A stretch of 64,000 bases of DNA, from NCBI GenBank assembly GCA_035640355.1, contig DASQWI010000017.1, forward strand, positions 1 through 64,000, written 5' to 3'. A model generated the notes under the pieces. The model did not search any database and was not told the DNA's origin. It was given only the letters and a program-made list of their open reading frames with translations. Made by a program: the position numbers and the translations under genes. Every line of letters begins with the position of its first letter. Positions within the stretch are counted from its first letter, which is position 1. Below, one piece after another: positions 1 to 64,000 of the stretch. The DNA is from Actinomycetota bacterium (GTDB lineage: Bacteria; Actinomycetota; UBA4738; HRBIN12).

Positions 1-1
1 C

Positions 2-754
2 GCCACCGGCCCTGCGGGACCGCTCGGTCCGATCGGACCGATGGGACCTGCCGGCACCGACGGTCTCGACGGCGCTACGGGACCGACGGGGCCTGCGGGT
101 GCCGATGGCATCGATGGCATTGACGGCGCCGACGGTCCGACCGGACCCGCCGGACCCGCCGGTGCGGCTGGTGCCGACGGTGCTACTGGACCCGACGGTG
201 CCACCGGACCCGCCGGACCGCCCGGGGCCGACGGTGCTACTGGACCCGACGGTGCGACCGGACCCGCCGGACCGCCCGGGGCCGATGGCGCCGACGGTGC
301 GACCGGTCCGACAGGACCAGCCGGCCCCGGCGCGGACCCCGACTACATCCAGGTCTCCGACACCACGGTCCAATCGGCGGCCGCCGCGAACACGTTCCAG
401 AACGTGACGTGGTCCACGAACGGCCCCCTTGACGGCTTCACGCACGTCGCCGGAACCGCGTCCGTCACCGCCCCGCGCGCAGGCTTTTTCCTCGTCGCGG
501 CGTCCATCCCCGTGGCGTCGGCAGCGCTCGGCGGAACGGCGACGCTCTGCGTCGCGATCAACGGTGCGAACACCACCTGCCAGTCGATGACCCTCGACAC
601 GACGACGATGACGAGGGTCATCCCGCTCACCACGATCGTCACGGCCGCGAACGGCGACACGATCTCGATCCGGTTCCGAGGCACCTCGACGAACGTTCGG
701 ATTCAAGGTGCGGCCGACGCCATGAGCGTGATGACGATCGTGAACGTCGACTGA
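2..754 (+). CDS. Collagen-like Gly-X-Y repeat protein with C-terminal globular domain (5' partial)
   Basis: The reading frame is open to the window edge, so the N-terminus is missing; an internal ATG at 41 lies inside the repeat and is not the true start. The first ~110 visible residues are uninterrupted Gly-X-Y triplets rich in Pro, Ala, Asp and Thr (units such as [10 protein letters not shown]), which would form a collagen-like triple helix. After GPGADPDY comes a ~135-residue beta-rich domain resembling the C1q/TNF-like trimerisation heads that follow collagen stalks in bacterial surface proteins (BclA-type). Probable role: extracellular or spore/cell-surface filament; no enzymatic motif. 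The repeat DNA contains near-perfect 54-bp duplications. The next gene downstream is a MarR regulator on its own promoter. Confidence 0.85.
176..283 (+). repeat. Two tandem 54-bp repeat units within the collagen-like gene
   Basis: Units 176-229 and 230-283 are identical except for one base (GCCACC versus GCGACC). Each encodes 18 residues, six Gly-X-Y triplets, so copy-number change keeps the frame and the triple-helix register. This suggests recent length variation of the stalk. Confidence 0.85.
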
Positions 755-796
755 CGCGAGAACGACGAGTCGCGCATGCTGTCACAAGCGCCACGG

Positions 797-802
797 TAGG
801 AT
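797..802 (+). promoter_or_regulatory. Leaderless-type -10 element TAGGAT for the MarR gene
   Basis: TAGGAT ends 6 nt before the GTG start at 809 and no Shine-Dalgarno sequence is present, so transcription probably begins at or next to the start codon. Confidence 0.55.
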
Positions 803-808
803 CGCGCC

Positions 809-1318
809 GTGACGGATCCCGCCGGTCTGCTACCCGCCGAGCGCCGGGTCCTGGAACGTCTCGGGCACATGCCGCTCGACTTCCGAGCGATGTGGGCGGT
901 GTCGAACCTGTTCCGCGCGTCCGCCGCCATCCGCCGTCACATGGAGGCGAAGATCCTCGCCGACGACCGGTTGTCGTGGACGTCGTTCGTCGCGTTGTGG
1001 GTGCTGTGGGTGTGGGGTGAGATGGAGTCGCGCGACCTCGCGTCGGCGGTGGGGATCAGTCGCCCGACGTCCACCGGGATCGTGACGACGCTCGAAAGCC
1101 GCGGCTACGTCCGCCGCCGCAAGAACGCCGCGGACGGCCGGATGGTTCGCGTCTCACTGACCGAACGCGGGCGTCGGAAGATCGAGGACCTCTTCCCCCG
1201 ATTCAACGCCGAGGAGGCAGCGATCACGTCGCACCTCTCACCCGAGCAGCAGGACGCGATGGCGATGATGCTCCGCTCGATGCTTCGGGTCGCCGGCGAG
1301 GGCGAGGAGCGCAGGTAA
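809..1318 (+). CDS. MarR-family transcriptional regulator
   Basis: A 169-residue protein with the MarR winged-helix layout: helical dimerisation N-terminus, helix-turn-helix around residues 70-95 (RDLASAVGISRPTSTGIV), and the wing with the family signature DGR-x4-SLTERGR at about 110-123. MarR proteins bind palindromic operators and usually release DNA on binding small phenolic or xenobiotic ligands; the ligand cannot be told here. The GTG start at 809 is chosen because a TAGGAT -10 lies 6 nt upstream with no ribosome-binding site (leaderless). Neighbouring catabolic genes (P450, FAH enzymes) are plausible but unproven targets. Confidence 0.9.
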   Translation: MTDPAGLLPAERRVLERLGHMPLDFRAMWAVSNLFRASAAIRRHMEAKILADDRLSWTSFVALWVLWVWGEMESRDLASAVGISRPTSTGIVTTLESRGYVRRRKNAADGRMVRVSLTERGRRKIEDLFPRFNAEEAAITSHLSPEQQDAMAMMLRSMLRVAGEGEERR

Positions 1319-1360
1319 CATGCCCTGCGCTTCGCTAGGGGTTCCACCGATAAAGAGTGC

Positions 1361-1582
1361 ATGACACGGCGAATACGTCGCGGAAGGCCGCCAGCGAGGG
1401 ATGTGGGGCAGTACGACGAGCCGTGGTGGAAGTGGGCGGGCGTCGTACCCGGGAGGATCGTCCGGGGTTCAGCCCTCTCGCGTCGGCAACGTAAGGATGT
1501 ACTTCACGGCGCGTTGGTGGCGATATTGATCTTCCTCGCTGCCGTCGGCGTCGTTGCTCTGCTGGTCTGGGCTGCGCCTTAG
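1361..1582 (+). CDS. Small single-pass membrane protein, unknown function
   Basis: A 73-residue ORF with a strongly basic N-terminal half (RRIRRGRPPARD) and one hydrophobic helix at about residues 50-71 ending at the C-terminus, so it is predicted as a tail-anchored or N-in single-pass membrane protein. No family is recognised. It ends 3 nt before the convergent P450 stop codon. The ATG at 1361 has no clear ribosome-binding site. Length and the clean hydrophobic segment argue that it is real, but it could be spurious. Confidence 0.45.
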   Translation: MTRRIRRGRPPARDVGQYDEPWWKWAGVVPGRIVRGSALSRRQRKDVLHGALVAILIFLAAVGVVALLVWAAP

Positions 1583-1584
1583 CG

Positions 1585-2847
1585 TCAAGCGCGTTTGACC
1601 CGAACCGGCATGTGCTTGATGCCGTTCACGAAGTTCGAGCGCATGCGCTCGACCGGCCCTGCGAGCTCGATTGACTTCAAACGTGGCAGCAGCTCCTCGA
1701 ACAGGATGCGCGTCTCGAGCTTCGCGAGGTGCGCCCCGAGGCAGAAGTGCGGTCCACCGGGCCCGAACGTCACGTGCTCGTTCGGACGCCGGCTAACGTC
1801 GAACCGGTACGGATCGGGGAACTGATCCCCGTCGCGGTTCGCGCTGATGTACCACGTCACGACCTTCTCGCCCTCCCGGATCCTCTGACCGCGGAGCTCC
1901 GTGTCGTGCGCCGCCGTTCGGCGGAAGTGCATGACCGGTGTGGCCCACCGCAGGATCTCCTCGACGGCCCTGGGGATCAGCGACGGGTCGTCGCGGAGGC
2001 GCTGCATCTGGTCGGGGTGCTCGATCAGCGCCTGCATGCCGTGGCTGATGGTGTGTCGCGTCGTCTCGTTCCCGGCGATCATCAGCAGGCCGAAGTAGTT
2101 GTCGAACTCGCGCTCGGTAAGCACGCCTTCGCGCTGGGCGATCGTCAGCGCGGTGATCACGTCGTCCTGCGGTTCGTCCAGACGTACGTCGCGCTGCCGG
2201 TGCGCGTACTCGAACATCTCGAGCGCGATGGGGGAGCGGAACGGCAGGTACTTGAACTCCTCCGTGTCGACCTTGTCGACGACGGCGTCGGTGAACTCGG
2301 GATCCTGGTTGCCGATCATCGCGTCGCCCCACCTGATGAGCATGGGCGCGTCTTCTTGGGGGACCGTGAAGATCGCGCACAGGAACCGGATCGGAAGCTC
2401 TTTGGCGATCTCCATCGTGAAGTCGAACTCGTCCTTCTCCAGCGCGCGGTCGAGCACCTTGCCGGCCACTTCTCGGATGAAGTCCGCGTACTCGCCGACG
2501 CCGCGCGCGCTGAACCGGCGGTTGCAGATGTTTCGTAGCTCCCGATGGCGTGGTGGATCGGTCTCGAGCATCGACTTGCGGATCGAGAGCTGCTCCTCGT
2601 CGAGCTCCTCGAGCGAGACAGCCCCGCGTTCGGACGAGTACGTCTCCCAGTCCATGTGGACCTGCACGAGATCGTCGAAGCGCGTGACTGCCCAGAAGCC
2701 CTTGTTGGGCTCGGACTCCTCGTGCCACACGACGGGCGCGCGGCGGCGGAGCTCGTCGAACCACTCGAACGGCACGCGCTCGACGTAGTTGTCCGGGTCG
2801 ACGAGGTCGATCCCGGAGAGCTCGGCTTCGGCGGTCGCCAGGCTCAT
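1585..2847 (-). CDS. Cytochrome P450 (CYP125/CYP142/CYP124-like)
   Basis: A full-length 420-residue bacterial P450. Visible motifs: I-helix AGNETT (258-263) with the acid/alcohol pair for oxygen activation, ExxR at EEILR (296-300), and the heme-ligand loop FGPGGPHFCLGAHLA with Cys369. The C-terminal RSNFVNGIKHMPVR resembles actinobacterial CYP125/142/124 enzymes, which hydroxylate the terminal carbon of sterol or methyl-branched lipid side chains; the exact substrate is an inference. It needs a ferredoxin and reductase encoded elsewhere. It lies 30 bp downstream of, and probably co-transcribed with, the glutamine-synthetase-family gene, an unusual pairing that suggests an amine-containing or nitrogen-linked substrate pathway. 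Confidence 0.93.
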   Translation of the reverse strand: MSLATAEAELSGIDLVDPDNYVERVPFEWFDELRRRAPVVWHEESEPNKGFWAVTRFDDLVQVHMDWETYSSERGAVSLEELDEEQLSIRKSMLETDPPRHRELRNICNRRFSARGVGEYADFIREVAGKVLDRALEKDEFDFTMEIAKELPIRFLCAIFTVPQEDAPMLIRWGDAMIGNQDPEFTDAVVDKVDTEEFKYLPFRSPIALEMFEYAHRQRDVRLDEPQDDVITALTIAQREGVLTEREFDNYFGLLMIAGNETTRHTISHGMQALIEHPDQMQRLRDDPSLIPRAVEEILRWATPVMHFRRTAAHDTELRGQRIREGEKVVTWYISANRDGDQFPDPYRFDVSRRPNEHVTFGPGGPHFCLGAHLAKLETRILFEELLPRLKSIELAGPVERMRSNFVNGIKHMPVRVKRA

Positions 2848-2877
2848 CGCACGTTCCTCGGCTCGGTCATGGCCGCC

Positions 2878-4185
2878 TCAGAAGTAGGGGAGGTAGTACT
2901 CGATCTCCCACGGCGTCACATCCGTCGTCGTCGTGTCGTCGATCGCCTTCGCGTAACGCTCCCACTCGGCCCGCTTGAGCTTGGTGAACGTCTCGACGAG
3001 CCACGGGCCCAGTGCCTCGCACAGCTCCTGGTCGGACTCGAACGCCTGGAGCGCGGCCTCGAGCGTCGCCGGGACGCGGCGGTCGGTGTTCGGCGCCTCG
3101 CCCACACTCTGGGGCGCAGGCGGGTCGAGCTTCTGCTCGACGCCGAACCGCGCCGCGTGCAGGACCGCGGCGGCCGACAGGTACGGATTCGCCGCGCCGT
3201 CGGGCATGCGGTGCTCGAGCCGCGTCCCCTCGCCACGCGCCGGGGGGACGCGGATGCACACCGTTCGATCGTCGTACCCCCAGTTCGCCCAATACCCGTT
3301 TAGCATGTCCGGTTGCAACCGCTTGTAGGCGTTCACGTGCGGGGCGGCGATGGCGCTGAGGCCTTCGTGATGCGAGAGGAGCCCCGCGACGCACTGTTTC
3401 GCGAGCGGCGCGACCCCGTCGGACGCGTTCGGCTCGTGGAACGCGTTCGAGCCGTCCGGGCGGCGGAACGAGAAATTCAGGTGCATCCCGCTCCCGCCCC
3501 GATCGTTGAACGGACGGCCGAGGAACGTCGCCAGCCGCTCGTGCTTGTGGGCGATCTCCTTGACGAGGAGACGGAACAGGAAGCACTCGTCCGCCGCCGA
3601 GATGACGTCCTTGTAGCGGATGTTCACCTCGTAGGCCGCGGCGTCGAACTCGCTGCCCCAGCTCTCTACGGGGAATCCGGTCTGCATCGACGCTCGGACC
3701 ATGTCGTCGATCGTTCCGTCCGGGTCGACCGCCGCTCCGGTCCCGTACACGCGGTGCGACGGCAGGTCGACCGCCTTCCACGAAGAATCCTCGCCCCGCT
3801 CGAGCAGATAGAACTCGGACTCGAAGGCGAACATCGGCTCGAGGTCCATCTCGCGCCACGGCTCGACGGCCTTCCGCAACACCTGCCGCGGATCGACGTC
3901 GAGTGGCTCGCCGTGTTGCTGGACGTCGGCGATCCCGATGATCGTGTCGTCCTCCCAACCCGGGCGGAGCGTGTCGCGATCGACGAACGCCTCGACGTCG
4001 GGGAGCCCGACGTCGAATTGCTGGCGCGAGATGTCCAGGATCTCGCGGTCGGTCGTGAGCGGAAACACGCCGATGCAGAACGCCGCCCGGCCGTCGTCGG
4101 CCACGTCCCCGAACAGGTACTTGCCGCGTTCGACGCCGAGCACGTCCGAGTAGAGCAAGCGGAGGCGTTTGCCCTTGACGTCCAT
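2878..4185 (-). CDS. Glutamine synthetase family protein (GlnA-like, possible gamma-glutamyl-amine ligase)
   Basis: A 435-residue protein with the GS fold: an N-terminal beta-grasp region, catalytic core motifs GGSGMHLNFSF (substrate/metal site) and, near the C-terminus, RVPPARGEGTRLEHRMPDGAANPYL (ATP/glutamate binding). It is shorter than housekeeping GlnA (~470) and has no adenylylation-loop Tyr that I can identify, so it is more likely one of the catabolic paralogues that attach glutamate to amines, polyamines or related compounds than the nitrogen-assimilation enzyme. The ATG at 4185 is chosen because GAGGAG lies 7 nt upstream; the frame is open further upstream but that extension is Ser/Arg-rich shadow sequence. 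It is the first gene of a pair with the P450. Confidence 0.88.
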   Translation of the reverse strand: MDVKGKRLRLLYSDVLGVERGKYLFGDVADDGRAAFCIGVFPLTTDREILDISRQQFDVGLPDVEAFVDRDTLRPGWEDDTIIGIADVQQHGEPLDVDPRQVLRKAVEPWREMDLEPMFAFESEFYLLERGEDSSWKAVDLPSHRVYGTGAAVDPDGTIDDMVRASMQTGFPVESWGSEFDAAAYEVNIRYKDVISAADECFLFRLLVKEIAHKHERLATFLGRPFNDRGGSGMHLNFSFRRPDGSNAFHEPNASDGVAPLAKQCVAGLLSHHEGLSAIAAPHVNAYKRLQPDMLNGYWANWGYDDRTVCIRVPPARGEGTRLEHRMPDGAANPYLSAAAVLHAARFGVEQKLDPPAPQSVGEAPNTDRRVPATLEAALQAFESDQELCEALGPWLVETFTKLKRAEWERYAKAIDDTTTTDVTPWEIEYYLPYF

Positions 4186-4270
4186 CGAACGCTCCTCAGC
4201 GGGAGACGGCGGGCCTGAGCGCGAGGATAGTCGACCCGGCGCCGAACGCGCCCGGTACGGTGTCGACCCG

Positions 4271-4816
4271 GTGGACGAGGACTTCCGGCTCGAGACGGAG
4301 CGGCTTCGGCTCCGGCCGTGCACGGCCGAGGACGCCGACGCGCTTGCCCCGATGTTCGCCGACGCCGAGCACATGCGGTATTACCCGTCGACGTACAGCC
4401 GGAAGGAGACCGAGCTGTGGGTCCAGCGGAACCTCGACCGATACCGCGACGAGGGCTTCGGACTGTGGGTGGTCGAGGACCGGGAGACCGGCGAGATCAT
4501 CGGCACAGTCGGGCCCGCGGTGCAGATCGTCGACGGCGTTCGCGAGGTCGAGATCGGCTGGCACGTTCGACCGGGATGGAAGGGAAGAGGGATCGCGCCT
4601 GAGGCGGCCGCCGCGGCGCGCGACTGGGCCTTCGCGAACCTCGATGTCGACCACCTGATCTCCCTCATCCGGTCCGAGAACGAGCCCTCAGCGCGCGTCG
4701 CGGAGAAGATCGGGATGCGCGTCGACCGCGAGGTCGATTTCAAGGGACTGCCGCACCTCGTGTACAGGATCGACCGCCTTAGCCCTCCTGGGCCAGGCGA
4801 GGCAGGAACACCGTGA
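4271..4816 (+). CDS. GNAT-family N-acetyltransferase (RimJ/RimL type)
   Basis: The 181-residue protein begins VDEDFRLETERLRLRP, the typical start of RimJ/RimL-like GNAT enzymes, and carries the acetyl-CoA pyrophosphate loop RPGWKGRGIAPEAA followed by the beta5/alpha4 segment HLISLIRSENEPSARVAEKIGM. Such enzymes transfer acetyl from acetyl-CoA to the alpha-amine of ribosomal proteins or to small amines; the substrate is unknown here. The GTG at 4271 is chosen over upstream ATG at 4169 because homology begins there and TACGGT (4256-4261) lies 9 nt upstream as a leaderless -10. Its 3' end overlaps the convergent gene by 38 bp. Confidence 0.85.
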   Translation: MDEDFRLETERLRLRPCTAEDADALAPMFADAEHMRYYPSTYSRKETELWVQRNLDRYRDEGFGLWVVEDRETGEIIGTVGPAVQIVDGVREVEIGWHVRPGWKGRGIAPEAAAAARDWAFANLDVDHLISLIRSENEPSARVAEKIGMRVDREVDFKGLPHLVYRIDRLSPPGPGEAGTP

Positions 4817-5207
4817 CGGCGCCCTCGCCGTCGAGGTCGCGCGTGTACGCGTAGACGGCGCCCGCGTCGTCCGCTCGCGGTGCGACGTTGACCAACAAGC
4901 CTCGTGTCGGCCCGTCGCCCGAACGCCACACGTCGTCGCTCCAGCGACCCCGCCCCCGCACCGTCACCGCGACGTAGTCACCCGGCTCGACCCACGGCGT
5001 CTCCTCGGGGTCGTCGTCTTCCTCGACCGTCACGTTCGAAACGGCCAGCGTGAGCTGTGCGAGCTCGTTCCCCGCGTTCAGGCCGATGACGATCATCTCC
5101 CCGAGCAACGGGATGAACCGCTCGTCGTCGGTGTCGGCCTCCCACATGAGCGGAGGCCGTTCCGTCCGCATGAATCCATGTGCCGTCAGGATCTCGTCGA
5201 ACCGCAT
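4779..5207 (-). CDS. Conserved hypothetical protein
   Basis: A 142-residue acidic, soluble protein without membrane segments or catalytic motifs that I recognise. The middle shows alternating beta-strand-like hydrophobic pattern (GDYVAVTVRGRG, GLLVNVAP). It sits directly downstream of the FAH-family gene on the same strand (33-bp gap) and may be co-transcribed. The ATG at 5207 has only a weak GGAAG ribosome-binding site. Its end overlaps the acetyltransferase gene by 38 bp on the opposite strand. Confidence 0.6.
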   Translation of the reverse strand: MRFDEILTAHGFMRTERPPLMWEADTDDERFIPLLGEMIVIGLNAGNELAQLTLAVSNVTVEEDDDPEETPWVEPGDYVAVTVRGRGRWSDDVWRSGDGPTRGLLVNVAPRADDAGAVYAYTRDLDGEGAVTVFLPRLAQEG

Positions 5208-5240
5208 GATCAGCGTCTTCCAGTGTGGCCGACCGCTCCG

Positions 5241-6086
5241 CTACGTGCGGCCTGGTGGACGGATCCCCCGGAACTCCCAGTCGCCGCCGAGCGCCGTCGA
5301 GATCACCTCCTCGGACTCGCTCGGCTGGGCTCCGACATCGTCCCGGATCGCCACCGAACCTTCGACGACCGTGTTCCGCAACGTCCCCAAACCCTCCACC
5401 TCTACGTCCACGACGTCGCCGGGCTGCACCGGCCTGGAGTTCGCCGGTGTCCCCGAAAGGATCACGTCTCCCGGCATCAGCGTGATCGTTCGTGCGATGT
5501 CCGCCACCAGGTAGTGCATGTCCCACACCATCTCGTCGGTCGTGCCGTCTTGACGAACGTCACCGTTCACGAGCGTTCGGATCCGTTTGCCGCGGAAGTC
5601 CCAATCCGCGACGAGAGCCGGTCCGATCGGACACAGCGTGTCCGACCCCTTCACCCGCAGCATCGAGCCCGAGTCGGTGTCACGGAAGTCGTGGAGCCCG
5701 TAGTCGTTCGCGATCGTGTAACCGGCGATGTGATCAGCGGCCTCGGAGGGCGCGATGTGCCGGCACTCGCGCCCGATCACGATCGCGATCTCACCCTCGT
5801 AGTTCAGGTACTTGCATCGAGGCGGGCGAACGACGGTTCCGCCGTGCGCGTTCAGCGAGCTGATCGGCTTGTGGAAGTACGTAGGGGCCGGCGGCATCTT
5901 CGCCATGAACTCCCTCACGCGACTCTCGTAGTTGAGGTGGATGCAGATGATCTTGGTCGGCTCGCACGGCGCGAGGTGCATCGCCTCTTCGGCGGGGACG
6001 CGGCGTCCGTCGGGCGAGATCAGCTCGGTGCCCTGGCGGGTGACCGTGGTCGGCTCGCCGTCGAGCACGATCCGTCGCGTCTCCAC
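5241..6086 (-). CDS. Fumarylacetoacetate hydrolase family protein
   Basis: The 281-residue protein has the FAH catalytic fold: YLNYEGEIAIVIGRECRH (metal-binding Glu), ANDYGLHDFRDTDSGSMLRVKGSDTLCPIGP (metal Asp and active-site Lys), and the C-terminal LSGTPA-x-SRPVQPGDVVDVEVEGLGTL. Family members hydrolyse, decarboxylate or hydrate acylpyruvates and 2-oxo-dienoates in aromatic or amino-acid catabolism; the substrate is not decidable by eye. Start is the GTG at 6086: TACTAT lies exactly 7 nt upstream (leaderless), while the open frame further upstream is antisense to the next gene. It is divergent from the acetoacetate-decarboxylase-family gene, sharing one overlapping -10 region. Confidence 0.9.
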   Translation of the reverse strand: METRRIVLDGEPTTVTRQGTELISPDGRRVPAEEAMHLAPCEPTKIICIHLNYESRVREFMAKMPPAPTYFHKPISSLNAHGGTVVRPPRCKYLNYEGEIAIVIGRECRHIAPSEAADHIAGYTIANDYGLHDFRDTDSGSMLRVKGSDTLCPIGPALVADWDFRGKRIRTLVNGDVRQDGTTDEMVWDMHYLVADIARTITLMPGDVILSGTPANSRPVQPGDVVDVEVEGLGTLRNTVVEGSVAIRDDVGAQPSESEEVISTALGGDWEFRGIRPPGRT

Positions 6087-6093
6087 GCCCCGG

Positions 6094-6100
6094 ATAGTAT
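6094..6100. promoter_or_regulatory. Symmetric divergent promoter: overlapping -10 elements for two leaderless genes
   Basis: The heptamer ATAGTAT contains TAGTAT (6095-6100) for the plus-strand gene, whose ATG at 6108 is 7 nt downstream, and on the complement TACTAT (6099-6094) for the minus-strand gene, whose GTG at 6086 is also 7 nt downstream. The two -10 boxes share five base pairs, so two polymerases cannot open both at once. Confidence 0.65.
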
Positions 6101-6107
6101 GCGGCGC

Positions 6108-6896
6108 ATGGCGGAGCTGAAGGGCTTCATGCCGCCGCTCACACCCGAAGGGCGCTCGTCGGTCGTCCCCGCACCACCGTGGCACTACTCGGGGGACCTG
6201 CTGACGATCGAGTACCGCGCGGCGCCGGGCTCGGTGGCGCGGTGGCTGCCGGATCCGATCGAGCCGGCCGACGAGGATCCCGACGCCGTCGCCGTGATCT
6301 TCGCCGACTGGCAATCGTGCTCGGACACGTTCGAGGAACTGCTCGATCCTGCTCGCGCGCAGTACAAGGAGGCGTTCGTCGTCGTGCGGTGCGCGTACCG
6401 CGGCGAGCGGTACTCGCGCTGCCTCCTGATCTGGGTGGACAAGGACTTCTCGATGGTCCGAGGGTGGCACCAGGGCTACCCCAAGAAGCTCGGGTCGATC
6501 TGGGTCACGCGGCCCGTTTCGTACGGCAAGGCCGGCCCGCGGTTGGAGCCGGGCGGGCGGTTCGGGGCGAGCGTCGCCGTTCACGATCGGCGGATCGTCG
6601 ATGCGCGGTTCACCATCACCGGGCGCGCCGACACGAACGGGTTCGTGAACGCCCTGCCGATGCTGCACAACCGGTATTTCCCGTCGATCGAGGAGGGAAG
6701 CCCGCCCTCCATGAATGAGCTCGTGACGATGAAGAGCTACGACTGGGAGGGCTCGGAGGTGTGGACCGGCGACGCCGAGCTGGAACTCGGTCCCTCACCC
6801 GTCGAGGAGCTCGAGAGCCTGGCGCCGGTCGAGATGGTCGCCGGGTACTGGCGCAGCGTCGGCGTCACCTGGGGCATCGGTACCCGACTCGCGTAA
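6108..6896 (+). CDS. Acetoacetate decarboxylase family protein
   Basis: The 262-residue protein matches the ADC fold family. The GYPKKLG segment places the Schiff-base lysine pair at Lys126/Lys127, as in acetoacetate decarboxylase, preceded by EAFVVVRCAYRGERY and followed by the C-terminal barrel. ADC-family members either decarboxylate beta-keto acids or act as aldolase/dehydratases in catabolic and biosynthetic pathways; conservation of the lysine favours a Schiff-base mechanism. The ATG at 6108 is chosen over the in-frame ATG at 6099 because the latter lies inside the -10 element. It runs with the YcaQ-like gene downstream (10-bp gap) and diverges from an FAH-family gene. Confidence 0.85.
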   Translation: MAELKGFMPPLTPEGRSSVVPAPPWHYSGDLLTIEYRAAPGSVARWLPDPIEPADEDPDAVAVIFADWQSCSDTFEELLDPARAQYKEAFVVVRCAYRGERYSRCLLIWVDKDFSMVRGWHQGYPKKLGSIWVTRPVSYGKAGPRLEPGGRFGASVAVHDRRIVDARFTITGRADTNGFVNALPMLHNRYFPSIEEGSPPSMNELVTMKSYDWEGSEVWTGDAELELGPSPVEELESLAPVEMVAGYWRSVGVTWGIGTRLA

Positions 6897-6906
6897 CCGC
6901 CACGCC

Positions 6907-8139
6907 GTGTCAGCGATCCGGCAGGTCGATCTGCGCACCGCGCGCCGGTTGGCGATCGCCAAGCAGCGGCTCACCGGCATCGCTCCGCGCTCCTCGCCGT
7001 CGAAGGTGCTCGACGTCGTCCGCTCGATCCGGTGCGTGCAGCTCGACCCGATCTCGGTCGTCGCGCGCAGTCCTCTCCTGGTGCTGCGGAGCCGCCTGGA
7101 AGCGTTCGAGCCGCGGCATCTGGACCGGCTCGCCTACCGCGATCGTTTTTTGTTCGAGTACTGGGCGCACGCCGCATCGATCGTGCTGTCGGAGGACTTC
7201 GCCATTCATCGGTACCGGATGCGGCGATGGCCGGGCGACGGCGCGTGGGGCGATCGGATCCGAGGATGGATCGGGGCAAACTCCGCCCTCAAACTTTCGA
7301 TCCTGTCGGCGTTGCGACGCCGCGGCCCGCTCCGCATCCGAGACATGGCGGACCTGTCGGTGGAGACCTGGAAGTCCTCGGGCTGGACCGCCGATCGGAA
7401 CGTTGACCAGATGACCCGGTTCCTGTGGATGCAGGGGAAGGTATTGGTCTCGGATCGGCGAGGACTGGAGAAATGGTGGAACCTCGCCGAGCGCGTCCTG
7501 CCCGACGACGTGCGACGTCAGCGTTTGGGCGACGCCCAGGTCGCTCGACGGGCGATCGAGCTCTCGCTGAAATGTCTCGGCGTCGGAACCGCGCAGCACA
7601 TCGCGGGTCACTTCACCCACGGGTATCCGGGTCTGCCCGCGACCCTCGCCGCGTTCGAGAAGACAGGCGTCGTCGAGCGCGTCGACGTCGTTCGCGACGG
7701 TTCACCGCTCCGGGGGAAGTGGTACGCGCATCGCGACGATGTGCCGCTGCTCGAGCGGATCGAGCGCGATGAATGGGAGCCGCGAACGACGCTGCTGTCG
7801 CCGTTCGACAACCTGATTCACGACCGGAAGCGACTGTTGACGATGTTCGACCTCGACTACCGAATGGAGATCTACGTCCCCGTGGCGAACCGGAAGTACG
7901 GCTACTACGCGATGCCGCTCCTCGACGGCGATCGGTTCATCGCCCGCGTCGATCCCGCGTTCGACCGAGAGCGCTCCGCGCTCGTCGTCAAGTCGATCGT
8001 CCCCGAGCCCACCGTCCGTCCCGACCGTTCCAACGCGGTGCCGATCACAGCGGCCGTCCGCGAGCTCGCCACGTGGCTCGGCGCGACAACCGTCGATGTC
8101 GCCCCTGCGGTGCCCGCGCCGTGGCGCCGGCTCGGGTAG
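6907..8139 (+). CDS. Winged-helix DNA glycosylase of the AlkZ/YcaQ family
   Basis: A 410-residue protein with the HTH_42/AlkZ-like architecture of tandem winged helices and a C-terminal beta-barrel. The catalytic-region motif Q-hydrophobic-D is present as Q45-L-D47 in VQLDPISVVARS, the version found in YcaQ-type enzymes, which unhook interstrand DNA crosslinks and remove N7-alkylguanine; AlkZ proper uses Q-x-Q. Also visible are FEYWAHAAS and the C-terminal FDNLIHDRKR. GTG start at 6907, no clear ribosome-binding site, 10 nt after the preceding stop, so probably translated from the same transcript. It may defend against alkylating by-products or a natural product. Confidence 0.85.
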   Translation: MSAIRQVDLRTARRLAIAKQRLTGIAPRSSPSKVLDVVRSIRCVQLDPISVVARSPLLVLRSRLEAFEPRHLDRLAYRDRFLFEYWAHAASIVLSEDFAIHRYRMRRWPGDGAWGDRIRGWIGANSALKLSILSALRRRGPLRIRDMADLSVETWKSSGWTADRNVDQMTRFLWMQGKVLVSDRRGLEKWWNLAERVLPDDVRRQRLGDAQVARRAIELSLKCLGVGTAQHIAGHFTHGYPGLPATLAAFEKTGVVERVDVVRDGSPLRGKWYAHRDDVPLLERIERDEWEPRTTLLSPFDNLIHDRKRLLTMFDLDYRMEIYVPVANRKYGYYAMPLLDGDRFIARVDPAFDRERSALVVKSIVPEPTVRPDRSNAVPITAAVRELATWLGATTVDVAPAVPAPWRRLG

Positions 8140-8153
8140 CCACTCGCCTGCGG

Positions 8154-8159
8154 TAGCCT
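8154..8159 (+). promoter_or_regulatory. Leaderless-type -10 element TAGCCT
   Basis: TAGCCT ends 9 nt before the ATG at 8169; no Shine-Dalgarno sequence is present between the preceding stop and this start. Confidence 0.5.
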
Positions 8160-8168
8160 GCCGATCCC

Positions 8169-8933
8169 ATGCGCCTCGTGCGGTTCCGTTTCGGCGACCG
8201 GATCGCCACGGGCGCCGCCGAGTTCGAGGGCGACACGATCCGCGTCCTGAAGGGCACGTTCTTCGAGGATCCCCTGCCGACCGGCGAGGAGGTGCCGTTC
8301 GACGACGTGCGCTTGCTCGCGCCGGTGCTGCCGTCGAAGCTCGTGTGCGTGGGTAGGAACTACGCCGCCCATGCCGCCGAGTTCGATTCCGACGTCCCCG
8401 AGGAACCGCTGCTGTTCCTGAAGCCGTCCACGGCGGTGATCGGACCGAACGACCCCATCAGGTTGCTCCCGATAAGCCACCGCGTCGACTACGAGGGCGA
8501 GCTGGCAGTCGTGATCGGCCGCATCGCGCGGAACGTGCTTACTGAGGACGCGTACAAGCACATCCTCGGCTACACCTGCGCGAACGACGTGACGCTCCGC
8601 GACCTCCAGAAGACCGACGACCAGTGGGCGCGAGCGAAGGGATTCGATGGCTCATGTCCGCTCGGGCCGTGGATCGAGACCGACCTCGATCCCACCGACG
8701 TCCGCGTCGAGACACGCCTGAACGGTGACGTGCGCCAGGCCGGACAAACCTCCGACGTAGCGTTCGGCGTGGCCACGCTGATCGAGTACATCACCTCGTT
8801 CATGACGCTGCTCCCCGGCGACGCGATCCTCACCGGGACGCCGGAAGGCGTTGGCAAGCTCTCGCCCGGCGACGTAGTCGAAGTCGAGGTCGACGGCATC
8901 GGCACGCTCGCGAACCCCGTGGTAGCGGCGTGA
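8169..8933 (+). CDS. Fumarylacetoacetate hydrolase family protein
   Basis: A second FAH-family enzyme (254 residues) of the short YcgM/UGL type. Motifs: [15 protein letters not shown], metal-binding [22 protein letters not shown][19 protein letters not shown] with the metal Asp and active Lys, and [20 protein letters not shown]. Likely acylpyruvase, oxaloacetate decarboxylase or related 2-oxo-acid hydrolase, Mg/Mn-dependent, cytosolic. The start codon follows a leaderless -10 (TAGCCT). Its stop overlaps the gltX start by 4 nt (GTGA), so the two are co-translated; the link between them is probably only positional. Confidence 0.93.
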
Positions 8934-10351
8934 GCGACGTCAGGACTCGATTCGCTCCGGCGCCGTCGGGGTCGCTTCACGTGGGCAACGTGCGAACGGG
9001 ACTGTTCTCGTGGGCGTTCGCTCGGCACAACAAGGGCGCGTTCATCCTTCGCATCGAGGACACCGACGCCTCTCGAGTGACGGAGGAGGCGTTCCACGGC
9101 GTCATGGATTCGCTTCGATGGCTGGGGATCGACTGGGACGAGGGCCCCGACATCGGGGGTCCGTTCGAGCCATACCGTCAGTCGCAACGGATGGCCATCT
9201 ACCGTGAGACGGTCGACCGCCTTCTGTTGCAAGGCGACGCGTACCGCTGTTACTGCACGGACGAGGAGCTCGCCGGGCGCCGCGCGGCAGCGCGCGCCCG
9301 AGGCGAGCCCGAAGGCTACGACGGCCGCTGCCGGAACCTGTCGGACCAGGAGCGCGCGGCGTTCGAGGCCGAAGGGCGACCGTTCGCCGCCCGGTTCCAC
9401 ATGCCGGAGCGCGAATGGGTCATCTACGACCTCGTCAAAGGGGAGGTCCGGTGGGCGCCCGGTCACCTGAAGGACTTCGTCCTGATGCGGTCCGACGGCT
9501 CGCCGGTGTTCCTGCTCGCCGTCGCCGTCGACGACATGCTGATGGGAGTCACGCACGTCATCCGGGGCGATGACCTTCTCGACAGCGCGCCGCGCAACGC
9601 CGCGGTCATCGAGGCGCTCGGCGGCACGCCACCGAAGTACGCGCACGTCCCACAGGTGAACGGGCCCGACGGCAAGCCGCTGTCGAAGCGTCACGGCTCG
9701 ACCAGCGTCGAGGCGTTCCGCGAGAAGGGCGTCCTCCCGGAGGCGCTGATGAACTACCTCGCGCTGCTCGGATGGTCCAAGGACGCGGAGACCACGTTGA
9801 TCTCCAGGGATGAGCTGGTCGAGGCGTTCGATATCGAGCGCGTCTCGAAGAACCCCGCGCGCTTCGACGTCGACAAGCTCGAGTGGATGAACAATCACTA
9901 CATCCAGCAACTCGACGACGACGACCTCGCCGCGCGGTGCCTGCACTTCCTGTCCGTCGCCGGGTTGTCGCCGGATCCGGTGCTGCTCCGCCGCGCGATG
10001 CCGCTCGTCAAGACGCGCATGAAGTATCTGACGGAATGCGTCGCGCTCCTTCGGTCCTTGTTCTCCGACGACGTCACGCCCGACGACAGGGCCGCGGCGC
10101 TGATCGAGAGGGCGCCGGACGGGTACCTCGCCAGAATCGCGGACGAGCTCGAGGCGGTTCAGCCGTGGAGCTCCGAGGCGATCGAGAGCAAGCTCGACGA
10201 GGTCGTCGAGTCGTTCGGGCTGAACCGGACGAAGGGATTCCAGCCGGTCCGTGCCGCGGTGACCGGAACGACCGTGTCGCCGCCGCTTCCCGAATCGCTC
10301 GAGCTCCTCGGACGGCAGAGGACGGTCGAACGGGTCCGCACCGTCGCGTGA
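8930..10351 (+). CDS. gltX: Glutamyl-tRNA synthetase
   Basis: A 473-residue class I aminoacyl-tRNA synthetase that charges tRNA-Glu (and in most actinobacteria also tRNA-Gln before amidation). The ATP-binding HIGH motif appears as HVGN in [22 protein letters not shown], and KMSKS as PLSKRHG after [12 protein letters not shown]. The CYCTDEEL region and the helical anticodon-binding C-terminus ([21 protein letters not shown]) are complete. Start is GTG at 8930 overlapping the upstream stop. The cognate tRNA-Glu(CTC) is 44 kb away in this window. Confidence 0.96.
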
Positions 10352-10402
10352 CGTTCGAGCGTCCCTCGGGCGGCGGTCGGCGCAGACGTGTTCGCGACGT
10401 GT

Positions 10403-10819
10403 TCAGACCCGGTGCGCGCGCCAGGTCCCGCGGGCGACGTCCCTGCAGCCGCGAGAATCCCGCTCGGAGCGGAACGTTCCCCTGACTCGTTCTCGGCTCG
10501 TGAACTCGCCTCGGACGACCACCGTGGTTTCTCGGTCGCTATCGAAGAACCGGATCACGAACGTACCGTCGTCGGCGATTCCGAACCTGACGGCGCCGCT
10601 CGTCGCGAGCACCGTGAGGTTGCAGGCCTGGTGGAAGACAGGGACATGAACGTTGCTGATCTCGCCGCCGTCGACGACGAAGCGGATGTGTCGGTCCTGT
10701 GAGGTCATGCCGCCGTACTGGCCATCTCGGTTGACCGCCGCGGCCGGAGAAGTGGCCAGCAGCATCACGGCGCTCCCGAGCGCGACGAATGGCCAGCTGC
10801 GGTACCGCGGCTGCCGCAC
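10403..10819 (-). CDS. Secreted protein of unknown function
   Basis: A 138-residue protein with an N-terminal signal peptide: basic RQPRYRSW, hydrophobic FVALGSAVMLLA, and a probable cleavage after AAA near residue 28. The mature domain (~110 residues) is beta-rich, contains two cysteines (Cys in QACNLT and RGCRD) that could form a disulfide, and ends with RGTFRSERDSRGCRDVARGTW, resembling small actinobacterial secreted beta-barrel proteins of unknown role. GTG start at 10819 follows a strong AAAGGGGG ribosome-binding site, which supports this start. Confidence 0.7.
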   Translation of the reverse strand: MRQPRYRSWPFVALGSAVMLLATSPAAAVNRDGQYGGMTSQDRHIRFVVDGGEISNVHVPVFHQACNLTVLATSGAVRFGIADDGTFVIRFFDSDRETTVVVRGEFTSRERVRGTFRSERDSRGCRDVARGTWRAHRV

Positions 10820-10905
10820 CCCCGTGTTCCCCCTTTCGGCCTACGGTGCGGACCATATGCGCAGGCCGGCGCCGGCCACAAGCCTTGGGCGTGCGCGCTC
10901 CGCGC

Positions 10906-11172
10906 TCAGTCGTCGCGGTTCTTCGGCGACAGTCGACGGCCGATCAGGGCGAGCCCCCCCGCGATCGTGAGGACGAGGGACGTCACGGTGCCTACGAGCC
11001 CGACCAGCAAGACAGCCGGCTCGTTCGGGTCGGAGTCGAAATCGGTCCCGATGATCAGGGCCGACACGTTCGCGACGAGGTAGAAGACGGCAACGGCGAG
11101 CGCCGGCAGCAGCGCGAACGCCACCGTTACCACGCCGCCGATGGCCAAGCCGAGCGGCTTGTCCCCACCCAT
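10906..11172 (-). CDS. Small two-pass membrane protein, unknown function
   Basis: An 88-residue protein with two hydrophobic helices at about 8-42 and 54-78 and a charged C-terminus (RRLSPKNRDD). The loop between them is acidic (GTDFDSDPNEP) and probably external. No family recognised. The frame is open further upstream but the sequence there is antisense to the divergent membrane protein, so ATG 11172 is preferred although it lacks a clear ribosome-binding site. Confidence 0.55.
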   Translation of the reverse strand: MGGDKPLGLAIGGVVTVAFALLPALAVAVFYLVANVSALIIGTDFDSDPNEPAVLLVGLVGTVTSLVLTIAGGLALIGRRLSPKNRDD

Positions 11173-11283
11173 CTCAGGCAGTGTCGGACGATCGCGGCAC
11201 CGCGCCATCGTAGCCGCGATGGCGGGATCGACCCCCCGAACATCCGACTCAGCCCCGAGATATCTCAGGCCGATACCTACGCC

Positions 11284-12084
11284 ATGAGCACGATGTATTT
11301 CTCGGGCCCTACGCCATCCGTGTTCGAGCGGCGAGCAGGCGCGGTGCGTGGTTTGTTCGGCACGCTGACGGTGATCTTCCTTTTGGCCGCGGGATTCATC
11401 TACGGCGCGATCTGGTACCAGCAACGCGACCTCGAGGAGCGGGCAACCCAGGACGGGCGCAAGCTCGCCGTCCAGGTCCTGAAGCCGATGCTGCTTCAAT
11501 CGGATGCCGACGCTCCGGTCACCGGTGATCGCTACCAACACCTCCTCTCGATCGTCCAGCAAGACGTGATGGCCGGGCCGATCAACCACGTTCGGCTGTG
11601 GCGCGCCGACGGCACAGTGATGTTCGCCGACGATGCGTCGCTCGTCGGCACGAGCGATCCCGCCGTACGCGACGAGCTTCGAGCGATCAAGCCCAGCACG
11701 TCCGAGACGGCGGTGAAGGGGGAGCGCTTCCAGGTGCTCACCGCCGTCCGGATCGGTGAATCCTCGAGGTTTCTCATCGTCGAGCTCGATCGTCCGCATG
11801 ATGCGATCGTCCAGCGCGTGAACAAGCAGTGGCGTCCGTGGTTGGTTCGCGCCGGCATCGCCGCGGGGATCTCGTTCGCGCTCTATCTGGCGATGGTGAT
11901 CGGATTCCTTCTGTACCGCGCCGGGAAGGCTGGAAAGCGGTCCTGGAAGCGAACGAACGAGAGGCGGAAGGAAGCGAAGGCCAAGGGAAAGACGGCGGAC
12001 CTTCCCGCGTACATGCAACCGGGATACCGGGAGGAGGTCGAGGCGAGACGTCGGGCCGAGGAAGCGGAGGCGCCTCGCAGCTGA
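11284..12084 (+). CDS. Membrane protein with an extracytoplasmic PAS/Cache-like domain
   Basis: A 266-residue protein with a transmembrane helix at about 24-45 (GLFGTLTVIFLLAAGFIYGA), an external domain of ~130 residues that resembles the single-Cache/PAS sensor domain of receptor kinases (DRYQHLLSIVQQDVMAGPINHVRLWRADG-x-VMFADDASLVG), a second transmembrane helix at about 190-212, and a long basic cytoplasmic tail rich in Lys, Arg and Glu. Unlike a histidine kinase or chemoreceptor it has no HAMP, kinase or signalling domain, so it may be a truncated sensor or an adaptor acting on another membrane protein. The ATG at 11284 fits the helix position. Confidence 0.7.
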   Translation: MSTMYFSGPTPSVFERRAGAVRGLFGTLTVIFLLAAGFIYGAIWYQQRDLEERATQDGRKLAVQVLKPMLLQSDADAPVTGDRYQHLLSIVQQDVMAGPINHVRLWRADGTVMFADDASLVGTSDPAVRDELRAIKPSTSETAVKGERFQVLTAVRIGESSRFLIVELDRPHDAIVQRVNKQWRPWLVRAGIAAGISFALYLAMVIGFLLYRAGKAGKRSWKRTNERRKEAKAKGKTADLPAYMQPGYREEVEARRRAEEAEAPRS

Positions 12085-12090
12085 AGCCTG

Positions 12091-12115
12091 TGCCTCACTG
12101 CGGTGCAGTGAGGCA
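12091..12115. terminator. Bidirectional terminator hairpin between convergent genes
   Basis: A perfect 11-bp stem, TGCCTCACTGC (12091-12101) and GCAGTGAGGCA (12105-12115), with a 3-nt loop, located between the stops at 12084 (+) and 12118 (-). No T tract follows, which is common in high-GC genomes. Confidence 0.7.
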
Positions 12116-12117
12116 GG

Positions 12118-13503
12118 TCAGCGATCCGATTGCCGCCTTGGCGGAACGTTCTGGTTCACTCGGAACAGGTTCTTCGGGTCGTAGCGCGTCTTCACGTCGG
12201 TAAGACGGTCCCACGTGGGTCCTGGGTAGGCCTCCCGGACGCGATCTTCGCCCTCGTCCGCCAAGAACCCCACATACGCGGCGCGATCGCCGCGCTGGAG
12301 CTCGTTCCAGAAGCTCGTCACCCATCGCTCGCGCTCGGGCGTCTGGTCGACGTCCTCGTACACGGTCGCGCAGGTCAGCATGAAGTTCCGGCGTCGGTGC
12401 GCGAACGCCGTGGCGTCCGGGGGCACGCGGGCGAACGCACCGCCGAGCGCGCGGATCTGCGTGACGCGCATCGGCGCGGTGTCGTTCTCGAGCCGGTCGA
12501 TGATCGTGGCGATGGCGCGCTCGTCAACCTCGTCGACGAACGAAGTCCGACCCGACGAGATCGGGTGGTAGCTCTCGTCCTCCGGCATGTACATCTCCGG
12601 GTAGCGCATCGGCCGGACCATGTCGGCGATCGGCGCCGCCAGCGCGCGGAACGGCGCGATCGCCTTCTGACCGGCTTCGACACCTCCCGCGTACGTCATG
12701 AACGCGAACACGATCAGCTTGCCGTGGTGCTCCTCGGGAACGAACGGCATCGGCGGGGCTGGCATGATGTTCGCGATCGTGCTCAGCTCATCTGGCGCGT
12801 CGGACGCGGCGGCGAGGAATCCGGCAATCACATCCGGCGTTGCCGGCAGGAACAGCATGCCGCCGACGATCCTCTCGAGCGGCTGCAACCGGTACTGGAA
12901 CCGGGTCGCCACGCCGAAATTGCCGCCGCCGCCGCGGACCGCCCAGAACAGGTCCGGATGCGATTCCTCGTCGACGCGAACAACCTCGCCGTCCGCGGTG
13001 ACGATCTCGGCGGCGAGCAGATTGTCGATCGTCATGCCGAACTTCCGGACGAGGAACCCGATGCCGCCGCCGAGGGTGATCCCGCCGATCCCGACGGAGC
13101 CGGTGTCACCGAACCCGACGACCAGGTCGTGCACGTCGACAGCCGTCGTCACTTCGCCCGCGGTGAGGCCGGCATCGGCCCACACGGTTCTCCGCTCGGG
13201 GTCGACCTCCACCGCGTTCATCTCGGCGAGGTCGAGCACGATGCCCCCCTCGGACGTGCCATGGCCGGCGCCGCTGTGACCGCCGCTCCGAATGGCCAGC
13301 TCGAGGCCAGTGTCGCGCGCGAGCGCGACGACGCGGCCGACCTCCTTCGCGTCGGCCGGGCGGATGATGACCGCCGGATGGCGATCGATGTTGCCCGAGA
13401 ACACCCGCCGTGCGTCGTTGTATCCAGCGTCACCGGGTGCGGCGACGCGCCCGTCGAACTCGCGCCGCAGGTCGTCGATGGGGATGGCCGTGGACGTCGT
13501 CAT
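12118..13503 (-). CDS. FAD-dependent oxidoreductase, berberine-bridge-enzyme-like
   Basis: A 461-residue protein with an N-terminal FAD_binding_4 (PCMH) domain and a C-terminal BBE segment (REAYPGPTWDRLTDVKTRYDPKNLFRVNQNVPP). RSGGHSGAGHGT carries the His expected to attach FAD covalently. The second attachment Cys of bicovalent members, normally in the G-x-C-x-x-VG segment, is replaced: the region reads GDTGSVGIGGITLGGG. So FAD is probably attached by His alone. Such enzymes oxidise sugars, alcohols or secondary metabolites with O2. Start at 13503 is preferred because AGGAAGGGAG lies just upstream; an in-frame ATG exists at 13527. Divergent from the sigma factor gene. Confidence 0.9.
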   Translation of the reverse strand: MTTSTAIPIDDLRREFDGRVAAPGDAGYNDARRVFSGNIDRHPAVIIRPADAKEVGRVVALARDTGLELAIRSGGHSGAGHGTSEGGIVLDLAEMNAVEVDPERRTVWADAGLTAGEVTTAVDVHDLVVGFGDTGSVGIGGITLGGGIGFLVRKFGMTIDNLLAAEIVTADGEVVRVDEESHPDLFWAVRGGGGNFGVATRFQYRLQPLERIVGGMLFLPATPDVIAGFLAAASDAPDELSTIANIMPAPPMPFVPEEHHGKLIVFAFMTYAGGVEAGQKAIAPFRALAAPIADMVRPMRYPEMYMPEDESYHPISSGRTSFVDEVDERAIATIIDRLENDTAPMRVTQIRALGGAFARVPPDATAFAHRRRNFMLTCATVYEDVDQTPERERWVTSFWNELQRGDRAAYVGFLADEGEDRVREAYPGPTWDRLTDVKTRYDPKNLFRVNQNVPPRRQSDR

Positions 13504-13763
13504 GGACAGCTCCCTTCCTCGTGACATGGAGTAGACGAACGTCGTCGCTTCACTGTGACAACACCGACTCGGTCCGGCGCTGCGTGGGTCTCGCTCGTCA
13601 TCTCGGCCTCTCTCGATGTCTCACGGAACTCGGACCGCGCGTGCTCCCGAAAATCATCGGTATCGATTGCAACCGGCCGCGCACTTACGCGGATTCCCCC
13701 CGCGCACGACGAGATGTGAACGCTCCGAGAACCCCGCGTGAGTGCGCCGTTGGCGGCGCTGCC

Positions 13764-13769
13764 TATCAT
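13764..13769 (+). promoter_or_regulatory. Leaderless-type -10 element TATCAT for the sigma factor gene
   Basis: TATCAT ends 7 nt before the ATG at 13777; no ribosome-binding site is present. Confidence 0.55.
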
Positions 13770-13776
13770 TGGCCCG

Positions 13777-14766
13777 ATGACGGACATCACCGGTGGCATC
13801 GCCGCTGCACCTTCGGACCTCGAGCAGCGGTTCGAGGAGCATCGGACCGAGCTCACCGGATACGCGTACAGGATGCTCGGTTCTGCCTTCGAGGCCGAGG
13901 ACGCCGTGCAGGAGACGTTCCTGCGCGCGTGGAAGGGCTACGACGCGTTCGAAGGTCGTTCGAGCCTCCGTTCGTGGCTGTACCGCATCACCACGAACGT
14001 GTGTCTCGACATGCTCGCCGGGAAGGAGCGCCGTGCACGGCCGATGGATCTCGGGCCGGCTCGATCCGCCGATACGCCGCTCGGCGAGCGACATCCGGAG
14101 GCGACGTGGATCCTTCCCGTCCCGGACGACCGCGTGCTGCCGTTGGCCGGAGATCCCGCCGAGCTTGCCGAGCAGCGCGAGTCGATCCGGCTCGCGTTCG
14201 TGACGGCACTCCAGCATCTGCCGCCCAAGCAACGCGCCGTGCTCGTCCTCGCCGAAGTGCTGCGGTGGAAGGCATCCGAGGTGGCCGAACTGCTCGAGAC
14301 GTCGGTCCAATCGGTCAACAGCGCGTTACAGCGGGCCCGGGCGACGCTCGCGAACATCCACGCGAAGGCCGCGCCGGCCGAACAGATCGACGAGAAGCAG
14401 GCGCGGTTGATCGAACGCTACGTGGACGCCTTCCAGCGATACGACATGGACTCGCTGACGTCGTTGCTGCGAGAGGATGCCACCTGGAACATGCCGCCGC
14501 ACGAGCTCTGGCTGCAGACGCACGACGACATCCGCCGCTGGTGCCTGGGGCCAGGGATCGGATGTCGCGGGTCGCGGCTGATTCCCGTCGCGGCGAATGG
14601 ATCGCCGGCGTTCGGTCAGTACAAGCCTAGCGAGGACGGCGGGCTCGAGCCGTGGTCGCTTCAGGTGCTCGAGATCTCAGGCGGACGGATCTCGGGGATC
14701 ACGTTCTTCCTCGACACGCAGAGCTTGTTCCCGTTGTTCGGCCTGCCCCAGCGGCTCGACGCTTGA
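13777..14766 (+). CDS. ECF sigma factor with C-terminal SnoaL-like domain (SigG/SigX5 type)
   Basis: A 329-residue sigma-70-family protein. Region 2 spans about 18-85 (YAYRMLGSAFEAEDAVQETFLRAW), region 4 about 138-195 (ALQHLPPKQRAVLVLAEVLRWKASEVAELLE), followed by a ~115-residue SnoaL/NTF2-like domain (IERYVDAFQRYDMDSLTSLLREDATWNMPPH) that in this group replaces a separate anti-sigma factor and tunes activity. This is the architecture of the RNA polymerase sigma-70 family often annotated SigX5/SigG in actinobacteria. ATG 13777 follows a leaderless TATCAT -10. Its final 90 bp are antisense to the STAS gene, so expression of the two convergent genes may interfere. Confidence 0.92.
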   Translation: MTDITGGIAAAPSDLEQRFEEHRTELTGYAYRMLGSAFEAEDAVQETFLRAWKGYDAFEGRSSLRSWLYRITTNVCLDMLAGKERRARPMDLGPARSADTPLGERHPEATWILPVPDDRVLPLAGDPAELAEQRESIRLAFVTALQHLPPKQRAVLVLAEVLRWKASEVAELLETSVQSVNSALQRARATLANIHAKAAPAEQIDEKQARLIERYVDAFQRYDMDSLTSLLREDATWNMPPHELWLQTHDDIRRWCLGPGIGCRGSRLIPVAANGSPAFGQYKPSEDGGLEPWSLQVLEISGGRISGITFFLDTQSLFPLFGLPQRLDA

Positions 14767-15120
14767 ACTGGAACCTCCCGAGGTCGCGCGGCGCGGCGGG
14801 TCACACGGCGGCTGTTCGCACGGCAGGACCTCGGCGAGACCCGTCAGCGCGAGAAGGTCGCGAAGGTCCTCGCAGGCGTCGCTGAAACGGAACCGGACGC
14901 CGACCCGTAGCGCGAGGAGTTGCAAGCGGGCCAGCGCGTCGATCGTGTCGGCATCGGGTTCTGCGACGTCTCCGACGTCGCACATCGGGTCGCGCTCGCT
15001 ACCGGCCAGCTTGCACACGTCCTCGCGCATCGACTCGACGTCGGCGCGTGACGGCGCGGAAGGCATGACCAGCAGCTCGGGCAGCGGCCCCACGGGAGGT
15101 CGACTCCCGCGATCGGACAT
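14677..15120 (-). CDS. STAS-domain protein (anti-sigma-factor antagonist-like)
   Basis: A 147-residue protein. The central part matches the STAS fold found beside sigma factors in actinobacteria: CDVGDVAEPDADTIDALARLQLLALRVG followed by DACEDLRDLLALTGLAEVL. The expected phosphorylatable Ser/Thr of classical SpoIIAA proteins is not obvious. The last ~30 residues are encoded antisense to the end of the sigma factor gene and are Gln/Glu/Arg-rich as a consequence. ATG 15120 is preceded by AGAGGGAGA, a good ribosome-binding site. It may regulate the partner sigma factor by protein binding or simply through transcriptional interference; neither is shown. Confidence 0.75.
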   Translation of the reverse strand: MSDRGSRPPVGPLPELLVMPSAPSRADVESMREDVCKLAGSERDPMCDVGDVAEPDADTIDALARLQLLALRVGVRFRFSDACEDLRDLLALTGLAEVLPCEQPPCDPPRRATSGGSSSSVEPLGQAEQREQALRVEEERDPRDPSA

Positions 15121-15270
15121 AGGTCTCCCTCTTGCGATCCGATGAAGAGGACGAAACGGGGGAGCGGAACTCATCGGGTGCACACCTCAGCGAAATCGGT
15201 GGCGGGATGCTTGCTCCCGAGACCCTCGGGTATGTAGGGATCGCATGCGTTCATCTCGGAGGTGAGAGCT

Positions 15271-15903
15271 ATGGGTTTGTTCACGACCACGCTGGCGCTG
15301 GGCGCCGGCTACTACGCGGGCATGAAGCTAGGCGACAGGCCGGTACGGGCGGTTCGCGACGCCAGGCAGCAGATGCGGGGAGGGGCGGAGGCCGTCGGCA
15401 CTCAGGCGAGTGATCTGCGCACCCGTGCTTCGGAGGCCGCACGAGCGGTCCGGTCACGACTCGCGGTGGGGGACGCGACGCTCGACGTGCGAGCTGTCCG
15501 CGAGGTGATGTCGGCGGCGCCAGAAACGGTCGATATCGAGACGTCCATCCGCCAGGCCGCCGAGAAGATGAGGGTCGCCGACATCGGTAACGTGATCGTC
15601 ACCGAGAACGGACAAGTCAGAGGGATCTTGACGGACCGCGACATCGCGGTTCGCGCGGTGTCGGAGGGGAGAGACCCCGATGCGGCGAAGGTCGGGGACA
15701 TCATGACGCCGTCGCCCGTGATGATCGGGCCCACCGAATCGGTGAAGGCGGCGATCGACCTGATGCACCAGCACGACATCCGTCGTCTGCCGGTCGTGAA
15801 GAGTGGGCGTCCGGTCGGCGTCGTCGCGCTGGCCGACGTGTCGATGAGCCCGAGGGTTCAGCCGCTCCTCGCGGACATCAGCACCGCGCCGCCGAACAAT
15901 TAG
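15271..15903 (+). CDS. Membrane-anchored protein with tandem CBS domains
   Basis: A 210-residue protein. An N-terminal hydrophobic segment (GLFTTTLALGAGYYAGMKLG) is followed by a YtxH-like helical/Ala-rich linker (to ~70) and two CBS motifs from about 75 to 200 (VREVMSAAPETVDIETSIRQA and VGDIMTPSPVMIGPTESVKAA), each ending with the DRDI/ADVS region. CBS pairs bind adenosine nucleotides and report energy state; small CBS proteins are classic members of hypoxia/dormancy regulons (Hrp1-like). ATG 15271 is chosen because GGAGGTGAGAG lies directly upstream; the in-frame GTG at 15262 is inside that ribosome-binding site. Confidence 0.85.
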   Translation: MGLFTTTLALGAGYYAGMKLGDRPVRAVRDARQQMRGGAEAVGTQASDLRTRASEAARAVRSRLAVGDATLDVRAVREVMSAAPETVDIETSIRQAAEKMRVADIGNVIVTENGQVRGILTDRDIAVRAVSEGRDPDAAKVGDIMTPSPVMIGPTESVKAAIDLMHQHDIRRLPVVKSGRPVGVVALADVSMSPRVQPLLADISTAPPNN

Positions 15904-15949
15904 GCTGGATCGACGCCGTCCGCCTCGACCCGGTTCTCATGAATGTCGC

Positions 15950-16717
15950 CTAGGCACGGTGCCTCGATACGCTGTCGGACTCGGGCAGCGTCGTCACAGA
16001 CTCCATTCCCAGGGTGGGAGAAGGCCTGAACCCTTTGATGATGCAATAGATGCTGAGCGACAGCTCCCAGAAGAACTCTGGGATCGTCGCGATGACTTGA
16101 ATGGCCCCACCTCGCTCGATCGCATCGAACATGATGGCGATCCCGGTGGCGATGACGAGTGGACCTCCGATGAGACCCAGTATCGCCATACCTCGCGGCA
16201 CCAAGCCGGATCGGTACATCAGGTATCCCAGGATGACTCCGTTCGCGAGACCCGCCATGAAGCCGGGGCCAACCAGGAACGCTCGGTAGTAGAGCGCGAC
16301 GAGCCCCTCACCGATTGCGGGATCAGAGACCGCCGTGGCCTCCTGCCGCATCAGGATGAATGCGAGGGCGCTGACGAGCCCGATGGCGATGAAGATGCCC
16401 TCGACTAGCCGGGCAGAGACGTAGCCGACAGCTCCGATCTCGCTCTCGCGCTTGAGGACCGGGTACGCCACCACGGCGGTAGCGACGTTGGCGATGATGA
16501 GGAAGACCTCCAGCGTTGCGGCGGCAGCTACGCCCGTCGTGGGATCGGCGCCGGCCCCGGTGATCAGGCCGGGGTCCTCCAGGATGCGGGCGTAGCCGAT
16601 GAAGTAGGCCGGGATCGACGTGAAGAACGTGGCCAAGAAGAACCAACCGAATACTCGTCCGAGCGACTGGAGTCGATACGTGTGCCGCCCCTCGATGACG
16701 GTGGCGTCAGCAGCCAT
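15950..16717 (-). CDS. DUF4386-type integral membrane protein
   Basis: A 255-residue protein with six to seven predicted transmembrane helices (for example LGRVFGWFFLATFFTSIPAY, ATLEVFLIIANVATAVVAYP, FMAGLANGVILGYLMY, GMAILGLIGGPLVIATGIAI). The pattern and segment VPRGMAILGLIGGPL match the DUF4386 family, whose function is unknown. Short cytoplasmic termini, no enzymatic motif. ATG 16717 lies downstream of GAGAGGGGGACGGG, a plausible ribosome-binding site. A 187-bp intergenic space separates it from the truncated hemoglobin gene. Confidence 0.8.
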   Translation of the reverse strand: MAADATVIEGRHTYRLQSLGRVFGWFFLATFFTSIPAYFIGYARILEDPGLITGAGADPTTGVAAAATLEVFLIIANVATAVVAYPVLKRESEIGAVGYVSARLVEGIFIAIGLVSALAFILMRQEATAVSDPAIGEGLVALYYRAFLVGPGFMAGLANGVILGYLMYRSGLVPRGMAILGLIGGPLVIATGIAIMFDAIERGGAIQVIATIPEFFWELSLSIYCIIKGFRPSPTLGMESVTTLPESDSVSRHRA

Positions 16718-16904
16718 TCCCGTCCCCCTCTCTCGCGCGAATCACGGCCGATCGTCAGGAGGTCGCACGCACAGGTCTACCTGCTCGGGCTGATCGTGCC
16801 AACCGTTGCGCGGTTCGATCACCCCGACGGCGTAACCCGGTTGACCTGAGCGCAACGTGTAGCTACTCGAGAGTCACGTGCGACTGGATCGGCGCGCGAA
16901 GCGC

Positions 16905-17336
16905 TCAGGCGGAGGCCATTGACCCCTCGGTCACTTCTCCCTTGTGCGCCGCGAAGGCGGCCAGGACTTCGTCCTTCTCACGCGGCGGGACCTTGAAGTG
17001 ATCGAGCGAACGTGCCAGCTCGGCCGCAACCTCATCGAACTCCTCGGGGGTGATGCGGAACTCGCGATGGGCCTCCTCGAGCCCGAGAGGAGTGCTTCCC
17101 GGCTTCGTGGCTTCGAACGTGAAGGGTCCACCGGCGACGTTGCAGACCCACAGCGTGCGCATCCACTTCAGTCCCGGCAGCCTGTCCAGCTTGTTGGTAT
17201 GCCACTCGCGAAGCTCCGGATTCTCCGATCCCTGTCCGACGATCGGATTCTTGATGAGAGCGTCGCTGAAGTGGTCGATCACGGCGGCGATGGGGAACAC
17301 GCCACCCAATCGTTCGTACAGGCTCGCCTCGCCCAT
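16905..17336 (-). CDS. Truncated hemoglobin, group 1-like
   Basis: A 143-residue 2/2 hemoglobin. SLYERLGG is the family N-terminus and EEAHREFRITPEEFDEV supplies the proximal heme ligand His90 (F8). The WVCNVAGGPFTFEATKPG segment is the usual E-F region. By eye alignment the distal B10 position, normally Tyr, is Ser24 in VIDHFSDALIKNP, which would alter O2/NO stabilisation. Likely role: O2 or NO handling under low oxygen. ATG 17336 has a strong GGGAGGTC site; an in-frame ATG at 17354 is less likely. It is flanked by CBS and membrane genes of the putative hypoxia set. Confidence 0.85.
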   Translation of the reverse strand: MGEASLYERLGGVFPIAAVIDHFSDALIKNPIVGQGSENPELREWHTNKLDRLPGLKWMRTLWVCNVAGGPFTFEATKPGSTPLGLEEAHREFRITPEEFDEVAAELARSLDHFKVPPREKDEVLAAFAAHKGEVTEGSMASA

Positions 17337-17565
17337 AGCTGACCTCCCGTCCACGACCGGAAGTGGTGGGTCCTTTGCGGGACGGCCGACCCGGTCGCTT
17401 CCTGTGTGCCTCCAACGTTATGCCGGAGTCGAAGCGTCCCGTAAGCCATACGAGCTGCTCCGCTGTTCCGATTTCGGCAGTCGAAATTCATTCCACCCAC
17501 GTCGAGGGGGTTCGAACGTGTTCACGCAGCGCCGCCATTTGGGAATGGCAGGTTGCCCCATCGAG

Positions 17566-17597
17566 GTTCTAAGACCAGGATTTACTAGTCTTAGAAC
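17566..17597. repeat. Perfect 10-bp inverted repeat upstream of the transposase remnant
   Basis: GTTCTAAGAC (17566-17575) and GTCTTAGAAC (17588-17597) are perfect inverted repeats separated by 12 nt, in an AT-richer patch than the surroundings. They could be a dimeric operator or a former element end. Confidence 0.65.
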
Positions 17598-17616
17598 TGT
17601 TTTGGGAGGAAACGGG

Positions 17617-18081
17617 ATGGCCTTGGTCAGCGCCAGGCACGACGTCCAGGTCGAGGTCAGCTTAGGAGAGGATCCCGTGACGCTCGAGTGGGAGATCGCG
17701 ATGGCGGCCCGACGAGTCGCACGAGATCTCTTTCTGTGCGCGGTTGCCGCACTCGAGGAAGAGGCGATCTCACAGAGCGGCGGAGCACGACAGCGACGGG
17801 AGCCGCGCTGGGTGGCCACCGTGTTCGGACGGGTTCGCCTTCACCGCTACCGCGTGAGGCGGGGAGATGCCACGTTCCATCCGGCTGACGAGATTCTGAG
17901 GCTGCGTCGGGGGGAAGCGTCCATGGCAGTGCGGGAGATCGCGGTCGAGCTGACGCGCAAGCTGTCCTATCGCGACACGGCGTACGTGCTCTCGTTGTTC
18001 ACCGGCGATCGTTTCACGTACCAGCACGTGGGTCGCTTGCTCGCGGAGGCGGCGCATCCGCCCACTGGGCACGACGCCTAG
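17617..18081 (+). CDS. ISLre2/UPF0236-type transposase N-terminal fragment
   Basis: A 154-residue ORF with the N-terminal portion of ISLre2-family (UPF0236) transposases: WVATVFGRVRLHRYRVRRGDATFHPADEILRLRRG, then MAVREIAVELTRKLSYRDTAYVLSLFTGDRFTYQHVGRLL. Intact family members are roughly three times longer; the catalytic half is absent, and the next ORF is an unrelated gene on the other strand. So this is a truncated remnant, or possibly a retained N-terminal DNA-binding piece. It has a good ribosome-binding site (GGAGGAAACGGG before ATG 17617). The frame is open far upstream but that part overlaps the hemoglobin gene and is not coding. Confidence 0.7.
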   Translation: MALVSARHDVQVEVSLGEDPVTLEWEIAMAARRVARDLFLCAVAALEEEAISQSGGARQRREPRWVATVFGRVRLHRYRVRRGDATFHPADEILRLRRGEASMAVREIAVELTRKLSYRDTAYVLSLFTGDRFTYQHVGRLLAEAAHPPTGHDA

Positions 18082-18108
18082 TAGCTCTTCGCCGTCGTTA
18101 CGTTTCGT

Positions 18109-18834
18109 TCAGCCTGGCGGTGTGGCCGCTCGTCGGGGCATGCTCAGCCTGACGCAGCACTGCCCGGGGATCGGGTCGAGCACGACGTCCACCGTTTCGT
18201 TCCCCAGCCCACGTACCACTCCTTCGACGAGACACTGGTTCATGCTGCAAACGAGATCGCGGTCTTCCTCGGCGAGAGCGTGGAACGGGCAGCTCCGGAG
18301 TCGGACACTTCCTTCGTCGTCGCGGTACGGCTCGTAGCCGGTGTCCTCGAGGACCCGAGTCGACACCGCCATCGCTCGCTCGGCGCCTGGTGGCGGGATG
18401 CCCAGACGGCGCCGCTCGGCAACGCCGATCTCTCTGCCTGCTTCGGCTGCCGCCCGACGGGCCGATTCCTCGCCGCGTTCGCTCTCGCGCTGCGATCGGA
18501 GCGCACGGAGCAACACAGATCCCATCAGGTCGTACCGTCGCTCCGGGATCGTCACGTCGATCTGTCGGCCCGACGGCTCGTAGTACTTCGAGGACCGTCC
18601 CGCACCGCGCCCACCACGCTCGGGCGGCCGGGCGTACGAGTACGTCAGGAGTCCACGCTCGGCGAGCTTGTCGAGATGGAACGCGGCCAGTTTCCGCGAG
18701 ATGCCGACCGCGGAAGCCGCCTCGTCCCGTGTGACGGGCCGTCCCTGCGATCGCACGAAGATGTAGAGCTTTTGCCGAAGCTCGTCCTCGAGGGCTCCGA
18801 GTGCCTCGGCGTCTCGCCGCAGTCCTCGCAACAT
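18109..18834 (-). CDS. HTH transcriptional regulator with Cys-rich C-terminus (SufR-like layout)
   Basis: A 241-residue regulator. Residues ~20-65 form a winged HTH (RPVTRDEAASAVGISRKLAAFHLDKLAERGLLTYSY); the C-terminal domain carries C182PFHALAEEDRDLVC196SMNQC201 and, later, PGQC226C227VRL. This Cys spacing resembles but does not equal that of the Fe-S repressor SufR, suggesting a bound Fe-S cluster or metal sensing redox, iron or oxygen. The ATG at 18834 is chosen because TACGAT lies exactly 7 nt upstream (leaderless) and the sequence further upstream lacks family features. Targets are unknown; the divergent neighbour is a DUF2231 membrane protein followed by folE. Confidence 0.8.
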   Translation of the reverse strand: MLRGLRRDAEALGALEDELRQKLYIFVRSQGRPVTRDEAASAVGISRKLAAFHLDKLAERGLLTYSYARPPERGGRGAGRSSKYYEPSGRQIDVTIPERRYDLMGSVLLRALRSQRESERGEESARRAAAEAGREIGVAERRRLGIPPPGAERAMAVSTRVLEDTGYEPYRDDEGSVRLRSCPFHALAEEDRDLVCSMNQCLVEGVVRGLGNETVDVVLDPIPGQCCVRLSMPRRAATPPG

Positions 18835-18841
18835 GCCATCG

Positions 18842-18847
18842 ATCGTA
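18842..18847 (-). promoter_or_regulatory. Leaderless-type -10 element TACGAT for the HTH regulator
   Basis: On the minus strand TACGAT is followed by 7 nt and the ATG at 18834; no Shine-Dalgarno sequence is present. Confidence 0.55.
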
Positions 18848-19053
18848 GCACCAAGGTCTATTAGCCGTAGATTCGAGAGCGGGTCGCGCGGTTCAAGAGC
18901 ACGCCGTAGTGCCTCACCACGTTGACGGCTTGCCATCGACCCCGATAGGGTCGGGCGTTGTAACGCCAATACCTGCCGACGTTAGGGAAGGCCGTCCTCG
19001 GGTACGTCAGAAACCATGCGGACAGGCCGGAACGGGTAAGGAGGAGGTCGCTG

Positions 19054-19680
19054 ATGGCACGTCTGTTCTCGTTCAAGCCCGCGATCACGTTCAGAGGACG
19101 AGCGTTCCACGGGATACGCGGATGGGCGGGAAAGCCGACGCACCCGCCGCTCACCGACTTTCCGATCGTCGCGTACGTGCTGACCGCGATCTTCGACCTG
19201 ATCTCGTTCTTCGGTCACGGATCGAGCGCCGACCCGCGCCCATTCGCGCGAGACCTCTTTACGGCTGGGACGTACGTGATCATTGCCGGCGCGATCGTGT
19301 CCCTCGGCGCGGCGACGACCGGTTTCTGGGACTGGTGGAAGGGGATCGATCGCGAACCCACCGGTCTGCTGGGGCGCGCTCAGCACACGCAGGTGTGGCG
19401 GACGATCAACACGCACATGACGATCATGCTCTCGGTGACGGCGATCGCGATCGTCGACATCGTCGCTCGACTCGCGCAGTCGGACGCTCGCTTCTCACCG
19501 GGTGTGGTCGTCATCCTGTCCGTGGTTGCCGGGGCGCTGGTGACGATCGGAGCGGCGTACGGCGGTTCGCTGGTCTATGACTACCAGTTCAATGTGGAAG
19601 GTCTGAAGGGAAGCACGGCGTGGGATGAAACCGAGGTCGATCAGCTGCCGGGCGGCAAGGTCGCCTCGACAGAGCCATGA
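19054..19680 (+). CDS. DUF2231 membrane protein
   Basis: A 208-residue protein with four transmembrane helices and the DUF2231 signature GWAGKPTHPPLTDFPIVAYVLTAIFDL, including the conserved His-Pro pair near the first helix, plus THMTIMLSV in helix 3. The family is of unknown function; several members sit beside heme or redox proteins. ATG 19054 has a very strong ribosome-binding site (GGAGGAGGTCGCTG), identical over 20 nt to that of the small membrane gene at 43157. Its stop overlaps the folE start (ATGA), so the two are translationally coupled. Confidence 0.85.
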   Translation: MARLFSFKPAITFRGRAFHGIRGWAGKPTHPPLTDFPIVAYVLTAIFDLISFFGHGSSADPRPFARDLFTAGTYVIIAGAIVSLGAATTGFWDWWKGIDREPTGLLGRAQHTQVWRTINTHMTIMLSVTAIAIVDIVARLAQSDARFSPGVVVILSVVAGALVTIGAAYGGSLVYDYQFNVEGLKGSTAWDETEVDQLPGGKVASTEP

Positions 19681-20363
19681 CCAAGTCCGCAGAGGATCGG
19701 GCGACGTCCATCGGTTCCTCCCACCTCCAGACGGACCCGGAAGACGACGTTCGGTGGGAAGCCGTCCGCCCGCGGAGCCTGTCGCTCGCGCAGTGGGACA
19801 GGTTCGAGGGTTACGTCCGTGAGATCTTCGAGGCTTTCGGGATGGACCTGGAGACGCCGGGGACCAAGGACACGCCGTCGCGTTTCCTGAGAGCGCTGCT
19901 CGATTCGACGGATGGATACGAAGGCGACCCCAAGCTGCTGAAGACGTTCCCCACGGAGTGCCGCGGCGGTCCGGACTGCCGAATCAGCCAGATCGTCGAG
20001 GGACCGATCTCGTTCTTCGCACTGTGTGAACACCACGCGTTGCCGTTCTACGGCGAGGCGCACATCGGCTACGTCGCCCACGAGAACATCATCGGCATCT
20101 CCAAGCTCACGCGGCTGGTGCGCGTGTTCGGGCGACGCTTCACAGTGCAGGAGCGCATCGGTCAGCAGGTCGCCGACGCCCTCGTGCAGCTGATGACCCC
20201 GCACGGTGTCGCCGTCCATCTCGAGGCCGTGCATCTGTGTACGCAGATGCGGGGCGTTCGCGAGGAGGGATCGAGCACGTGGACCTCGTTCTGGCGCGGC
20301 GTCTACGAGGACGACCCCGAGCTGCGGCAGTCGTTCCTTCAGGTCGCCATGCGGCAGGGGTGA
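19677..20363 (+). CDS. folE: GTP cyclohydrolase I
   Basis: A 228-residue enzyme converting GTP to 7,8-dihydroneopterin triphosphate, the first step of tetrahydrofolate and pterin synthesis. The zinc and catalytic motifs are intact: C117EHHALPFYGEAHIGY with His119/His120, and HLCTQMRGV with the second zinc Cys; GISKLTRLVRVF and RFTVQERI complete the signature. It is ATGA-coupled to the DUF2231 gene and followed 12 nt later by a RibD_C-type reductase, so the operon probably makes or reduces a pterin. The CRGGPDCRISQIVEGP stretch before the active site is longer than usual. Confidence 0.94.
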   Translation: MTKSAEDRATSIGSSHLQTDPEDDVRWEAVRPRSLSLAQWDRFEGYVREIFEAFGMDLETPGTKDTPSRFLRALLDSTDGYEGDPKLLKTFPTECRGGPDCRISQIVEGPISFFALCEHHALPFYGEAHIGYVAHENIIGISKLTRLVRVFGRRFTVQERIGQQVADALVQLMTPHGVAVHLEAVHLCTQMRGVREEGSSTWTSFWRGVYEDDPELRQSFLQVAMRQG

Positions 20364-20375
20364 GGCGTCGAACCC

Positions 20376-21182
20376 ATGGAGCCGTTCGACGTGATCTACG
20401 AGACCTCCGGTTTGCCGTCGCAGGAACTGCAGCCGCAATTGGGACGCCTCTACGGCGGCGACCTGGGATTCAAGTCACCGCGGCTGTACGCGAACTTCGT
20501 TTCGTCCCTCGACGGCGTCGTCGCCATCGAGGGCGTGGATCACTCCAGCCAGATGATCAGCGGCAACAGCCTGGCCGACCGGTTCGTGATGGGTCTGCTC
20601 CGCGCCTTCGCCGACGCGGTGCTGATCGGAGCCGCAACGATGCGAGCGGCGCCGGATTCGTTATGGACGCCCGGGTACATCTTTCCGGACTGCGCAACCG
20701 ACTTCTCCGAGCTTCGAGACCGTCTCGGGCGAGACGCAGAACCGCGACTCGTCGTGCTGACATCATCCGGCGCACTCGACCCACGGCACCCGGCGTTGGA
20801 AGCGGGGGCCCTCGTCGTCACCACCGAGGCCGGCTCGGCGAAGCTCGGAACGCGACTGCCTCCATCGTCGAAGGTCATCGCGATCGGAGACGCTGAGGAG
20901 GTTGATCTCACGAGCGTGATGTCAGTCCTCCACGGCGAGGGCCACGACGTCGTCCTCACAGAAGGTGGACCGACGGTGATCGGTGGCCTCTTGAGGCGAG
21001 GACTGCTCGATGAGCTGTTCCTGACGGTGTCGCCGCTCCTCGCCGGCCGATCGTCGACGAGCGGGCGACCCGGATTGGTCGAGGGGAGCGATCTGCTACC
21101 GGAGCGGAAGGTGTCCGGCGAACTATTGAGCGCACGGAGACATGGATCGCACCTGTTCCTAAGGTACGAGATCGGCGGGTGA
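20376..21182 (+). CDS. RibD C-terminal/dihydrofolate-reductase-like reductase
   Basis: A 268-residue RibD_C (DHFR-fold) protein: PRLYANFVSSLDGVVAI at the nucleotide-binding start, DAVLIGAATMRAAPDSLWTP, then VVLTEGGPTVIGGLLRRGLLDELFLTVSPLLAGR, the typical NADPH-binding and dimer region. It lacks the N-terminal deaminase domain of bifunctional RibD. It could be the pyrimidine reductase of riboflavin synthesis or, given folE just upstream (12-bp gap), a dihydropterin or folate reductase substituting for DHFR. Terminates at a strong hairpin. Confidence 0.87.
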   Translation: MEPFDVIYETSGLPSQELQPQLGRLYGGDLGFKSPRLYANFVSSLDGVVAIEGVDHSSQMISGNSLADRFVMGLLRAFADAVLIGAATMRAAPDSLWTPGYIFPDCATDFSELRDRLGRDAEPRLVVLTSSGALDPRHPALEAGALVVTTEAGSAKLGTRLPPSSKVIAIGDAEEVDLTSVMSVLHGEGHDVVLTEGGPTVIGGLLRRGLLDELFLTVSPLLAGRSSTSGRPGLVEGSDLLPERKVSGELLSARRHGSHLFLRYEIGG

Positions 21183-21187
21183 CGCGC

Positions 21188-21219
21188 GACGCCCCGGTCC
21201 CGATAGGGACCGGGGCGTC
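21188..21219. terminator. Strong bidirectional terminator hairpin
   Basis: A perfect 14-bp stem (GACGCCCCGGTCCC at 21188-21201, GGGACCGGGGCGTC at 21206-21219) with a GATA loop, between the convergent stops at 21182 (+) and 21251 (-). No T tract. Confidence 0.8.
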
Positions 21220-21250
21220 AACTCCACGGTGCGGAGGTCGTGGAGTCTTC

Positions 21251-21808
21251 CTATACGCGGGGAGCCGCGACCGGTTCGACGTGAAGCCTCCGCGCCAGGG
21301 TGGGGATGGCCAGCCCTCCCAGTGCCACGCCGACGCCGCCGATCACGAACCCGAGCGCCGCGAAAGCGACACCGAGACCGATCACGAGGTCGGACACGTT
21401 GAAGGCCATCACGGACGTGTACAGGCTCGTCCGAAGGGCCGACGCTTGGAAGGCGACGTTCCGCACAGGATTCGCAACGGGGTTGCCCTCTTCGTCCTTG
21501 AGGGCTGCCGCCTCGTCGCTGGTGTCGCCGCCGTCGGGTGTCAGGAAGCGCCCCAGCTCCGCGTAGGAGCGTCCTCCCGTGGCCTCGTCGGCGTGAACGC
21601 CGATGATGTCGGCCATCGACTGTGCCGTTGCCGCGTCGACGACGGCCGCGTTCGGAATGGAGGCGTCTTCCGGCGTCACGATCTTCTGCGCCTCGAGCTC
21701 ATCGCGAACATCTCCCTTGGCGTCGATCCCACGAACGACCGTGTAGGCACCGGCCGCCAGGAACACGAGCCCGATGAGCATGAGAGCGACTGGAAAGGCC
21801 TTCTTCAT
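21251..21808 (-). CDS. Membrane protein with N- and C-terminal helices, unknown function
   Basis: A 185-residue protein with transmembrane helices at about 5-27 (FPVALMLIGLVFLAAGAYTVV) and 133-170 (SVMAFNVSDLVIGLGVAFAALGFVIGGVGVALG). The ~100-residue loop between them is polar and acidic and is predicted to be extracytoplasmic. Similar proteins are sometimes labelled LigA in databases but there is no dioxygenase feature here. ATG 21808 follows AAAGGAGAAGG, a good ribosome-binding site. It lies in the hypoxia/energy region, 142 nt downstream of the acetate kinase gene on the same strand. Confidence 0.65.
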   Translation of the reverse strand: MKKAFPVALMLIGLVFLAAGAYTVVRGIDAKGDVRDELEAQKIVTPEDASIPNAAVVDAATAQSMADIIGVHADEATGGRSYAELGRFLTPDGGDTSDEAAALKDEEGNPVANPVRNVAFQASALRTSLYTSVMAFNVSDLVIGLGVAFAALGFVIGGVGVALGGLAIPTLARRLHVEPVAAPRV

Positions 21809-21950
21809 GGCCCTTCTCCTTTCTCTCTCACGAGGCGGACTCTCCGCACCGCACGTGAGTAAGTGTCGGCGAGAAGAGGGGGTCCGCCCCGAGGCGTCCG
21901 GCCCTACCTGCGTGGGCCGAAGGTCCCGTCCGACTTGGACGAGATGCGCC

Positions 21951-23051
21951 TCAGGCGCTCGCCGCGAGCCGACGCACCTCGGCGGCGATCGTCAGGTCCT
22001 CGCGGGCCTGCACGACAACCGTCCGGACCGGGGCGTCGCGTATTGATACGTCGACGTCGAGTTCCTCGACGCTCTCGTTCGCCGTGGGATCGATGTCGAC
22101 GCCGAGGAACGACACGCCTCGGCAGGTGTCGAGACGGATGCGTGCGGAGCCCTCGCCGACGCCGCCGGTGAACGCCACGGCGTCCACCCCGTCCATTGCC
22201 GCTGCCATGGCGGCGATCCCGGCTCTGAGCCGGTGCAGATAGACCTCGACGGCGAGTGTCGCGCGCCGGTCACCACGGTCGGCGGCCGTGATCACGTCGC
22301 GCATACCCGGCGCGACGCCGGAAAGCCCGAGTAGGCCGGACTCGTGGTCAAGGACGCGTTCGATGTCGTCGGGGTGGAGGCCTTGCTCCCGGAGGACCCA
22401 GAGGAGCGCGCCGGGATCGACGGACCCCGAGCGCGTCGCCATGACCAGTCCCTCCAGCGGCGTGAACCCCATCGTCGTGTCGACCGAACGGCCGCCGGCG
22501 ATCGCGCACAACGAGGCGCCCGCACCGAGATGACAGCTCACGATCCGAAGCTCGTCGGCGTCCCGTCCGAGGATCTCCGGTACTCGTCGCGCCACATACG
22601 CGTGATTCAGCCCGTGGAACCCGAACCGCCGGATTCCCCAGTCCTCCGTCCAGCGCCACGGGACGGCGTACACCGCAGAGCGATCGGGGAGCGTCGCATG
22701 GAACGCCGTGTCGAAGCAGGCGATCGACGGTCGATCGGGGGCAATGTCGCGCACCGCTTCGAGCGCGGCGAGCGCCGGCGGGTTGTGGAGCGGCGCGAGG
22801 TTGCCGATCGACGCCAGACGTTCCATCACCTCACCCGTGACCACCACGCTCTCTCGAAAGACGTGTCCGCCGTGCACCACGCGGTGACCGGCCGCGTCGA
22901 ACTCGACGTCGCCGATGAATGTCGAGAGCTCTCGTGTAGCGACATCCTCGTCGCGCGCGTCGAGGTCACGGGACGTGACGACTCGATCGTCACCGTCGAG
23001 GACCCTTAGCTTCAGGCTGCTCGAGCCGGCGTTGACGACGAGGACCCGCAC
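21951..23051 (-). CDS. ackA: Acetate kinase
   Basis: A 366-residue ASKHA-fold kinase that makes ATP and acetate from acetyl-phosphate and ADP. Motifs: VLVVNAGSSSLKLRV (phosphate-1), GHRVVHGG, ACFDTAFHATLP, RRFGFHGLNHAYV, VSCHLGAGASLCAIAGGRSVDTTMGFTPLEGL (adenosine/phosphate-2) and FTGGVGEGSARIR. Slightly shorter than the usual ~400 but complete. It starts 13 nt after the phosphoketolase stop, so the two form an operon that converts xylulose-5-P or fructose-6-P to acetyl-P and then to ATP without oxygen. Confidence 0.95.
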   Translation of the reverse strand: MRVLVVNAGSSSLKLRVLDGDDRVVTSRDLDARDEDVATRELSTFIGDVEFDAAGHRVVHGGHVFRESVVVTGEVMERLASIGNLAPLHNPPALAALEAVRDIAPDRPSIACFDTAFHATLPDRSAVYAVPWRWTEDWGIRRFGFHGLNHAYVARRVPEILGRDADELRIVSCHLGAGASLCAIAGGRSVDTTMGFTPLEGLVMATRSGSVDPGALLWVLREQGLHPDDIERVLDHESGLLGLSGVAPGMRDVITAADRGDRRATLAVEVYLHRLRAGIAAMAAAMDGVDAVAFTGGVGEGSARIRLDTCRGVSFLGVDIDPTANESVEELDVDVSIRDAPVRTVVVQAREDLTIAAEVRRLAASA

Positions 23052-23064
23052 GATGCGGCTCGGG

Positions 23065-25452
23065 TCAGGCCGGCCAGGTCCACTCGCGGACGCTCGGGAC
23101 GTCCTCGCCGTGCTCCCGCGTGTACGCCCGAGCGCTGATCCGGCTGTCGACCATGAGCTGCCGGACGTGCGCGGCTCGAGATCCGAGTCCGGGAACGCGG
23201 TCGATCACGTCCATGACCAGGTGGAACCGGTCCAGGTCATTCCGCATCACCATGTCGAACGGCGTCGTGACGGTCCCTTCCTCTTTGTACCCGCGCACGT
23301 GCAGGTTCTCGTGGTTCGTTCGCCGGTACGCCAGTCGGTGGATGAGCCATGGGTACCCGTGGAAGGCGAACACCACGGGCCGGTCGACCGTGAACAGCGT
23401 GTCGAATTCGCGGTCGGGCAGCCCGTGCGGGTGCTCGCTCTCCGGTTGGAGCCGCATGAGGTCGACCACGTTGACGACGCGAACCTTGAGGTTCTGGAGG
23501 TGCTGACGGATGAGGTCCACCGCGGCGAGCGTTTCCAGCGTCGGGATGTCGCCGCAGCAGGCGAGGACCACGTCGGGGTCTCCGCCGTCGTTGCTCGTCC
23601 AGTCCCAGATCCCGATGCCGCGAGTGCAGTGCAGGATCGCGTCGTCGATCGAGAGGTAGTTCAGCGCTGGCTGTTTCCCGGCGACGATCACGTTCACGTA
23701 GTTCTTCGTCCGGAGGCAGTGATCGGCCACCGAGAGCAGGCAGTTCGCGTCCGGCGGTAGATACACCCGCGTCATCTCCGCCTTCTTGTTCGCGACGACG
23801 TCGATGAACCCCGGATCCTGGTGCGAGAAGCCATTGTGGTCCTGGCGCCACACGTGGCTCGTCAGCAGGTAGTTGAGCGACGCGATCGGCCGGCGCCACG
23901 GAACCTCCTTGCTGATCTTCAGCCACTTGGCATGCTGGTTGAACATCGAATCGACGATGTGGATGAACGCCTCGTAGCAGTTGAACAGCCCGTGCCGGCC
24001 GGTGAGCAGGTATCCCTCCAGCCATCCCTGGCACATGTGCTCGGACAGGATCTCCATTACGCGACCGTCCGGCGCCAGGTGGTCGTCCGCGGGAACGATG
24101 TCCTCGAGCCACGTGCGGTTCGTCACCTCGAACACCGGCGATAGGCGATTCGAAGCGGTCTCATCGGGCCCGAACAGTCGGAACGTGTCTCCGTTTCGCT
24201 TGATGACGTCCCGGAGGAACGCGGCGAGGACCGAGGTGGCCTCGCTAAAGGTTCGTGCGGGCTGGTTCACCTCGACGGCATGCTGTCGGAAGTCGGGGAG
24301 CGACAGGTCGCGCTCGACGCCCCCGTTCGCGTGTCGGCTCGCGCTCATGCGGCGTTCTCCGCTGGGAGCGAGGGCGGCGATCTCGGCGACCAAATGTCCC
24401 TTCTCGTCGAAGAGCTCTTCGGGCCGGTAGCTGCGCATCCATCGTTCGAGGAGATCGAGGTGACTGGGGTCGTTCCTCACATTCGACAGTGGAACCTGAT
24501 GTGATCGAAACGTCCCCTCGACCTGTTGGTCGTCGACCTCGTGCGGTCCCGTCCATCCCTTCGGCGTCCGAAAGACGATCATCGGCCACCGGGGCCGCCG
24601 GCGATCGCCGTCCTGCCGCGCGGCGCCCTGGATCCGCTCGACGTCGTCGAGCACGTCGTCGAGCACCGCGGCCATCTGCCGGTGGACGTCGGGTGGGTCT
24701 TCGCCCTCGACGAAGTACGGCCGGTAGCCATACCCTTCGAGCAGCGACGACAGCTCGTCGTTCGGGATGCGCGCGAGGATCGTCGGGTTGGCGATCTTGT
24801 AGCCGTTCAGGTGGAGGATCGGCACGACGGCTCCGTCGGTCGCCGGGTTCAGGAACTTGTTCGAGTGCCAGCTCCCGGCGAGCGGTCCGGTCTCCGCCTC
24901 GCCGTCGCCGACGACGCAGAACACGAAGAGATCCGGGTTATCGAACGCCGCCCCGAACGCGTGCGCGAGCGAGTACCCGAGCTCGCCGCCCTCGTGGATC
25001 GACCCGGGCACCTCCGGCGTCACGTGGCTGCCGATCCCGCCGGGAAAGGAGAATTCGCGGAACAGACGGCGGATGCCGTCCTCGTCCTCCGTCACGTCTG
25101 GGTAGAGCTCCGAGTAGGTGCCCTCAAGGTACGAGTTCGCGACCGGCGACGGGCCGCCGTGACCCGGTCCGATCACGTACATCGCTTCGAGGTCGCGGGC
25201 TCCGATCACCCGGTTCAGGTGCACGTAGATGAAGTTCAGCCCCGGCGTCGTTCCCCAGTGGCCGAGCAGACGTGGCTTCACGTGCTCGGGGCGAAGTGGC
25301 TCCCGAAGCAGCGGATTGTCCATCAGGTAGATCTGTCCGACGGAGAGGTAGTTGGCCGCTCGCCACCACGCGTCTATCAGCCGGAGCTCCTCATCGGAGA
25401 GCGGAGGTGCGTCGCCGCCGGGCGCCCGCGATTCAACCGACGTTCCAGTCAT
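23065..25452 (-). CDS. xfp: Phosphoketolase (xylulose-5-phosphate/fructose-6-phosphate)
   Basis: A 795-residue thiamin-diphosphate enzyme, full family length, cleaving xylulose-5-P (and often fructose-6-P) with phosphate to acetyl-P plus a triose/tetrose-P. Signature segments: [22 protein letters not shown] and [22 protein letters not shown] (cofactor/metal binding), later [29 protein letters not shown] 25452 is preferred because GGAGGTCGAGGGG lies just upstream; the frame extends to 25521 without family features. First gene of the xfp-ackA pair, suited to ATP supply under low oxygen or stress. Confidence 0.95.
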
Positions 25453-25566
25453 GACCCCTCGACCTCCTGACGCTCGGGAAGCAGTCGATCTTCCGACGAT
25501 ATCCGTTCGGCCATAGTGCACGCCTCACACCGGTATTGCCGGACGCAAACAGTTCACGTCGCGGAA

Positions 25567-25938
25567 TCACCCGCGCTGGGGCGCCGCGGTTGCCGGAACG
25601 ATCGCGTGCCGAAGCGTTGTGATGAACGACAGGAAACCGATCACACCGGCAAGCGCGAGGAGTAGTGACTCCGAACCCGTGATCAGGCCGAGGACTATGA
25701 GGATGAACGCCGCGATTCCGAACGCCGCAGCGACGACACCGAAGGCGCCCCTCACCGGCGACGCGTCCCTCGAACCACCGATGATGCACATGGACAATCC
25801 GATCGCCCCAACGGCGCCGATGGCGGCGCGCGTCGATCCCAGCAGCGCCCACCCCCAGTCGTCCGTGACGGCGAGCGTTGCCGCACCGACCAACACCGCG
25901 AGGATCGTGGTTACTCCGTCTCTCCATGTGAGCCTCAT
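25567..25938 (-). CDS. Small multi-pass membrane protein
   Basis: A 123-residue hydrophobic protein with about four transmembrane helices (GVTTILAVLVGAATLAV, AIGAVGAIGLSMCIIGG, GAFGVVAAAFGIAAFILIVLGLI, SLLLALAGVIGFLSFI). No family recognised with confidence. It starts with ATGA overlap at the stop of the upstream seven-helix protein (25935), and has GGAGGG upstream, so the two are translationally coupled and may form one membrane complex. Probably expressed with the energy/hypoxia genes around it. Confidence 0.7.
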   Translation of the reverse strand: MRLTWRDGVTTILAVLVGAATLAVTDDWGWALLGSTRAAIGAVGAIGLSMCIIGGSRDASPVRGAFGVVAAAFGIAAFILIVLGLITGSESLLLALAGVIGFLSFITTLRHAIVPATAAPQRG

Positions 25939-26831
25939 CGTTCGTTCCCTCCAATCAGTTTCAACGGCCTCACGAGTAACAGCAGTGCCGATGCGACCAT
26001 CCCGACGGTCATCGCGACGCCTTCCACGGGGAACGCCTTGACTCCGGCGACGTCCGCGTTGGCCTGGAACGCAGCCGCGAGCAGCAGGTTGAGCAGGACG
26101 AGCGATCCCATCACGCTCACGATCCCCGCCGCGACGTACCCGATCGGTGTTCGTCGCCATAGGAGCACGCCCGAGACGACGAGCGCCGGGACGAGCAGCG
26201 ACAGATCCAGCGCGAACACGACGTGCTGACCGCGGACTGGGATGTCCGCGAGGACCTCCCCCGTTGCGACGTAGCGAAGGATGATGAAGACCCACAATCC
26301 ACCCTGGCCCACGCCGACGAGCACGAGGAAGCCGCCGATCCATCGGGCGAGCCTGGGGCCTCGAAGCCGCTCCGCCATCGAGCTGACGTCGACGCTCGAG
26401 GCGGCCATGACGAGCGCGAAGATCGACGCCGAGAAGATCGCGATGTGGATGAGGAACGCGTCGTTGAACGACGCGCCGAACACGTAGTACGCGTAGTTGT
26501 AGATCGAGTAAGCAAGCGCGCCGATCCAGATGACCGTGGCGCGCACCGATCCGCGGCGCGCAAGCACCAGCGACGTGATGAGTACCGGCACAACCAGCAC
26601 GAGCGTCACGATGTCGCCGCCGCGGAATGCCTCGCGCGCCCACGCGGCCTCTCGATAGAGGTCGTCGATGACGATGCCGAGCACCGACGCGCCCAACATG
26701 AGCGCGGCGACGATCGCGGAGGTGAGAACTGCGGCGTCCACGGAGCGCACGCGGGGAGACGATGTGGCGGATGCTTCCGTCTTGAGAACTCGGACCCCGC
26801 GGCTGCGTTCTTGCATGACCTTCGTGTCCAT
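25935..26831 (-). CDS. Seven-helix membrane protein, unknown function
   Basis: A 298-residue protein with about eight hydrophobic helices starting near residue 35 (VLTSAIVAALMLGASVLGIVI) and including GDIVTLVLVVPVLITSLVLARRG, FNDAFLIHIAIFSASIFALVMA, WIGGFLVLVGVGQGGLWVFI and FALDLSLLVPALVVSGVLLW. Short loops and no catalytic motif; homologous proteins are common hypotheticals in actinobacteria. ATG 26831 is chosen because AAAGAGGTGAG lies 4-14 nt upstream; the in-frame GTG at 26840 sits inside that site. Coupled to the downstream 123-residue membrane protein. Confidence 0.75.
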   Translation of the reverse strand: MDTKVMQERSRGVRVLKTEASATSSPRVRSVDAAVLTSAIVAALMLGASVLGIVIDDLYREAAWAREAFRGGDIVTLVLVVPVLITSLVLARRGSVRATVIWIGALAYSIYNYAYYVFGASFNDAFLIHIAIFSASIFALVMAASSVDVSSMAERLRGPRLARWIGGFLVLVGVGQGGLWVFIILRYVATGEVLADIPVRGQHVVFALDLSLLVPALVVSGVLLWRRTPIGYVAAGIVSVMGSLVLLNLLLAAAFQANADVAGVKAFPVEGVAMTVGMVASALLLLVRPLKLIGGNER

Positions 26832-26885
26832 TCGACTCACCTCTTTCCGTCGATGCGAAGGTAGCGCTGGGATCGATACGCGAAG

Positions 26886-26900
26886 AGGACGAAAGGCCCC
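26886..26900. promoter_or_regulatory. Candidate DosR-like half-palindrome, AGGAC-N4-GGCCC
   Basis: AGGACGAAAGGCCCC lies in the 180-bp space between divergent genes (starts at 26831 and 27012). It matches GGGAC-N4-GGCCC, a common form of mycobacterial DosR/DevR boxes, with one mismatch. A DosR-like regulator is encoded 3 kb away. Confidence 0.3.
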
Positions 26901-27011
26901 GGATCGCAGGGCAGGACGGCCGCTTCCTGGACAAGGACGAATGACGAATCACGGTCCGCGCGTGTCGTCGTAGTGTCCAACGAGACCTGTCCAAGCCGAA
27001 GGGAGGCGAAG

Positions 27012-27359
27012 ATGGAGGTTCAGGAGGTGCTTGCGCAGGCGCGCGATGCGATGACCGTGAAGCGCGTCTTCGGCGAGCCATACGAGAAGAACGGCGTGAC
27101 CGTAATCCCGGCCGCTCGCGTCCAGGGCGGTGCCGGTGGAGGGGGCGGCGAGGGGCCGGAGGGCCAGGGCAGGGGCTCTGGATCGGGTTTCGGTCTGGCC
27201 GCCCGCCCGGTCGGTGCATACCTGATCCGTGGCGAGGAGGTGACCTGGCGGCCGGCGGTAGATCTCAACCGGATCGTGCTCGGTGCCCAGGTCGTCGCGA
27301 TCGTCGCGCTGCTCACACTCCGGGCGATCGTGAAGGCCCGAGCGAAGGCGCAGCGTTAG
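27012..27359 (+). CDS. GerW/YtfJ-family protein
   Basis: A 115-residue protein with the YtfJ/GerW pattern: EVLAQARDAMTVKRVFGEPYEKNGVTVIPAARVQGGAGGGGGEG, a Gly-rich loop, then ARPVGAYLIRGEEVTWRPAVDLNRI and a C-terminal hydrophobic helix (VLGAQVVAIVALLTLRAIV). In sporulating bacteria relatives are needed for germination; in non-sporulating actinobacteria the role is unknown. The C-terminal helix suggests membrane association. ATG 27012 has a GAAGGGAGGCGAAG ribosome-binding site. The next gene is the DosS-like kinase, on its own promoter. Confidence 0.8.
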   Translation: MEVQEVLAQARDAMTVKRVFGEPYEKNGVTVIPAARVQGGAGGGGGEGPEGQGRGSGSGFGLAARPVGAYLIRGEEVTWRPAVDLNRIVLGAQVVAIVALLTLRAIVKARAKAQR

Positions 27360-27387
27360 GCGCCTACGTCCCCACGGCGGCGAGCGC

Positions 27388-27393
27388 TACGCT
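27388..27393 (+). promoter_or_regulatory. Leaderless-type -10 element TACGCT for the histidine kinase
   Basis: TACGCT ends 6 nt before the GTG at 27400; no ribosome-binding site. Confidence 0.5.
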
Positions 27394-27399
27394 CCGATC

Positions 27400-29010
27400 G
27401 TGGATCGACGCGATGAGCTGATCGAGGCCGGCCTCGTCCTCGCATCGGAGCTGTCGCTCTCGGCTGTGCTCCAGCGAATCATCGAGGTCGCGGCGGACAT
27501 CACGGGCGCTCGATACGGGGCTCTCGGCGTCGTCGAGGACGGCAGGCTCGTCGACTTCATCACTACGGGGATCACGACCGAACAGCGCCGCGCAATCGGC
27601 GACCTACCGGTAGGTCACGGAATCCTGGGACTGCTGATCCACCGCGGGACCGAACGAACCCCGATCAGGATCGCCGACATCTCGCAACATCAACACGCGT
27701 ACGGGTTTCCCCCTAACCACCCCGAGATGCATTCTTTCCTCGGGGCGCCGATCGTGGCACGAGGGGACGTCTTCGGCGATATCTATCTGACCGAGAAGCA
27801 AGGTGCTTCGGAGTTCACTGAAGAGGACGCTCAGACGGTCCTGGTGCTCGCGTCGCAGGCCGGCGTCGCGATCGAGAACGCGAGACTCTACGAGGAGACG
27901 GCCCGACGCGAACGATGGCTCGACGCCGTTCGCGAGATCACGAACGCGGTTCTGGCGGGAGCTGGATCCGACGAGGCGCTCTCGTTGGTCGCATCTCGTG
28001 CGCGAGAGCTCGTGGGCGCTGACCTGACGACGGTTGCGGTGCCCGACGGCGGCGGAGCGGAACTCGTGATCCGGGCCGCGGACGGCGCCCGGGCCGATGA
28101 GCTGACCGAACGCCGCTTCCCTGTGGACGGTTCGATTTCCGGAGCCGTGGCCCGCAGCGGTCGCCCCCAGATCAGCGAGGACGTATCGAACGACACTCGA
28201 GCTCAGCAACCGGTCGTCGCTCTTGGTGAGATGGGCCCTGCCGTGTTCGTCCCGCTTGCGCGTGATCGCGCCGCGTTCGGAACGCTTGCCGCCGTCAACC
28301 GTCGCGGCGGTCGATCCTTCACGCAGGACGACATTCGCGTCCTCGAGGCTTTTGGGGGACAAGCAGCGCTCGCGCTCGAATACGCGCGCGCCCAGGAGGG
28401 GATCCAGCGGCTCATGCTGCTCGAGGACCGCGAGCGAATCGCGAAAGAGCTTCACGACGGGGTGATCCAGGCGCTGTTCGCTGTAGGAATGGGCCTGCAG
28501 GGGACGGCCTTGATGAGCAGCGACGAGGACCTTGCCCGCCGCATCGAGGCGGCCGTCGGCGAGCTGGATCGCGTGATCCGGGACCTCCGCAACTACATCT
28601 TCGGCCTACGCCCCGGGATCCTCGCGGACCGCCAGCTCGGCCACGCGCTCCGCCACCTCGCCGAGGAGTTCGAAACGAAGAGCGGCGTCGTCACCGTCGT
28701 GGAGATCGACGACGAGGTCGCGTCTGTGGTCACATCACATGCCGCCGAGCTCGTCCAGCTCGCGCGCGAAACGCTCTCCAACGTCGGGCGCCATGCGAAC
28801 GCGGCAACGTGCAGGCTGTCGTTGCGGCAGGACGGCGGTGCTGCCGTGCTCGAGATCGACGATGATGGGAACGGCTTCGATCCGTCGACCACACGGCGCG
28901 GGGAGGGGCTGACCAACCTGGAGGGGCGCGCGGCGGCGCTGGGCGGCAAGGCGATCATCGCCAGCGTGCCCGCGCAGGGCACGACGATCCGGATCGAACT
29001 TCCGCTCTGA
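27400..29010 (+). CDS. GAF-GAF sensor histidine kinase, DosS/DosT-like
   Basis: A 536-residue soluble kinase: GAF-A ~20-165, GAF-B ~175-332, HisKA_3 dimerisation domain with His352 in RERIAKELHDGVIQALF, and HATPase_c to the end (ETLSNVGRHANAA N-box, DDDGNGFDP, GEGLTNLEGRA). The segment YGFPPNHPEMHSFLGAPI in GAF-A matches the region of mycobacterial DosS/DosT that carries the heme-ligating His; here it is His107. So an O2/NO/CO or redox-sensing heme is likely. The natural partner is the NarL-type regulator at 30061. GTG start with leaderless TACGCT -10. Confidence 0.92.
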   Translation: MDRRDELIEAGLVLASELSLSAVLQRIIEVAADITGARYGALGVVEDGRLVDFITTGITTEQRRAIGDLPVGHGILGLLIHRGTERTPIRIADISQHQHAYGFPPNHPEMHSFLGAPIVARGDVFGDIYLTEKQGASEFTEEDAQTVLVLASQAGVAIENARLYEETARRERWLDAVREITNAVLAGAGSDEALSLVASRARELVGADLTTVAVPDGGGAELVIRAADGARADELTERRFPVDGSISGAVARSGRPQISEDVSNDTRAQQPVVALGEMGPAVFVPLARDRAAFGTLAAVNRRGGRSFTQDDIRVLEAFGGQAALALEYARAQEGIQRLMLLEDRERIAKELHDGVIQALFAVGMGLQGTALMSSDEDLARRIEAAVGELDRVIRDLRNYIFGLRPGILADRQLGHALRHLAEEFETKSGVVTVVEIDDEVASVVTSHAAELVQLARETLSNVGRHANAATCRLSLRQDGGAAVLEIDDDGNGFDPSTTRRGEGLTNLEGRAAALGGKAIIASVPAQGTTIRIELPL

Positions 29011-29011
29011 C

Positions 29012-29461
29012 CTATTCGGGCCGCGCGAAGTGCCGCTCTTCGCGGCAGATCGGCCGATCTCCCGGGTGCATCAGCGAGCGAACAGCGTCGAGGAGCTCCT
29101 CCCACTCGGGATGGCGTTGGCGGCGAAGGAGCTGGTCTGGGATCTCGCCGCCCGGACGAGACCCCAGAGCGACGACGCGCCGGTCAGCGAACAGGTAGAG
29201 GCCGAGCAGGTCCTCGGACGCCGTTCCAAACCCGACCATCTCGCTCTGCGTGCTCATGTCAAGAACGACGACGGACGCGGCAGTGGCGAGGGGGCATGTA
29301 CCCGTCCGGTCGCCCACACACGTGAAGTCGGGCTCCAGCGGCCCTGGACTAGCGAGGACGCGGTATCCGGCATCCTCGAGCCACGCACCGAACATCTCGC
29401 GCTCGTCCGGATTGGCCTCGACCACGAGCACCGTCGCAGCGCTATCACTCAGATCGGTCAT
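29012..29461 (-). CDS. Receiver-like stand-alone protein
   Basis: A 149-residue protein with a CheY-like pattern: VLVVEANPDEREMFGAWLEDAGYRVL for beta1/alpha1 and SVVVLDMST with Asp68 at the phosphoryl position. The acidic pair is EANPDE rather than a typical DDD, and an insertion with two Cys (FTCVGDRTGTC) separates beta2 and beta3, so phosphorylation ability is uncertain. It has no output domain. It ends 2 nt from the convergent kinase stop, which suggests it could modulate the same pathway, for instance as a phosphate sink. Confidence 0.65.
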   Translation of the reverse strand: MTDLSDSAATVLVVEANPDEREMFGAWLEDAGYRVLASPGPLEPDFTCVGDRTGTCPLATAASVVVLDMSTQSEMVGFGTASEDLLGLYLFADRRVVALGSRPGGEIPDQLLRRQRHPEWEELLDAVRSLMHPGDRPICREERHFARPE

Positions 29462-29569
29462 GGAGGGAACTCTGCCTCGCCGCGGCCGCTACTCCTCGGG
29501 CCATCCGTCCCGGCGTCGGAGGGTCGTTCGGCCCTCCGAACGCGGCGCGGGTGCGCCGATCCTCGTTGC

Positions 29570-30049
29570 ATGTTCATCAAGTACTTCCTGGACCTCGAGG
29601 ATCCGTACGACCGCGTCGAGGCGGCGCTGCTGTCGGACCCCGGGACCTGGATCCCGGGCGAGGCGCGCGCGGCCGACGACGCGGGCGAGCAGCTCATGTC
29701 CGATGTGGGCTTCGCCGTGACCAACCGCCACCGTGTCGACAAGCGAGTCGAGATCTCATTCGGTCAACCGGTCCGCGCGTTCGCCCAGGCTCGTCTGCCG
29801 ATGTCGTGGAGTGCGACTGGCGCTGCGCGCCTGTTCCCGTCGTTCGAGGCGGACCTCGAGATCGCGGCGCTCGGACCGGCGCGGACCCAAATCTCGATCA
29901 GCGGGCGCTACCTGCCACCGATGGGAGCTGTGGGGCGGGTGTTCGATCGCGCGCTGCTTCACCGTGTGGCCGAGGCGACGGTGAAGGACTTCCTGGACCG
30001 GGTGGGCGAGAAGGTCGCCGCTCGGGTCCACACGACCGCGGGCGGTTAG
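29570..30049 (+). CDS. SRPBCC-like small protein
   Basis: A 159-residue soluble protein beginning MFIKYFLDLEDPYDRVEAALLSDPGTWIP, with the alternating beta-strand pattern and long C-terminal helix (FDRALLHRVAEATVKDFLDRVGEKVAARV) typical of START/SRPBCC lipid- or ligand-binding folds. No catalytic residues evident. ATG 29570 is the first codon compatible with that fold; upstream open frame is antisense to the receiver-like gene. It sits between the kinase and the response regulator and ends 11 nt before the regulator start, inside whose leaderless promoter its stop codon lies. Confidence 0.65.
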   Translation: MFIKYFLDLEDPYDRVEAALLSDPGTWIPGEARAADDAGEQLMSDVGFAVTNRHRVDKRVEISFGQPVRAFAQARLPMSWSATGAARLFPSFEADLEIAALGPARTQISISGRYLPPMGAVGRVFDRALLHRVAEATVKDFLDRVGEKVAARVHTTAGG

Positions 30050-30052
30050 GCT
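30047..30052 (+). promoter_or_regulatory. Leaderless-type -10 element TAGGCT for the response regulator
   Basis: TAGGCT ends 8 nt before the GTG at 30061 and overlaps the stop codon of the preceding gene; no ribosome-binding site. Confidence 0.5.
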
Positions 30053-30060
30053 TTCTCTAC

Positions 30061-30744
30061 GTGAGCACGGAGAAAGCCAAGACCAAACCGCCTCTCCGTG
30101 TCCTCCTGGTCGACGACCACGAGGTCGTGCGTGACGGCGTCCGTGCCCTTCTCCAGGCGACCGACGACATCATCGTTACGGCCGAAGCCGGGTCTGTTCG
30201 TGAGGCTGTCGACGAAGCGGACAGGGCACGTCCCGACGTGGTCGTCATGGATGTCCGGCTCGTCGACGGGAGCGGCATCGAGGCGACCCGTGAGATCAGG
30301 GCCAAGCACCCCAAGACTGCCGTCATCATGCTGACCTCGTTCGCGGACGACGAAGCCCTCTTCGCATCGATCATGGCGGGAGCGTCCGGATACGTGCTCA
30401 AGCAGGTAAAGGGCGGCGAGCTCGTGCGCGCGATCCGCACGGTCGGCAAGGGCGAGAGCCTCCTCGATCCGGCCGTGACGAACGCAGTGTTGGAGCGTTT
30501 GCGCAAGGGCAAACATCTGCTCCGCGACGAGAAGTTGGCCCGCTTGTCGCCGCAGGAGGAACGAATCCTCTCCGCAGTCGCCCATGGGAAGACGAACAAG
30601 GAGATCGGCGACGAGCTTCGCCTTGCCGAGAAGACCGTGAAGAACTACGTCTCCAGCATCCTGTCGAAGCTGGAGGTTGCGCGCCGTGCGGAGGCGGCGG
30701 CGTATCTCGCCCGGCACACCACCACACCGGGTACTCCTGCCTGA
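30061..30744 (+). CDS. NarL/LuxR-type response regulator, DosR/DevR-like
   Basis: A 227-residue regulator: receiver domain 12-130 with Asp64 (VVVMDVRLVDGSG) as phosphoacceptor, switch Thr in IMLTSF, Lys in GYVLKQVKGGEL, and a C-terminal GerE HTH (LSPQEERILSAVAHGKTNKEIGDELRLAEKTVKNYVSSILSKLEV). The RLAEKTVKNYVSSIL helix is very close to that of DosR/DevR, the hypoxia/dormancy regulator. Likely phosphorylated by the GAF-GAF kinase at 27400 and likely to control the flanking stress genes. GTG start with leaderless TAGGCT -10. Confidence 0.92.
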   Translation: MSTEKAKTKPPLRVLLVDDHEVVRDGVRALLQATDDIIVTAEAGSVREAVDEADRARPDVVVMDVRLVDGSGIEATREIRAKHPKTAVIMLTSFADDEALFASIMAGASGYVLKQVKGGELVRAIRTVGKGESLLDPAVTNAVLERLRKGKHLLRDEKLARLSPQEERILSAVAHGKTNKEIGDELRLAEKTVKNYVSSILSKLEVARRAEAAAYLARHTTTPGTPA

Positions 30745-30746
30745 CC

Positions 30747-30765
30747 CCGGACCAAAGGCCCCCGG
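30747..30765. promoter_or_regulatory. Candidate DosR-like site, CGGAC-N4-GGCCC
   Basis: CGGACCAAAGGCCCCCGG follows the response-regulator stop by a few nt and precedes the DoxX gene. It resembles GGGAC-N4-GGCCC with one mismatch and is close to the site at 26886 (both contain GGAC-x-AAAGGCCCC). Confidence 0.3.
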
Positions 30766-30860
30766 CAGCCCTGGATAAGTCCTGCTTGGACCGGGGCGTC
30801 CGACCCATCGCATGCCCGTCGTTCCAGGGCACCCTTTGCTCGTTGAGAAAGGAGGGCGTC

Positions 30861-31464
30861 ATGGCAACGAGGGTGATCGACAACGGGGTCGTGACGGAGA
30901 TCACGGCCAACGGCGTCACGACGGTGTCGAAGCCACGGGAGGGAAGGACGGCCGGCGCCGTGTGGGGGGTTCTCCGCATCGCGATGGGCTGGACCTTCCT
31001 GTGGGCGTTCGTGGACAAGGCGTTCGCCCTGGGCTTCGCGACGGGGCGCAACCCGGAGACCGGCGCCATCGACTTCTTCGGCGACGCCGCGTGGGTCAAC
31101 GGCGGATCGCCGACGGACGGCGTGCTGATGTACGCGCTGAAGGGCCCCTTTCAAGGGTCTGTATGACGGTCTGACCGGGCAGACATGGGTCGAGTGGGTG
31201 TACATGCTCTCGATGCTACTGATCGGGCTCGGTCTGATCTTCGGGATCGGAACGCGGCTGGCGGCGCTCGGCGGGATCGTGTGGATGGCGATCTTCTACA
31301 CGGCCACGGCGATCTGGCCGGAGCACAACCCGTTCCTCGATGACCACGTCGTGTACGCGGTCGTGCTGGCCGGCATCACGTACGTCGGAGCCGGCAGGTA
31401 CATCGGGCTGGGTCGGTACTGGGAGCGGTTGTCGCTGGTGAAGCGGCTGCCGGTCCTCAAGTAG
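30861..31464 (+). pseudogene. DoxX-family membrane protein gene with a single-base frameshift
   Basis: The first part (30861-31166) reads into GRTAGAVWGVLRIAMGWTFLWAFVDKAF and stops after LKGPFQGSV. The continuation KGLYDGLTGQTWVEWVYMLSM through GLGRYWERLSLVKRLPVLK is in the next frame, up to 31464. Reading CCCTTTCAAG (about 31145-31155) with one T fewer restores a continuous GPFKGLYDGL, so one inserted base in a T run explains the break. The intact product would have four transmembrane helices and about 200 residues. DoxX/TQO-like proteins take part in thiosulfate-quinone or redox stress functions. A sequencing error is a real alternative. Good ribosome-binding site (AAAGGAGGGCGTC). Confidence 0.85.
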
Positions 31465-31476
31465 TACTTCGCCCGA

Positions 31477-31514
31477 ACCAGCGAGGCGGGGGTATGAACT
31501 CCCGCCTCGCTGGT
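31477..31514 (+). terminator. Terminator hairpin after the DoxX gene
   Basis: ACCAGCGAGGCGGG (31477-31490) pairs perfectly with CCCGCCTCGCTGGT (31501-31514); the stem can extend inward by three more pairs. It separates the DoxX gene from the CBS gene and has no T tract. Confidence 0.75.
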
Positions 31515-31534
31515 CGCAGCGGAAGGGAGTCGAC

Positions 31535-31930
31535 ATGGTCAAGGCGCCGGATTTCGTGCAGCAGATGATGAGCTCCCCGGTCGTTCACGTAGGACCGGAC
31601 GCCAGCGTCGCCGACGCTCTTCGGGCGATGATCGACCGCGACATCGGTGCTGTCGTCGTCGTCGAAGATGGACGCCCGGTCGGCGTGTTCACGGAGCGGG
31701 ACGTATCGCGAAGGATCCTCGACGATCCACAACTGTTGGTTCGTGGCGTGGGCGACGTGATGTCGGTGCCCGTCGTCTCCGTCGCGCTAACGGACGAGGT
31801 TGTCTTCATCTTCGGTCTGATGACGGGCAAGCGGATCCGTCGTCTGCCCGTTGTCGAAGGCGATCGATTGATCGGGATCATCACTGAGAGAGATCTGCTC
31901 CGTTGGGTCGATGCAGTCGCGTCCGAATGA
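31535..31930 (+). CDS. Tandem CBS-domain protein, Hrp1-like
   Basis: A 131-residue protein consisting of two CBS motifs (VQQMMSSPVVHVGPDASVADAL ... TERDVSRRIL and VGDVMSVPVVSVALTDEVVFIFGLM ... TERDLLRWV), the layout of the mycobacterial hypoxic response protein Hrp1. CBS pairs bind AMP/ATP or related ligands and act as energy sensors. ATG 31535 has GGAAGGGAG upstream. The next gene begins 20 bp before its stop, so the two are coupled. Confidence 0.9.
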   Translation: MVKAPDFVQQMMSSPVVHVGPDASVADALRAMIDRDIGAVVVVEDGRPVGVFTERDVSRRILDDPQLLVRGVGDVMSVPVVSVALTDEVVFIFGLMTGKRIRRLPVVEGDRLIGIITERDLLRWVDAVASE

Positions 31931-32525
31931 CGCGTCATCGGCCGCGGTCGATCTCTACTGGATTCCGCTTGGAGCCGGCGGACACGTCGTTCGGCTCAAC
32001 GGCAAGGTCTACGAAGCCATCAAGGCGCTCGTCGAGCGACGCCACCGAAACGACCTGTACCACACGGCTCTCGAGATCAGCGTTCCGGACGGCCGCTTCG
32101 TCATCGAATCCGCGCCGATCCGAGACGACACGGGTCCCGAGCGCGGCGTCGTTGGCGAGGGCCCGGTCGGGACGCGATGGGCGGGACGTTTCCGGCTGTT
32201 CCGCTACGAGATCCGCCGGTGGCGCGGAGGGTTGATCCCAGATGCGAGGGAGGCGGTGTCGAGCCCGGTCCGGGTTGCGAACGACGTCACGCGAGCGACA
32301 GGCATCCTCGAGCTGGTGCCGTCCGTCCCGATGCTGGTCTGGGGCCGAGACGAGCTGCGCACCGGCGACATGTGGAACTCCAACTCGCTGATCTCATGGT
32401 TGCTCGCTCGCGGAGGCGTGGAAACGTCGACGCTGCAACCGCCGGCGGGTGGGCGAGCTCCCGGTTGGCACGCGGGGCTGGAGCTCGCAGGCCGTCAGAT
32501 CGCGATGCTCACTCGCTCAGGCTGA
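31911..32525 (+). CDS. Conserved hypothetical soluble protein
   Basis: A 204-residue protein without signal or membrane segment. The start VDLYWIPLGAGGHVVRLNGKVYEAIKALVERR and later HTALEISVPDGRFVIESAPI, TRWAGRFRLFRYEIRRWRGG and DELRTGDMWNSNSLISWLLARGG suggest a defined alpha/beta enzyme-like fold, possibly a papain-like or lipid-modifying domain, but I do not recognise the family. It overlaps the CBS gene by 20 bp (ATG 31911), which points to co-expression. Proteins of this type recur next to CBS/USP genes in actinobacterial stress islands (inference). Confidence 0.7.
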   Translation: MQSRPNDASSAAVDLYWIPLGAGGHVVRLNGKVYEAIKALVERRHRNDLYHTALEISVPDGRFVIESAPIRDDTGPERGVVGEGPVGTRWAGRFRLFRYEIRRWRGGLIPDAREAVSSPVRVANDVTRATGILELVPSVPMLVWGRDELRTGDMWNSNSLISWLLARGGVETSTLQPPAGGRAPGWHAGLELAGRQIAMLTRSG

Positions 32526-32642
32526 ACGGCGGATAGCGATCCGTGACCAAGATGTACGCATCTACTTACTCGCCCTTGCGCTAGTGCGAAGCTCCGGACT
32601 TTCGGCTTCACACTGCTCGGCTTCGGTGCGGGAACGGGCTAC

Positions 32643-32735
32643 CTAGATCCTCTTCGCGATCCAGTCGTGCACGGGAGGCACGAGCGCGACGGCAAGCTCG
32701 GCCGCGATCCCGACGGCGTGGATCCCGATGTTCAT
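32643..32735 (-). CDS. Possible 30-residue small protein
   Basis: MNIGIHAVGIAAELAVALVP followed by PVHDWIAKRI is a compact, plausible amphipathic/hydrophobic peptide in an otherwise gene-free stretch. Its ribosome-binding site is weak (GGGAG 14 nt upstream), and its upstream region contains the GGGAC/GGTCCC motif cluster at 32759-32796. It could be a short membrane peptide or chance. Confidence 0.3.
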   Translation of the reverse strand: MNIGIHAVGIAAELAVALVPPVHDWIAKRI

Positions 32736-32758
32736 CTGCACGCCGGCATCTCCCGCGT

Positions 32759-32796
32759 GGGACCTCCGGTCCCTTCGGACCTGGGCCCAAAGCCCC
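32759..32796. promoter_or_regulatory. Palindromic GGGACC/GGTCCC cluster
   Basis: GGGACCTCCGGTCCC (32759-32773) is a 15-bp palindrome around a 3-nt centre, overlapped by GGTCCCTTCGGACC and followed by GGGCCCAAAGCCCC (32783-32796). The arms resemble DosR-type boxes. It lies between the possible minus-strand small ORF and the plus-strand genes from 32881. Confidence 0.35.
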
Positions 32797-32880
32797 TATG
32801 GCGTTCACGACGCGAGACGGAAGGTAGGAGGCCAGGCGGACCGGAGACGCCGGTCCGAGACGGCCGAGGGAGGTGTCGCC

Positions 32881-33000
32881 GTGGTCTTCTGGGTCGTCGT
32901 CGCGGCGGCGTGCTGCGGGCTCTGCATCTACGGCATCAGCAGGGCGATCCGCCGCTCGAAGGAGCGCCACACGGAGGAGCGGCGCGTCTCGACGTATTGA
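32881..33000 (+). CDS. Small single-pass membrane protein
   Basis: A 39-residue protein: one hydrophobic helix (VFWVVVAAACCGLCIYGISRAI) with three cysteines, then a charged tail (RRSKERHTEERRVSTY). A strong ribosome-binding site (GAGGGAGGTGTC) 3-10 nt before GTG 32881 supports translation. Size and shape resemble the small membrane proteins found elsewhere in this island (41 and 61 residues). Function unknown. Confidence 0.55.
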   Translation: MVFWVVVAAACCGLCIYGISRAIRRSKERHTEERRVSTY

Positions 33001-33071
33001 TGGAAGCGTGACCACCAGCCGCGGCCCGGGGACGCGGCCGGCGGTGCGCCAGAACGTGGACGGGTGAGGAC

Positions 33072-33566
33072 ATGAACATCGATATGGTCGAACTGCAGGC
33101 ATCGGTTCCGACACGGTCCAAGCGGCGGTTCTGGGGACACTTCGCCGAGATGGTCGTCGTGATGCTGCTGTCGATGGCCATCCTGGGAGCAGCAGTCTCG
33201 GGGCTCTTCGCGCTCGCGGGACACTCGAATCTGCTGCATTATGCGGCGCTCCGGGGCCTGCTGATGACCGGGTACATGGTCGCCGGCATGGCGCTGTGGA
33301 TGCGCCATCGGCGGCACGGCTGGGCCAGCGTCGGCGAGATGAGCGCGGCGATGACCGTTCCGTACATCGTCTTGCTCGGTCCGTTCCTCGCTGGGGCGAT
33401 TCCCGAAGGGTCGTTCCTCGCAGCCATGCACGTCCTGATGGTTCCGAGCATGTACGTGGCGATGGCGCGGCGTCGGGAGGAGTACGAACTCGACCACAAG
33501 GATCATCACCGGCGCGGCGGTCGCGAGCCGGTTCATCACCAGGGGGGATTCTCATGGCAACGATGA
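33072..33566 (+). CDS. Four-helix membrane protein, unknown function
   Basis: A 164-residue protein with helices at about 26-50 (MVVVMLLSMAILGAAVSGLFAL), 58-75, 88-112 and 118-132, and a His/Arg-rich cytoplasmic tail (DHKDHHRRGGREPVHHQGG). Similar small multi-pass proteins occur in actinobacterial genomes without known role. The His-rich tail might bind metal. ATG 33072 is preceded by GTGAGGAC. Its end overlaps the CoA-binding protein gene by 13 bp, so they are probably co-expressed. Confidence 0.7.
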   Translation: MNIDMVELQASVPTRSKRRFWGHFAEMVVVMLLSMAILGAAVSGLFALAGHSNLLHYAALRGLLMTGYMVAGMALWMRHRRHGWASVGEMSAAMTVPYIVLLGPFLAGAIPEGSFLAAMHVLMVPSMYVAMARRREEYELDHKDHHRRGGREPVHHQGGFSWQR

Positions 33567-34042
33567 GAGAAGCAGCGAAGGAGTTCCTGTCGAAGCAGAG
33601 GATCGCGGTGACGGGTGTCTCGAGGGACCCGAAGGGACACGGAGCCAACGTCGTGTATCAACGGCTCCGCGACCGCGGGTATCAGGTCTTTGCGGTGAAT
33701 CCGAACGCGGATGAGGTCGAGGGCGATCCTTGTTACCACGACCTGAAGACGATCGAGGGCGGCGTCGACGCAGTCGTGATCGGGACGCGGCCTGAGGTCG
33801 CCGTCGAGACCATGCGCGAGTGCACCGAGCTTGGGATCCGCCAGGTGTGGATGCATCGCTCGTTCGGACGGGGCAGCGTCTCGGACGAGGCCACGTCCTA
33901 CGGCCGTGAGCGAGGAGTCACCGTGATCGACGGAGGATGCCCTTTGATGTTCAACCCCTGCGCCGACTCTGGCCACAGGGCGATGCGCTTCATCTTCACG
34001 ATGACAGGGAAGGTACCTCGCACGGTTCCGGTCGACGCCTGA
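33554..34042 (+). CDS. CoA-binding domain protein (YccU-like)
   Basis: A 162-residue Rossmann-type CoA_binding protein: IAVTGVSRDPKGHGANVVYQRLRDRGYQVFAVNPNADEVEGDPCY, then VDAVVIGTRPEVAVETMRECTELGIRQVWMH and GVTVIDGGCPLMF. The family binds CoA or acyl-CoA and is often associated with acetylation or stress, but no enzymatic activity is established. ATG 33554 is preceded by CAGGGGGG. The upstream open frame is antisense or out of phase to the overlapping membrane gene. Part of the run of stress genes downstream of the DosR-like regulator. Confidence 0.88.
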   Translation: MATMREAAKEFLSKQRIAVTGVSRDPKGHGANVVYQRLRDRGYQVFAVNPNADEVEGDPCYHDLKTIEGGVDAVVIGTRPEVAVETMRECTELGIRQVWMHRSFGRGSVSDEATSYGRERGVTVIDGGCPLMFNPCADSGHRAMRFIFTMTGKVPRTVPVDA

Positions 34043-34067
34043 GTAGTCCCGGAGGAACGAGGGCGAT

Positions 34068-34379
34068 ATGCGGGTCGCGTACTTTTACTTGATGCAGCAC
34101 GATCCGGGCCGGGTTGGTTCAGTCGCACCGAATCACGCGGCGTACTGGCGTGAGCTCGACCTGCCTGACTACGTCGGCGGCCCGCTGGCTGACCGGTCGG
34201 GCGGACTCATCACGTTCTCGGCCGGATCGATCGAAGAAGCGGAGTTGCTCGTGGCGAGAGACCCGTTCGTATGAGCAGGAGTGATCGGTCGTGTCTGGCT
34301 GAAGGAGTGGGTTCCGAACGGTGGTGAGTCCAGCGGGCGGGACCAAGGGACCGCACGGTCCGGGTCGTCCGGCCGGTGA
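34068..34379 (+). pseudogene. YciI-family gene interrupted by an in-frame TGA
   Basis: The frame from ATG 34068 gives MRVAYFYLMQHDPGRVGSVA ... EEAELLVARDPFV and stops at TGA 34272-34274. The same frame continues with AGVIGRVWLKEWVPN and remains open to 34379. The YciI fold normally continues as DPFVRAG ... WLKEW, so a CGA (Arg) to TGA change truncated the last beta-strand and helix. The shortened 68-residue product probably does not fold fully. No sequence around it suggests selenocysteine insertion. YciI-like proteins are small dehydratase- or monooxygenase-like folds of uncertain function. Confidence 0.8.
34339..34352. promoter_or_regulatory. Candidate DosR-like site, GGGAC-N4-GGACC
   Basis: GGGACCAAGGGACC lies 80 nt upstream of the membrane protein start at 34433. 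It resembles GGGAC-N4-GGCCC with one mismatch. It is inside the decayed 3' part of the YciI gene. Confidence 0.25.
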
Positions 34380-34432
34380 TCTCGATCGGGCACGAGGGCA
34401 CGATGGCACCGACAAGATGGGAGGTGATTCAC

Positions 34433-34810
34433 ATGTGGCGGTTCATCTTCATCGGATTCCTCATCGCGCACGGGCTGATCCACGTCGCGATGTGGGTCCT
34501 CGTTCCGAATCCAGCTCCCGGGAAGGAAGCGCCCTTCGATGCTTCTTATTCGTGGCTGCTTGGCGACAGGAGGGCACTCGCCGCGACGGTCGCTACAGCG
34601 ACCGCGGTGGTGCTGGTGGCAGCCGGGATTGGACTGTGGGCGCATGCCGACTGGTGGCGCGCTGCGGCGATCACCGGCCTAGCTGCTTCGTTCCTGCTGA
34701 TGGTCGTGTATTTCACCCCCTGGTTCCTCTTCATCGAGGGGGTCAACGCGGCCCTGATCGGCTCGATCCTGTGGCTGAGCTGGCCGTCGAGGGCGATGGT
34801 CGGGGCGTGA
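34433..34810 (+). CDS. Four-helix membrane protein, unknown function
   Basis: A 125-residue protein with helices at about 3-23 (RFIFIGFLIAHGLIHVAMWVL), 48-68, 74-92 and 97-118, and the motif AHGLIHVAMW containing two intramembrane histidines that could bind heme or metal. No family assigned with certainty. ATG 34433 has an excellent ribosome-binding site (GGAGGTGATTCAC). It lies between the two decayed genes (YciI and alpha/beta hydrolase) and is itself intact. Confidence 0.7.
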   Translation: MWRFIFIGFLIAHGLIHVAMWVLVPNPAPGKEAPFDASYSWLLGDRRALAATVATATAVVLVAAGIGLWAHADWWRAAAITGLAASFLLMVVYFTPWFLFIEGVNAALIGSILWLSWPSRAMVGA

Positions 34811-34838
34811 TGGCAACGTAAGCAGAGGAGGCCCCGCG

Positions 34839-35772
34839 ATGAACGTGTTCCAGCGTTATCGGAACGACATCGACGCCGCGAAGCGAAGATCGGTGGGCTT
34901 GAATGGCGATCCGTGGACTCGTCGTTCGGCCGGATCGAGTACCTCGACCGTGGCGACGGTCCGGTCGTTCTCGTAGTCCACGGCATCACCGAGGCGGCGG
35001 ATGGCGGCCTTCGCGATCTCGCCGAGGGGCTCGTGCCGGATGGATACCGACTGCTCGTCCCGTCTCGGTTCGGCTACCTCGGCTCGGAGATGCCTGAGCA
35101 CGCGACCACTGAGATGCAGGCCGACGCCTTCGCAGAGCTCATGGATTCGCTGGGTATCAGCGACGCCGTGGTCCTGGCGGGGTCGGCCGGGAGCACGTCC
35201 GCGCTGCATCTCGGGGTCCGTCATCCCGAGCGGGTCCGTGCGCTTATCCTGGTCTCCGCCAACGTCCTGGGTGAGCACCTTTCGAAAGGGTTGCCGCCGA
35301 AGCCACTGTTCAAGGCGATCTTTGGCAACGACCCGATCCTCTAGACGATGATCACGTACCTGCGCGGCCTGATCGCGCGCTCAGCCAGGTGCTGCAAGTT
35401 CCTCACGGCGTGCAGCTGATCCCGGGCGATCAGGAGAAGCTCGCCCGCGCGATGCACAACGTCCTTCTGGGGAAACTCAGGGTCGTGGGCGAGTGCTTCG
35501 ATGCGTACGTGTCGAACCCGGACGTCAACCGAATCGATCTGTCACAGGTCCGCGTCCCGACGCTCGTGATGCACGCTCGCGACGATCCGGGTCCTCCCTA
35601 CGAGGGCGCCGTCGAGATGTTCCGCCGCATCCCCGACGCGCGCCTCGTGACGATCGGTAGCGGTGGTCACCTCATGCTGGGTGGCCACGCCGACGCGATC
35701 GGCGACGTCGCTCGCTTCATCGCAGAGCACGGCAGACATGCCCGCGAGCGGACCAAGATCCGCAGCTCCTAG
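34839..35772 (+). pseudogene. Alpha/beta hydrolase gene with two frameshifts and one nonsense codon
   Basis: Translation starts well (AGAGGAGG before ATG 34839: MNVFQRYRNDIDAAK), but the family sequence continues in another frame from about 34882 (KIGGLEWRSVDSSFGRIEYL), through the oxyanion region VVLVVHGITEAADGG and the nucleophile motif LAGSAGSTSALHLG. It hits TAG at 35342-35344, where TGG (Trp) would fit, and then shifts frame again near 35385 to resume VLQVPHGVQLIPGDQEK ... VRVPTLVMHARDD and the catalytic His region IGSGGHLMLGGH. So at least three lesions are present. The nucleophile position reads GSAGS, with Ser expected in G-x-S-x-G. Non-functional unless the sequence is wrong. Confidence 0.8.
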
Positions 35773-35821
35773 AGAAGCGCATAGGATCAGGGCCGCTTCA
35801 TCCTCGACGAACGGACGGACT

Positions 35822-36430
35822 ATGGGACGAGTCTCCCGCGGGTTTCGAGGCAGACGGACGAGCGAGGCCGATGCCTCTCGGTTGCCGCCGGGTCAGTATC
35901 GCGTCGATCCGGACTGGCCGGTGCTCTCGGCAGGCCCCACGCCGCACACGCCGCTCGAGCAGTGGACGTTCTCCATCGAGGGCGAGGTCGCGGAGCCAAA
36001 GACGTGGAGCTGGGAGGAGTTCCGAGCCCTCCCCTCCGAGGAGATCCGCACCGATATCCATTGCGTCACGAAGTGGTCGAAGCTCGACACGATGTGGGAG
36101 GGCGTCGCGATCGACACGCTCCTGGACGGAGTCGAGCACGAGGCCACCCACGTGCTCGCGTTCTCCGACGGCGATTACACGGCCAACGTGCCTCTCGAGG
36201 ATCTAGTCGACGGCAAGGCGTGGATCGCGTTTGCCTTTGACGGCCAGCCGCTGGAGGACGAACACGGCGGCCCGGCTCGTCTGCTCGTGCCGCACCTCTA
36301 CTTCTGGAAGAGCGCGAAATGGGTTCGCGGCTTTCGGATGATGGACCACGACGAGCCGGGGTTCTGGGAGTCGTACGGCTACCACATCTACGGAGATCCA
36401 TGGCGCGAGCAGCGGTACTGGGGCGATTGA
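35822..36430 (+). CDS. Molybdopterin-dependent oxidoreductase (YedY/sulfite-oxidase fold)
   Basis: A 202-residue protein made of the oxidoreductase molybdopterin-binding domain: SIEGEVAEPKTWSWEEFRALP, then the Mo-ligand Cys81 in RTDIHCVTKWSKLDTMWEGV, GYTANVPLEDL-type segment and LVPHLYFWKSAKWVRGFRMMDHDEPGFWE. No Tat or Sec signal is visible, so it is probably cytoplasmic, unlike periplasmic MsrP/YedY. Likely electron partner is the flavin reductase encoded next, with an overlapping start, and the zinc-ribbon DUF6510 protein; this three-gene set recurs in actinobacteria. Substrate unknown. ATG 35822 has a weak ribosome-binding site. Confidence 0.88.
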   Translation: MGRVSRGFRGRRTSEADASRLPPGQYRVDPDWPVLSAGPTPHTPLEQWTFSIEGEVAEPKTWSWEEFRALPSEEIRTDIHCVTKWSKLDTMWEGVAIDTLLDGVEHEATHVLAFSDGDYTANVPLEDLVDGKAWIAFAFDGQPLEDEHGGPARLLVPHLYFWKSAKWVRGFRMMDHDEPGFWESYGYHIYGDPWREQRYWGD

Positions 36431-37152
36431 ACTGGACGCTCGGCGAGGTGACCGAGCTCATCGACGAGACGCCCCGCGTTCGAAGCATCGTCCTCGACGT
36501 CGCGAACTGGCCCGGCCACCGGGCCGGACAGCACGTGGACGTCCGCCTCACGGCCGAGGATGGATATCAGGCCCAGCGCAGCTACTCGATCGCCTCGGCG
36601 CCGGAAGACTCTCGTTTGGCGATCACCGTCGAGCTGCTGCCCGATGGTGAAGTGTCCTCGTACCTCTTCGGAGAGCTACGCCGCGGCGACCAGCTCGAGC
36701 TCCGTGGCCCCATCGGGGGCTACTTCGTGTGGGAGGCCTCGAAAGGCGGACCGGTCCTGCTCGTCGGCGGTGGATCCGGCATCGTCCCGCTGATGTCGAT
36801 GCTGCGGCACCGCGAGGCTGCGGGGGCCGGAGTGGGTGCCCGGCTCGTGTACTCGTCGCGGTCGTGGGACGACGTCATCTATCGGGATGAACTGCAGGGG
36901 CTTTCGGCAGGCTCGAACGGTCCGGAGGTGTTCCACACGCTGACCCGATCACAGCCGCCGGGATGGACCGGGTACGCGCGTCGTGTTGACGGCGCGATGC
37001 TGTCGGAGACCGCTTGGCCGGCATCGAGCTCGCCGACGGCGTTCATATGCGGGCCCACGCCGTTCGTCGAGTCGGTCGCAAGCGCTCTCGTCCTTCTTGG
37101 GTATCCGGCGACGAGCGTCAAGACCGAACGATTCGGACCGACGGGAGGATAG
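36400..37152 (+). CDS. Ferredoxin-NADP reductase-type flavoprotein
   Basis: A 250-residue FNR-family protein: FAD-binding barrel with RAGQHVDVRLTAEDGYQAQRSYSIASAP (RxYS motif), then the NAD(P) domain with VLLVGGGSGIVPLMSMLRH, ARLVYSSRSWDDVIYRDEL and AFICGPTPFVESVASAL. No [2Fe-2S] domain is fused. It probably passes electrons between NAD(P)H and the molybdenum enzyme. ATG 36400 overlaps the preceding gene by 31 bp and gives the family-like start MARAAVLGRL; TTG 36427 (overlapping TTGA) is the alternative. Confidence 0.88.
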   Translation: MARAAVLGRLNWTLGEVTELIDETPRVRSIVLDVANWPGHRAGQHVDVRLTAEDGYQAQRSYSIASAPEDSRLAITVELLPDGEVSSYLFGELRRGDQLELRGPIGGYFVWEASKGGPVLLVGGGSGIVPLMSMLRHREAAGAGVGARLVYSSRSWDDVIYRDELQGLSAGSNGPEVFHTLTRSQPPGWTGYARRVDGAMLSETAWPASSSPTAFICGPTPFVESVASALVLLGYPATSVKTERFGPTGG

Positions 37153-37425
37153 ATGGAAGGCGGGGAGACGAGGACCGACGGCAACGCGATCGCCGGCATC
37201 CTCCAAGAGGTGTTCGTTCACGAGGTGACGACGAGTCGGATCGCGTGTGCCGGGTGCGGCAACGTCGAACCAATCGGCGCGGAGCACGCGTACACGGAGG
37301 CTCCGGGGATCGTCCTGCGTTGTCGCAACTGTGACGCCGTCCTGCTCGTGGTCACGCAGGCACCCGGTCGAAACGTTCTGGCGTTTCCCAGGTCTCGCTG
37401 GATCGAGATCCCCTCGGCGACCTGA
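37153..37425 (+). CDS. DUF6510 zinc-ribbon protein
   Basis: A 90-residue protein. N-terminus DGNAIAGILQEVFVHEVTTSRIACAGCG is typical of DUF6510; two CxxC knuckles (CAGC and CRNC) 25 residues apart form a zinc ribbon. It starts immediately after the reductase stop (TAG-ATG with no gap) and completes the molybdenum oxidoreductase operon. Possible role: assembly or electron-transfer helper; unproven. Confidence 0.82.
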   Translation: MEGGETRTDGNAIAGILQEVFVHEVTTSRIACAGCGNVEPIGAEHAYTEAPGIVLRCRNCDAVLLVVTQAPGRNVLAFPRSRWIEIPSAT

Positions 37426-37439
37426 TCAATCAGTTCAAA

Positions 37440-38288
37440 CTAGTCGGCATCAGCAGCATCTTCGTGACTCGTCGCAGGGGACGGGACCTCCTCGGGCGGG
37501 AGCTGCTCTCCCGGCCGCAATAGAGCCCCGGCAGCCTGAAGGACGGTCGCGCTGCTGAGCGAACGTCTCCGGCTCGTCACGAACCCCACCACGTCCTCGA
37601 TGGAGACGACGTACGCGTTCCGGAAGCGAAGGGGAGAGCGGGCTACTGAGGCGCGCGCCGCGGCCACGACGGCCTCGACCCACTCGTCGACACCGGCCTC
37701 CAGGAGGATTTGATGGACCTGCCCGGCGGCGCCCCGCACCTGTTGCAGCACATGCTCGGCCGGCTTCCCATTGCAGTACAGCTGACCTCGGCTGCGATAG
37801 AACTTGCCCTCCCAGCCCTTCGTCTCGAGCGCGAACACGCCGGTGGGCCCGATGATGACGTGATCGACGTCCCCGTGCCCTGTGTAGACGCCGTGCAGCA
37901 CCCAGTAGGAGGACGGTAGCCGTGCCAGAACGTTAGCGACGGCCTCTTCACCGAGGATCCCTTTCCGGAGGCCCGCCGGATCGAGCGCGCGGCCGTTCAA
38001 CGCCTCGCGTCCAAGCACGAACAGGAGCCCGAGGGCAAGGAAGGACGCGGGCAGCCACCAAACGCCCATCAGGGTGAGAACGGCCGCGACGGCAACCGTC
38101 GCCCCGAAGACGGCGACCCGAAGCCGCAACTGTGACTTCAGGAACTCGGCCGGTTTGCGCACCTTCGTCTTATCGGACGGTGTGCATGCCGACTGTGGGC
38201 GGCGACGCCGGCGATCGCTAGATGTCTGACCGGGACTGAACTCGCCGACGGAAAGGTCGAGGATCTCGGCCCAGCTGATCACCCCCAT
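37440..38288 (-). CDS. NERD-domain (nuclease-related) membrane protein
   Basis: A 282-residue protein: polar N-terminus, two transmembrane helices at about 58-92 (VAVFGATVAVAAVLTLMGVWWLPASFLALGLLFVL), then a NERD domain from ~108 (GILGEEAVANVLARLP ... HGDVDHVIIGPTGVFALETKGWEGKF). GDVDHVIIGPTGVFALETK holds the Asp and Glu-x-Lys of the endonuclease-like core. NERD proteins are suspected nucleases in DNA processing or defence but are largely uncharacterised. It is downstream of, and possibly co-transcribed with, the repeat membrane protein and kinase-sigma gene on the same strand (30-bp gap). Confidence 0.85.
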   Translation of the reverse strand: MGVISWAEILDLSVGEFSPGQTSSDRRRRRPQSACTPSDKTKVRKPAEFLKSQLRLRVAVFGATVAVAAVLTLMGVWWLPASFLALGLLFVLGREALNGRALDPAGLRKGILGEEAVANVLARLPSSYWVLHGVYTGHGDVDHVIIGPTGVFALETKGWEGKFYRSRGQLYCNGKPAEHVLQQVRGAAGQVHQILLEAGVDEWVEAVVAAARASVARSPLRFRNAYVVSIEDVVGFVTSRRRSLSSATVLQAAGALLRPGEQLPPEEVPSPATSHEDAADAD

Positions 38289-38318
38289 CGGCTGGTAGAG
38301 CCGCCCCTGTGCGTGCTC

Positions 38319-39581
38319 CTAGGGGGTCGCCTCGTCGGGCGCCGGACCAGCCTCGGGGGCTGGGTCAGCCTGTGGCGCCGGACCAGGCTCGGCGGCCGGA
38401 TCAGGTTCTGGAGCGGGATCAGCTTCTGGCGCGGGGTCAGCATCGGTGGCCGCGTCGGTCTCGGGCGCCGGGCTCTCCACGGGCGCCGGGGTTTCATTGT
38501 GCTTCGGGCCGGCGTGGGGCGGCGGCCCGTTCCCCGGCTTCTGGTCGTCACTCGGCTTGGGGCCGGCGTGGGGCGGCGGGCCGTTACCCGGCTCGTCGTC
38601 GTAGCCCGTAGAGTCTGCATCGGGCTTCGGGCCGGCGTGCGGCGGCGGGCCATTGCCAGGCTTCCCGTCGTAGCCATTCGGGCCTGCCTCGGGCTTCGGG
38701 CCGGCGTGCGGCGGCGGGCCGTTACCCGGCTTTGTGCCGTCGTGGGGCGGCGGGCCGTTACCAGGCTTCTCGTCGGACCCGGGCGTGCCGTAGTCGGGTA
38801 CATCACCGTAATCCGGCAGTGGGTCGACATCAGGCACCGGCTCACCGTCGGGAACTGGGTCGACAACGGGAATGGGATCGTCATCCGGCACTGGGTCGAC
38901 ATCCTGTACGGGGTCGACATCCTGTACGGGGTCGACATCCGGTACGGGGTCGGTGTGCGGCGATGGGTCGGCTTCAGGCACCGGGTCGGAATCCGGCACT
39001 GGCTCCGGATCCGGCAGGACGTCGACATCAGGGATCGGGTCGACATCAGGCAGCGGGTCGGAATCGGGGAGCGTACTCCCGTTATGGGCAGGCGCCTGTT
39101 GTGTCGGATAAATGGATCCGGCGATCCCGCCCAGCAACAACTGAGGTCTCCACACGGGCCCATCGTCATCCGCCGGCCCGAACGGCTCGGCTGTGGTATG
39201 CGGAGCCGTAGCCGGGTCCGCTCCGAACCTTGGCGCCGACGACGGTAGTCCGGCAAGCGCCAGTAGCCCGGCGGCGGCGTCCCGAGCTTCGTCCGGGAGC
39301 CCTCCACTGATCGCGAGGCTCGTACTTGCCGTGAGGACCGTGACGACGAGAGCGGCTCCGAGCCTCGTCCCTGCTCGCCGCCCCTTCGTCGCGACGTCTC
39401 GCACGACGGTTCGTTGTGCGGCGCGTCGGTTGGTACGCAGCGTCGAGGTGACTGCGGAGATGGCCTCGTTCGCGCTTGCCTGTTCTTCCGGTGTGGCCGC
39501 GGCTCGAACCGCTTCGAGGATCTCCGCGAAGTCGAACGCATCAGTGGTTTCTTCGATGAGCCCTCCGTCGATCTTCGTCAT
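38319..39581 (-). CDS. Membrane protein with long Pro/Asp-rich repeat tail, possible anti-sigma partner
   Basis: A 420-residue protein in three parts. Residues 1-75 are cytosolic-type (DAFDFAEILEAVRAAATPEEQASANEAISAVTSTLRTNRRAA). A single transmembrane helix follows at about 76-95 (LGAALVVTVLTASTSLAISGG). The rest is extracytoplasmic: a D-P-x-P-D-x-D repeat zone (~170-245), five copies of PGNGPPPHxG with GPKP spacers (~255-350) and a Pro/Ala/Glu tail. Its ATG overlaps the stop of the kinase-sigma fusion gene by 4 nt, the usual position and topology of a membrane anti-sigma factor, but no recognised anti-sigma motif is visible. It could also be a wall-spanning sensor or stalk. Confidence 0.75.
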   Translation of the reverse strand: MTKIDGGLIEETTDAFDFAEILEAVRAAATPEEQASANEAISAVTSTLRTNRRAAQRTVVRDVATKGRRAGTRLGAALVVTVLTASTSLAISGGLPDEARDAAAGLLALAGLPSSAPRFGADPATAPHTTAEPFGPADDDGPVWRPQLLLGGIAGSIYPTQQAPAHNGSTLPDSDPLPDVDPIPDVDVLPDPEPVPDSDPVPEADPSPHTDPVPDVDPVQDVDPVQDVDPVPDDDPIPVVDPVPDGEPVPDVDPLPDYGDVPDYGTPGSDEKPGNGPPPHDGTKPGNGPPPHAGPKPEAGPNGYDGKPGNGPPPHAGPKPDADSTGYDDEPGNGPPPHAGPKPSDDQKPGNGPPPHAGPKHNETPAPVESPAPETDAATDADPAPEADPAPEPDPAAEPGPAPQADPAPEAGPAPDEATP

Positions 39582-42052
39582 CGGCGCGTTCCCGATTCAG
39601 CCCGTTCGAGAGTCCAGACCGTCCGTAGGGCGGTGCGGTCCTTCAGAGTCCGAAGCCCCTCCATCTCTCGCACGCGCACTTGATCGGGTGAATCGCCGGT
39701 GATCTCCGCGACCTCCAGCGGGTCGAGATCTCCCAGGGCGCGCAGAAGGAGAACGTCGGCCTGCTCAGGGTCGAGCGCCCTGATCTGGGCGAGTGCGGCG
39801 TCAACTGCGCGTCGTTCGTCGGACACGTCTTCGGACCGCTCGATCCGCGCGCTCGGCTCAAAGCCTCGCTCCTCACGCGCTTCCTGCAAGCGCCGCCTCG
39901 CAGCGGCGAACACCCATCGCCGGAAGGAGGCCTCGTTCCCTTCGAACTCCGGGAGCCCCGCTGCGATCTCGCTCCACGTCTCGGACGCGAGCTCTTCCGC
40001 GCGCTCGGGTAGATGCGCTCGCAGGTAGCGGAGAACCCGCGGATGAAACTCGCGGAACAGGGCGGCGACGGGCAACTCCAAGCCCACTTGCGCGGCCGCA
40101 AGCACGGTCTCGAACCGGTCGGGGAGGGCGACATCGCTCAGGACGAGCCGTTGCCCTGACAGACCCAGTGCGGTGCGGGACATGACCGTGGTGCCTCCGA
40201 TCGACGAATCGTTTGCCGTCACGCGACCGCGTGGGAGTTGGAAGCTGAATCTCGACCCCGCCCCTGGCTTGCTCTCGACCTCCAGGTAGGTGCCGTGCAG
40301 GTCGAGGATCTCGGACACGAGTGCGAGGCCGAGGCCCGTCCCTCGCGTCGATCGGGTGTTCGGATCGCCTCCGCGGAAGAACCGTTCGCCGATGTGAGAC
40401 AGCTCATCGGGCGGTATCCCGGGTCCGTCGTCAAGGACGGCGACGACCGCGTCCCGGCCTTCGCCGATCGCGGACACACGGACGTTGCTCCCCGCCGGCG
40501 TGTATTTCGCTGCGTTCGTGAGCAGGTTTTCGACCACCCGCTCGAGGAGCAGGGGATCTGCCTGGGCCGTGAGTCCTTGTTCGACGTCGACGTGGACGAT
40601 GTGGTGACGGAAGAGACTGGCCAGGCGGTCGGTCACTCCGGTCAGCAGCTCTCGCAGATCGACGTCCGTCGGTTCGATGTCGAGCTGTCCCGCCTCCAAC
40701 CGTCCGAAGTCGAGGAGCTCGGCAACCATGCTGTCCAGCGTTGCGGCGTTCGCATTCAGTCGGGCCAGCAGATCGCGATGGTCTTCTTCCGAAAGGATGT
40801 CCGCGCTCTCCTCGAGTGTCCGACCCACGCCCGTGATCACGGTCAGCGGTGTACGCAGCTCGTGCGAGATGTTGGAGAGGAAGTCGTTCTTCATCCGGTC
40901 GAGCTCTGCGATCCGGTCCATCGAGCGGCGTTGACGTTCGAAACGGCGAGCGTTCTCGAGTGCGACAGCCGCCTGCGTCGCGAGCATCTGAAAGACCTCG
41001 ACGTCCTGAGCCGAAGCACCGTCGGATCCCTCAACGCCGACGACCAGGATCGCCTCGACGTGCTCGCCTTCGGGGATGGGGATGACCACCACTGACGAAA
41101 GGCCAAGCCGGCGAATCGGCTCCCGAAGCGCGTCACCGACCTCGCCCATGACCACGGGCTTTCCTCCGTCCAGCACCCGCCTGATGGCCTCCAAGCGAAG
41201 CGAGTCGATCGCGTGCGAGGAGTTCTCGGGGGCATCCGGAGGAAGGACGGCTCGATAGTCACCATCGTCTTGCACGTAGATCCGGGTAGTCGGAAAGCCC
41301 AGCGCGACGACCGAGTCCACGACCGCTCGGAGGACGATTGTCGGTTCGACCGCGCTCATCTGTCTTGCCGCCGCCGACACCACCGCGAGAAGCGCCCACC
41401 GACGCTCGGACTCCAGATGTGCCTCCCTGTGCGCGGCGGTCTGACGTTTCAGCTGACCGACCAGCAGGTTCGCCAGGAAGGCGAGAACCCCGAGGATGAC
41501 CACGTTCATCGTGTTCCACCCCGAGGCGCCGAGGGCAACGGAGTAGCTGGCGACGGTAAGCGCCAAGAAGACGGCTTGGACGCGAGGGGTGAATGCAACA
41601 ACAGAGAAGAGTGTCGTGAGCAGGTACAAGAACATGAGCGGCGAGCTCGAGCCACCAGTGGCCCAGATACCGATGGCGATCAGGACGAGGTTCACGATCG
41701 ACCAGGCGAAGACGACCGGGATCCCCCAACCGACTCGGAACAGGCGTTCGTAGGGCAGCAGCGTGGCGAGTCCGGCGGCGATTGCGACGACGACGAACAC
41801 CACGCCAAACGGGCCCATGTCCACGTCGGTACCTCGAGCCAACACCAGCGCAGAGGCCGAGAACAGGGGAACGAGCAGGATCGTCCTCATCCCCATGTTG
41901 AGCGTGCGCAGCTGCAGGGGGACGGGAACGTCGTTCGATGCCCGAGCTTCGGCGTCTCGGGCTTCCTCAACTTGCTCGGCAACCGGCGTCGTCTCGCTGA
42001 CCCGGTGCCACCTTCGACCTCGCCAGCGAGCGCGCGGTATCGATACTTCCAT
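39578..42052 (-). CDS. Membrane histidine kinase fused to an ECF sigma factor
   Basis: One uninterrupted 824-codon frame. Residues 55-200: about six transmembrane helices. 225-370: GAF-like domain. 375-455: HisKA with H-box NISHELRTPL (His397). 495-608: HATPase_c with LLTNAAKYTP (Asn513), DDGPGIPPDE and GTGLGLAL. After a ~50-residue linker comes a complete ECF sigma: region 2 at ~663-725 (FREFHPRVLRYLRAHLPERA, ASETWSEIAAGL, FRRWVFAAARRRL) and region 4 at ~755-805 (LDPEQADVLLLRALGDLDPLEVAEITG, QVRVREMEGLRTL). No receiver domain. An internal ATG at 40183 (residue 624) with GGAGG 10 nt upstream could yield the sigma part alone. Start ATG 42052 follows a leaderless TACCCT. Confidence 0.88.
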   Translation of the reverse strand: MEVSIPRARWRGRRWHRVSETTPVAEQVEEARDAEARASNDVPVPLQLRTLNMGMRTILLVPLFSASALVLARGTDVDMGPFGVVFVVVAIAAGLATLLPYERLFRVGWGIPVVFAWSIVNLVLIAIGIWATGGSSSPLMFLYLLTTLFSVVAFTPRVQAVFLALTVASYSVALGASGWNTMNVVILGVLAFLANLLVGQLKRQTAAHREAHLESERRWALLAVVSAAARQMSAVEPTIVLRAVVDSVVALGFPTTRIYVQDDGDYRAVLPPDAPENSSHAIDSLRLEAIRRVLDGGKPVVMGEVGDALREPIRRLGLSSVVVIPIPEGEHVEAILVVGVEGSDGASAQDVEVFQMLATQAAVALENARRFERQRRSMDRIAELDRMKNDFLSNISHELRTPLTVITGVGRTLEESADILSEEDHRDLLARLNANAATLDSMVAELLDFGRLEAGQLDIEPTDVDLRELLTGVTDRLASLFRHHIVHVDVEQGLTAQADPLLLERVVENLLTNAAKYTPAGSNVRVSAIGEGRDAVVAVLDDGPGIPPDELSHIGERFFRGGDPNTRSTRGTGLGLALVSEILDLHGTYLEVESKPGAGSRFSFQLPRGRVTANDSSIGGTTVMSRTALGLSGQRLVLSDVALPDRFETVLAAAQVGLELPVAALFREFHPRVLRYLRAHLPERAEELASETWSEIAAGLPEFEGNEASFRRWVFAAARRRLQEAREERGFEPSARIERSEDVSDERRAVDAALAQIRALDPEQADVLLLRALGDLDPLEVAEITGDSPDQVRVREMEGLRTLKDRTALRTVWTLERAESGTRR

Positions 42053-42060
42053 GCCTGCTG

Positions 42061-42066
42061 AGGGTA
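42061..42066 (-). promoter_or_regulatory. Leaderless-type -10 element TACCCT for the kinase-sigma gene
   Basis: On the minus strand TACCCT is followed by 8 nt and the ATG at 42052; no ribosome-binding site is visible. Confidence 0.45.
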
Positions 42067-42473
42067 GGGACTCCGACGCGGGCGGGAATCAGGCGATCGG
42101 ACATTTCGGTTACGGCACAGCTCCAGCCCCCGTAGGCCATCCGGCTTCCCCCGGACGCGCGAGGCGCGTTTGGTGTTCGTGAGTGACTCTGACCCGAGTT
42201 CCGTGGTCTGACTCGCCAGTTGAACGTGCGGTTGAAGTTCGCTCGATGAGTCGTCTGACGATTTCGTGTACGACGTGCGAGCGGACTTTGCGGAGGCCGA
42301 CCGATGTCGTCATGGACCTTTGCCGCCGACGTCAACTATCGACCGAAGGCGAAAGAGAGTCTCTTATGGCCCAACGACGTATCCCCAGCAACGAAACGCA
42401 CTGGTACCGTCCGGGGACAGAAACGGTATCCCCCAAGTGGGGACGTCGAGTGAAAGGAAGGGAGGGTCACAGG
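42067..42473. other. 407-bp stretch without a convincing gene
   Basis: Lies between the divergent kinase-sigma start and the small membrane protein. Short frames here have no family features. It contains CCCCCAAGTGGGG (42431-42443), a short hairpin just upstream of the small gene's ribosome-binding site. It presumably holds promoters for both directions. Confidence 0.5.
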
Positions 42474-42599
42474 GTGAACACTCAGATTCAGGTCCTGCGG
42501 ATCGTATCGGCGGCGACAGCTGCGTTCATCATCTTCCTGATCGTCCACAACGCCCTGCAGGCCTTCTCCCAGGTCGGCAGCGTTCTGACGAACGCATAA
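42474..42599 (+). CDS. Small single-pass membrane protein
   Basis: A 41-residue protein: a hydrophobic helix (IVSAATAAFIIFLIVHNAL) flanked by polar ends. The strong ribosome-binding site GGAAGGGAGGG, 7 nt before GTG 42474, and the short hairpin upstream support expression. Longer in-frame starts upstream exist but lack a ribosome-binding site. One of three tiny membrane proteins in the island. Function unknown. Confidence 0.55.
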   Translation: MNTQIQVLRIVSAATAAFIIFLIVHNALQAFSQVGSVLTNA

Positions 42600-42614
42600 G
42601 CGCCGCCCCACCAC

Positions 42615-42656
42615 CGAACATCGCAAGCCGCCTCACCATCGAACATCGCAAGCCGC
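42615..42656. repeat. Two-copy tandem repeat, 25-bp period
   Basis: CGAACATCGCAAGCCGC occurs at 42615-42631 and 42640-42656 with CACCAT/CACCAC context, just after the small membrane gene. It may be a terminator-like or regulatory duplication; there is no coding role. Confidence 0.7.
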
Positions 42657-42681
42657 GTCGGAGGATGGCCAGGCGACGCAT

Positions 42682-42987
42682 TCAGCCAGTGGCCATGAGA
42701 AGGCGATAGTCGAACGCTCCGACCGTTTCTCCCGTTCGACTGACGAAGACGTAGACGTAGCCGTCGGCGCCTCGATCCACGGCCAGTCCCATAGAAGGGA
42801 GATGTTTCGCCGCCTCCGTTCTGAGTCGCTGGCCCTCGGGGTGCTCATCGAGCAGCTGGTTCAGGAAGTGCGGTAACCGTGCGTCGTCGACGAGGACGCC
42901 CTCGCCCACCTCCACGAGGTGCGGCTGGTAGCCGGGCGGCTCCGAAAACCTCCAGCCCTCCTTCCACAGGAGCACCGGCAGCTTCAT
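42682..42987 (-). CDS. Conserved hypothetical soluble protein
   Basis: A 101-residue protein: MKLPVLLWKEGWRFSEPPGY, then EVGEGVLVDDARLPHFLNQLLDEHPEGQRL, and a C-terminal beta-rich part (GYVYVFVSRTGETVGAFDYRLL). No family recognised. ATG 42987 follows GGAGGTC by 8 nt. The frame extends upstream to 43173 without family-like sequence. Convergent with the 41-residue gene, divergent from the 61-residue membrane gene. Confidence 0.6.
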   Translation of the reverse strand: MKLPVLLWKEGWRFSEPPGYQPHLVEVGEGVLVDDARLPHFLNQLLDEHPEGQRLRTEAAKHLPSMGLAVDRGADGYVYVFVSRTGETVGAFDYRLLMATG

Positions 42988-43156
42988 CGTGGCATGACCT
43001 CCGACTCCTTCTTTCCGTGCTCGCCTAAGCACGGCCAGCTCTCTCCCTCCAACTATTCGGCAGAGCAACAACAGCACCCAAGTGCCTCGCCATCCCCGAT
43101 ACTCCATCCGCCACGAGGGTTGCGATGCAGGAGTCAGACAGGGGAGGAGGTCGCTG

Positions 43157-43342
43157 ATGGCAAAGGGCGGCACGGGTGCGGCCGCGGGTGGCGGGATCTA
43201 CGGGCTGGGGATCTTCGGCGCGTTGTTCTACTACTGGCAGCAGGCCGACGCGTTCTGGGAGTACGTCTGGGCGATCTTCCCGAAAGCCATCCTCTGGCCA
43301 GCGTTCCTCGTCTACGAGGGGTTCTCCGCGCTCGGTGCATGA
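43157..43342 (+). CDS. Small membrane protein
   Basis: A 61-residue protein: Gly/Ala-rich N-terminus (AKGGTGAAAGGGIYGLGIFGALFYYWQQAD), then EYVWAIFPKAILWPAFLVYEGFSALGA, giving one or two short membrane helices. The ribosome-binding region from GGAGGAGG to GGCA after the ATG is identical over 20 nt to that of the DUF2231 gene at 19054. Followed by a hairpin terminator. Confidence 0.6.
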   Translation: MAKGGTGAAAGGGIYGLGIFGALFYYWQQADAFWEYVWAIFPKAILWPAFLVYEGFSALGA

Positions 43343-43344
43343 CG

Positions 43345-43364
43345 CCGGCTCGACGATGAGCCGG
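43345..43364. terminator. Hairpin terminator between convergent genes
   Basis: CCGGCTC (43345-43351) and GAGCCGG (43358-43364) form a 7-bp stem with a 6-nt loop directly after the stop at 43342 and before the convergent stop at 43402. Confidence 0.5.
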
Positions 43365-43401
43365 ACTGCGAGCGGCTTCGCTGCCAGGCGACCCCGCTAG
43401 G

Positions 43402-43698
43402 TCACCACTCGTTCCAGCCTGACCCCTCCCAGACGGTGACCTCTGGCTGGCCTTCGAACATCTGGCCGAAGAACTCCTGAATCTGGGGGTTGGCAGAAAA
43501 CGCTTGGACCGCCTCGGCGGACTTCCACTCGTCGATGCCCAGGAAGTCCCGACCGTCCTGGGGGTTCAGATACACCCGGTGGGAGATGTCGCCCGCCTGC
43601 AGGGCCATCTCTTTCGTGGCCGAGGTGACTTCATCGTGGATCTTCTGGATGGCTTCCGGATCATCCCGGAGCCGCGCACGAATCGTGACCAATACCAT
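43402..43698 (-). CDS. Antibiotic-biosynthesis-monooxygenase-like (ABM) dimeric barrel protein
   Basis: A 98-residue protein with the ABM ferredoxin-like fold pattern: MVLVTIRARLRDDPEAIQKI, then YLNPQDGRDFLGIDEWKSAEAVQAFSANPQIQEFFGQMF. Family members include heme-degrading IsdG-like and quinol monooxygenases and acting-alone small sensors; the FxxxxxWxS pattern (FLGIDEWKS) fits. The conserved His/Asn/Trp triad of IsdG is not clear, so function is open. ATG 43698 follows GGGGAGGC; a TTG one codon upstream is also in frame. Confidence 0.75.
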   Translation of the reverse strand: MVLVTIRARLRDDPEAIQKIHDEVTSATKEMALQAGDISHRVYLNPQDGRDFLGIDEWKSAEAVQAFSANPQIQEFFGQMFEGQPEVTVWEGSGWNEW

Positions 43699-43921
43699 CA
43701 ATGCCTCCCCTTTCCGGTCGTCTCGGGCCGACCCGGCTCGGCCCGTTCTTCAACGTCACTGACCACTGGACCGCTCCTTGCGGCGACGGACCCTACCGAT
43801 GACCGGTTGGCGAAACGTTGGAACGCGAGTAGTGGTGAGCACGATATCCGGGGGTGTGCCTATATTCGTTTCGGGTGGGTTCGTCCACGCAAGAGTGTGC
43901 GACGTCCGAAAGGAGGCATTC

Positions 43922-44347
43922 GTGACCAGGCATATACGACCGTGGCTGGCGGTTCCGGTGGTGGTCCTGGTGCTCGCGTTCGTCACGGCAAGCTGCGGTG
44001 GTGACGAGGGCGGCGTCGGCGCGACCCTCGCGGACTTCTCGATCACGCTGGACTCGGACAGCGCACCGGCGGGAGAGGTGACCTTCGACGTCACCAATGA
44101 CGCCGAGCAGACGCACGAGTTCGTCGTGTTCCAGACCGACCTCGCCGAAGATCAGCTGCCGACGAACGATGAGGGCGTCGTCGACGAGGAGGGCGAAGGC
44201 GTCACGCTCATCGACGAGATCGAGGACGTCGCGGGCGGCAGCTCGCAGTCGCTGACGGTGAACCTGGATGCAGGCAGCTACGTGCTGATCTGCAACCTCC
44301 CCGGCCATTACCAGCAAGGGATGCACGCCAGCTTCAGCGCGACCTAG
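43922..44347 (+). CDS. Cupredoxin (blue copper) lipoprotein
   Basis: A 141-residue exported protein: signal peptide (RHIRPWLAVPVVVLVLAFVTASC) with lipobox ending at Cys25, acidic linker, then a plastocyanin-like beta-sandwich. The type 1 copper site is complete: His in THEFVVFQ, and C124-x4-H129-x4-M134 at the C-terminus. It likely shuttles electrons at the outer face of the membrane, for example to a terminal oxidase or nitrite/NO reductase. GTG 43922 is chosen because AAAGGAGG lies 6 nt upstream. Confidence 0.88.
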   Translation: MTRHIRPWLAVPVVVLVLAFVTASCGGDEGGVGATLADFSITLDSDSAPAGEVTFDVTNDAEQTHEFVVFQTDLAEDQLPTNDEGVVDEEGEGVTLIDEIEDVAGGSSQSLTVNLDAGSYVLICNLPGHYQQGMHASFSAT

Positions 44348-44459
44348 CGTTCGGAGTCTCAGAGCGGACAGTGAGCCCGGTGGTTCCATCGTGCTGTGTT
44401 CGCACGGCCGCTGATCGTCATAGCGAGACGAATCGAGCTTGCCCTGGCGTTGCCGTTCG

Positions 44460-45782
44460 TCATGAGCGCCTTCGAAGGCGACCGAGCCGGCTATCGGGAA
44501 TGGGGTGTTCCTCGGGCCCCAATGTGCGCGCTCGCTCCTCGTCCGTCCGCGATGGCCCGTCAGTCGACTCGGACGGGGCGGGCACGTCGTTCGATTTCCT
44601 CGGTTGCTTCGATTTTTCGAGGGTGAAGCAATAAGCGGCGAGCCACGTAGTCAGCGGTACCGACGCGACGAGGCCGATGCTGCCGACCAGCGTCCTTACG
44701 ATCTCGGTCGCCACGATCTCTCGTTTCGCGACGAACGCGAGGGATTGATCGGTGAGGATGAACAGGAGCAGTAGCGGAAGCGACGCTCCGACGTAAGCGA
44801 GGAACAACGTGTTCACCGTGGAGGAGACGTGGTCGCGCCCGATTCGCATTCCCGCCCGGAACAACGCGCCGCGATCCGCTAGCGGATCCGCACCAGCGAG
44901 CTCGGCGACAGCCGACGACTGCGTCACGGTCATGTCGTCGATCGCTCCGAGCGCGCCGATGATGACTCCCGCGAGGATCAGGCCTGACAGGTCGAGTTCC
45001 GACGCTCCGATGTTCACGAGGAACGCTTCCTCGGACGCGAAGCCCGAGAACTTGGACAGCCCGACGAAGACGCTCCCGAGCAGCACCGTGAGCAGAAGGC
45101 TTGCGAGGGTGCCGAGCAGAGCGATCGACGTCATCGCCGTGAAGCCGTGCGCGAGGTACAGCGCGATGAAGGCCATCGCCGATGCCGCGAACGCCGCGAC
45201 CACCGTGGCATCGTGCCCGGAGAGGATCGCCGGCAGGGCGAACTTCAAAAGGAGAACGAACGTAACCGCGAGCCCAACCAACGCCGTGACGCCTCGAAGG
45301 CGCCCCAGCAGGACGACGGCAAGGGCGAAGACGAAGGCGAGAATCAGGATGGTCCTCCCGCGCTCGATGTCCACGAACCCATATCTGACGACCTTGGGAG
45401 CGTCTGGATTGCGGGCAAGCACGATCGTCGTGCCGGGCTCGATCGATGCCTGCGACGATTCCGGCGGAACCTCGATCGAGGCCTGCTCTCCCTCGTCGGG
45501 CCCGCCAAGCAAACGGAACGTCATGTGAGCACACTCGATATCGTCCTCCGGCATCGTGCCCCGGCACGGCTCCGTGACGACCGATAGGACCTCGGCGTCG
45601 TAGGTCTCCTGCAGGCCGGTCACATCGCGGAGGAGTCGGCTCACGACGTCGCCACGGGGCCAGAGGACCAGGACGCCGAGGCAGGTGATCACGCCGAGGA
45701 CGGCGCACGTCGCCGCAAGGACCCTCCTCGCTCGCAGCGGAACTTCTCGTTCGCCTCGATGCACTGGCTTTACGGCGAGCAT
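44460..45782 (-). CDS. YibE/F-family membrane protein
   Basis: A 440-residue protein: one N-terminal helix, an extracytoplasmic ~90-residue domain with beta pattern (TYDAEVLSVVTEPC ... ASIEPGTTIVLARNP), then seven or more helices of the YibE/F family (GRTILILAFVFALAVVLLGRLRG, HGFTAMTSIALLGTLASLLLTVLLG, ASELDLSGLILAGVIIGALGAIDDMTVTQ). GALGAIDDMTVTQSSAVAEL is the family signature. Members are putative transporters of unknown substrate, linked to lipid or purine physiology in some species. A TAGCCT lies 10 nt before ATG 45782, so it may be leaderless. Confidence 0.9.
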   Translation of the reverse strand: MLAVKPVHRGEREVPLRARRVLAATCAVLGVITCLGVLVLWPRGDVVSRLLRDVTGLQETYDAEVLSVVTEPCRGTMPEDDIECAHMTFRLLGGPDEGEQASIEVPPESSQASIEPGTTIVLARNPDAPKVVRYGFVDIERGRTILILAFVFALAVVLLGRLRGVTALVGLAVTFVLLLKFALPAILSGHDATVVAAFAASAMAFIALYLAHGFTAMTSIALLGTLASLLLTVLLGSVFVGLSKFSGFASEEAFLVNIGASELDLSGLILAGVIIGALGAIDDMTVTQSSAVAELAGADPLADRGALFRAGMRIGRDHVSSTVNTLFLAYVGASLPLLLLFILTDQSLAFVAKREIVATEIVRTLVGSIGLVASVPLTTWLAAYCFTLEKSKQPRKSNDVPAPSESTDGPSRTDEERARTLGPEEHPIPDSRLGRLRRRS

Positions 45783-45931
45783 TGCCGGCCGGAGGCTATC
45801 TCAACGCAGGGACCCCACGAACTACCTTGTGGTCCTTCTTCCACGAGGTGAACGCCCGCCGACGTTCGGTTGCGTCAGCACACACAGAATAGGGAGCGTC
45901 GGAACCGCTCCGCCCTGAGCCCAATCACGAG

Positions 45932-47330
45932 TCAACCCGCGACCAGGTGCGCCAACTCGATCCGGTTTCGTCCCTTCCGTTTCGCGACGTACATCGCCCC
46001 GTCGGCCTCGCGGATCAAGAGCTCGGGGCGGACGTGTGAGTCGGTTCCCAACGATATGCCGGCGCTTGCCGTCACTCGCACTTCTCGGTTGTCCAGGAGA
46101 AACGGTTCGGAGAGGGGTCCGATCAGTCGTTTGGCGATGCGTCGCGCAGCCGCACGCGACGACACGTCCTCGAACATCGCGACGAACTCGTCCCCGCCGA
46201 TCCGAGCAAGCGTGTCGGACGGTCTCATCGAGGCGAGCAACCGCTGCGCAACCGCGACGAGGAGCTCGTCGCCGCTCTGATGCCCGAACGTGTCGTTCAC
46301 CTCTTTGAATCCGTCGAGGTCGAGGAAGATCACGGCCACTCCGCCGTCCGGCCTCCGCGCCAGACGGGCGAGCGCGCTCACGAGCCGATCCTCCAGCAGA
46401 CGGCGGTTGGGCAGACCGGTGAGCGGATCGTGGACGGCACGCCGCATCAGCTCCTCTTCCGCGTCCTTGCGGTCGGAGATGTCCTCGAGCATGCCGATCC
46501 CATACGATGGGCCGCATTGTGCGTCGCGCACGATCGCCATCACCGTGCGGCACCAAAGCTGCGAGTCATCCTTGCGCCTCAATCGGTGCTCCACCTCGCA
46601 CCGATCAACCACGCCGGTGATCACGTCGCCGATCGGATTCAGGCCGTCCCGTTCGTCGTTGTGAACGAGCGCACCCAGTGAGACCCCAGCTAGTTCGCCG
46701 TGCTCGTAGCCGGCCATGAGCTCGAGCGTCGGGTTCGCCTCGATGATCTTGCCGTGGACGTTCACGGTGGCCACACCGAAAGCGGCCGCGTCGAAGATCG
46801 TCCGGAACCGCATCTCGCTCGCCCGGAGCGCCTCTTCTGACCGCTTGCGTTCGGTGATATCCACCATCACGCCTTGCCAGTACAGCTCTCCGGTAGCGAC
46901 GTCTCGCACGACCGCGGCCTTCTCGCTCACCCATGCGACGCGCCCTTCTCGGGTCATCAGCCGGTACTCGGCGCTCATCGGTGAGAGCGTCCGGCGCGCC
47001 TCGGCGTCGGCAACGATCATTCGGTCGCGGTCTTCGGGGTGGCAGGATCTGCAACCACAGCTCGCCTTCGCCGAGCCACTCGGTGGCCGGGTACCCGAAC
47101 ATGTCCTCGACCTGCGGGCTGATGTAGATCGGCTCGGAATGCTCAGGGTCGTCCAAGACGCGGTCGAGATAGGTCGCGACTCCGGGGATGTGTTCGACCA
47201 GGGTCCGGAAACGCTCGTCGGGTGCCGGGTCGACTCGACGCTCGGTGTGTCCTGGCCCGATCTCGGGGTCTTGTTCTTCGTCCACGCCACCTGATCCTGT
47301 CTTCGGAACGCCAAATCCACGATGTTCCAT
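45932..47330 (-). pseudogene. PAS-PAS-GGDEF diguanylate cyclase gene with a single-base frameshift
   Basis: The 5' part (47330 to about 47050) encodes DERFRTLVEHIPGVATYLDRVLDDP ... VEDMFGYPATEWLGEGELWLQIL of a PAS domain. The continuation HPEDRDRMIVADAEARR ... is one base out of phase. Removing one C in CTGCCACCCC (about 47045) restores QILHPEDRDR. Downstream are the rest of PAS1, PAS2 (FRTIFDAAAFGVATVNV) and a GGDEF domain with intact RIGGDEFVAMF, so the product would be a c-di-GMP synthase. With the shift, only a GGDEF part could be made from an internal start. A sequencing error is possible. Confidence 0.82.
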
Positions 47331-47551
47331 CGGTGCAGGTCAGAAACACCTTGATGGCGCCCTCCTCTGCGGCGCGTTCCACTTCGCCCGACGGTGCCAA
47401 TCCGATACTTGGGCCGTTATACGGCCGAAACGAGCGCGGAGCGAGCACACCGAGCGCATCGGCGTATGCGGTTGTGCATCGGTGGGTACTGCGCCCACAT
47501 CGTCTGACTGGCAGCCGACGCTGGCTCGCCGTTCGAGGGAGGGAGGCCGAG

Positions 47552-48412
47552 ATGAGCAGCCGTGGAGACGTCATCGACGAAGTGCTGAAGGACCACAGGG
47601 AGATCAAGGAGCTGTTCTCGAAGGTCCGCTCGTCGACCGGGACCCGCCGGCGCAGTGCCTTCCAGGCTCTGGTCCGAAAGCTCGCCGTGCATGAGACGGC
47701 CGAACAGGAGATCGTGCACCCGCTCGCGCTGCGCGCCGGCGCCGACGATATCCGCGACCGGCGCGTCTCCGAGGAGAAGCAGGCCGAGGGGGTCCTCTCC
47801 GAGCTCGTGAAGATCGGTCCCGAGGACGCGCGGTTCCCGGCGATGTTGGAGGCACTCCAGCAGGAAGTCCTCGAGCACGCCGAGCGCGAGGAGCGCGAGG
47901 AGCACCCGAAGATCCGTTCCGAGGTCGATGCGGACCAGCTCCGGATGCTGGCGGCTGCGTTCCGCGCCGCCGAAGCCACCGCGCCGACCCGGCCGCATCC
48001 CCGGGGTCCGAGGTCGGCCACCGGCAACCTATTGATCGGTCCGATCGTGTCGATCATGGACCGCGCGCGGGACGCTATCCGCGACGCGATGCAACCGACG
48101 GATTCGACCCGGCACTCGCGCACCCGCCCGACGAGCACGCGAGGGCGGACCAAGGACACCGGCCGGCGGTCGACCACGCGCGCCGGCGACGCACCGGTCA
48201 TCGACGTCTCCGCTGATCCGAAGGGTGGATGGCGGGCCGCGAAGCGCGGATCGAGCCGGGCGATCGCGCGGTCGAGCGCCAAGCAGGACGTCGTCCGGCG
48301 AGCCCGCGAGGTGGCGAAGTCGCAGCGAGGCCGGCTGGTCATCCATCGCCAGGACGGCCGCATCCAGGAGGAGCGCACCTACGGCAAGGATCCAGCGCGC
48401 ACGCGCGGCTGA
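47552..48412 (+). CDS. Hemerythrin-domain protein with C-terminal DUF2188
   Basis: A 286-residue protein. Residues ~8-140 form a hemerythrin-like four-helix bundle (VLKDHREIKELF, LAVHETAEQEIVHP, EVLEHAEREEREEHP) whose His and Glu residues could bind a di-iron O2 site. A basic linker (~145-215) leads to a DUF2188-type domain (KGGWRAAKRGSSRAIARSSAKQDVVRRAREVAKSQ, VIHRQDGRIQEERTYGKDP). The combination suggests an iron/O2-linked stress protein that might bind nucleic acid through its basic part. ATG 47552 follows GAGGGAGGGAGG. SRPBCC gene follows after 18 nt. Confidence 0.8.
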   Translation: MSSRGDVIDEVLKDHREIKELFSKVRSSTGTRRRSAFQALVRKLAVHETAEQEIVHPLALRAGADDIRDRRVSEEKQAEGVLSELVKIGPEDARFPAMLEALQQEVLEHAEREEREEHPKIRSEVDADQLRMLAAAFRAAEATAPTRPHPRGPRSATGNLLIGPIVSIMDRARDAIRDAMQPTDSTRHSRTRPTSTRGRTKDTGRRSTTRAGDAPVIDVSADPKGGWRAAKRGSSRAIARSSAKQDVVRRAREVAKSQRGRLVIHRQDGRIQEERTYGKDPARTRG

Positions 48413-48430
48413 TCCAAGGAGGAGGAAGAG

Positions 48431-48904
48431 ATGCGACAGGTCGAGAGCGAGATCGAGGTCGACGTGCCGGTTCGTGTCGCGTACGACCAATGGACGCAGT
48501 TCGAAGAGTTTCCGCGGTTCATGGAGGGAGTCGAGGCGGTCCAGCAGACGACGGGCTCCACCCTCCACTGGGTGGCCGAGGTCGCGGGGCGCCGCAAGGA
48601 GTGGGACGCCCGCATCACCGAGCAGACGCCCGATCAGGTGATCGCCTGGGAGGGGTTCGGGAACCCGCAGAACATGGGACGAGTGTTCTTCGAGCCCGCC
48701 GATGGCGGGTCGCGGACGAAGATTAGCGTGGCGGTGGAGTACAAGCCCGAGGGCGCCGTCGAATCCGTTGGCGACGCGCTCGGTGTGCTAGAGCGCCAGG
48801 TGAAGGGCGACCTGGTTCGGTTCAAGGAGTTCATCGAGACCCGTGGAAAGCCCACCGGGTCGTGGCGCGGCGAGGTCCACGAGCCACCGAGTGGCTCGAT
48901 GTGA
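48431..48904 (+). CDS. SRPBCC-family (polyketide cyclase-like) protein
   Basis: A 157-residue COG5637-like protein: VESEIEVDVPVRVAYDQWTQFEEFPRFMEGVEAV, then WVAEVAGRRKEWDARITEQTPDQVIAW and TKISVAVEYKPEGAVESVGDALGVLERQVKGDLVRFKEFIE. These proteins bind hydrophobic ligands in a START-like cavity and are frequent in actinobacterial stress clusters; no reaction can be assigned. ATG 48431 follows GGAGGAGGAAGAG, and the hemerythrin stop is 18 nt upstream, so co-expression is likely. Confidence 0.87.
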   Translation: MRQVESEIEVDVPVRVAYDQWTQFEEFPRFMEGVEAVQQTTGSTLHWVAEVAGRRKEWDARITEQTPDQVIAWEGFGNPQNMGRVFFEPADGGSRTKISVAVEYKPEGAVESVGDALGVLERQVKGDLVRFKEFIETRGKPTGSWRGEVHEPPSGSM

Positions 48905-49004
48905 GATCGGTCCCGGGACGTCAGCCAAGGTAGGACTCGAGGCGCGGGTTGAGCTCGGTGAGCGCTAACTGCCAAGAAGGATGGCTTTGATGGCGGGGGC
49001 CACA

Positions 49005-49074
49005 GGGAGTCCTTACTTATGGTGGCCCGATCTGCCCGCGCCACCGGCCTGGGGAGTCCTTCATTATTGGGCCC
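49005..49074. repeat. Two direct repeats in the 340-bp intergenic region
   Basis: The 48905-49244 region has no convincing gene. It contains GGGAGTCCTT at 49005-49014 and 49052-49061, each followed by an AT-rich 8-nt stretch (ACTTATGG, CATTATTG) and then GGCCC (49024-49028, 49070-49074). The 24-nt and 23-nt units start 47 bp apart and are likely binding sites or promoter cores; read from the minus strand they run toward the genes at 48904 and away from DUF6256. Confidence 0.6.
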
Positions 49075-49244
49075 AGACGTTGCCGGCCTCTCAAAGGGGG
49101 AGATGGTTCGGGAGCGTCCGCACACAGCTCCGGCGGGGTAAGTGGACGTCGTTGCGGGCCTCGATCGGCCACGTGGGGAACCGCTGAAAACCGAGTACGT
49201 CCTATCCTTGTGGATGTCAAACCGAATCGCCCACTTCCGAACGA

Positions 49245-49595
49245 TCAAGTGTGCGGGCGGCCACGTCCGCCGATCAGCGACAAGGCGAGTGCCGCGACCA
49301 GTGCGATGGCCGCCAGGAACGCGCCGCCGAAGATCGCGCTCGGGAACGCATCCGGTTCACGGGCGAGCCAGACGTGGAAGATCAGGACGATCGCGAGGAA
49401 GACGGCGTACCCGCACGCCACTGCGCGAACCGTCTCGGCGAGGTGCGGCCGTACGTTCCTTCCGGTGACCGGCCGTCTGGGGACCGGATGTCGCCGAGCG
49501 ATGCCGACCATGGCGACGAAAGCGACGTAGGCGGCGACGAGCGGCAGAAGGACCTGTCGCAGCACGGTCGTCAACCCCGAAGGAAGAAGGACCAT
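49245..49595 (-). CDS. DUF6256-type small membrane protein
   Basis: A protein of about 116 residues with three or four helices (LRQVLLPLVAAYVAFVAMVG, VACGYAVFLAIVLIFHVWL, AIFGGAFLAAIALVAALALSLIGG). The pattern, and its position directly after the DUF6186-like gene, fits DUF6256. The start is unsure: ATG 49595 is in frame and overlaps the upstream gene by 25 bp; TTG 49574 would overlap its stop by four bases (TTGA). Function unknown. Confidence 0.65.
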   Translation of the reverse strand: MVLLPSGLTTVLRQVLLPLVAAYVAFVAMVGIARRHPVPRRPVTGRNVRPHLAETVRAVACGYAVFLAIVLIFHVWLAREPDAFPSAIFGGAFLAAIALVAALALSLIGGRGRPHT

Positions 49596-49789
49596 CCTCG
49601 GATGAACAGATGCCATCCGAGCCACAGCCACAGTCCGAACAGGAGGAAGCGCCCGGCGGATACCGTCATGAAGGAGCGAAGAAGGTCCGAGAGCGTTGGC
49701 CATTCGGGTCCGCGGAGAAGCCCGATGCCCTGCCAGACGAGAAGCGCCCCGACGATCCCGAGCCATCCGAGGAGCGCGATCGTGCGCAT
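49571..49789 (-). CDS. DUF6186-type small membrane protein
   Basis: A 72-residue protein with two helices: TIALLGWLGIVGALLVWQGIGLL and SAGRFLLFGLWLWLGWHLFI, ending GWSFFLRG. It matches the small DUF6186 family seen beside DUF6256 in actinobacteria. ATG 49789 follows GTGAGGAA. It is coupled to the next gene by overlap. The pair may form one small membrane complex. Confidence 0.7.
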   Translation of the reverse strand: MRTIALLGWLGIVGALLVWQGIGLLRGPEWPTLSDLLRSFMTVSAGRFLLFGLWLWLGWHLFIRGWSFFLRG

Positions 49790-49978
49790 TTCCTCACCTC
49801 ACCATCCGGATCCGCGTCCGTGCCAAGCGTATGGCGGCTCGCGCCGCGGGCTACCCACGTTGGGGGATCGCGCGAACCCTCCACCCGCCCGATTCCGCAT
49901 CTCGGCGCCGGAGGCGGAGGATCGAGGCGTTTCGGGGACGGAACCGCCCCTCGCCCGAGGACACGGTTTGGAGAGCGG

Positions 49979-50293
49979 ATGGCACAGGTCGTCGAGGTTC
50001 CGGAGCTCCAGCCATGGTTCCTCATCCACTGGCGATCGTCTGGTCATCCAGACGTCCTCATGGAGTTCGAGACGCAGGAGGAGGCGGAGGACGCGCTCCA
50101 TGTGACGTTCGCCGACATCGCGGAAACTGCGGGCGATGACGTCGACGTGCTCCCCATGACCGTCTGCTCGGCGCTGATGATGTTCGAGAAGCCGGAACTT
50201 CGTGATGCGCTCTGGCGGTGGGACGCGCAGCTCGCGGCGCTCGAGTTGAGGCTGCGCACGATCGACGATGTGTTCCCCAGTCGAACCTCTTGA
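49979..50293 (+). CDS. Conserved hypothetical small soluble protein
   Basis: A 104-residue acidic protein (PELQPWFLIHWRSSGHPDVLMEFETQEEAEDALHVTFADIAET ... ALMMFEKPELRDALWRWDAQLAALELRLRTIDDVFP). The pattern is alpha/beta without catalytic residues. ATG 49979 follows GGAG; the upstream open frame is antisense to the DUF6186/6256 genes. No family recognised. Confidence 0.55.
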   Translation: MAQVVEVPELQPWFLIHWRSSGHPDVLMEFETQEEAEDALHVTFADIAETAGDDVDVLPMTVCSALMMFEKPELRDALWRWDAQLAALELRLRTIDDVFPSRTS

Positions 50294-50652
50294 TCCAGGG
50301 CGGCTCCGACCGATCACCGCCCGGCTCTGAGCAAGCGCGGGCTGTCGCGCACCGCGACGACCAGCATGCAGCTTCTGCCGTCGGCGTCCAGCGCGAAGAA
50401 CCGTCCACCTCGTCGTTCGTAGAACATGAGCCCCGTGGCGCCGAGTGGACTGCGACGCCTATGTGCCGGTATGCGCGGTGACGGCGATCTTCACCCAGGA
50501 CGCTCGATGCGACAGCCGAGAGTCCGACGGACAAACCAGAAAGGTGTCCGCAGCTGGATGGGCATGTCGTCTGTCTCAGTGCTCCGGCACGAGTCAGGGA
50601 TTTACGCAGTCGAGAGTTGGTAGCCTCGATCCAGCCTCAGGAGGAGGAGCCG
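50294..50652. other. 359-bp stretch without a convincing gene
   Basis: Holds a possible 37-residue minus-strand frame at 50314-50427 (LMFYERRGGRFFALDADGR, then CMLVVAVRDSPRLLRAG), protein-like but without a ribosome-binding site and probably a gene remnant. TAGCCT at 50622-50627 is a -10 candidate for the VOC gene downstream. Confidence 0.35.
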
Positions 50653-51099
50653 ATGACCGTCAAGGCGATACCCGACCAGTACCACAGCGTGCAGCCCTAC
50701 CTGTTGGTAGAGGACGCGGCAGGACTCATCGAGTTCATCACGGCGACGTTCGGCGCCGAAGAGGCCTTGAGGATGCCCCAGCCCGACGGCAGGATCGGGC
50801 ACGCGGAGATGCGCATCGGTGACTCGATCGTCATGCTCGCGGAGGCCTCGACGGCCGAGGGCAGCGGCGAGCCGATGCCAGCCACAGTGATGACGTACGT
50901 GGAGGATGCCGACGCGACGTTCCAACGGGCACTCGAGGCCGGAGCGACGTCGCTCCGCGAGCCGGCCGACCAGTTCTACGGTGACCGGAGCGCCGGCGTC
51001 GTGGATCCGTTCGGCAACCACTGGTGGTTCCACACGCACGTCGAGGACGTCTCGCCCGAGGAGGCCGCTCGGCGCGCGCAGGAGCAGCAGGGCTCGTAG
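50653..51099 (+). CDS. VOC/glyoxalase-fold protein (PhnB-like)
   Basis: A 148-residue protein: SVQPYLLVEDAAGLIEFITATFGAEEALRMPQPDGRIGHAEMRIGDSIVML and DADATFQRALEAGATSLREPADQFYGDRSAGVVDPFGNHWWFHTHVEDVSPEEA, the PhnB/YdcJ-like VOC pattern with metal-binding candidates (His in GHAEM, Glu/Asp, H in NHWW). Members are dioxygenase- or glyoxalase-like, often with unknown ligand. ATG 50653 has AGGAGGAGGAG just upstream; a TAGCCT -10 lies 25 nt before it. Confidence 0.88.
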   Translation: MTVKAIPDQYHSVQPYLLVEDAAGLIEFITATFGAEEALRMPQPDGRIGHAEMRIGDSIVMLAEASTAEGSGEPMPATVMTYVEDADATFQRALEAGATSLREPADQFYGDRSAGVVDPFGNHWWFHTHVEDVSPEEAARRAQEQQGS

Positions 51100-51652
51100 A
51101 CGCCGCTCGCGGATGGGCTGAGCACACAACTGGCACGAACTGGCGTGGCGTCCTTCACTACGAGCCGCAACGACACATCTCGTAAAGAGCCGTGCTGTTA
51201 GTCCTGCTTCAGTGGACCGGCTCCTCACGGGTGGTGGCTGATCCTTCTGCACGCTCGCCGGAAGATCGGCATATCGACAGGACCGCTCCCGCCAGCGCCA
51301 CTTGAATGTGTGACGTGTCGCGGGACAAATGCGGGACGAACGACCAATTGAGTGGCGGTTCACACTCGACGTGCCTAGTGACCTGAGCGTCTGCTCGTAG
51401 ACCTGGCTGGACGATGTGTGAACCACCTGCCTCTGCTCTTGGAGCTCCAGAATCATTCGACCGCCGCGTCCTCCTTCCTCGCCTCGCCCTGGCTCCCGGT
51501 TCGCCGCACCAGTGCGAAGGCTGCGGTGCATTTGGACCTGGACGCCCACGCCCCGGGGAACGTACGCCGAGTTACGAGCGTTCTTGGGAGAGCGAGGGGA
51601 TAAGAGGCACCGTTCCTCGGCCGAGGTGTCAATCCGCATCGAGGGAGGCGTG
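51100..51652. other. 553-bp stretch without a convincing gene
   Basis: Only scattered, family-less frames. Contains the left copy of the 80-bp repeat (51321-51400). Confidence 0.55.
51321..51400 (+). repeat. Left copy of an imperfect ~80-bp direct repeat
   Basis: Matches 54455-54535 at about 63 of 81 aligned positions, with blocks AATGCGGGACGAACGACC and TTGAGTGGCGGTTCA identical. The sequence after its GTAG end also resembles the start of a degenerate tRNA T-arm (GATGTGTGAACC versus GGATTTGAACCC). Possible attachment-site remnant. Confidence 0.6.
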
Positions 51653-52102
51653 ATGGACGAGCAGATCGTGAGACGGCGGCCCCGAGAGCACCTCCCGAGA
51701 TCCGAGCAGGAGTGGCGAGAGCGCTTGACCCCGGAACAATTCGAGGTGCTCAGAAACAAGGGCACCGAGCGCGCCTTCACCGGCAAGTACGCGTTCACGA
51801 AGGATCGCGGGACCTACCGGTGCGCGGCGTGCGGAGAGGAACTGTTCCGTTCCGAGGCGAAGTACGACTCGGGCACCGGCTGGCCCAGCTTCTTCGAGCC
51901 GATCGCTCGCGGAGCCGTCGAGCTTCACGAGGATGTGAGCTTCGGCATGCGCCGAATCGAGGTCACGTGCGCCCGGTGCGGCGGCCACCTTGGCCATCTG
52001 TTCGATGATAGTCCCGAGCCCAGCGGAGAGCGCTACTGCATGAACTCGATCTCTCTGAATCTCAAGGCGGACGATGCCGAGCGGGACGGCGTGGTCGACT
52101 GA
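51653..52102 (+). CDS. msrB: Peptide-methionine (R)-S-oxide reductase
   Basis: A 149-residue enzyme reducing methionine-R-sulfoxide in proteins using thioredoxin. Zinc knuckles C57AAC60 and C106ARC109 are present, as are KYDSGTGWPSFFEP and the catalytic Cys129 in GERYCMNSISL. ATG 51653 follows GAGGGAGGCG. The N-terminal ~20 residues (IVRRRPREHLPRSEQEWRERL) are family-typical. It lies inside the repeat-flanked segment 51.3-54.5 kb. Confidence 0.95.
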   Translation: MDEQIVRRRPREHLPRSEQEWRERLTPEQFEVLRNKGTERAFTGKYAFTKDRGTYRCAACGEELFRSEAKYDSGTGWPSFFEPIARGAVELHEDVSFGMRRIEVTCARCGGHLGHLFDDSPEPSGERYCMNSISLNLKADDAERDGVVD

Positions 52103-52167
52103 ACCAGATGAGCGGGAAGCATCGGTGCCCTCGTCGTCCGTCCCGTACGAACGGTAAACATGCAGGA

Positions 52168-52506
52168 ATGTGCGTCATCTTCGGTGTTGGGCTCGCGATC
52201 GTCCCGTTCCTCCGAGAAGGGGGTCGTTGAGCAGTGTTACTGGCTCTCAGGGCGCGAGTTCCTCGACTCGGTAGCGATGGGCCTGATCAGGCCGGGACCC
52301 GTTGTGATCACCCGCCGCTGTTCATCGGTTACCTCGTCGGCGGATTCCTTGGCGCGGCGATTGCCACCGTCGCGATCTTCTTGCCCATCTACCTCGCCGT
52401 CGTCCAATCGGGCCGATGGTTCATTCGGCACCAGGGCAGCGACAGGCTCCAGCGCTTCGTGAAGGGCGCCACCGTTCAAGCTGCCAGCTCGGCGGGACCG
52501 ACCTAG
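52168..52506 (+). pseudogene. chrA: Chromate transporter (ChrA) fragment with two frameshifts
   Basis: Three pieces in two frames rebuild a ChrA segment: MCVIFGVGLAIVPFLRE (frame of 52168), then VVEQCYWLSGREFLDSVAMG ... LIRPGPVVIT (one base inserted near 52220), then FIGYLVGGFLGAAIATVAIFLPIYLAVVQSG and on to RFVKGATVQAASSAGPT (one base lost near 52315), ending at TAG 52506. Intact ChrA proteins are about 380-400 residues; only ~110 remain, so the N-terminal half and the very end are gone. Non-functional remnant of a chromate/sulfate-type efflux protein. Confidence 0.8.
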
Positions 52507-52574
52507 CCGACTGACCGATGAGTCTTGCCGACCCCACGGGTCGTAAAGAGAAGCCGAACGGCTGGAGGTGAGCA

Positions 52575-54125
52575 GTGCAGGCTGAAAACCAGGTCGCCGC
52601 CCCACCTCGGGCCGGGCGCAAGGAGTGGATAGGGCTCGCTGTTATCGCGCTGGCGTGCGTTCTGTACGTGATGGATCTGACCGTCCTGCACCTGGCGGTG
52701 CCGGCCATCAGCGCGGACCTCCGGCCCACCAGCACGCAGCTGCTGTGGATCATCGATATCTACGGGTTCCTGGTGGCCGGGTCCCTGATCACGATGGGCA
52801 CGCTGGGCGACAGGATCGGTCGCCGCCGTCTGCTCATGATCGGCGCTGCCGCGTTCGGCGTGGCGTCCGTGCTGGCCGCGTTATCGGCCAGCGCCGAAAT
52901 GCTTATCGCCACCCGGGCCCTGCTGGGGGTGGCAGGGGCGACCCTTGCGCCGTCCACGCTGTCCTTGATCCGGAACATGTTCCTCGACCCCCGGCAGCGC
53001 ACAGTGGCCATCAGCATCTGGATCACCAGCTTCTCGGTTGGAGGCGCGATCGGCCCGCTGCTGGGCGGCCTGGTGTTGGAGTTCTTCTGGTGGGGCGCGG
53101 TGTTCCTGCTGGCCGTGCCGGTGATGGCGCTGCTGCTGACACTTGGGCCGAAGTTCCTCCCCGAATACCGCGACCCAGACGCGGGCCGTCTCGATCTCAC
53201 GAGCGCCGCCCTGGCGCTGGTGGCAGTTCTGGCGGTGATCTTCGGTCTCAAGCAGATCGCCCAGGACGGCGTGAGCGTAGTGGCCGTGATGTTCATCGTT
53301 GCCGGCTTGGCCGTTGGCGTCGTGTTTCAGCGCCGGCAGTTGAAGCTGGCCGATCCGTTCATCGACCTCCGGCTGTTCGTGAGGCCGGCCTTCACCGCCT
53401 CGCTGGTGACGTATGGGTTCGGCATCTTCCTGGTGTTCGGGGGCTTCCTCTTCCTGCCGCAATATCTCCAGCTGGTGCTGGGGCTGTCACCGCTCGAGGC
53501 GGGCTTGTGGACGCTGCCGTGGGCCCTGGGGTTCGTCGTCGGATCGAATCTGACACCGGTGATCGCCCGCCGGGTCCGTCCGGCGCCGGTGATGGCGGGC
53601 GGCCTGGCGTTGGCCGCCGTGGGCTTCCTGATATTTACGCAGATCGACGCGGCCTCAGGCTTCGCGGTCATCGTCGCCGGCTCCGTCGCCTTCTCGCTTG
53701 GGAGCGCTCCTTTGTTCACCCTGACGAACGACCTGATCATCGGGTCGGCTCCGCCCGAGCGGGCCGGGGCGGCCGCGGGGATCTCGGAGACGTCCGCTGA
53801 GTTCGGCGGGGCTCTCGGGATCGCCATCTTCGGCAGCATCGGAGTTGCGATCTATCGCGCCGGGATCGGCGAGGGCATCCCGCCCGGGGTCTCTCCCCAG
53901 GCGGCCGCGATCGCACGGGACACGCTCGGAGGCGCCATCGAGGTGGCCGGGCGGCTTCCGGATCAGGTCGGCCGCGCCATGGTCGACGCCGCTCGCGAGG
54001 CCTTCGTCCGGGGACTGCACGTCGCCGCCGCCGTAAGCCTGGTTGGAACGATCGCCTTGGCTATCTTCGTCGGGCTCATGCTCAGGCACGTGCGTAGCTC
54101 GGAGGGCGAGGGGCACCCCGGCTGA
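52575..54125 (+). CDS. MFS transporter, DHA2 (EmrB/QacA) drug efflux type
   Basis: A 516-residue protein with 14-helix DHA2 pattern: MDLTVLHLAVPAISADL (motif D1 region), LGDRIGRRRLLMIGAAAFG (motif A), ATRALLGVAGATLAPSTLSLIRNMF (motif B), FSVGGAIGPLLGGLV (motif C). Proton-driven export of cationic drugs or metabolites is expected; the substrate is unknown. GTG 52575 follows CTGGAGGTGAGCA. It follows the chrA remnant and lies within the repeat-flanked segment, which suggests horizontal gain. Confidence 0.93.
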   Translation: MQAENQVAAPPRAGRKEWIGLAVIALACVLYVMDLTVLHLAVPAISADLRPTSTQLLWIIDIYGFLVAGSLITMGTLGDRIGRRRLLMIGAAAFGVASVLAALSASAEMLIATRALLGVAGATLAPSTLSLIRNMFLDPRQRTVAISIWITSFSVGGAIGPLLGGLVLEFFWWGAVFLLAVPVMALLLTLGPKFLPEYRDPDAGRLDLTSAALALVAVLAVIFGLKQIAQDGVSVVAVMFIVAGLAVGVVFQRRQLKLADPFIDLRLFVRPAFTASLVTYGFGIFLVFGGFLFLPQYLQLVLGLSPLEAGLWTLPWALGFVVGSNLTPVIARRVRPAPVMAGGLALAAVGFLIFTQIDAASGFAVIVAGSVAFSLGSAPLFTLTNDLIIGSAPPERAGAAAGISETSAEFGGALGIAIFGSIGVAIYRAGIGEGIPPGVSPQAAAIARDTLGGAIEVAGRLPDQVGRAMVDAAREAFVRGLHVAAAVSLVGTIALAIFVGLMLRHVRSSEGEGHPG

Positions 54126-54532
54126 ACGGACCGCCACCTGTGACAGCCTTCAAGACGTCGATGGGCATGGAGGGCCTGGAAGGCAACCGCGTCGAGGTCT
54201 ACGACCGGGTCGAACGTCGGGTCATACATGCGTGGACGAAAGAGCCCTAGCTTCACGAGTCCTAGAAGGAGAAAACGTGGCTGAGGGAGCGGTCGAACGG
54301 GCCGTAATTGTGACGAACCCATGGTGCATATGACGCTATCCACACGCGACCGTCCTAGTTGGGACCCCAACTCGTGGCCTCGCAGCCCCTAAGCAAAAGC
54401 CTCAACCTGTTCCCTCCCGTCGGCAGTTCGATCGCTACGTGTAACGGTCGTCCACGGGACGAATGCGGGACGAACGACCGAGTTGAGTGGCGGTTCAGAT
54501 GCGACACCGTTTCTGACCTGGGCCTTTGCTTG
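54126..54532. other. 407-bp stretch without a convincing gene
   Basis: Between the transporter stop and the tRNA. A frame of 90 codons (54043-54333) is antisense-like composition only. It carries the right copy of the 80-bp repeat, which ends inside the tRNA 3' end. Confidence 0.5.
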
Positions 54533-54535
54533 TAG
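54455..54535 (+). repeat. Right copy of the imperfect ~80-bp direct repeat
   Basis: Partner of 51321-51400 in direct orientation, 3.1 kb away. Its last three bases (TAG, 54533-54535) are the 3' end of tRNA-Glu (minus strand), the usual target region for site-specific integrases. Confidence 0.6.
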
Positions 54536-54605
54536 TCCCAACGGGATTTGAACCCGTGTCTCCACCTTGAGAGGGTGGTGTCCTAGGCCACTAGACGATG
54601 GGACC
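54533..54605 (-). tRNA. tRNA-Glu (anticodon CTC)
   Basis: The 73-nt minus-strand sequence folds as a tRNA: acceptor GGTCCCA paired with TGGGACT plus discriminator A, D arm CGTCTAGTGGCCTAGGACAC (typical of tRNA-Glu), anticodon stem CCACC/GGTGG with loop CTCTCAA giving anticodon CTC, and T arm ACGGGTTCAAATCCCGT. No encoded CCA. It reads glutamate GAG codons. Confidence 0.95.
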
Positions 54606-54672
54606 GAGCGCCCCGTCCGGGGCTTTGCCAGGATATCGAACGCGCTCCGCTGGCCTCGGATGATTCCACTTC

Positions 54673-54678
54673 TACTCT
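54673..54678 (+). promoter_or_regulatory. Leaderless-type -10 element TACTCT for the DUF488 gene
   Basis: TACTCT ends 6 nt before the ATG at 54685; no ribosome-binding site. Confidence 0.5.
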
Positions 54679-54684
54679 TGTCCT

Positions 54685-55221
54685 ATGGCCCTTTTGTACA
54701 GCGTCGGCCACGGCCGCCGGCCGGTCGACGCGTTCCTCGAGCTCGTTCAAGCCCCCGGGATTCGTCGCGTCGTCGACGTTCGGGCGATGCCCGCGTCGCG
54801 CCGGAACCCGCATTTCAACAAGGCGACGCTCGACTCCGTGCTGGCCGACGCCTGCATCGAGTACGTCTGGCGCGGCGCCGAGCTGGGAGGTCTCCGCACA
54901 CCTCGCCCGGACTCTCACCACGTCGCGCTTTGGAACGACGCGCTTCGCGGCTACGCCGATCACACCGAGACGCGCGAGTTCGCCGACGGCCTCGACTGGC
55001 TGCTCCGGAGCGCCGACGAGATGCCCACCGCTTTCATGTGTGCCGAGTCCGACTGGCGCCGCTGCCACCGGCGGATCCTCTCCGACGCGATCGTCGCCAC
55101 CGGGGGCCGCGTCGTTCATCTGCTCGACGGCGGCGGGGAGGAGCACGTCCTTCACTCATCGGCGAGGGGCGAGGACGGCCGGCCGATCTATGACCGGCGC
55201 GCCCAACGCTCGCTGCTCTAA
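54685..55221 (+). CDS. DUF488 family protein
   Basis: A 178-residue protein: LLYSVGHGRRPVDAFLELVQAPGIRRVVDVRAMPASRRNPHFNKATL, GAELGGLRTPRPDSHHVALWNDALRGYADH, and AFMCAESDWRRCHRRILSDAIVATGGRVVHLLDGG, which match DUF488 including the conserved Cys-His region. The family is widely distributed, of unknown function (sometimes suspected in nucleic acid or thiol chemistry). Leaderless start at ATG 54685. Its stop overlaps the convergent icd stop by 4 bp. Confidence 0.9.
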   Translation: MALLYSVGHGRRPVDAFLELVQAPGIRRVVDVRAMPASRRNPHFNKATLDSVLADACIEYVWRGAELGGLRTPRPDSHHVALWNDALRGYADHTETREFADGLDWLLRSADEMPTAFMCAESDWRRCHRRILSDAIVATGGRVVHLLDGGGEEHVLHSSARGEDGRPIYDRRAQRSLL

Positions 55222-56669
55222 TTCTCTCCCTGCGCGCGGGTGAACCCCAGCTCGCCGTCGAACTCTTGCAGCTTCTCGATGTGCATCCATTTGTGCTTGG
55301 TCGACACGCGCTGCAAGAGGTCGTGGACCGCGCCGTCCAAGAGGTCGCCCGGGTCCTGCCTGATTATGAACCGGCACGCATAGTGATCGACCATGTCGGC
55401 GGTCGCTCCGGTCGGTGGGAACACCTGCCGTCCTCGGTTCGACACCGACTTCAGTTCGAGGTTCGTGTCATCGGTCAGCGCGCGGAGGCTCGTGCCGAGC
55501 TCCTCCGGATCGAGCGGTGACTCGACGAACAGGTCCAGTCCTACCACCGCGCGCTCCGCGGGCCGAACGAAGTCGGGCCGGGAGGCGACCGATGGCAATG
55601 AGATCGGCTTGTAGTCGCGCACCTGCCACCGCTTCGAGCGCTTGCCGAGGTTGCCGATGATCGCGTCGGTGTACGCGCTCGTCGGCGTGCCCTTGTCGTA
55701 GCCGACGACGTCGCCGGTCAACGTTCCTTGCTCGAGCGTCACGAGGATCGCGTGCTCGATGTCCGCCGCGGCGTCGAACTCGCCCAGGTGCCGAAGCATC
55801 AGAACGGCCGATAGCACGACCGCCGTGGGGTTGATCACGTCTTTGCCCGCGTACTTCGGCGCCGAGCCGTGCACCGCCTCGAAGATCGCGACGTCGGTTC
55901 CGATGTTCGCGCTCGGCGCGTACCCGAGCCCGCCGACGAGCGCCGATGTGAGGTCGGAAAGGATGTCGCCGTTCATGTTGGTCGTCACGATCACGTCGAA
56001 CTGCTCGGGGCGCTTCACCAGTTGGTGCGCGCAGTTGTCGACGATGATGTGATTGGCCTCGATCGCCGAATACTCCGGCGCGATCTCCTCGAAGGTGCGC
56101 TTCAGCAAGCCTTCGGAGAGCTTCATGATGTTCGCCTTGGTGGCGCAGTGGACCTTCTCGCGTCCCTCCGCGATCGCCAGCTCGAACGCGAAGCGCACGA
56201 TCTTCTCGCAGCCCTTCCGGCTGATGAGCTTGAGGGCCTGCGCGACGCCGGGCGTCTGCATGTGCTCGATCCCCGCATAGAGGTCCTCGACGTTCTCGCG
56301 AACGACGACGAGGTCGATGCCACGGCCGCTGTACGGGGTCGTCACGCCGGGGAGCTCCCGGACGGGGCGAACGTTCGCGTAGGTCTCGAACAGCTTGCGG
56401 AGCGTCACGTTCGCGCTCTTCTCGCCGAATCCGACGGGAGTCTCGAGCGGTCCCTTCAACACCACGCGGGTGCGGTCGACCGACTCGATCGTCTCGGGAG
56501 GGACGCCTGAGGGGAGTCCTTTCTTGAAAACCTCTGCGCCGGCCTCCTGTTCGTCCCAGTCGATGTTCGCGCCGGTCGCCTCGACGATCCGTTGGGCGGC
56601 GCGTACGCATTCGGGGCCGATACCGTCGCCGGGGATGAGCGTGACGTTGTGGGTGGCCGTTCGGTTCAT
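55218..56669 (-). CDS. icd: NADP/NAD-dependent isocitrate dehydrogenase, long type
   Basis: A 483-residue beta-decarboxylating dehydrogenase: [36 protein letters not shown] (substrate site, with the family Ser/Asn-Val-x-Leu-Arg), [42 protein letters not shown] and [20 protein letters not shown] (cofactor). The ~140-residue C-terminal extension beyond the ~345-residue core is that of the long Thermus-type IDH (about 480-496 residues). Catalyses isocitrate to 2-oxoglutarate in the TCA cycle; NADP versus NAD cannot be fixed by eye. ATG 56669 follows AAGGAGCTCCC. Confidence 0.88.
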
Positions 56670-56739
56670 GGGAGCTCCTTCGTGGCGCGGAACGGCGGCA
56701 TCCTCTCACGGGCGTCTCGGAGGTCAGGCGTCGGCGTTG

Positions 56740-56745
56740 TAGGCT
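56740..56745 (+). promoter_or_regulatory. Leaderless-type -10 element TAGGCT for the phosphoesterase gene
   Basis: TAGGCT ends 5 nt before the GTG at 56751; no ribosome-binding site. Confidence 0.45.
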
Positions 56746-56750
56746 CGGGC

Positions 56751-58241
56751 GTGCCTCGTGTCCCTGGTACTGCCCGCGCGATCGCGCTCGTCTCGTGCCT
56801 TGTCGCGGCGGCGTGTTCCGCTCCTTCGGAAGCGACGCCCGAGGCGACCGACGGCACCACGAGTCCCGCGACGACGCAGCCGGTTGCGTCGTCCCCATCA
56901 CACGCACCGGACGACGTCTCCGGCATGCCGAAGCTCGAGCAGGCGCAGGTGCGCCTGAAGCACCTGATCTTCATCGTCCAGGAGAACCGGTCGTTCGATC
57001 ACTACTTCGGCACGTTCCCCGGCGCCGAGGGCATCCCCATGCGTGACGGCACACCGACGGTGTGCGTTCCCGACCCGATCCTCGGCACGTGCGTATCGCC
57101 GTACCACACGAGCAGCCAGCTGCAGGAGGGAGGGCCGCACGGCGAGCCCCACTCCGACGCCGATGTGAACGGCGGCCGCATGGACGGGTTCGTCCGCACG
57201 GTGATCGACGGTCCGATGCACTGTGCCGACCATCGCGACGATCCGGCGTGCGCGAGCTACCTGGGGCCGCAGGGGCAGCCCGACGTCATGAGCTACATGA
57301 CCGATCGGGAGATCCCGAACTACTGGCGCTACGCGGAGAACTTCGTCCTGCAGGACCACATGTTCGCGCCGGCAGACTCGTGGACGCTTCCCGCCCACCT
57401 ATACCTGGTGTCGGCGTGGGCTGCGCGATGTGAGGACCCTCGTGACCCGATGAGCTGCGTCTCGGAGCTCGATCCGGCGGAGGAGCTGGAGATCCTCAAG
57501 GCCCGCGAGGACGTTCCGCTGTGGGCGTGGACCGACATCACGTATCTATTGAACGAGCGCGACGTGAGCTGGGCGTACTACGTGGGCGACGACACGTGCT
57601 TCTTCGGCTGCCGCCGGAACCCGCGCGGCCGGAACACCGTCATGCAGCAGACTCCGCTCCCGTGGTTCACGACGGTCCGGCAGAACCACCAGATCGACAA
57701 CGTTCGTGGCCACGCCGAGTACTACGAAGCGGCTCGTGCCGGAAAGCTCCCGTCGGTGTCGTGGATCGTTCCCTACAACGGAGTCGGCGAGCACCCGGAC
57801 AACGATGAGCGGGTGTGGAAGGGCATGCGCCACGTGACCAATCTCGTGAACGCCGCGATGCGCGGACCGGACTGGGAGGAAACGGCGATCTTCATCACGT
57901 GGGACGACTGGGGCGGCTTCTACGACCATGTCGAACCGCCGCGCGTCGACCTGAACGGGTACGGGATCCGCGTTCCGGGGATGACGGTCAGCCCGTGGGC
58001 GCGTTCCGGCATGATCGACTCGCAAACGCTGTCGTTCGACGCGTACCTGCGGCTGATCGAGGACCTGTTCCTCGAGGGTGAGCGCCTCGATCCGGAGACG
58101 ATGAGCCGACCGGACTCGCGGCCCACGGTTCGCGAGGAGGTCCAGGTGCTCGGCGATCTGCTGCGTGAGTTCGACTTCGAACAGGAACCGCTCGACCCAT
58201 TGATCCTGGATCCCGGCGCCGGTAGGCCGAGCGGAACATGA
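56751..58241 (+). CDS. Phosphoesterase-family lipoprotein (acid phosphatase/phospholipase C-like), copy 1
   Basis: A 496-residue exported protein with lipobox ([11 protein letters not shown], Cys22). The catalytic domain of the AcpA/phospholipase C superfamily is complete: [23 protein letters not shown] with the Glu-Asn metal/nucleophile region, [24 protein letters not shown], and [21 protein letters not shown] supplying metal Asp/His. Members hydrolyse phospholipids, sphingomyelin or phosphomonoesters outside the cell. GTG 56751 with a leaderless -10; ATGA-coupled to a paralogue. Confidence 0.92.
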
Positions 58242-59626
58242 GGCGAACGCTCCTCGTCCTCGGTGCGTCGCTCGCGCTGGTCGCGGCGGCCTGCAGCCGC
58301 GACGCGGTACCAGAGCCGTCGCAGACGCAGCTCGTGCAGGCCCGGGCGACGCTCAAGCACCTCGTGTTCATCGTGCAGGAGAACCGTTCGTTCGATCACT
58401 ACTTCGGGACGTTCCCCGGGGCGAAGGGCTTTCCGCGGACCGAGGACGGCCGGATCGCCGTGTGCATCCCCGACCCCGTCCTCGGCAGGTGCGCGCGGCC
58501 GTACCGAACGACCAGCCAGCTGCAGGAGGGCGGACCGCACGCATGGCGACACTCGCGCGCCGACGTGGACGGCGGACGGATGGACGGGTTCATCCGAACG
58601 GTGGTCGACAGCCCGATCCACTGCGCCGACCACCGCGACGACCCGGCGTGCGCGCGCTACCTCGGGCCGCAACGACAGCCCGACGTGATGAGCTACCACA
58701 CGGCGCGGACGATCCCGAACTACTGGACGTACGCGCGCCGGTTCGTTTTGCAGGACCGCATGTTCGCGCCGGCCGACTCGTGGACGCTGCCGGCGCACCT
58801 GTTCCTGGTCTCTGCGTGGGCGGCGAGCTGCGACAACCCTCGCGATCCGATGAGTTGCGTGTCGGATCTCGAGCTGAGCGACGAGGCGCAGGTCCAGCGT
58901 TCCCACGAGGACGTTCCGATCTGGGCGTGGACCGACATCACCCACTTGCTGCACGAGGCCGGGGTGAGCTGGTCGTACTACGTCGGCGACGACACGTGTG
59001 AGTTCGATCCCTGCCCGAACGACAGGAGCGGACAACGCACCGTGAGCCAGCAGAACCCGCTTCGGTGGTTCACGACCGTCCGCCAGAACCGCCAGCTCGA
59101 TCGGGTCCAGGGCCACTCGGAGTTCTATGCGGCGGCGGCGGACGGAACGTTGCCGTCGGTGTCGTGGGTGATGCCGTACTCGGGCGTCGGCGAGCATCCC
59201 GGCGCCGGCGAGCCGATCTGGAAAGGGCAGCGACACGTGACGAACGTCGTCAACGCGTTGATGCGCGGGCCCGATTGGGAGCAGACGGCGATCTTCTTGA
59301 CGTGGGACGACTGGGGCGGCTTCTACGACCACGTCGTGCCACCCCGTGTCGATCGCAACGGCTACGGCATCCGCGTGCCGGGGATCATGATCAGCCCGTG
59401 GGCGCGTCGCGGCATGATCGACTCGCAGACGCTGTCGTTCGACGCATACCTGCGATTGATCGAGGACCTGTTCCTCGACGGCGCACGGCTGGATCCCGAC
59501 ACAATGAGCCGGCCGGACTCGCGTCCCACGGTCCGCGAGGAGGTCCGGGGGCTCGGCAACCTGCTGAGCGAGTTCGATTTCGACCAGGAACCGCTCCCGC
59601 CGCTGATCCTGGACCCTCGCCCGTAG
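58238..59626 (+). CDS. Phosphoesterase-family lipoprotein (acid phosphatase/phospholipase C-like), copy 2
   Basis: A 462-residue paralogue of the preceding gene, starting ATGA-coupled at 58238. Signal and lipobox ([15 protein letters not shown], Cys19), followed by [58 protein letters not shown] and [37 protein letters not shown], all metal-site segments intact. By eye the two are similar throughout, so a tandem duplication produced them. Differences lie mainly in the N-terminal linker and C-terminal tail; different substrates or redundant phosphate scavenging are possible. Confidence 0.92.
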
Positions 59627-59682
59627 TCGTTCCGCGGCACACGCTCCCTGAACGGCCGACGCGACGGCGAACCCACCCCGCC

Positions 59683-59688
59683 TAGAAT
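59683..59688 (+). promoter_or_regulatory. Leaderless-type -10 element TAGAAT
   Basis: TAGAAT is followed by 9 nt and GTG 59698 (a second GTG codon follows directly). No ribosome-binding site. Confidence 0.5.
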
Positions 59689-59697
59689 CCTTCGAAG

Positions 59698-61185
59698 GTG
59701 GTGCGGACGAGGGCGATGATCGGCGCGGATGTCTCGGCCGACGAGCGCGTCGTCGAGCGCTTGGCGGAGGCGGGCATCGCGCTGCCGACCTTCGAGCAGC
59801 TCGCTGACCCGGGGAAGATCCCGCAGCGCATCCGTTCGGAGCTCGAGTCCGTCGATCCCGACGCCGCACATCCTCTGAACCTGTTCCGCGTCCACTGGTA
59901 CAACGGCGCCGACCGCCGCTCGACCGTCGACGTCCCGGATCACGTCGTGCTTCCGACCGAGCTCACCGGCGTCGACGCGCGCATCCTGGTCGCGTTCGGT
60001 GATCGATTCCCCATGATCGGCGCGCACAAGGTGCTGGCTGCGTACGGGTGTCTCGCGCCGCGCGTCGTGACGGGCGGATTCGATCCGACCTCGCAGCGGG
60101 CGGTGTGGCCGTCGACCGGCAACTACTGCCGAGGCGGCGTGGCGATCAGCCGGATCATGGGATGCCGGGGCGTCGCCGTGCTGCCCGAAGGGATGAGCCG
60201 GGAGCGATTCGAATGGCTCGAGCGCTGGGTCAGCGAACCGTCCGACATCGTGCGAACGCCGGGCGTCGAGAGCAACGTCAAGGAGATCTACGACGAGTGC
60301 AACCGCCTCGCGCGGGATCCGGCGAACGTCATCCTCAATCAGTTCGCCGAGTACCCCAACCACCTCGTGCACCTGTTCGTCACTGGTTCTGCCCTCGAGC
60401 GCGTGTTCGACTCGCTTCGCGAGGCCGACCCGTCACTCCGACTTCGTGCCTTCGTCGCGGCGTCGGGGTCGGCCGGGACGCTGGGCGCCGGGGACCACCT
60501 GAAGGACCGGTTCGGGGCGCAGGTCGTCGTGGCCGAGGCACTCGAATGTCCGACGCTGCTCCACAATGGGTTCGGCGAGCACAACATCCAGGGGATCGGC
60601 GACAAGCACGTGCCGCTGATCCACAACGTCATGAACACCGACGTCGTCGCCGACGTGAGCGACCGAGACACCGATCGTCTGAACGTGCTGTTCAACACCG
60701 AGGAGGGACGGGCGTTCCTCCGTGCGCGCGGCGTCGACGAGCGCGTGATCGAGGCGCTCGATGCGTTCGGCTTGTCGAGCATCTGCAACGTCCTCGCCGC
60801 GATCAAGACGGCGAAGCTGCTGCGGCTCGGCGCCGACGACGTCGTCGTCACCATCGCCACCGACGGCGCGGCGATGTACCGAACCGAGGTGGACAAGGTC
60901 CTGGCGCGCGACTTCCCCGGGGGGTTCGGCCAAACGGAGGCTGCGGAGACCTTCGGCCGGTCGCTCGAGGGGCAGGGAACGGGCGACATGATGCAGCTCA
61001 CCGAGGAGGACCGGCGACGCGTCTTCAACCTCGGCTACTTCACGTGGGTCGAGCAGCAAGGCGTCTCCGTCGAGGATTTCGTGGCGCGCCAAGACCAGGC
61101 GTTCTGGCGTTCGCTCCGTGATCTGTTGCCGGAGTGGGACGAGGCGATCCGCGCGTTCAACGTTCGATCGGGGATGGCCGTGTGA
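59698..61185 (+). CDS. PLP-dependent enzyme (cysteine synthase/threonine dehydratase superfamily)
   Basis: A 495-residue fold-type II PLP enzyme: MIGAHKVLAAYGCL places the Schiff-base Lys at residue 111, WPSTGNYCRGGVAISRIMGCRGVAVLPEGMSRERF contains the substrate-loop Asn, and VAASGSAGTLGAGDHLKDRFG is the phosphate-binding loop. It is longer than cysteine synthases (~310), resembling the enzymes found with YgeY-type hydrolases in purine/selenium-linked clusters. Reaction unknown (beta-elimination of an amino acid such as diaminopropionate is an inference). Leaderless start. The next gene starts on its stop (GTGA). Confidence 0.85.
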   Translation: MVRTRAMIGADVSADERVVERLAEAGIALPTFEQLADPGKIPQRIRSELESVDPDAAHPLNLFRVHWYNGADRRSTVDVPDHVVLPTELTGVDARILVAFGDRFPMIGAHKVLAAYGCLAPRVVTGGFDPTSQRAVWPSTGNYCRGGVAISRIMGCRGVAVLPEGMSRERFEWLERWVSEPSDIVRTPGVESNVKEIYDECNRLARDPANVILNQFAEYPNHLVHLFVTGSALERVFDSLREADPSLRLRAFVAASGSAGTLGAGDHLKDRFGAQVVVAEALECPTLLHNGFGEHNIQGIGDKHVPLIHNVMNTDVVADVSDRDTDRLNVLFNTEEGRAFLRARGVDERVIEALDAFGLSSICNVLAAIKTAKLLRLGADDVVVTIATDGAAMYRTEVDKVLARDFPGGFGQTEAAETFGRSLEGQGTGDMMQLTEEDRRRVFNLGYFTWVEQQGVSVEDFVARQDQAFWRSLRDLLPEWDEAIRAFNVRSGMAV

Positions 61186-62537
61186 GTGCAGCGCCGGCGA
61201 CGTCCGTGGTCTGCGAGGGCTGCGGGTATACCGCTCCGGCTGACGAGCCGTTCCCGTTCCGCTGTCCGAGCGCGAACGGCGATGACCGCGACCACGTGAT
61301 GGTTCGCGAGATCGACCCGACGCACGTCTCGTTCCCCGACGGCGACGACCGGAACCCGTTCGTGCGCTTTCGCGAGCTGTTCCACTCGTACCACCTCGGC
61401 CGCGCCCACGGGATGAGCGACGACGACCACGTCCACCTGGTCGAGCAGCTCGACAAGGCGGTCGCCGCAGTCGACGGGCGTGGATTCGTCGAGACTGCGT
61501 TCGAACGGAGCGACGGGTTGTCCGAGCGCCTGGGATGCGACGTGTGGGTCAAGGACGAGACGGGGAACGTGTCCGGGTCGCACAAGGCGCGGCACCTGAT
61601 GGGGCTGATGATCCACCTGCTGGTCGCGGAGCAGACCGGCATGGGGTCGATCGACGGACGTGAGCTCGCCATCGCCAGCTGCGGCAACGCGGCGCTCGCG
61701 GCGGCCGTCGTGGCGCGCGCGGCCGAGCGCCCGCTCCGTGTGTTCATCCCGACGTGGGCGGACCATGCGGTGGTCCGCCGGCTGCACGAGCTCGGCGCAA
61801 CGATGGAGATCTGTGACCGGGAGGAGGAGGGGGTCGGCGACCCGACGTACGCGGCGCTCCGACGCGCGATCGCCGAGGGCGCGATCCCGTTCACGTGTCA
61901 GGGTCCGGACAACGGCCTGACGATCGAAGGGGGCGAGACGCTCGGGTACGAGCTCGTCGCTCAGCTCACGCGAGCGGGTGAGTCGCTCGACGCGCTCGTC
62001 GTGCAGATCGGCGGGGGCGCGCTGGCGAGCGCGTGCATCCGCGCGTTCGAGGACGCCGCGCTGCTCGAGGCGCCGGAGCGTCTGCCGCGTATCCATGCCG
62101 TGCAGACCGAGAGCGCGCATCCGCTCGAGCGGGCGTACGTGCGCGTCCGGCAGCGTGCCGGATACGAGGCGACGCCGGAGGGGATCGTCGACGCGATGAC
62201 CTGGGCGCGGTCGAACCGGTCCGAGGTCATGTGGCCGTGGGAGACCGAACCGCGAAGCATCGCCGATGGGATCCTCGACGACGAGACGTACGACTGGGCG
62301 GCGGTCATCGGCGGAATGCTGGCGACGGACGGGTCCCCGGTCCTCGTCTCAGAGGAGACGCTACGCGACGCGAACACGCTCGCGCGCGAGGCGAGTGGCA
62401 TCGACGTCGACCACACGGGCTCGGCGGGACTCGCGGGCCTGATCGAGCTGTCGCGACGAGGACGCCTGCACCGGGGCGAGCGCGTCGCCGTGGTGTTCAC
62501 CGGCGTCGACCGGAACGGGACAATGGTGGGCCGATGA
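61182..62537 (+). CDS. PLP-dependent enzyme, threonine-synthase-like with N-terminal zinc ribbon
   Basis: A 451-residue fold-type II enzyme. VCEGCGYTAPADEPFPFRCP at 10-29 is a zinc-ribbon-like Cys cluster (Cys11, Cys14, Cys28). The Schiff-base Lys135 is in VSGSHKARHLMG, ASCGNAALAAAVVARA and CQGPDNGLTIEGGETLGYEL are the phosphate and substrate loops, and VVQIGGGALASACI the glycine-rich loop. Likely an amino-acid beta- or gamma-elimination/replacement enzyme, possibly diaminopropionate ammonia-lyase-like. Co-translated with both neighbours by 4-nt overlaps. Confidence 0.85.
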   Translation: MSAAPATSVVCEGCGYTAPADEPFPFRCPSANGDDRDHVMVREIDPTHVSFPDGDDRNPFVRFRELFHSYHLGRAHGMSDDDHVHLVEQLDKAVAAVDGRGFVETAFERSDGLSERLGCDVWVKDETGNVSGSHKARHLMGLMIHLLVAEQTGMGSIDGRELAIASCGNAALAAAVVARAAERPLRVFIPTWADHAVVRRLHELGATMEICDREEEGVGDPTYAALRRAIAEGAIPFTCQGPDNGLTIEGGETLGYELVAQLTRAGESLDALVVQIGGGALASACIRAFEDAALLEAPERLPRIHAVQTESAHPLERAYVRVRQRAGYEATPEGIVDAMTWARSNRSEVMWPWETEPRSIADGILDDETYDWAAVIGGMLATDGSPVLVSEETLRDANTLAREASGIDVDHTGSAGLAGLIELSRRGRLHRGERVAVVFTGVDRNGTMVGR

Positions 62538-63748
62538 ACGTCGACGAACGCTACGCGCGGGAGGCAGAAGGTCTCCGCGACGACGTCACCCGGTTCCTGG
62601 CCGACCTGATCGAACGGCCGAGCCTCTCGCGCGAGGAGAACGCGGTCGTCCAACGGATCGGCGAGGAGATGAAGGCGGTTGGGTTCGACGACGTGGTCGT
62701 GGACGGGTTCGGCAGCGTGATCGGGCGGATCGGCGACGGGCCGGTGCACATCGTGTTCGACTCGCACATCGACGTGGTGAACACGGGCGACCCGTCGTTG
62801 TGGCGCACTGAGCCGTTCACGGCGACGATCGAGCACGGCGTGCTCTACGGCCGCGGCGCGTCGGACAACAAGGCCGCGATCGCGTCGATGGTGCACGGGG
62901 GCGCGCTGCTGCGGCGGCTCGGCATCGATACGTCTCGGTTCACGCTGTGGGTCGTGGGAACGGTCCAGGAAGAGGACTGTGACGGCCTCGCCCTGGAGTA
63001 CCTCCTGACGAACACGATCCCCAAGGCCGAGATCGTCGTGCTCGGCGAGGCGACGAACCTGCAGGTCTACCGGGGACATCGCGGGCGCGCCGAGTTCGCG
63101 CTCCACACGACGGGACGGGCGGCGCACGCGTCGGCGCCGGAGCGCGGGGTGAACGCGATCTACCGGATGGCGCCGATCGTCGAGCAGGTCGAGGCCCTGA
63201 ACGAACGACTCGCGTCCGATCCGTTCCTGGGAAAGGGAACGGTGGTCGTCTCGAAGATCGACGCTCAGACGCCCTCGTTGAACGCCGTGCCCGACGGTTG
63301 CACGATCTACCTGGACCGGCGGCTGACGATTGGAGAGACGGTCGAGTCGGCTCGGGCCGAGCTCGAGGGGCTGCCCGCCGTGCAGGAGGGTGCCGCGACG
63401 GTCGAGCTGCTCACCTATGAAGGGCGGGCATACACGGGGTTGACCCTCTCGACCGACAAGTACTTCCCGACGTGGGTGACGCCCGAGGACCATCACGGCG
63501 TTCGCGCGGCGGTCGAGACCTCGGAGCGCGCCCTGGGGATGACGCCACAGATCGGCCGATGGGTGTTCTCGACGAACGGCGTGTCGAGCGCGGGGAAGCT
63601 CGAGATCCCCACGATCGGGTTCGGCCCGGCGAACGAGGTGTACGCGCACAGCGTTGACGACCAGTGTCCGATCGATCACCTCCCGCTCGCGGCGGCGTGG
63701 TACGCCGCGTTCCCCGAGCGCTACGTTGCGGCCGCGGGAGGGGAGTGA
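62534..63748 (+). CDS. M20-family metallohydrolase, YgeY-like
   Basis: A 404-residue M20 amidohydrolase: VHIVFDSHIDVVNTG (His78, Asp80), GRGASDNKAAIASMVHGG (metal Asp111), VQEEDCDGLALE (catalytic Glu146 and metal Glu147) and the dimerisation lid HTTGRAAHASAPERGVNAIYRM. The DSHIDVV and QEEDCDG segments match the YgeY family, hydrolases associated with selenium-dependent molybdenum hydroxylase and purine-catabolism loci. It is coupled (ATGA) to the PLP enzyme upstream and followed by a xanthine-dehydrogenase-type protein 1 nt after its stop. Substrate likely an N-carbamoyl or N-acyl amino acid (inference). Confidence 0.9.
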   Translation: MNVDERYAREAEGLRDDVTRFLADLIERPSLSREENAVVQRIGEEMKAVGFDDVVVDGFGSVIGRIGDGPVHIVFDSHIDVVNTGDPSLWRTEPFTATIEHGVLYGRGASDNKAAIASMVHGGALLRRLGIDTSRFTLWVVGTVQEEDCDGLALEYLLTNTIPKAEIVVLGEATNLQVYRGHRGRAEFALHTTGRAAHASAPERGVNAIYRMAPIVEQVEALNERLASDPFLGKGTVVVSKIDAQTPSLNAVPDGCTIYLDRRLTIGETVESARAELEGLPAVQEGAATVELLTYEGRAYTGLTLSTDKYFPTWVTPEDHHGVRAAVETSERALGMTPQIGRWVFSTNGVSSAGKLEIPTIGFGPANEVYAHSVDDQCPIDHLPLAAAWYAAFPERYVAAAGGE

Positions 63749-63749
63749 C

Positions 63750-64000
63750 GTGGACTTCACGCTGAACGGGAGCGCGGTGTCGGTCGACGTTCGTCCGGGC
63801 GCGAGCCTCCTCGACGTGCTCCGCGAGGACCTGGGTGTTACCTCGGTGAAGGACGGGTGCGCGCCGGAGGGCTCGTGCGGCGCCTGCACGGTGCTGATCG
63901 ACGGCAAAGCCGTCGTCTCGTGCGCGCAGAAGGCCGAGCGCGCGGCGGGGCGTCAGGTGATGACACAGGAAGGTCTCCCACCCGAGGAGCGCGACCGGTG
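63750..64000 (+). CDS. Xanthine-dehydrogenase-type [2Fe-2S] protein, N-terminal part (3' partial)
   Basis: Frame from GTG 63750 to the window end (83 residues) reads MDFTLNGSAVSVDVRPGASL ... LLDVLREDLGVTSVKDGC then APEGSCGACTVLIDGKAVVSC, the plant-type ferredoxin domain of molybdenum hydroxylases; Cys37, Cys43, Cys46 and Cys58 would bind the [2Fe-2S] cluster. The gene begins 1 nt after the YgeY-like stop. It could be a stand-alone small subunit or the N-terminus of a large fused (selenium-type) xanthine dehydrogenase; the rest is outside the window. Its function agrees with purine or heteroaromatic oxidation in this cluster. Confidence 0.85.
   Translation, partial: MDFTLNGSAVSVDVRPGASLLDVLREDLGVTSVKDGCAPEGSCGACTVLIDGKAVVSCAQKAERAAGRQVMTQEGLPPEERDR

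Follow-up and report, generated by a model that had tools for sequence, protein, structure and literature searches.

Whether a stress-response island in a draft genome has begun to lose its genes, or merely looks as if it had, is the question raised by the 64,000-nucleotide stretch of an Actinomycetota contig analysed here (the window). The first-pass annotation had reported that the genes for DoxX, YciI and a hydrolase are broken within 5 kb, and each of them is indeed disrupted relative to open homologues (Table 1). Five lesions fall in the segment (30.8-35.8 kb): two are in-frame stops, and the other three change the reading frame. It lies 31-36 kb into a contig of 231 kb, far from the contig ends, its G+C content of 0.65-0.66 is inside the window's own range, and no long repeat pair was found flanking it. 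The sole tRNA gene of the window is located at 54532-54605. The reading that we favour, and consider somewhat probable, is an ordinary and recent pseudogenisation of accessory members of a hypoxia-type regulon that is itself retained.

Table 1. Features of the island and of the broken PAS-GGDEF gene, with window coordinates.
Feature	Position	Strand	Observation
Sensor kinase GAF-GAF-HisKA_3-HATPase_c, intact	27400..29010	+	Pfam; single open reading frame
Response regulator, receiver and LuxR-type (GerE) DNA-binding domain, intact	30061..30744	+	Pfam
OsdR/DevR-box-like palindrome	30748..30761	+	1 mismatch to GGGMCSAARGKCCC; 113 nt upstream of DoxX
DoxX gene, broken	30861..31464	+	Single change of frame, junction 31141-31157
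Two-CBS-domain protein, intact	31535..31930	+	Pfam
Protein of unfamiliar family, intact	31911..32525	+	61% to G007, residues 9-196, one frame
OsdR/DevR-box-like palindrome	32783..32796	+	1 mismatch; 289 nt upstream of 33072 ORF/CoA-binding/YciI unit
Membrane-like ORF (by eye)	33072..33566	+	Open frame
CoA_binding_2 protein, intact	33554..34042	+	Pfam; 59-77% identity in 80 loci kept
YciI-like gene, broken	34068..34330 (end about)	+	In-frame TGA at 34272-34274
OsdR/DevR-box-like palindrome	34339..34352	+	1 mismatch; 85 nt upstream of 34424 ORF/hydrolase unit (from start 34424)
Small protein, membrane-like by eye, intact	34424..34810	+	70% to L089:9494-9880
Alpha/beta hydrolase gene, three lesions	34839..35772	+	Abhydrolase Pfam on both halves
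PAS-PAS-GGDEF gene, broken	45932..47330	-	One frame change at 47043-47053

The two halves of the DoxX gene match the same protein in frames 3 and 1, and the junction contains a CCCC run. Both halves are found in a single frame in seven genomes of the family (G002, G005, G006, G008, G009, G014 and G015) and at locus L055; the Pfam match is confined to the C-terminal half and falls under the curated cut-off. The lesion of the YciI-like gene is a nonsense codon in frame and not a frameshift or indel. It sits outside any run and inside a 57% match to an open 84-aa gene of G006 that spans the stop, and the YCII Pfam match (E 0.0032) is below the cut-off. G007 has an open orthologue of 311 aa, and in comparison with it the hydrolase gene shows a frame change at about 34880-34900, a TAG at 35342-35344 and a second frame change at about 35375-35398, and neither frame change has a run of four or more within 10 nt. 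Outside the segment, the PAS-GGDEF gene, also reported earlier as frameshifted, does change frame relative to open genes in G003 and G013 (L157, L158), 4 nt from a GGGG run. Among 30-nt stretches taken at random from the window, 17% have such a run of four or more.

The genes between the lesions had been described as intact, and those for the CBS and CoA-binding proteins and the ORFs at 31911-32525, 33072 and 34424 are all open. The CBS and CoA-binding genes have Pfam matches and those at 31911 and 34424 one-frame homologues, whereas the 33072 ORF has neither a Pfam match nor a match in the relatives compared. The 31911-32525 protein has no Pfam match, and the homologues of the CBS protein are distant (25-43% identity among 14 of the 18 matches listed). 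Comparison with relatives revealed no recognisable remnant gene in 32526-33071. The 34424 ORF, which could alternatively start at 34376, has a homologue that adjoins the hydrolase directly upstream in G007 as well.

The broken genes are patchily distributed. DoxX, the most widespread of the three, was found in 8 of the 26 other genomes of the order, in one of them as a fragment at a contig edge. A full-length YciI gene occurs in one of 16 other family genomes, and G007 has a partial match with a TGA. For the hydrolase some match exists in 25 of the 26 other genomes of the order, but only one holds a close orthologue, and all other matches score at most 57 bits.

The surroundings of the segment suggest to which kind of island these genes may belong. 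As in hypoxia regulons of the OsdR/DevR type, a GAF-GAF-HisKA_3 kinase adjoins a receiver-GerE regulator by Pfam; candidate OsdR-like boxes stand before the units with the broken genes. The kinase match covers 97% of the gene in a relative, and the regulator is 77-94% identical in the best 13 of 22 matches. DevS and DosT carry a two-GAF layout, and we take the domain layout of the kinase to be like that of DevS, DosT and OsdK. At up to one mismatch the window holds five boxes versus two in 260 kb of controls, a comparison that is partly circular because the sites at 30748, 32783 and 34339 themselves helped to define the pattern; the box at 32783-32796 falls within a small ORF without homologues. 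In five of seven relatives a box lies no more than 220 nt upstream of DoxX; G002 and G008 lack one there. A pattern derived from the relatives only has one perfect site in the window (21914). At up to two mismatches it has five sites in 17-45 kb, where 1.08 are expected, and shares just two of them (21914 and 32783) with the five window boxes; at up to three mismatches it has 13 versus 8.8 (p 0.11). The island of G007 has eight boxes versus 0.74 at up to two mismatches and 21 versus 6.1 at up to three, and none at one. The DevR box of M. tuberculosis has the form GGGACYNNRGTCCC, which occurs in the window at chance level, with 16 matches versus 18.8 expected.

OsdK-OsdR of Streptomyces and DevS-DosT-DevR of Mycobacterium (PMC5069765) share with this island a kinase beside a LuxR-type regulator and a cluster of further genes around it; several units here are preceded by candidate sites that resemble their 14-bp core box, GGGCC-4-GGCCC. 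Unlike those systems, the box variant here has AA in its centre, and no universal stress protein was found among the 40 window pieces scanned. No literature was found that joins at least four of the terms DosR, Actinobacteria, DoxX, universal stress and CBS domain. The kinase, the regulator type and the OsdR-like boxes make a link to hypoxia plausible, and the island may be of a hypoxia or dormancy type, run by a two-component system like OsdK-OsdR or DevS-DevR whose regulator would control the broken genes.

How often genes appear broken elsewhere in the same assembly was assessed in 13 other 20-kb stretches, picked by hand, six of them for having a TetR match; two (L104 and L105) yielded no testable gene, and comparators were fetched specially for three only (L096, L103 and L106). 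The script flagged five of the 62 control gene loci (55.7 kb), all rejected on inspection by hand, so that none counts as broken; in the rest of the window one of 24 loci is (PAS-GGDEF), after six flags were checked by hand. The relatives' wrong-frame and antisense ORFs gave many spurious calls. The ten remaining flags, five in controls and five in the window, were attributed to ORFs on the opposite strand or in another frame, to extensions upstream, or to ORFs joined with a tRNA gene; two of the last kind are in L106, where the tRNAs were confirmed. A truncated guanylate kinase among the controls proved to be a start-call artefact. Beyond the tested loci the controls contain 67 short ORFs. 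Seven of these, being very short or at an edge, were omitted and the other 60 scanned; Pfam matches were obtained for 37, all unbroken inside, while the 23 without a match are uninformative. A codon-model scan for frame changes gave zero or one unexplained event per stretch, with the six unexplained control events viewed as ORF lists only and one of them also as a translation; we did not use it for the verdict because its filter treated the DoxX junction as a normal overlap of two genes.

Three of five testable genes in 30.8-35.8 kb are broken versus none of 62 control loci (Fisher p ~2e-4, a descriptive value as the segment was selected for its lesions). Taking the 95% upper bound for the rate in controls, one would expect 0.14 lesions in the 2.5 kb tested; five were seen by eye, three of them also by script. 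The Fisher and Poisson figures are post hoc, and the control genes skew conserved whereas the broken genes are accessory. The cluster of lesions against clean controls argues that a uniform error rate is not the explanation.

A raised dN/dS would be expected once genes are lost, but in the hydrolase and DoxX, the two broken genes checked, no rise appeared. The hydrolase ratio is 0.22 versus 0.15-0.23 in three intact neighbours (the CoA_binding_2 gene has 0.15 against G007, the 34424 ORF 0.17), and that of DoxX is 0.33-0.47 versus 0.27-0.66 among relatives. A young pseudogene would not show a rise either. Changes at second and first codon positions number 61:53 in the hydrolase versus 79:145 in four intact genes, and this excess is a weak hint of relaxed constraint. 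Since constraint persists in both genes, the lesions are either recent or errors.

An intermediate explanation is that the hydrolase is a true pseudogene and at least one of the DoxX, YciI and PAS-GGDEF lesions is a sequencing error. This overlaps with the readings on either side of it, and we consider it possible but doubtful. The numbers of lesions (three in the hydrolase, one in each of the others), the runs at the DoxX and PAS-GGDEF sites and the wider occurrence of DoxX among relatives than of the other two genes of the segment would all be accounted for; however, the YciI lesion has no such context, and with a background near zero two or three single errors in so small a stretch are improbable.

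That all lesions are local errors, with low coverage or mixed strains having mimicked damage to genes that are intact in the cell, appears unlikely. According to Cooley and Wright 2024 (PMC11017572), low coverage, poor reads and the choice of assembler yield false pseudogenes of both kinds: frameshifts as well as internal stops arise at low coverage, and reads of low quality give chiefly internal stops. The two pure stop lesions here are no safe sign of decay for that reason, and what is seen here resembles such cases, a draft assembly in which genes that are otherwise conserved contain stops and changes of frame. The unraised dN/dS, the single lesions of three of the four genes and the runs of four in or beside two frame changes would fit errors too. 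However, we would expect a poor assembly to show lesions elsewhere, which the 62 control loci do not. Open genes of 0.4-0.6 kb are interleaved with the broken ones, the segment is distant from the contig ends, and a single 0.9-kb gene has three lesions, with its frame changes away from runs. Programmed recoding, in which a frameshift or read-through of a stop would yield full proteins, is highly improbable: beyond the retained constraint nothing speaks for it, the hydrolase would require three separate events, and the same genes are in one open frame in the relatives compared.

Recent pseudogenisation thus remains our preferred reading. DoxX, the YciI-like gene and the hydrolase would have been disabled by separate small lesions, which we take to be real, while the kinase, the regulator, the boxes and the neighbouring genes were retained; the loss may have been tolerated because these genes are dispensable effectors. 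The pseudogenes of prokaryotic accessory genes, often horizontally acquired, described by Liu et al. 2004 (PMC522871) likewise combine disabling stops and frame changes in homologues with a patchy distribution and open versions in relatives; unlike those, the lesions here cluster in one island. The first-pass annotation had read the selective erosion as a sign that the lineage depends less on part of the hypoxia response. The first half of this, real local erosion, is the better-supported reading, given a background of 0/62, a gene with three lesions and a position well inside the contig. A relaxed need is not shown: both the kinase and the regulator have open frames, dN/dS against G007 is 0.10 for the regulator, and the ratios of the hydrolase and DoxX are not raised. 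What is lost would be patchy accessory genes, a narrower outcome than a relaxed hypoxia response.

A stronger version, in which the regulon is being trimmed from its tip, with sensor, regulator and boxes kept and effectors in different transcription units lost nearly simultaneously, is rather unlikely; if true, the lineage would retain its oxygen signal and alter its use. Whether real or erroneous, the lesions are ordinary in kind. As errors, they would warn that a draft genome put at 97% completeness can have accessory islands that appear decayed. If they are real, an uncultured lineage provides a modest but clear example of a retained stress regulator that has lost some of its effectors, and the presence of regulators alone would be no safe basis for assuming a complete hypoxia response.

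Because open frames alone are misleading at 66% G+C, every gene was judged against homologues. This comparison bore out the claim of the first-pass annotation that the DoxX, YciI and hydrolase genes in the 30.8-35.8 kb segment are broken while the genes between them are open, and that the PAS-GGDEF gene outside the segment is frameshifted. A single DoxX protein is matched by two pieces in two frames that overlap at 31141-31157; the orthologues occupy a single frame in seven related genomes (G002, G005, G006, G008, G009, G014 and G015), and in all of these except G008 (6/7) the same type of regulator immediately precedes the gene. The YciI gene has a TGA (34272-34274) inside its match to an 84-aa gene of the relative G006. 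Compared with the 311-aa orthologue in the relative G007, the hydrolase changes frame twice, at ~34880-34900 and ~35375-35398, and has a TAG between the two at 35342-35344. The PAS-GGDEF gene has a single frame change, at 47043-47053. The intervening genes of the segment are all open: the CBS and CoA-binding genes are intact with their domains present, and the 31911 and 34424 ORFs each match homologues in one frame. No homologue of the 33072 ORF was found among the relatives' sequences compared. Among the 80 named loci with the closest CoA-binding proteins, the majority are actinobacterial and a few belong to other phyla, which makes an uncultured actinobacterium the probable host.

The window makes up the first 64 kb of a 231-kb contig in an assembly of 2.79 Mb in 29 contigs, estimated to be 97% complete. 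With 1,981 genes of relatives as probes, 62 loci (55.7 kb) were testable in 13 control stretches from elsewhere in the assembly, a set in which accessory genes are under-represented, and none carried a real lesion; five were flagged by the script and dismissed as wrong-frame, antisense, extension or tRNA-read-through artefacts. Of 60 short control ORFs scanned, 37 had a Pfam match and none was internally broken (two ran off the end of their stretch, and the start of another was miscalled). The assembly thus does not have a high uniform error rate. Of 24 testable loci in the rest of the window, six were flagged and only PAS-GGDEF proved real, and in the segment three of five testable loci are broken (Fisher p = 2.1e-4 against 0/62 and 3.2e-4 against 1/86; both descriptive, as the segment was chosen for its lesions).

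The broken genes probably reflect decay. Decay would account for lesions that are rare elsewhere in the assembly, for one gene, the hydrolase, with three of them, and for open genes interspersed among broken ones. The same observations argue against local sequence error, as does the absence of runs of 4 near either hydrolase frame change; however, a run of 4 lies within the DoxX frame change and another beside that of PAS-GGDEF, and both low coverage and poor reads are known to create such lesions, with poor reads giving mainly internal stops (PMC11017572). We regard local sequence error as possible but rather unlikely. The proposed dN/dS check found constraint on the hydrolase and DoxX undimmed, as expected of error, but is indecisive because young pseudogenes also look constrained. 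The hydrolase shows an excess of second-position changes (p 0.0016, one gene pair), which hints at relaxation of constraint.

Regulatory and neighbouring features of the island
Feature	Position	Strand	Remarks
Phosphoketolase and acetate kinase genes	upstream of kinase
GAF-GAF-HisKA_3 kinase	27400-29010		Pfam
339-aa ORF	between kinase and regulator		no Pfam match
Receiver-GerE regulator	30061-30744		Pfam; directly 5' of DoxX
Candidate box	113 nt before DoxX
Candidate box	289 nt before 33072 ORF/CoA-binding/YciI unit
Candidate box	85 nt before 34424 ORF/hydrolase unit
824-aa open frame	39578-42052	-	seemingly membrane-spanning region, GAF, HisKA, HATPase_c, sigma-70 regions 2 and 4
420-aa gene	38319-39581	-	directly downstream of kinase-sigma frame

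The palindrome GGGMCSAARGKCCC occurs with at most one mismatch at 21914, 26886, 30748, 32783 and 34339, against two sites in 260 kb of controls, a partly circular comparison in that three of these very sites, along with the relatives' DoxX upstream regions, contributed to the pattern. Such a site precedes DoxX in five of seven relatives (not G002 or G008). A relatives-only pattern matches perfectly at 21914 and, with up to two mismatches, finds five sites at 17-45 kb (1.08 expected) and eight in the island of G007, which is outside the derivation set (0.74 expected). At three mismatches the excess in the window is no longer significant (13 versus 8.8, p 0.11), whereas that in G007 stays (21 versus 6.1). 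The Streptomyces OsdR consensus is AGGGCCGATCGGCCCT (PMC5069765), with half-sites resembling those of our palindrome and identical spacing. Judging from spacing, the box-preceded groups would form transcription units. Two of the five OsdR/DevR-box-like palindromes (21914-21927 and 26886-26899) fall outside the segment with the lesions, close to the genes for acetate kinase and phosphoketolase and upstream of a YtfJ-like gene.

The neighbouring kinase-sigma frame may be a real fusion or two genes merged by a lost stop. The relatives' better sigma matches are mostly frames of ~190-250 aa, a few longer (444-604), and no kinase match adjoins a sigma match in the 14 loci of relatives examined. The downstream 420-aa product combines a short N-terminal part and a hydrophobic stretch (by eye) with long six-residue Asp/Pro-rich (DPVPDV-like) and KPGNGPPPH-type repeats, visible as 18-nt repeats; it could be the sigma domain's partner in the membrane.

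The broken genes are patchily distributed: a close hydrolase orthologue occurs in 1/26 other genomes of the order, DoxX in 8/26 (one a fragment), and full-length YciI in 1/16 others of the family. DoxX and YciI have no second match in their own assembly, and the hydrolase only relatives of 29-33%. In G007, a 40-residue match to YciI is interrupted by a TGA (contig C6, 4746-4865), and in G009 a 44% match to the 31911-32525 ORF contains two stops (locus L151, 9909-10211), which hints at decay of the same island genes in relatives. The G007 island is also rearranged: the 34424-type protein is present twice, and CoA-binding, 34424-type and hydrolase genes, all open, follow one another with no YciI between them. 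That sensor, regulator and boxes were kept while effectors in different units were lost almost together is doubtful. The relaxed need for part of the hypoxia response, as first proposed, is only partly supported: the broken genes are accessory, and the regulator is strongly conserved (dN/dS 0.10 against G007). Together with the patchiness of the broken genes, this conservation leads us to favor a modest claim, with local sequence error as its live rival: accessory effectors would have been lost recently, by ordinary loss, and the regulator kept.
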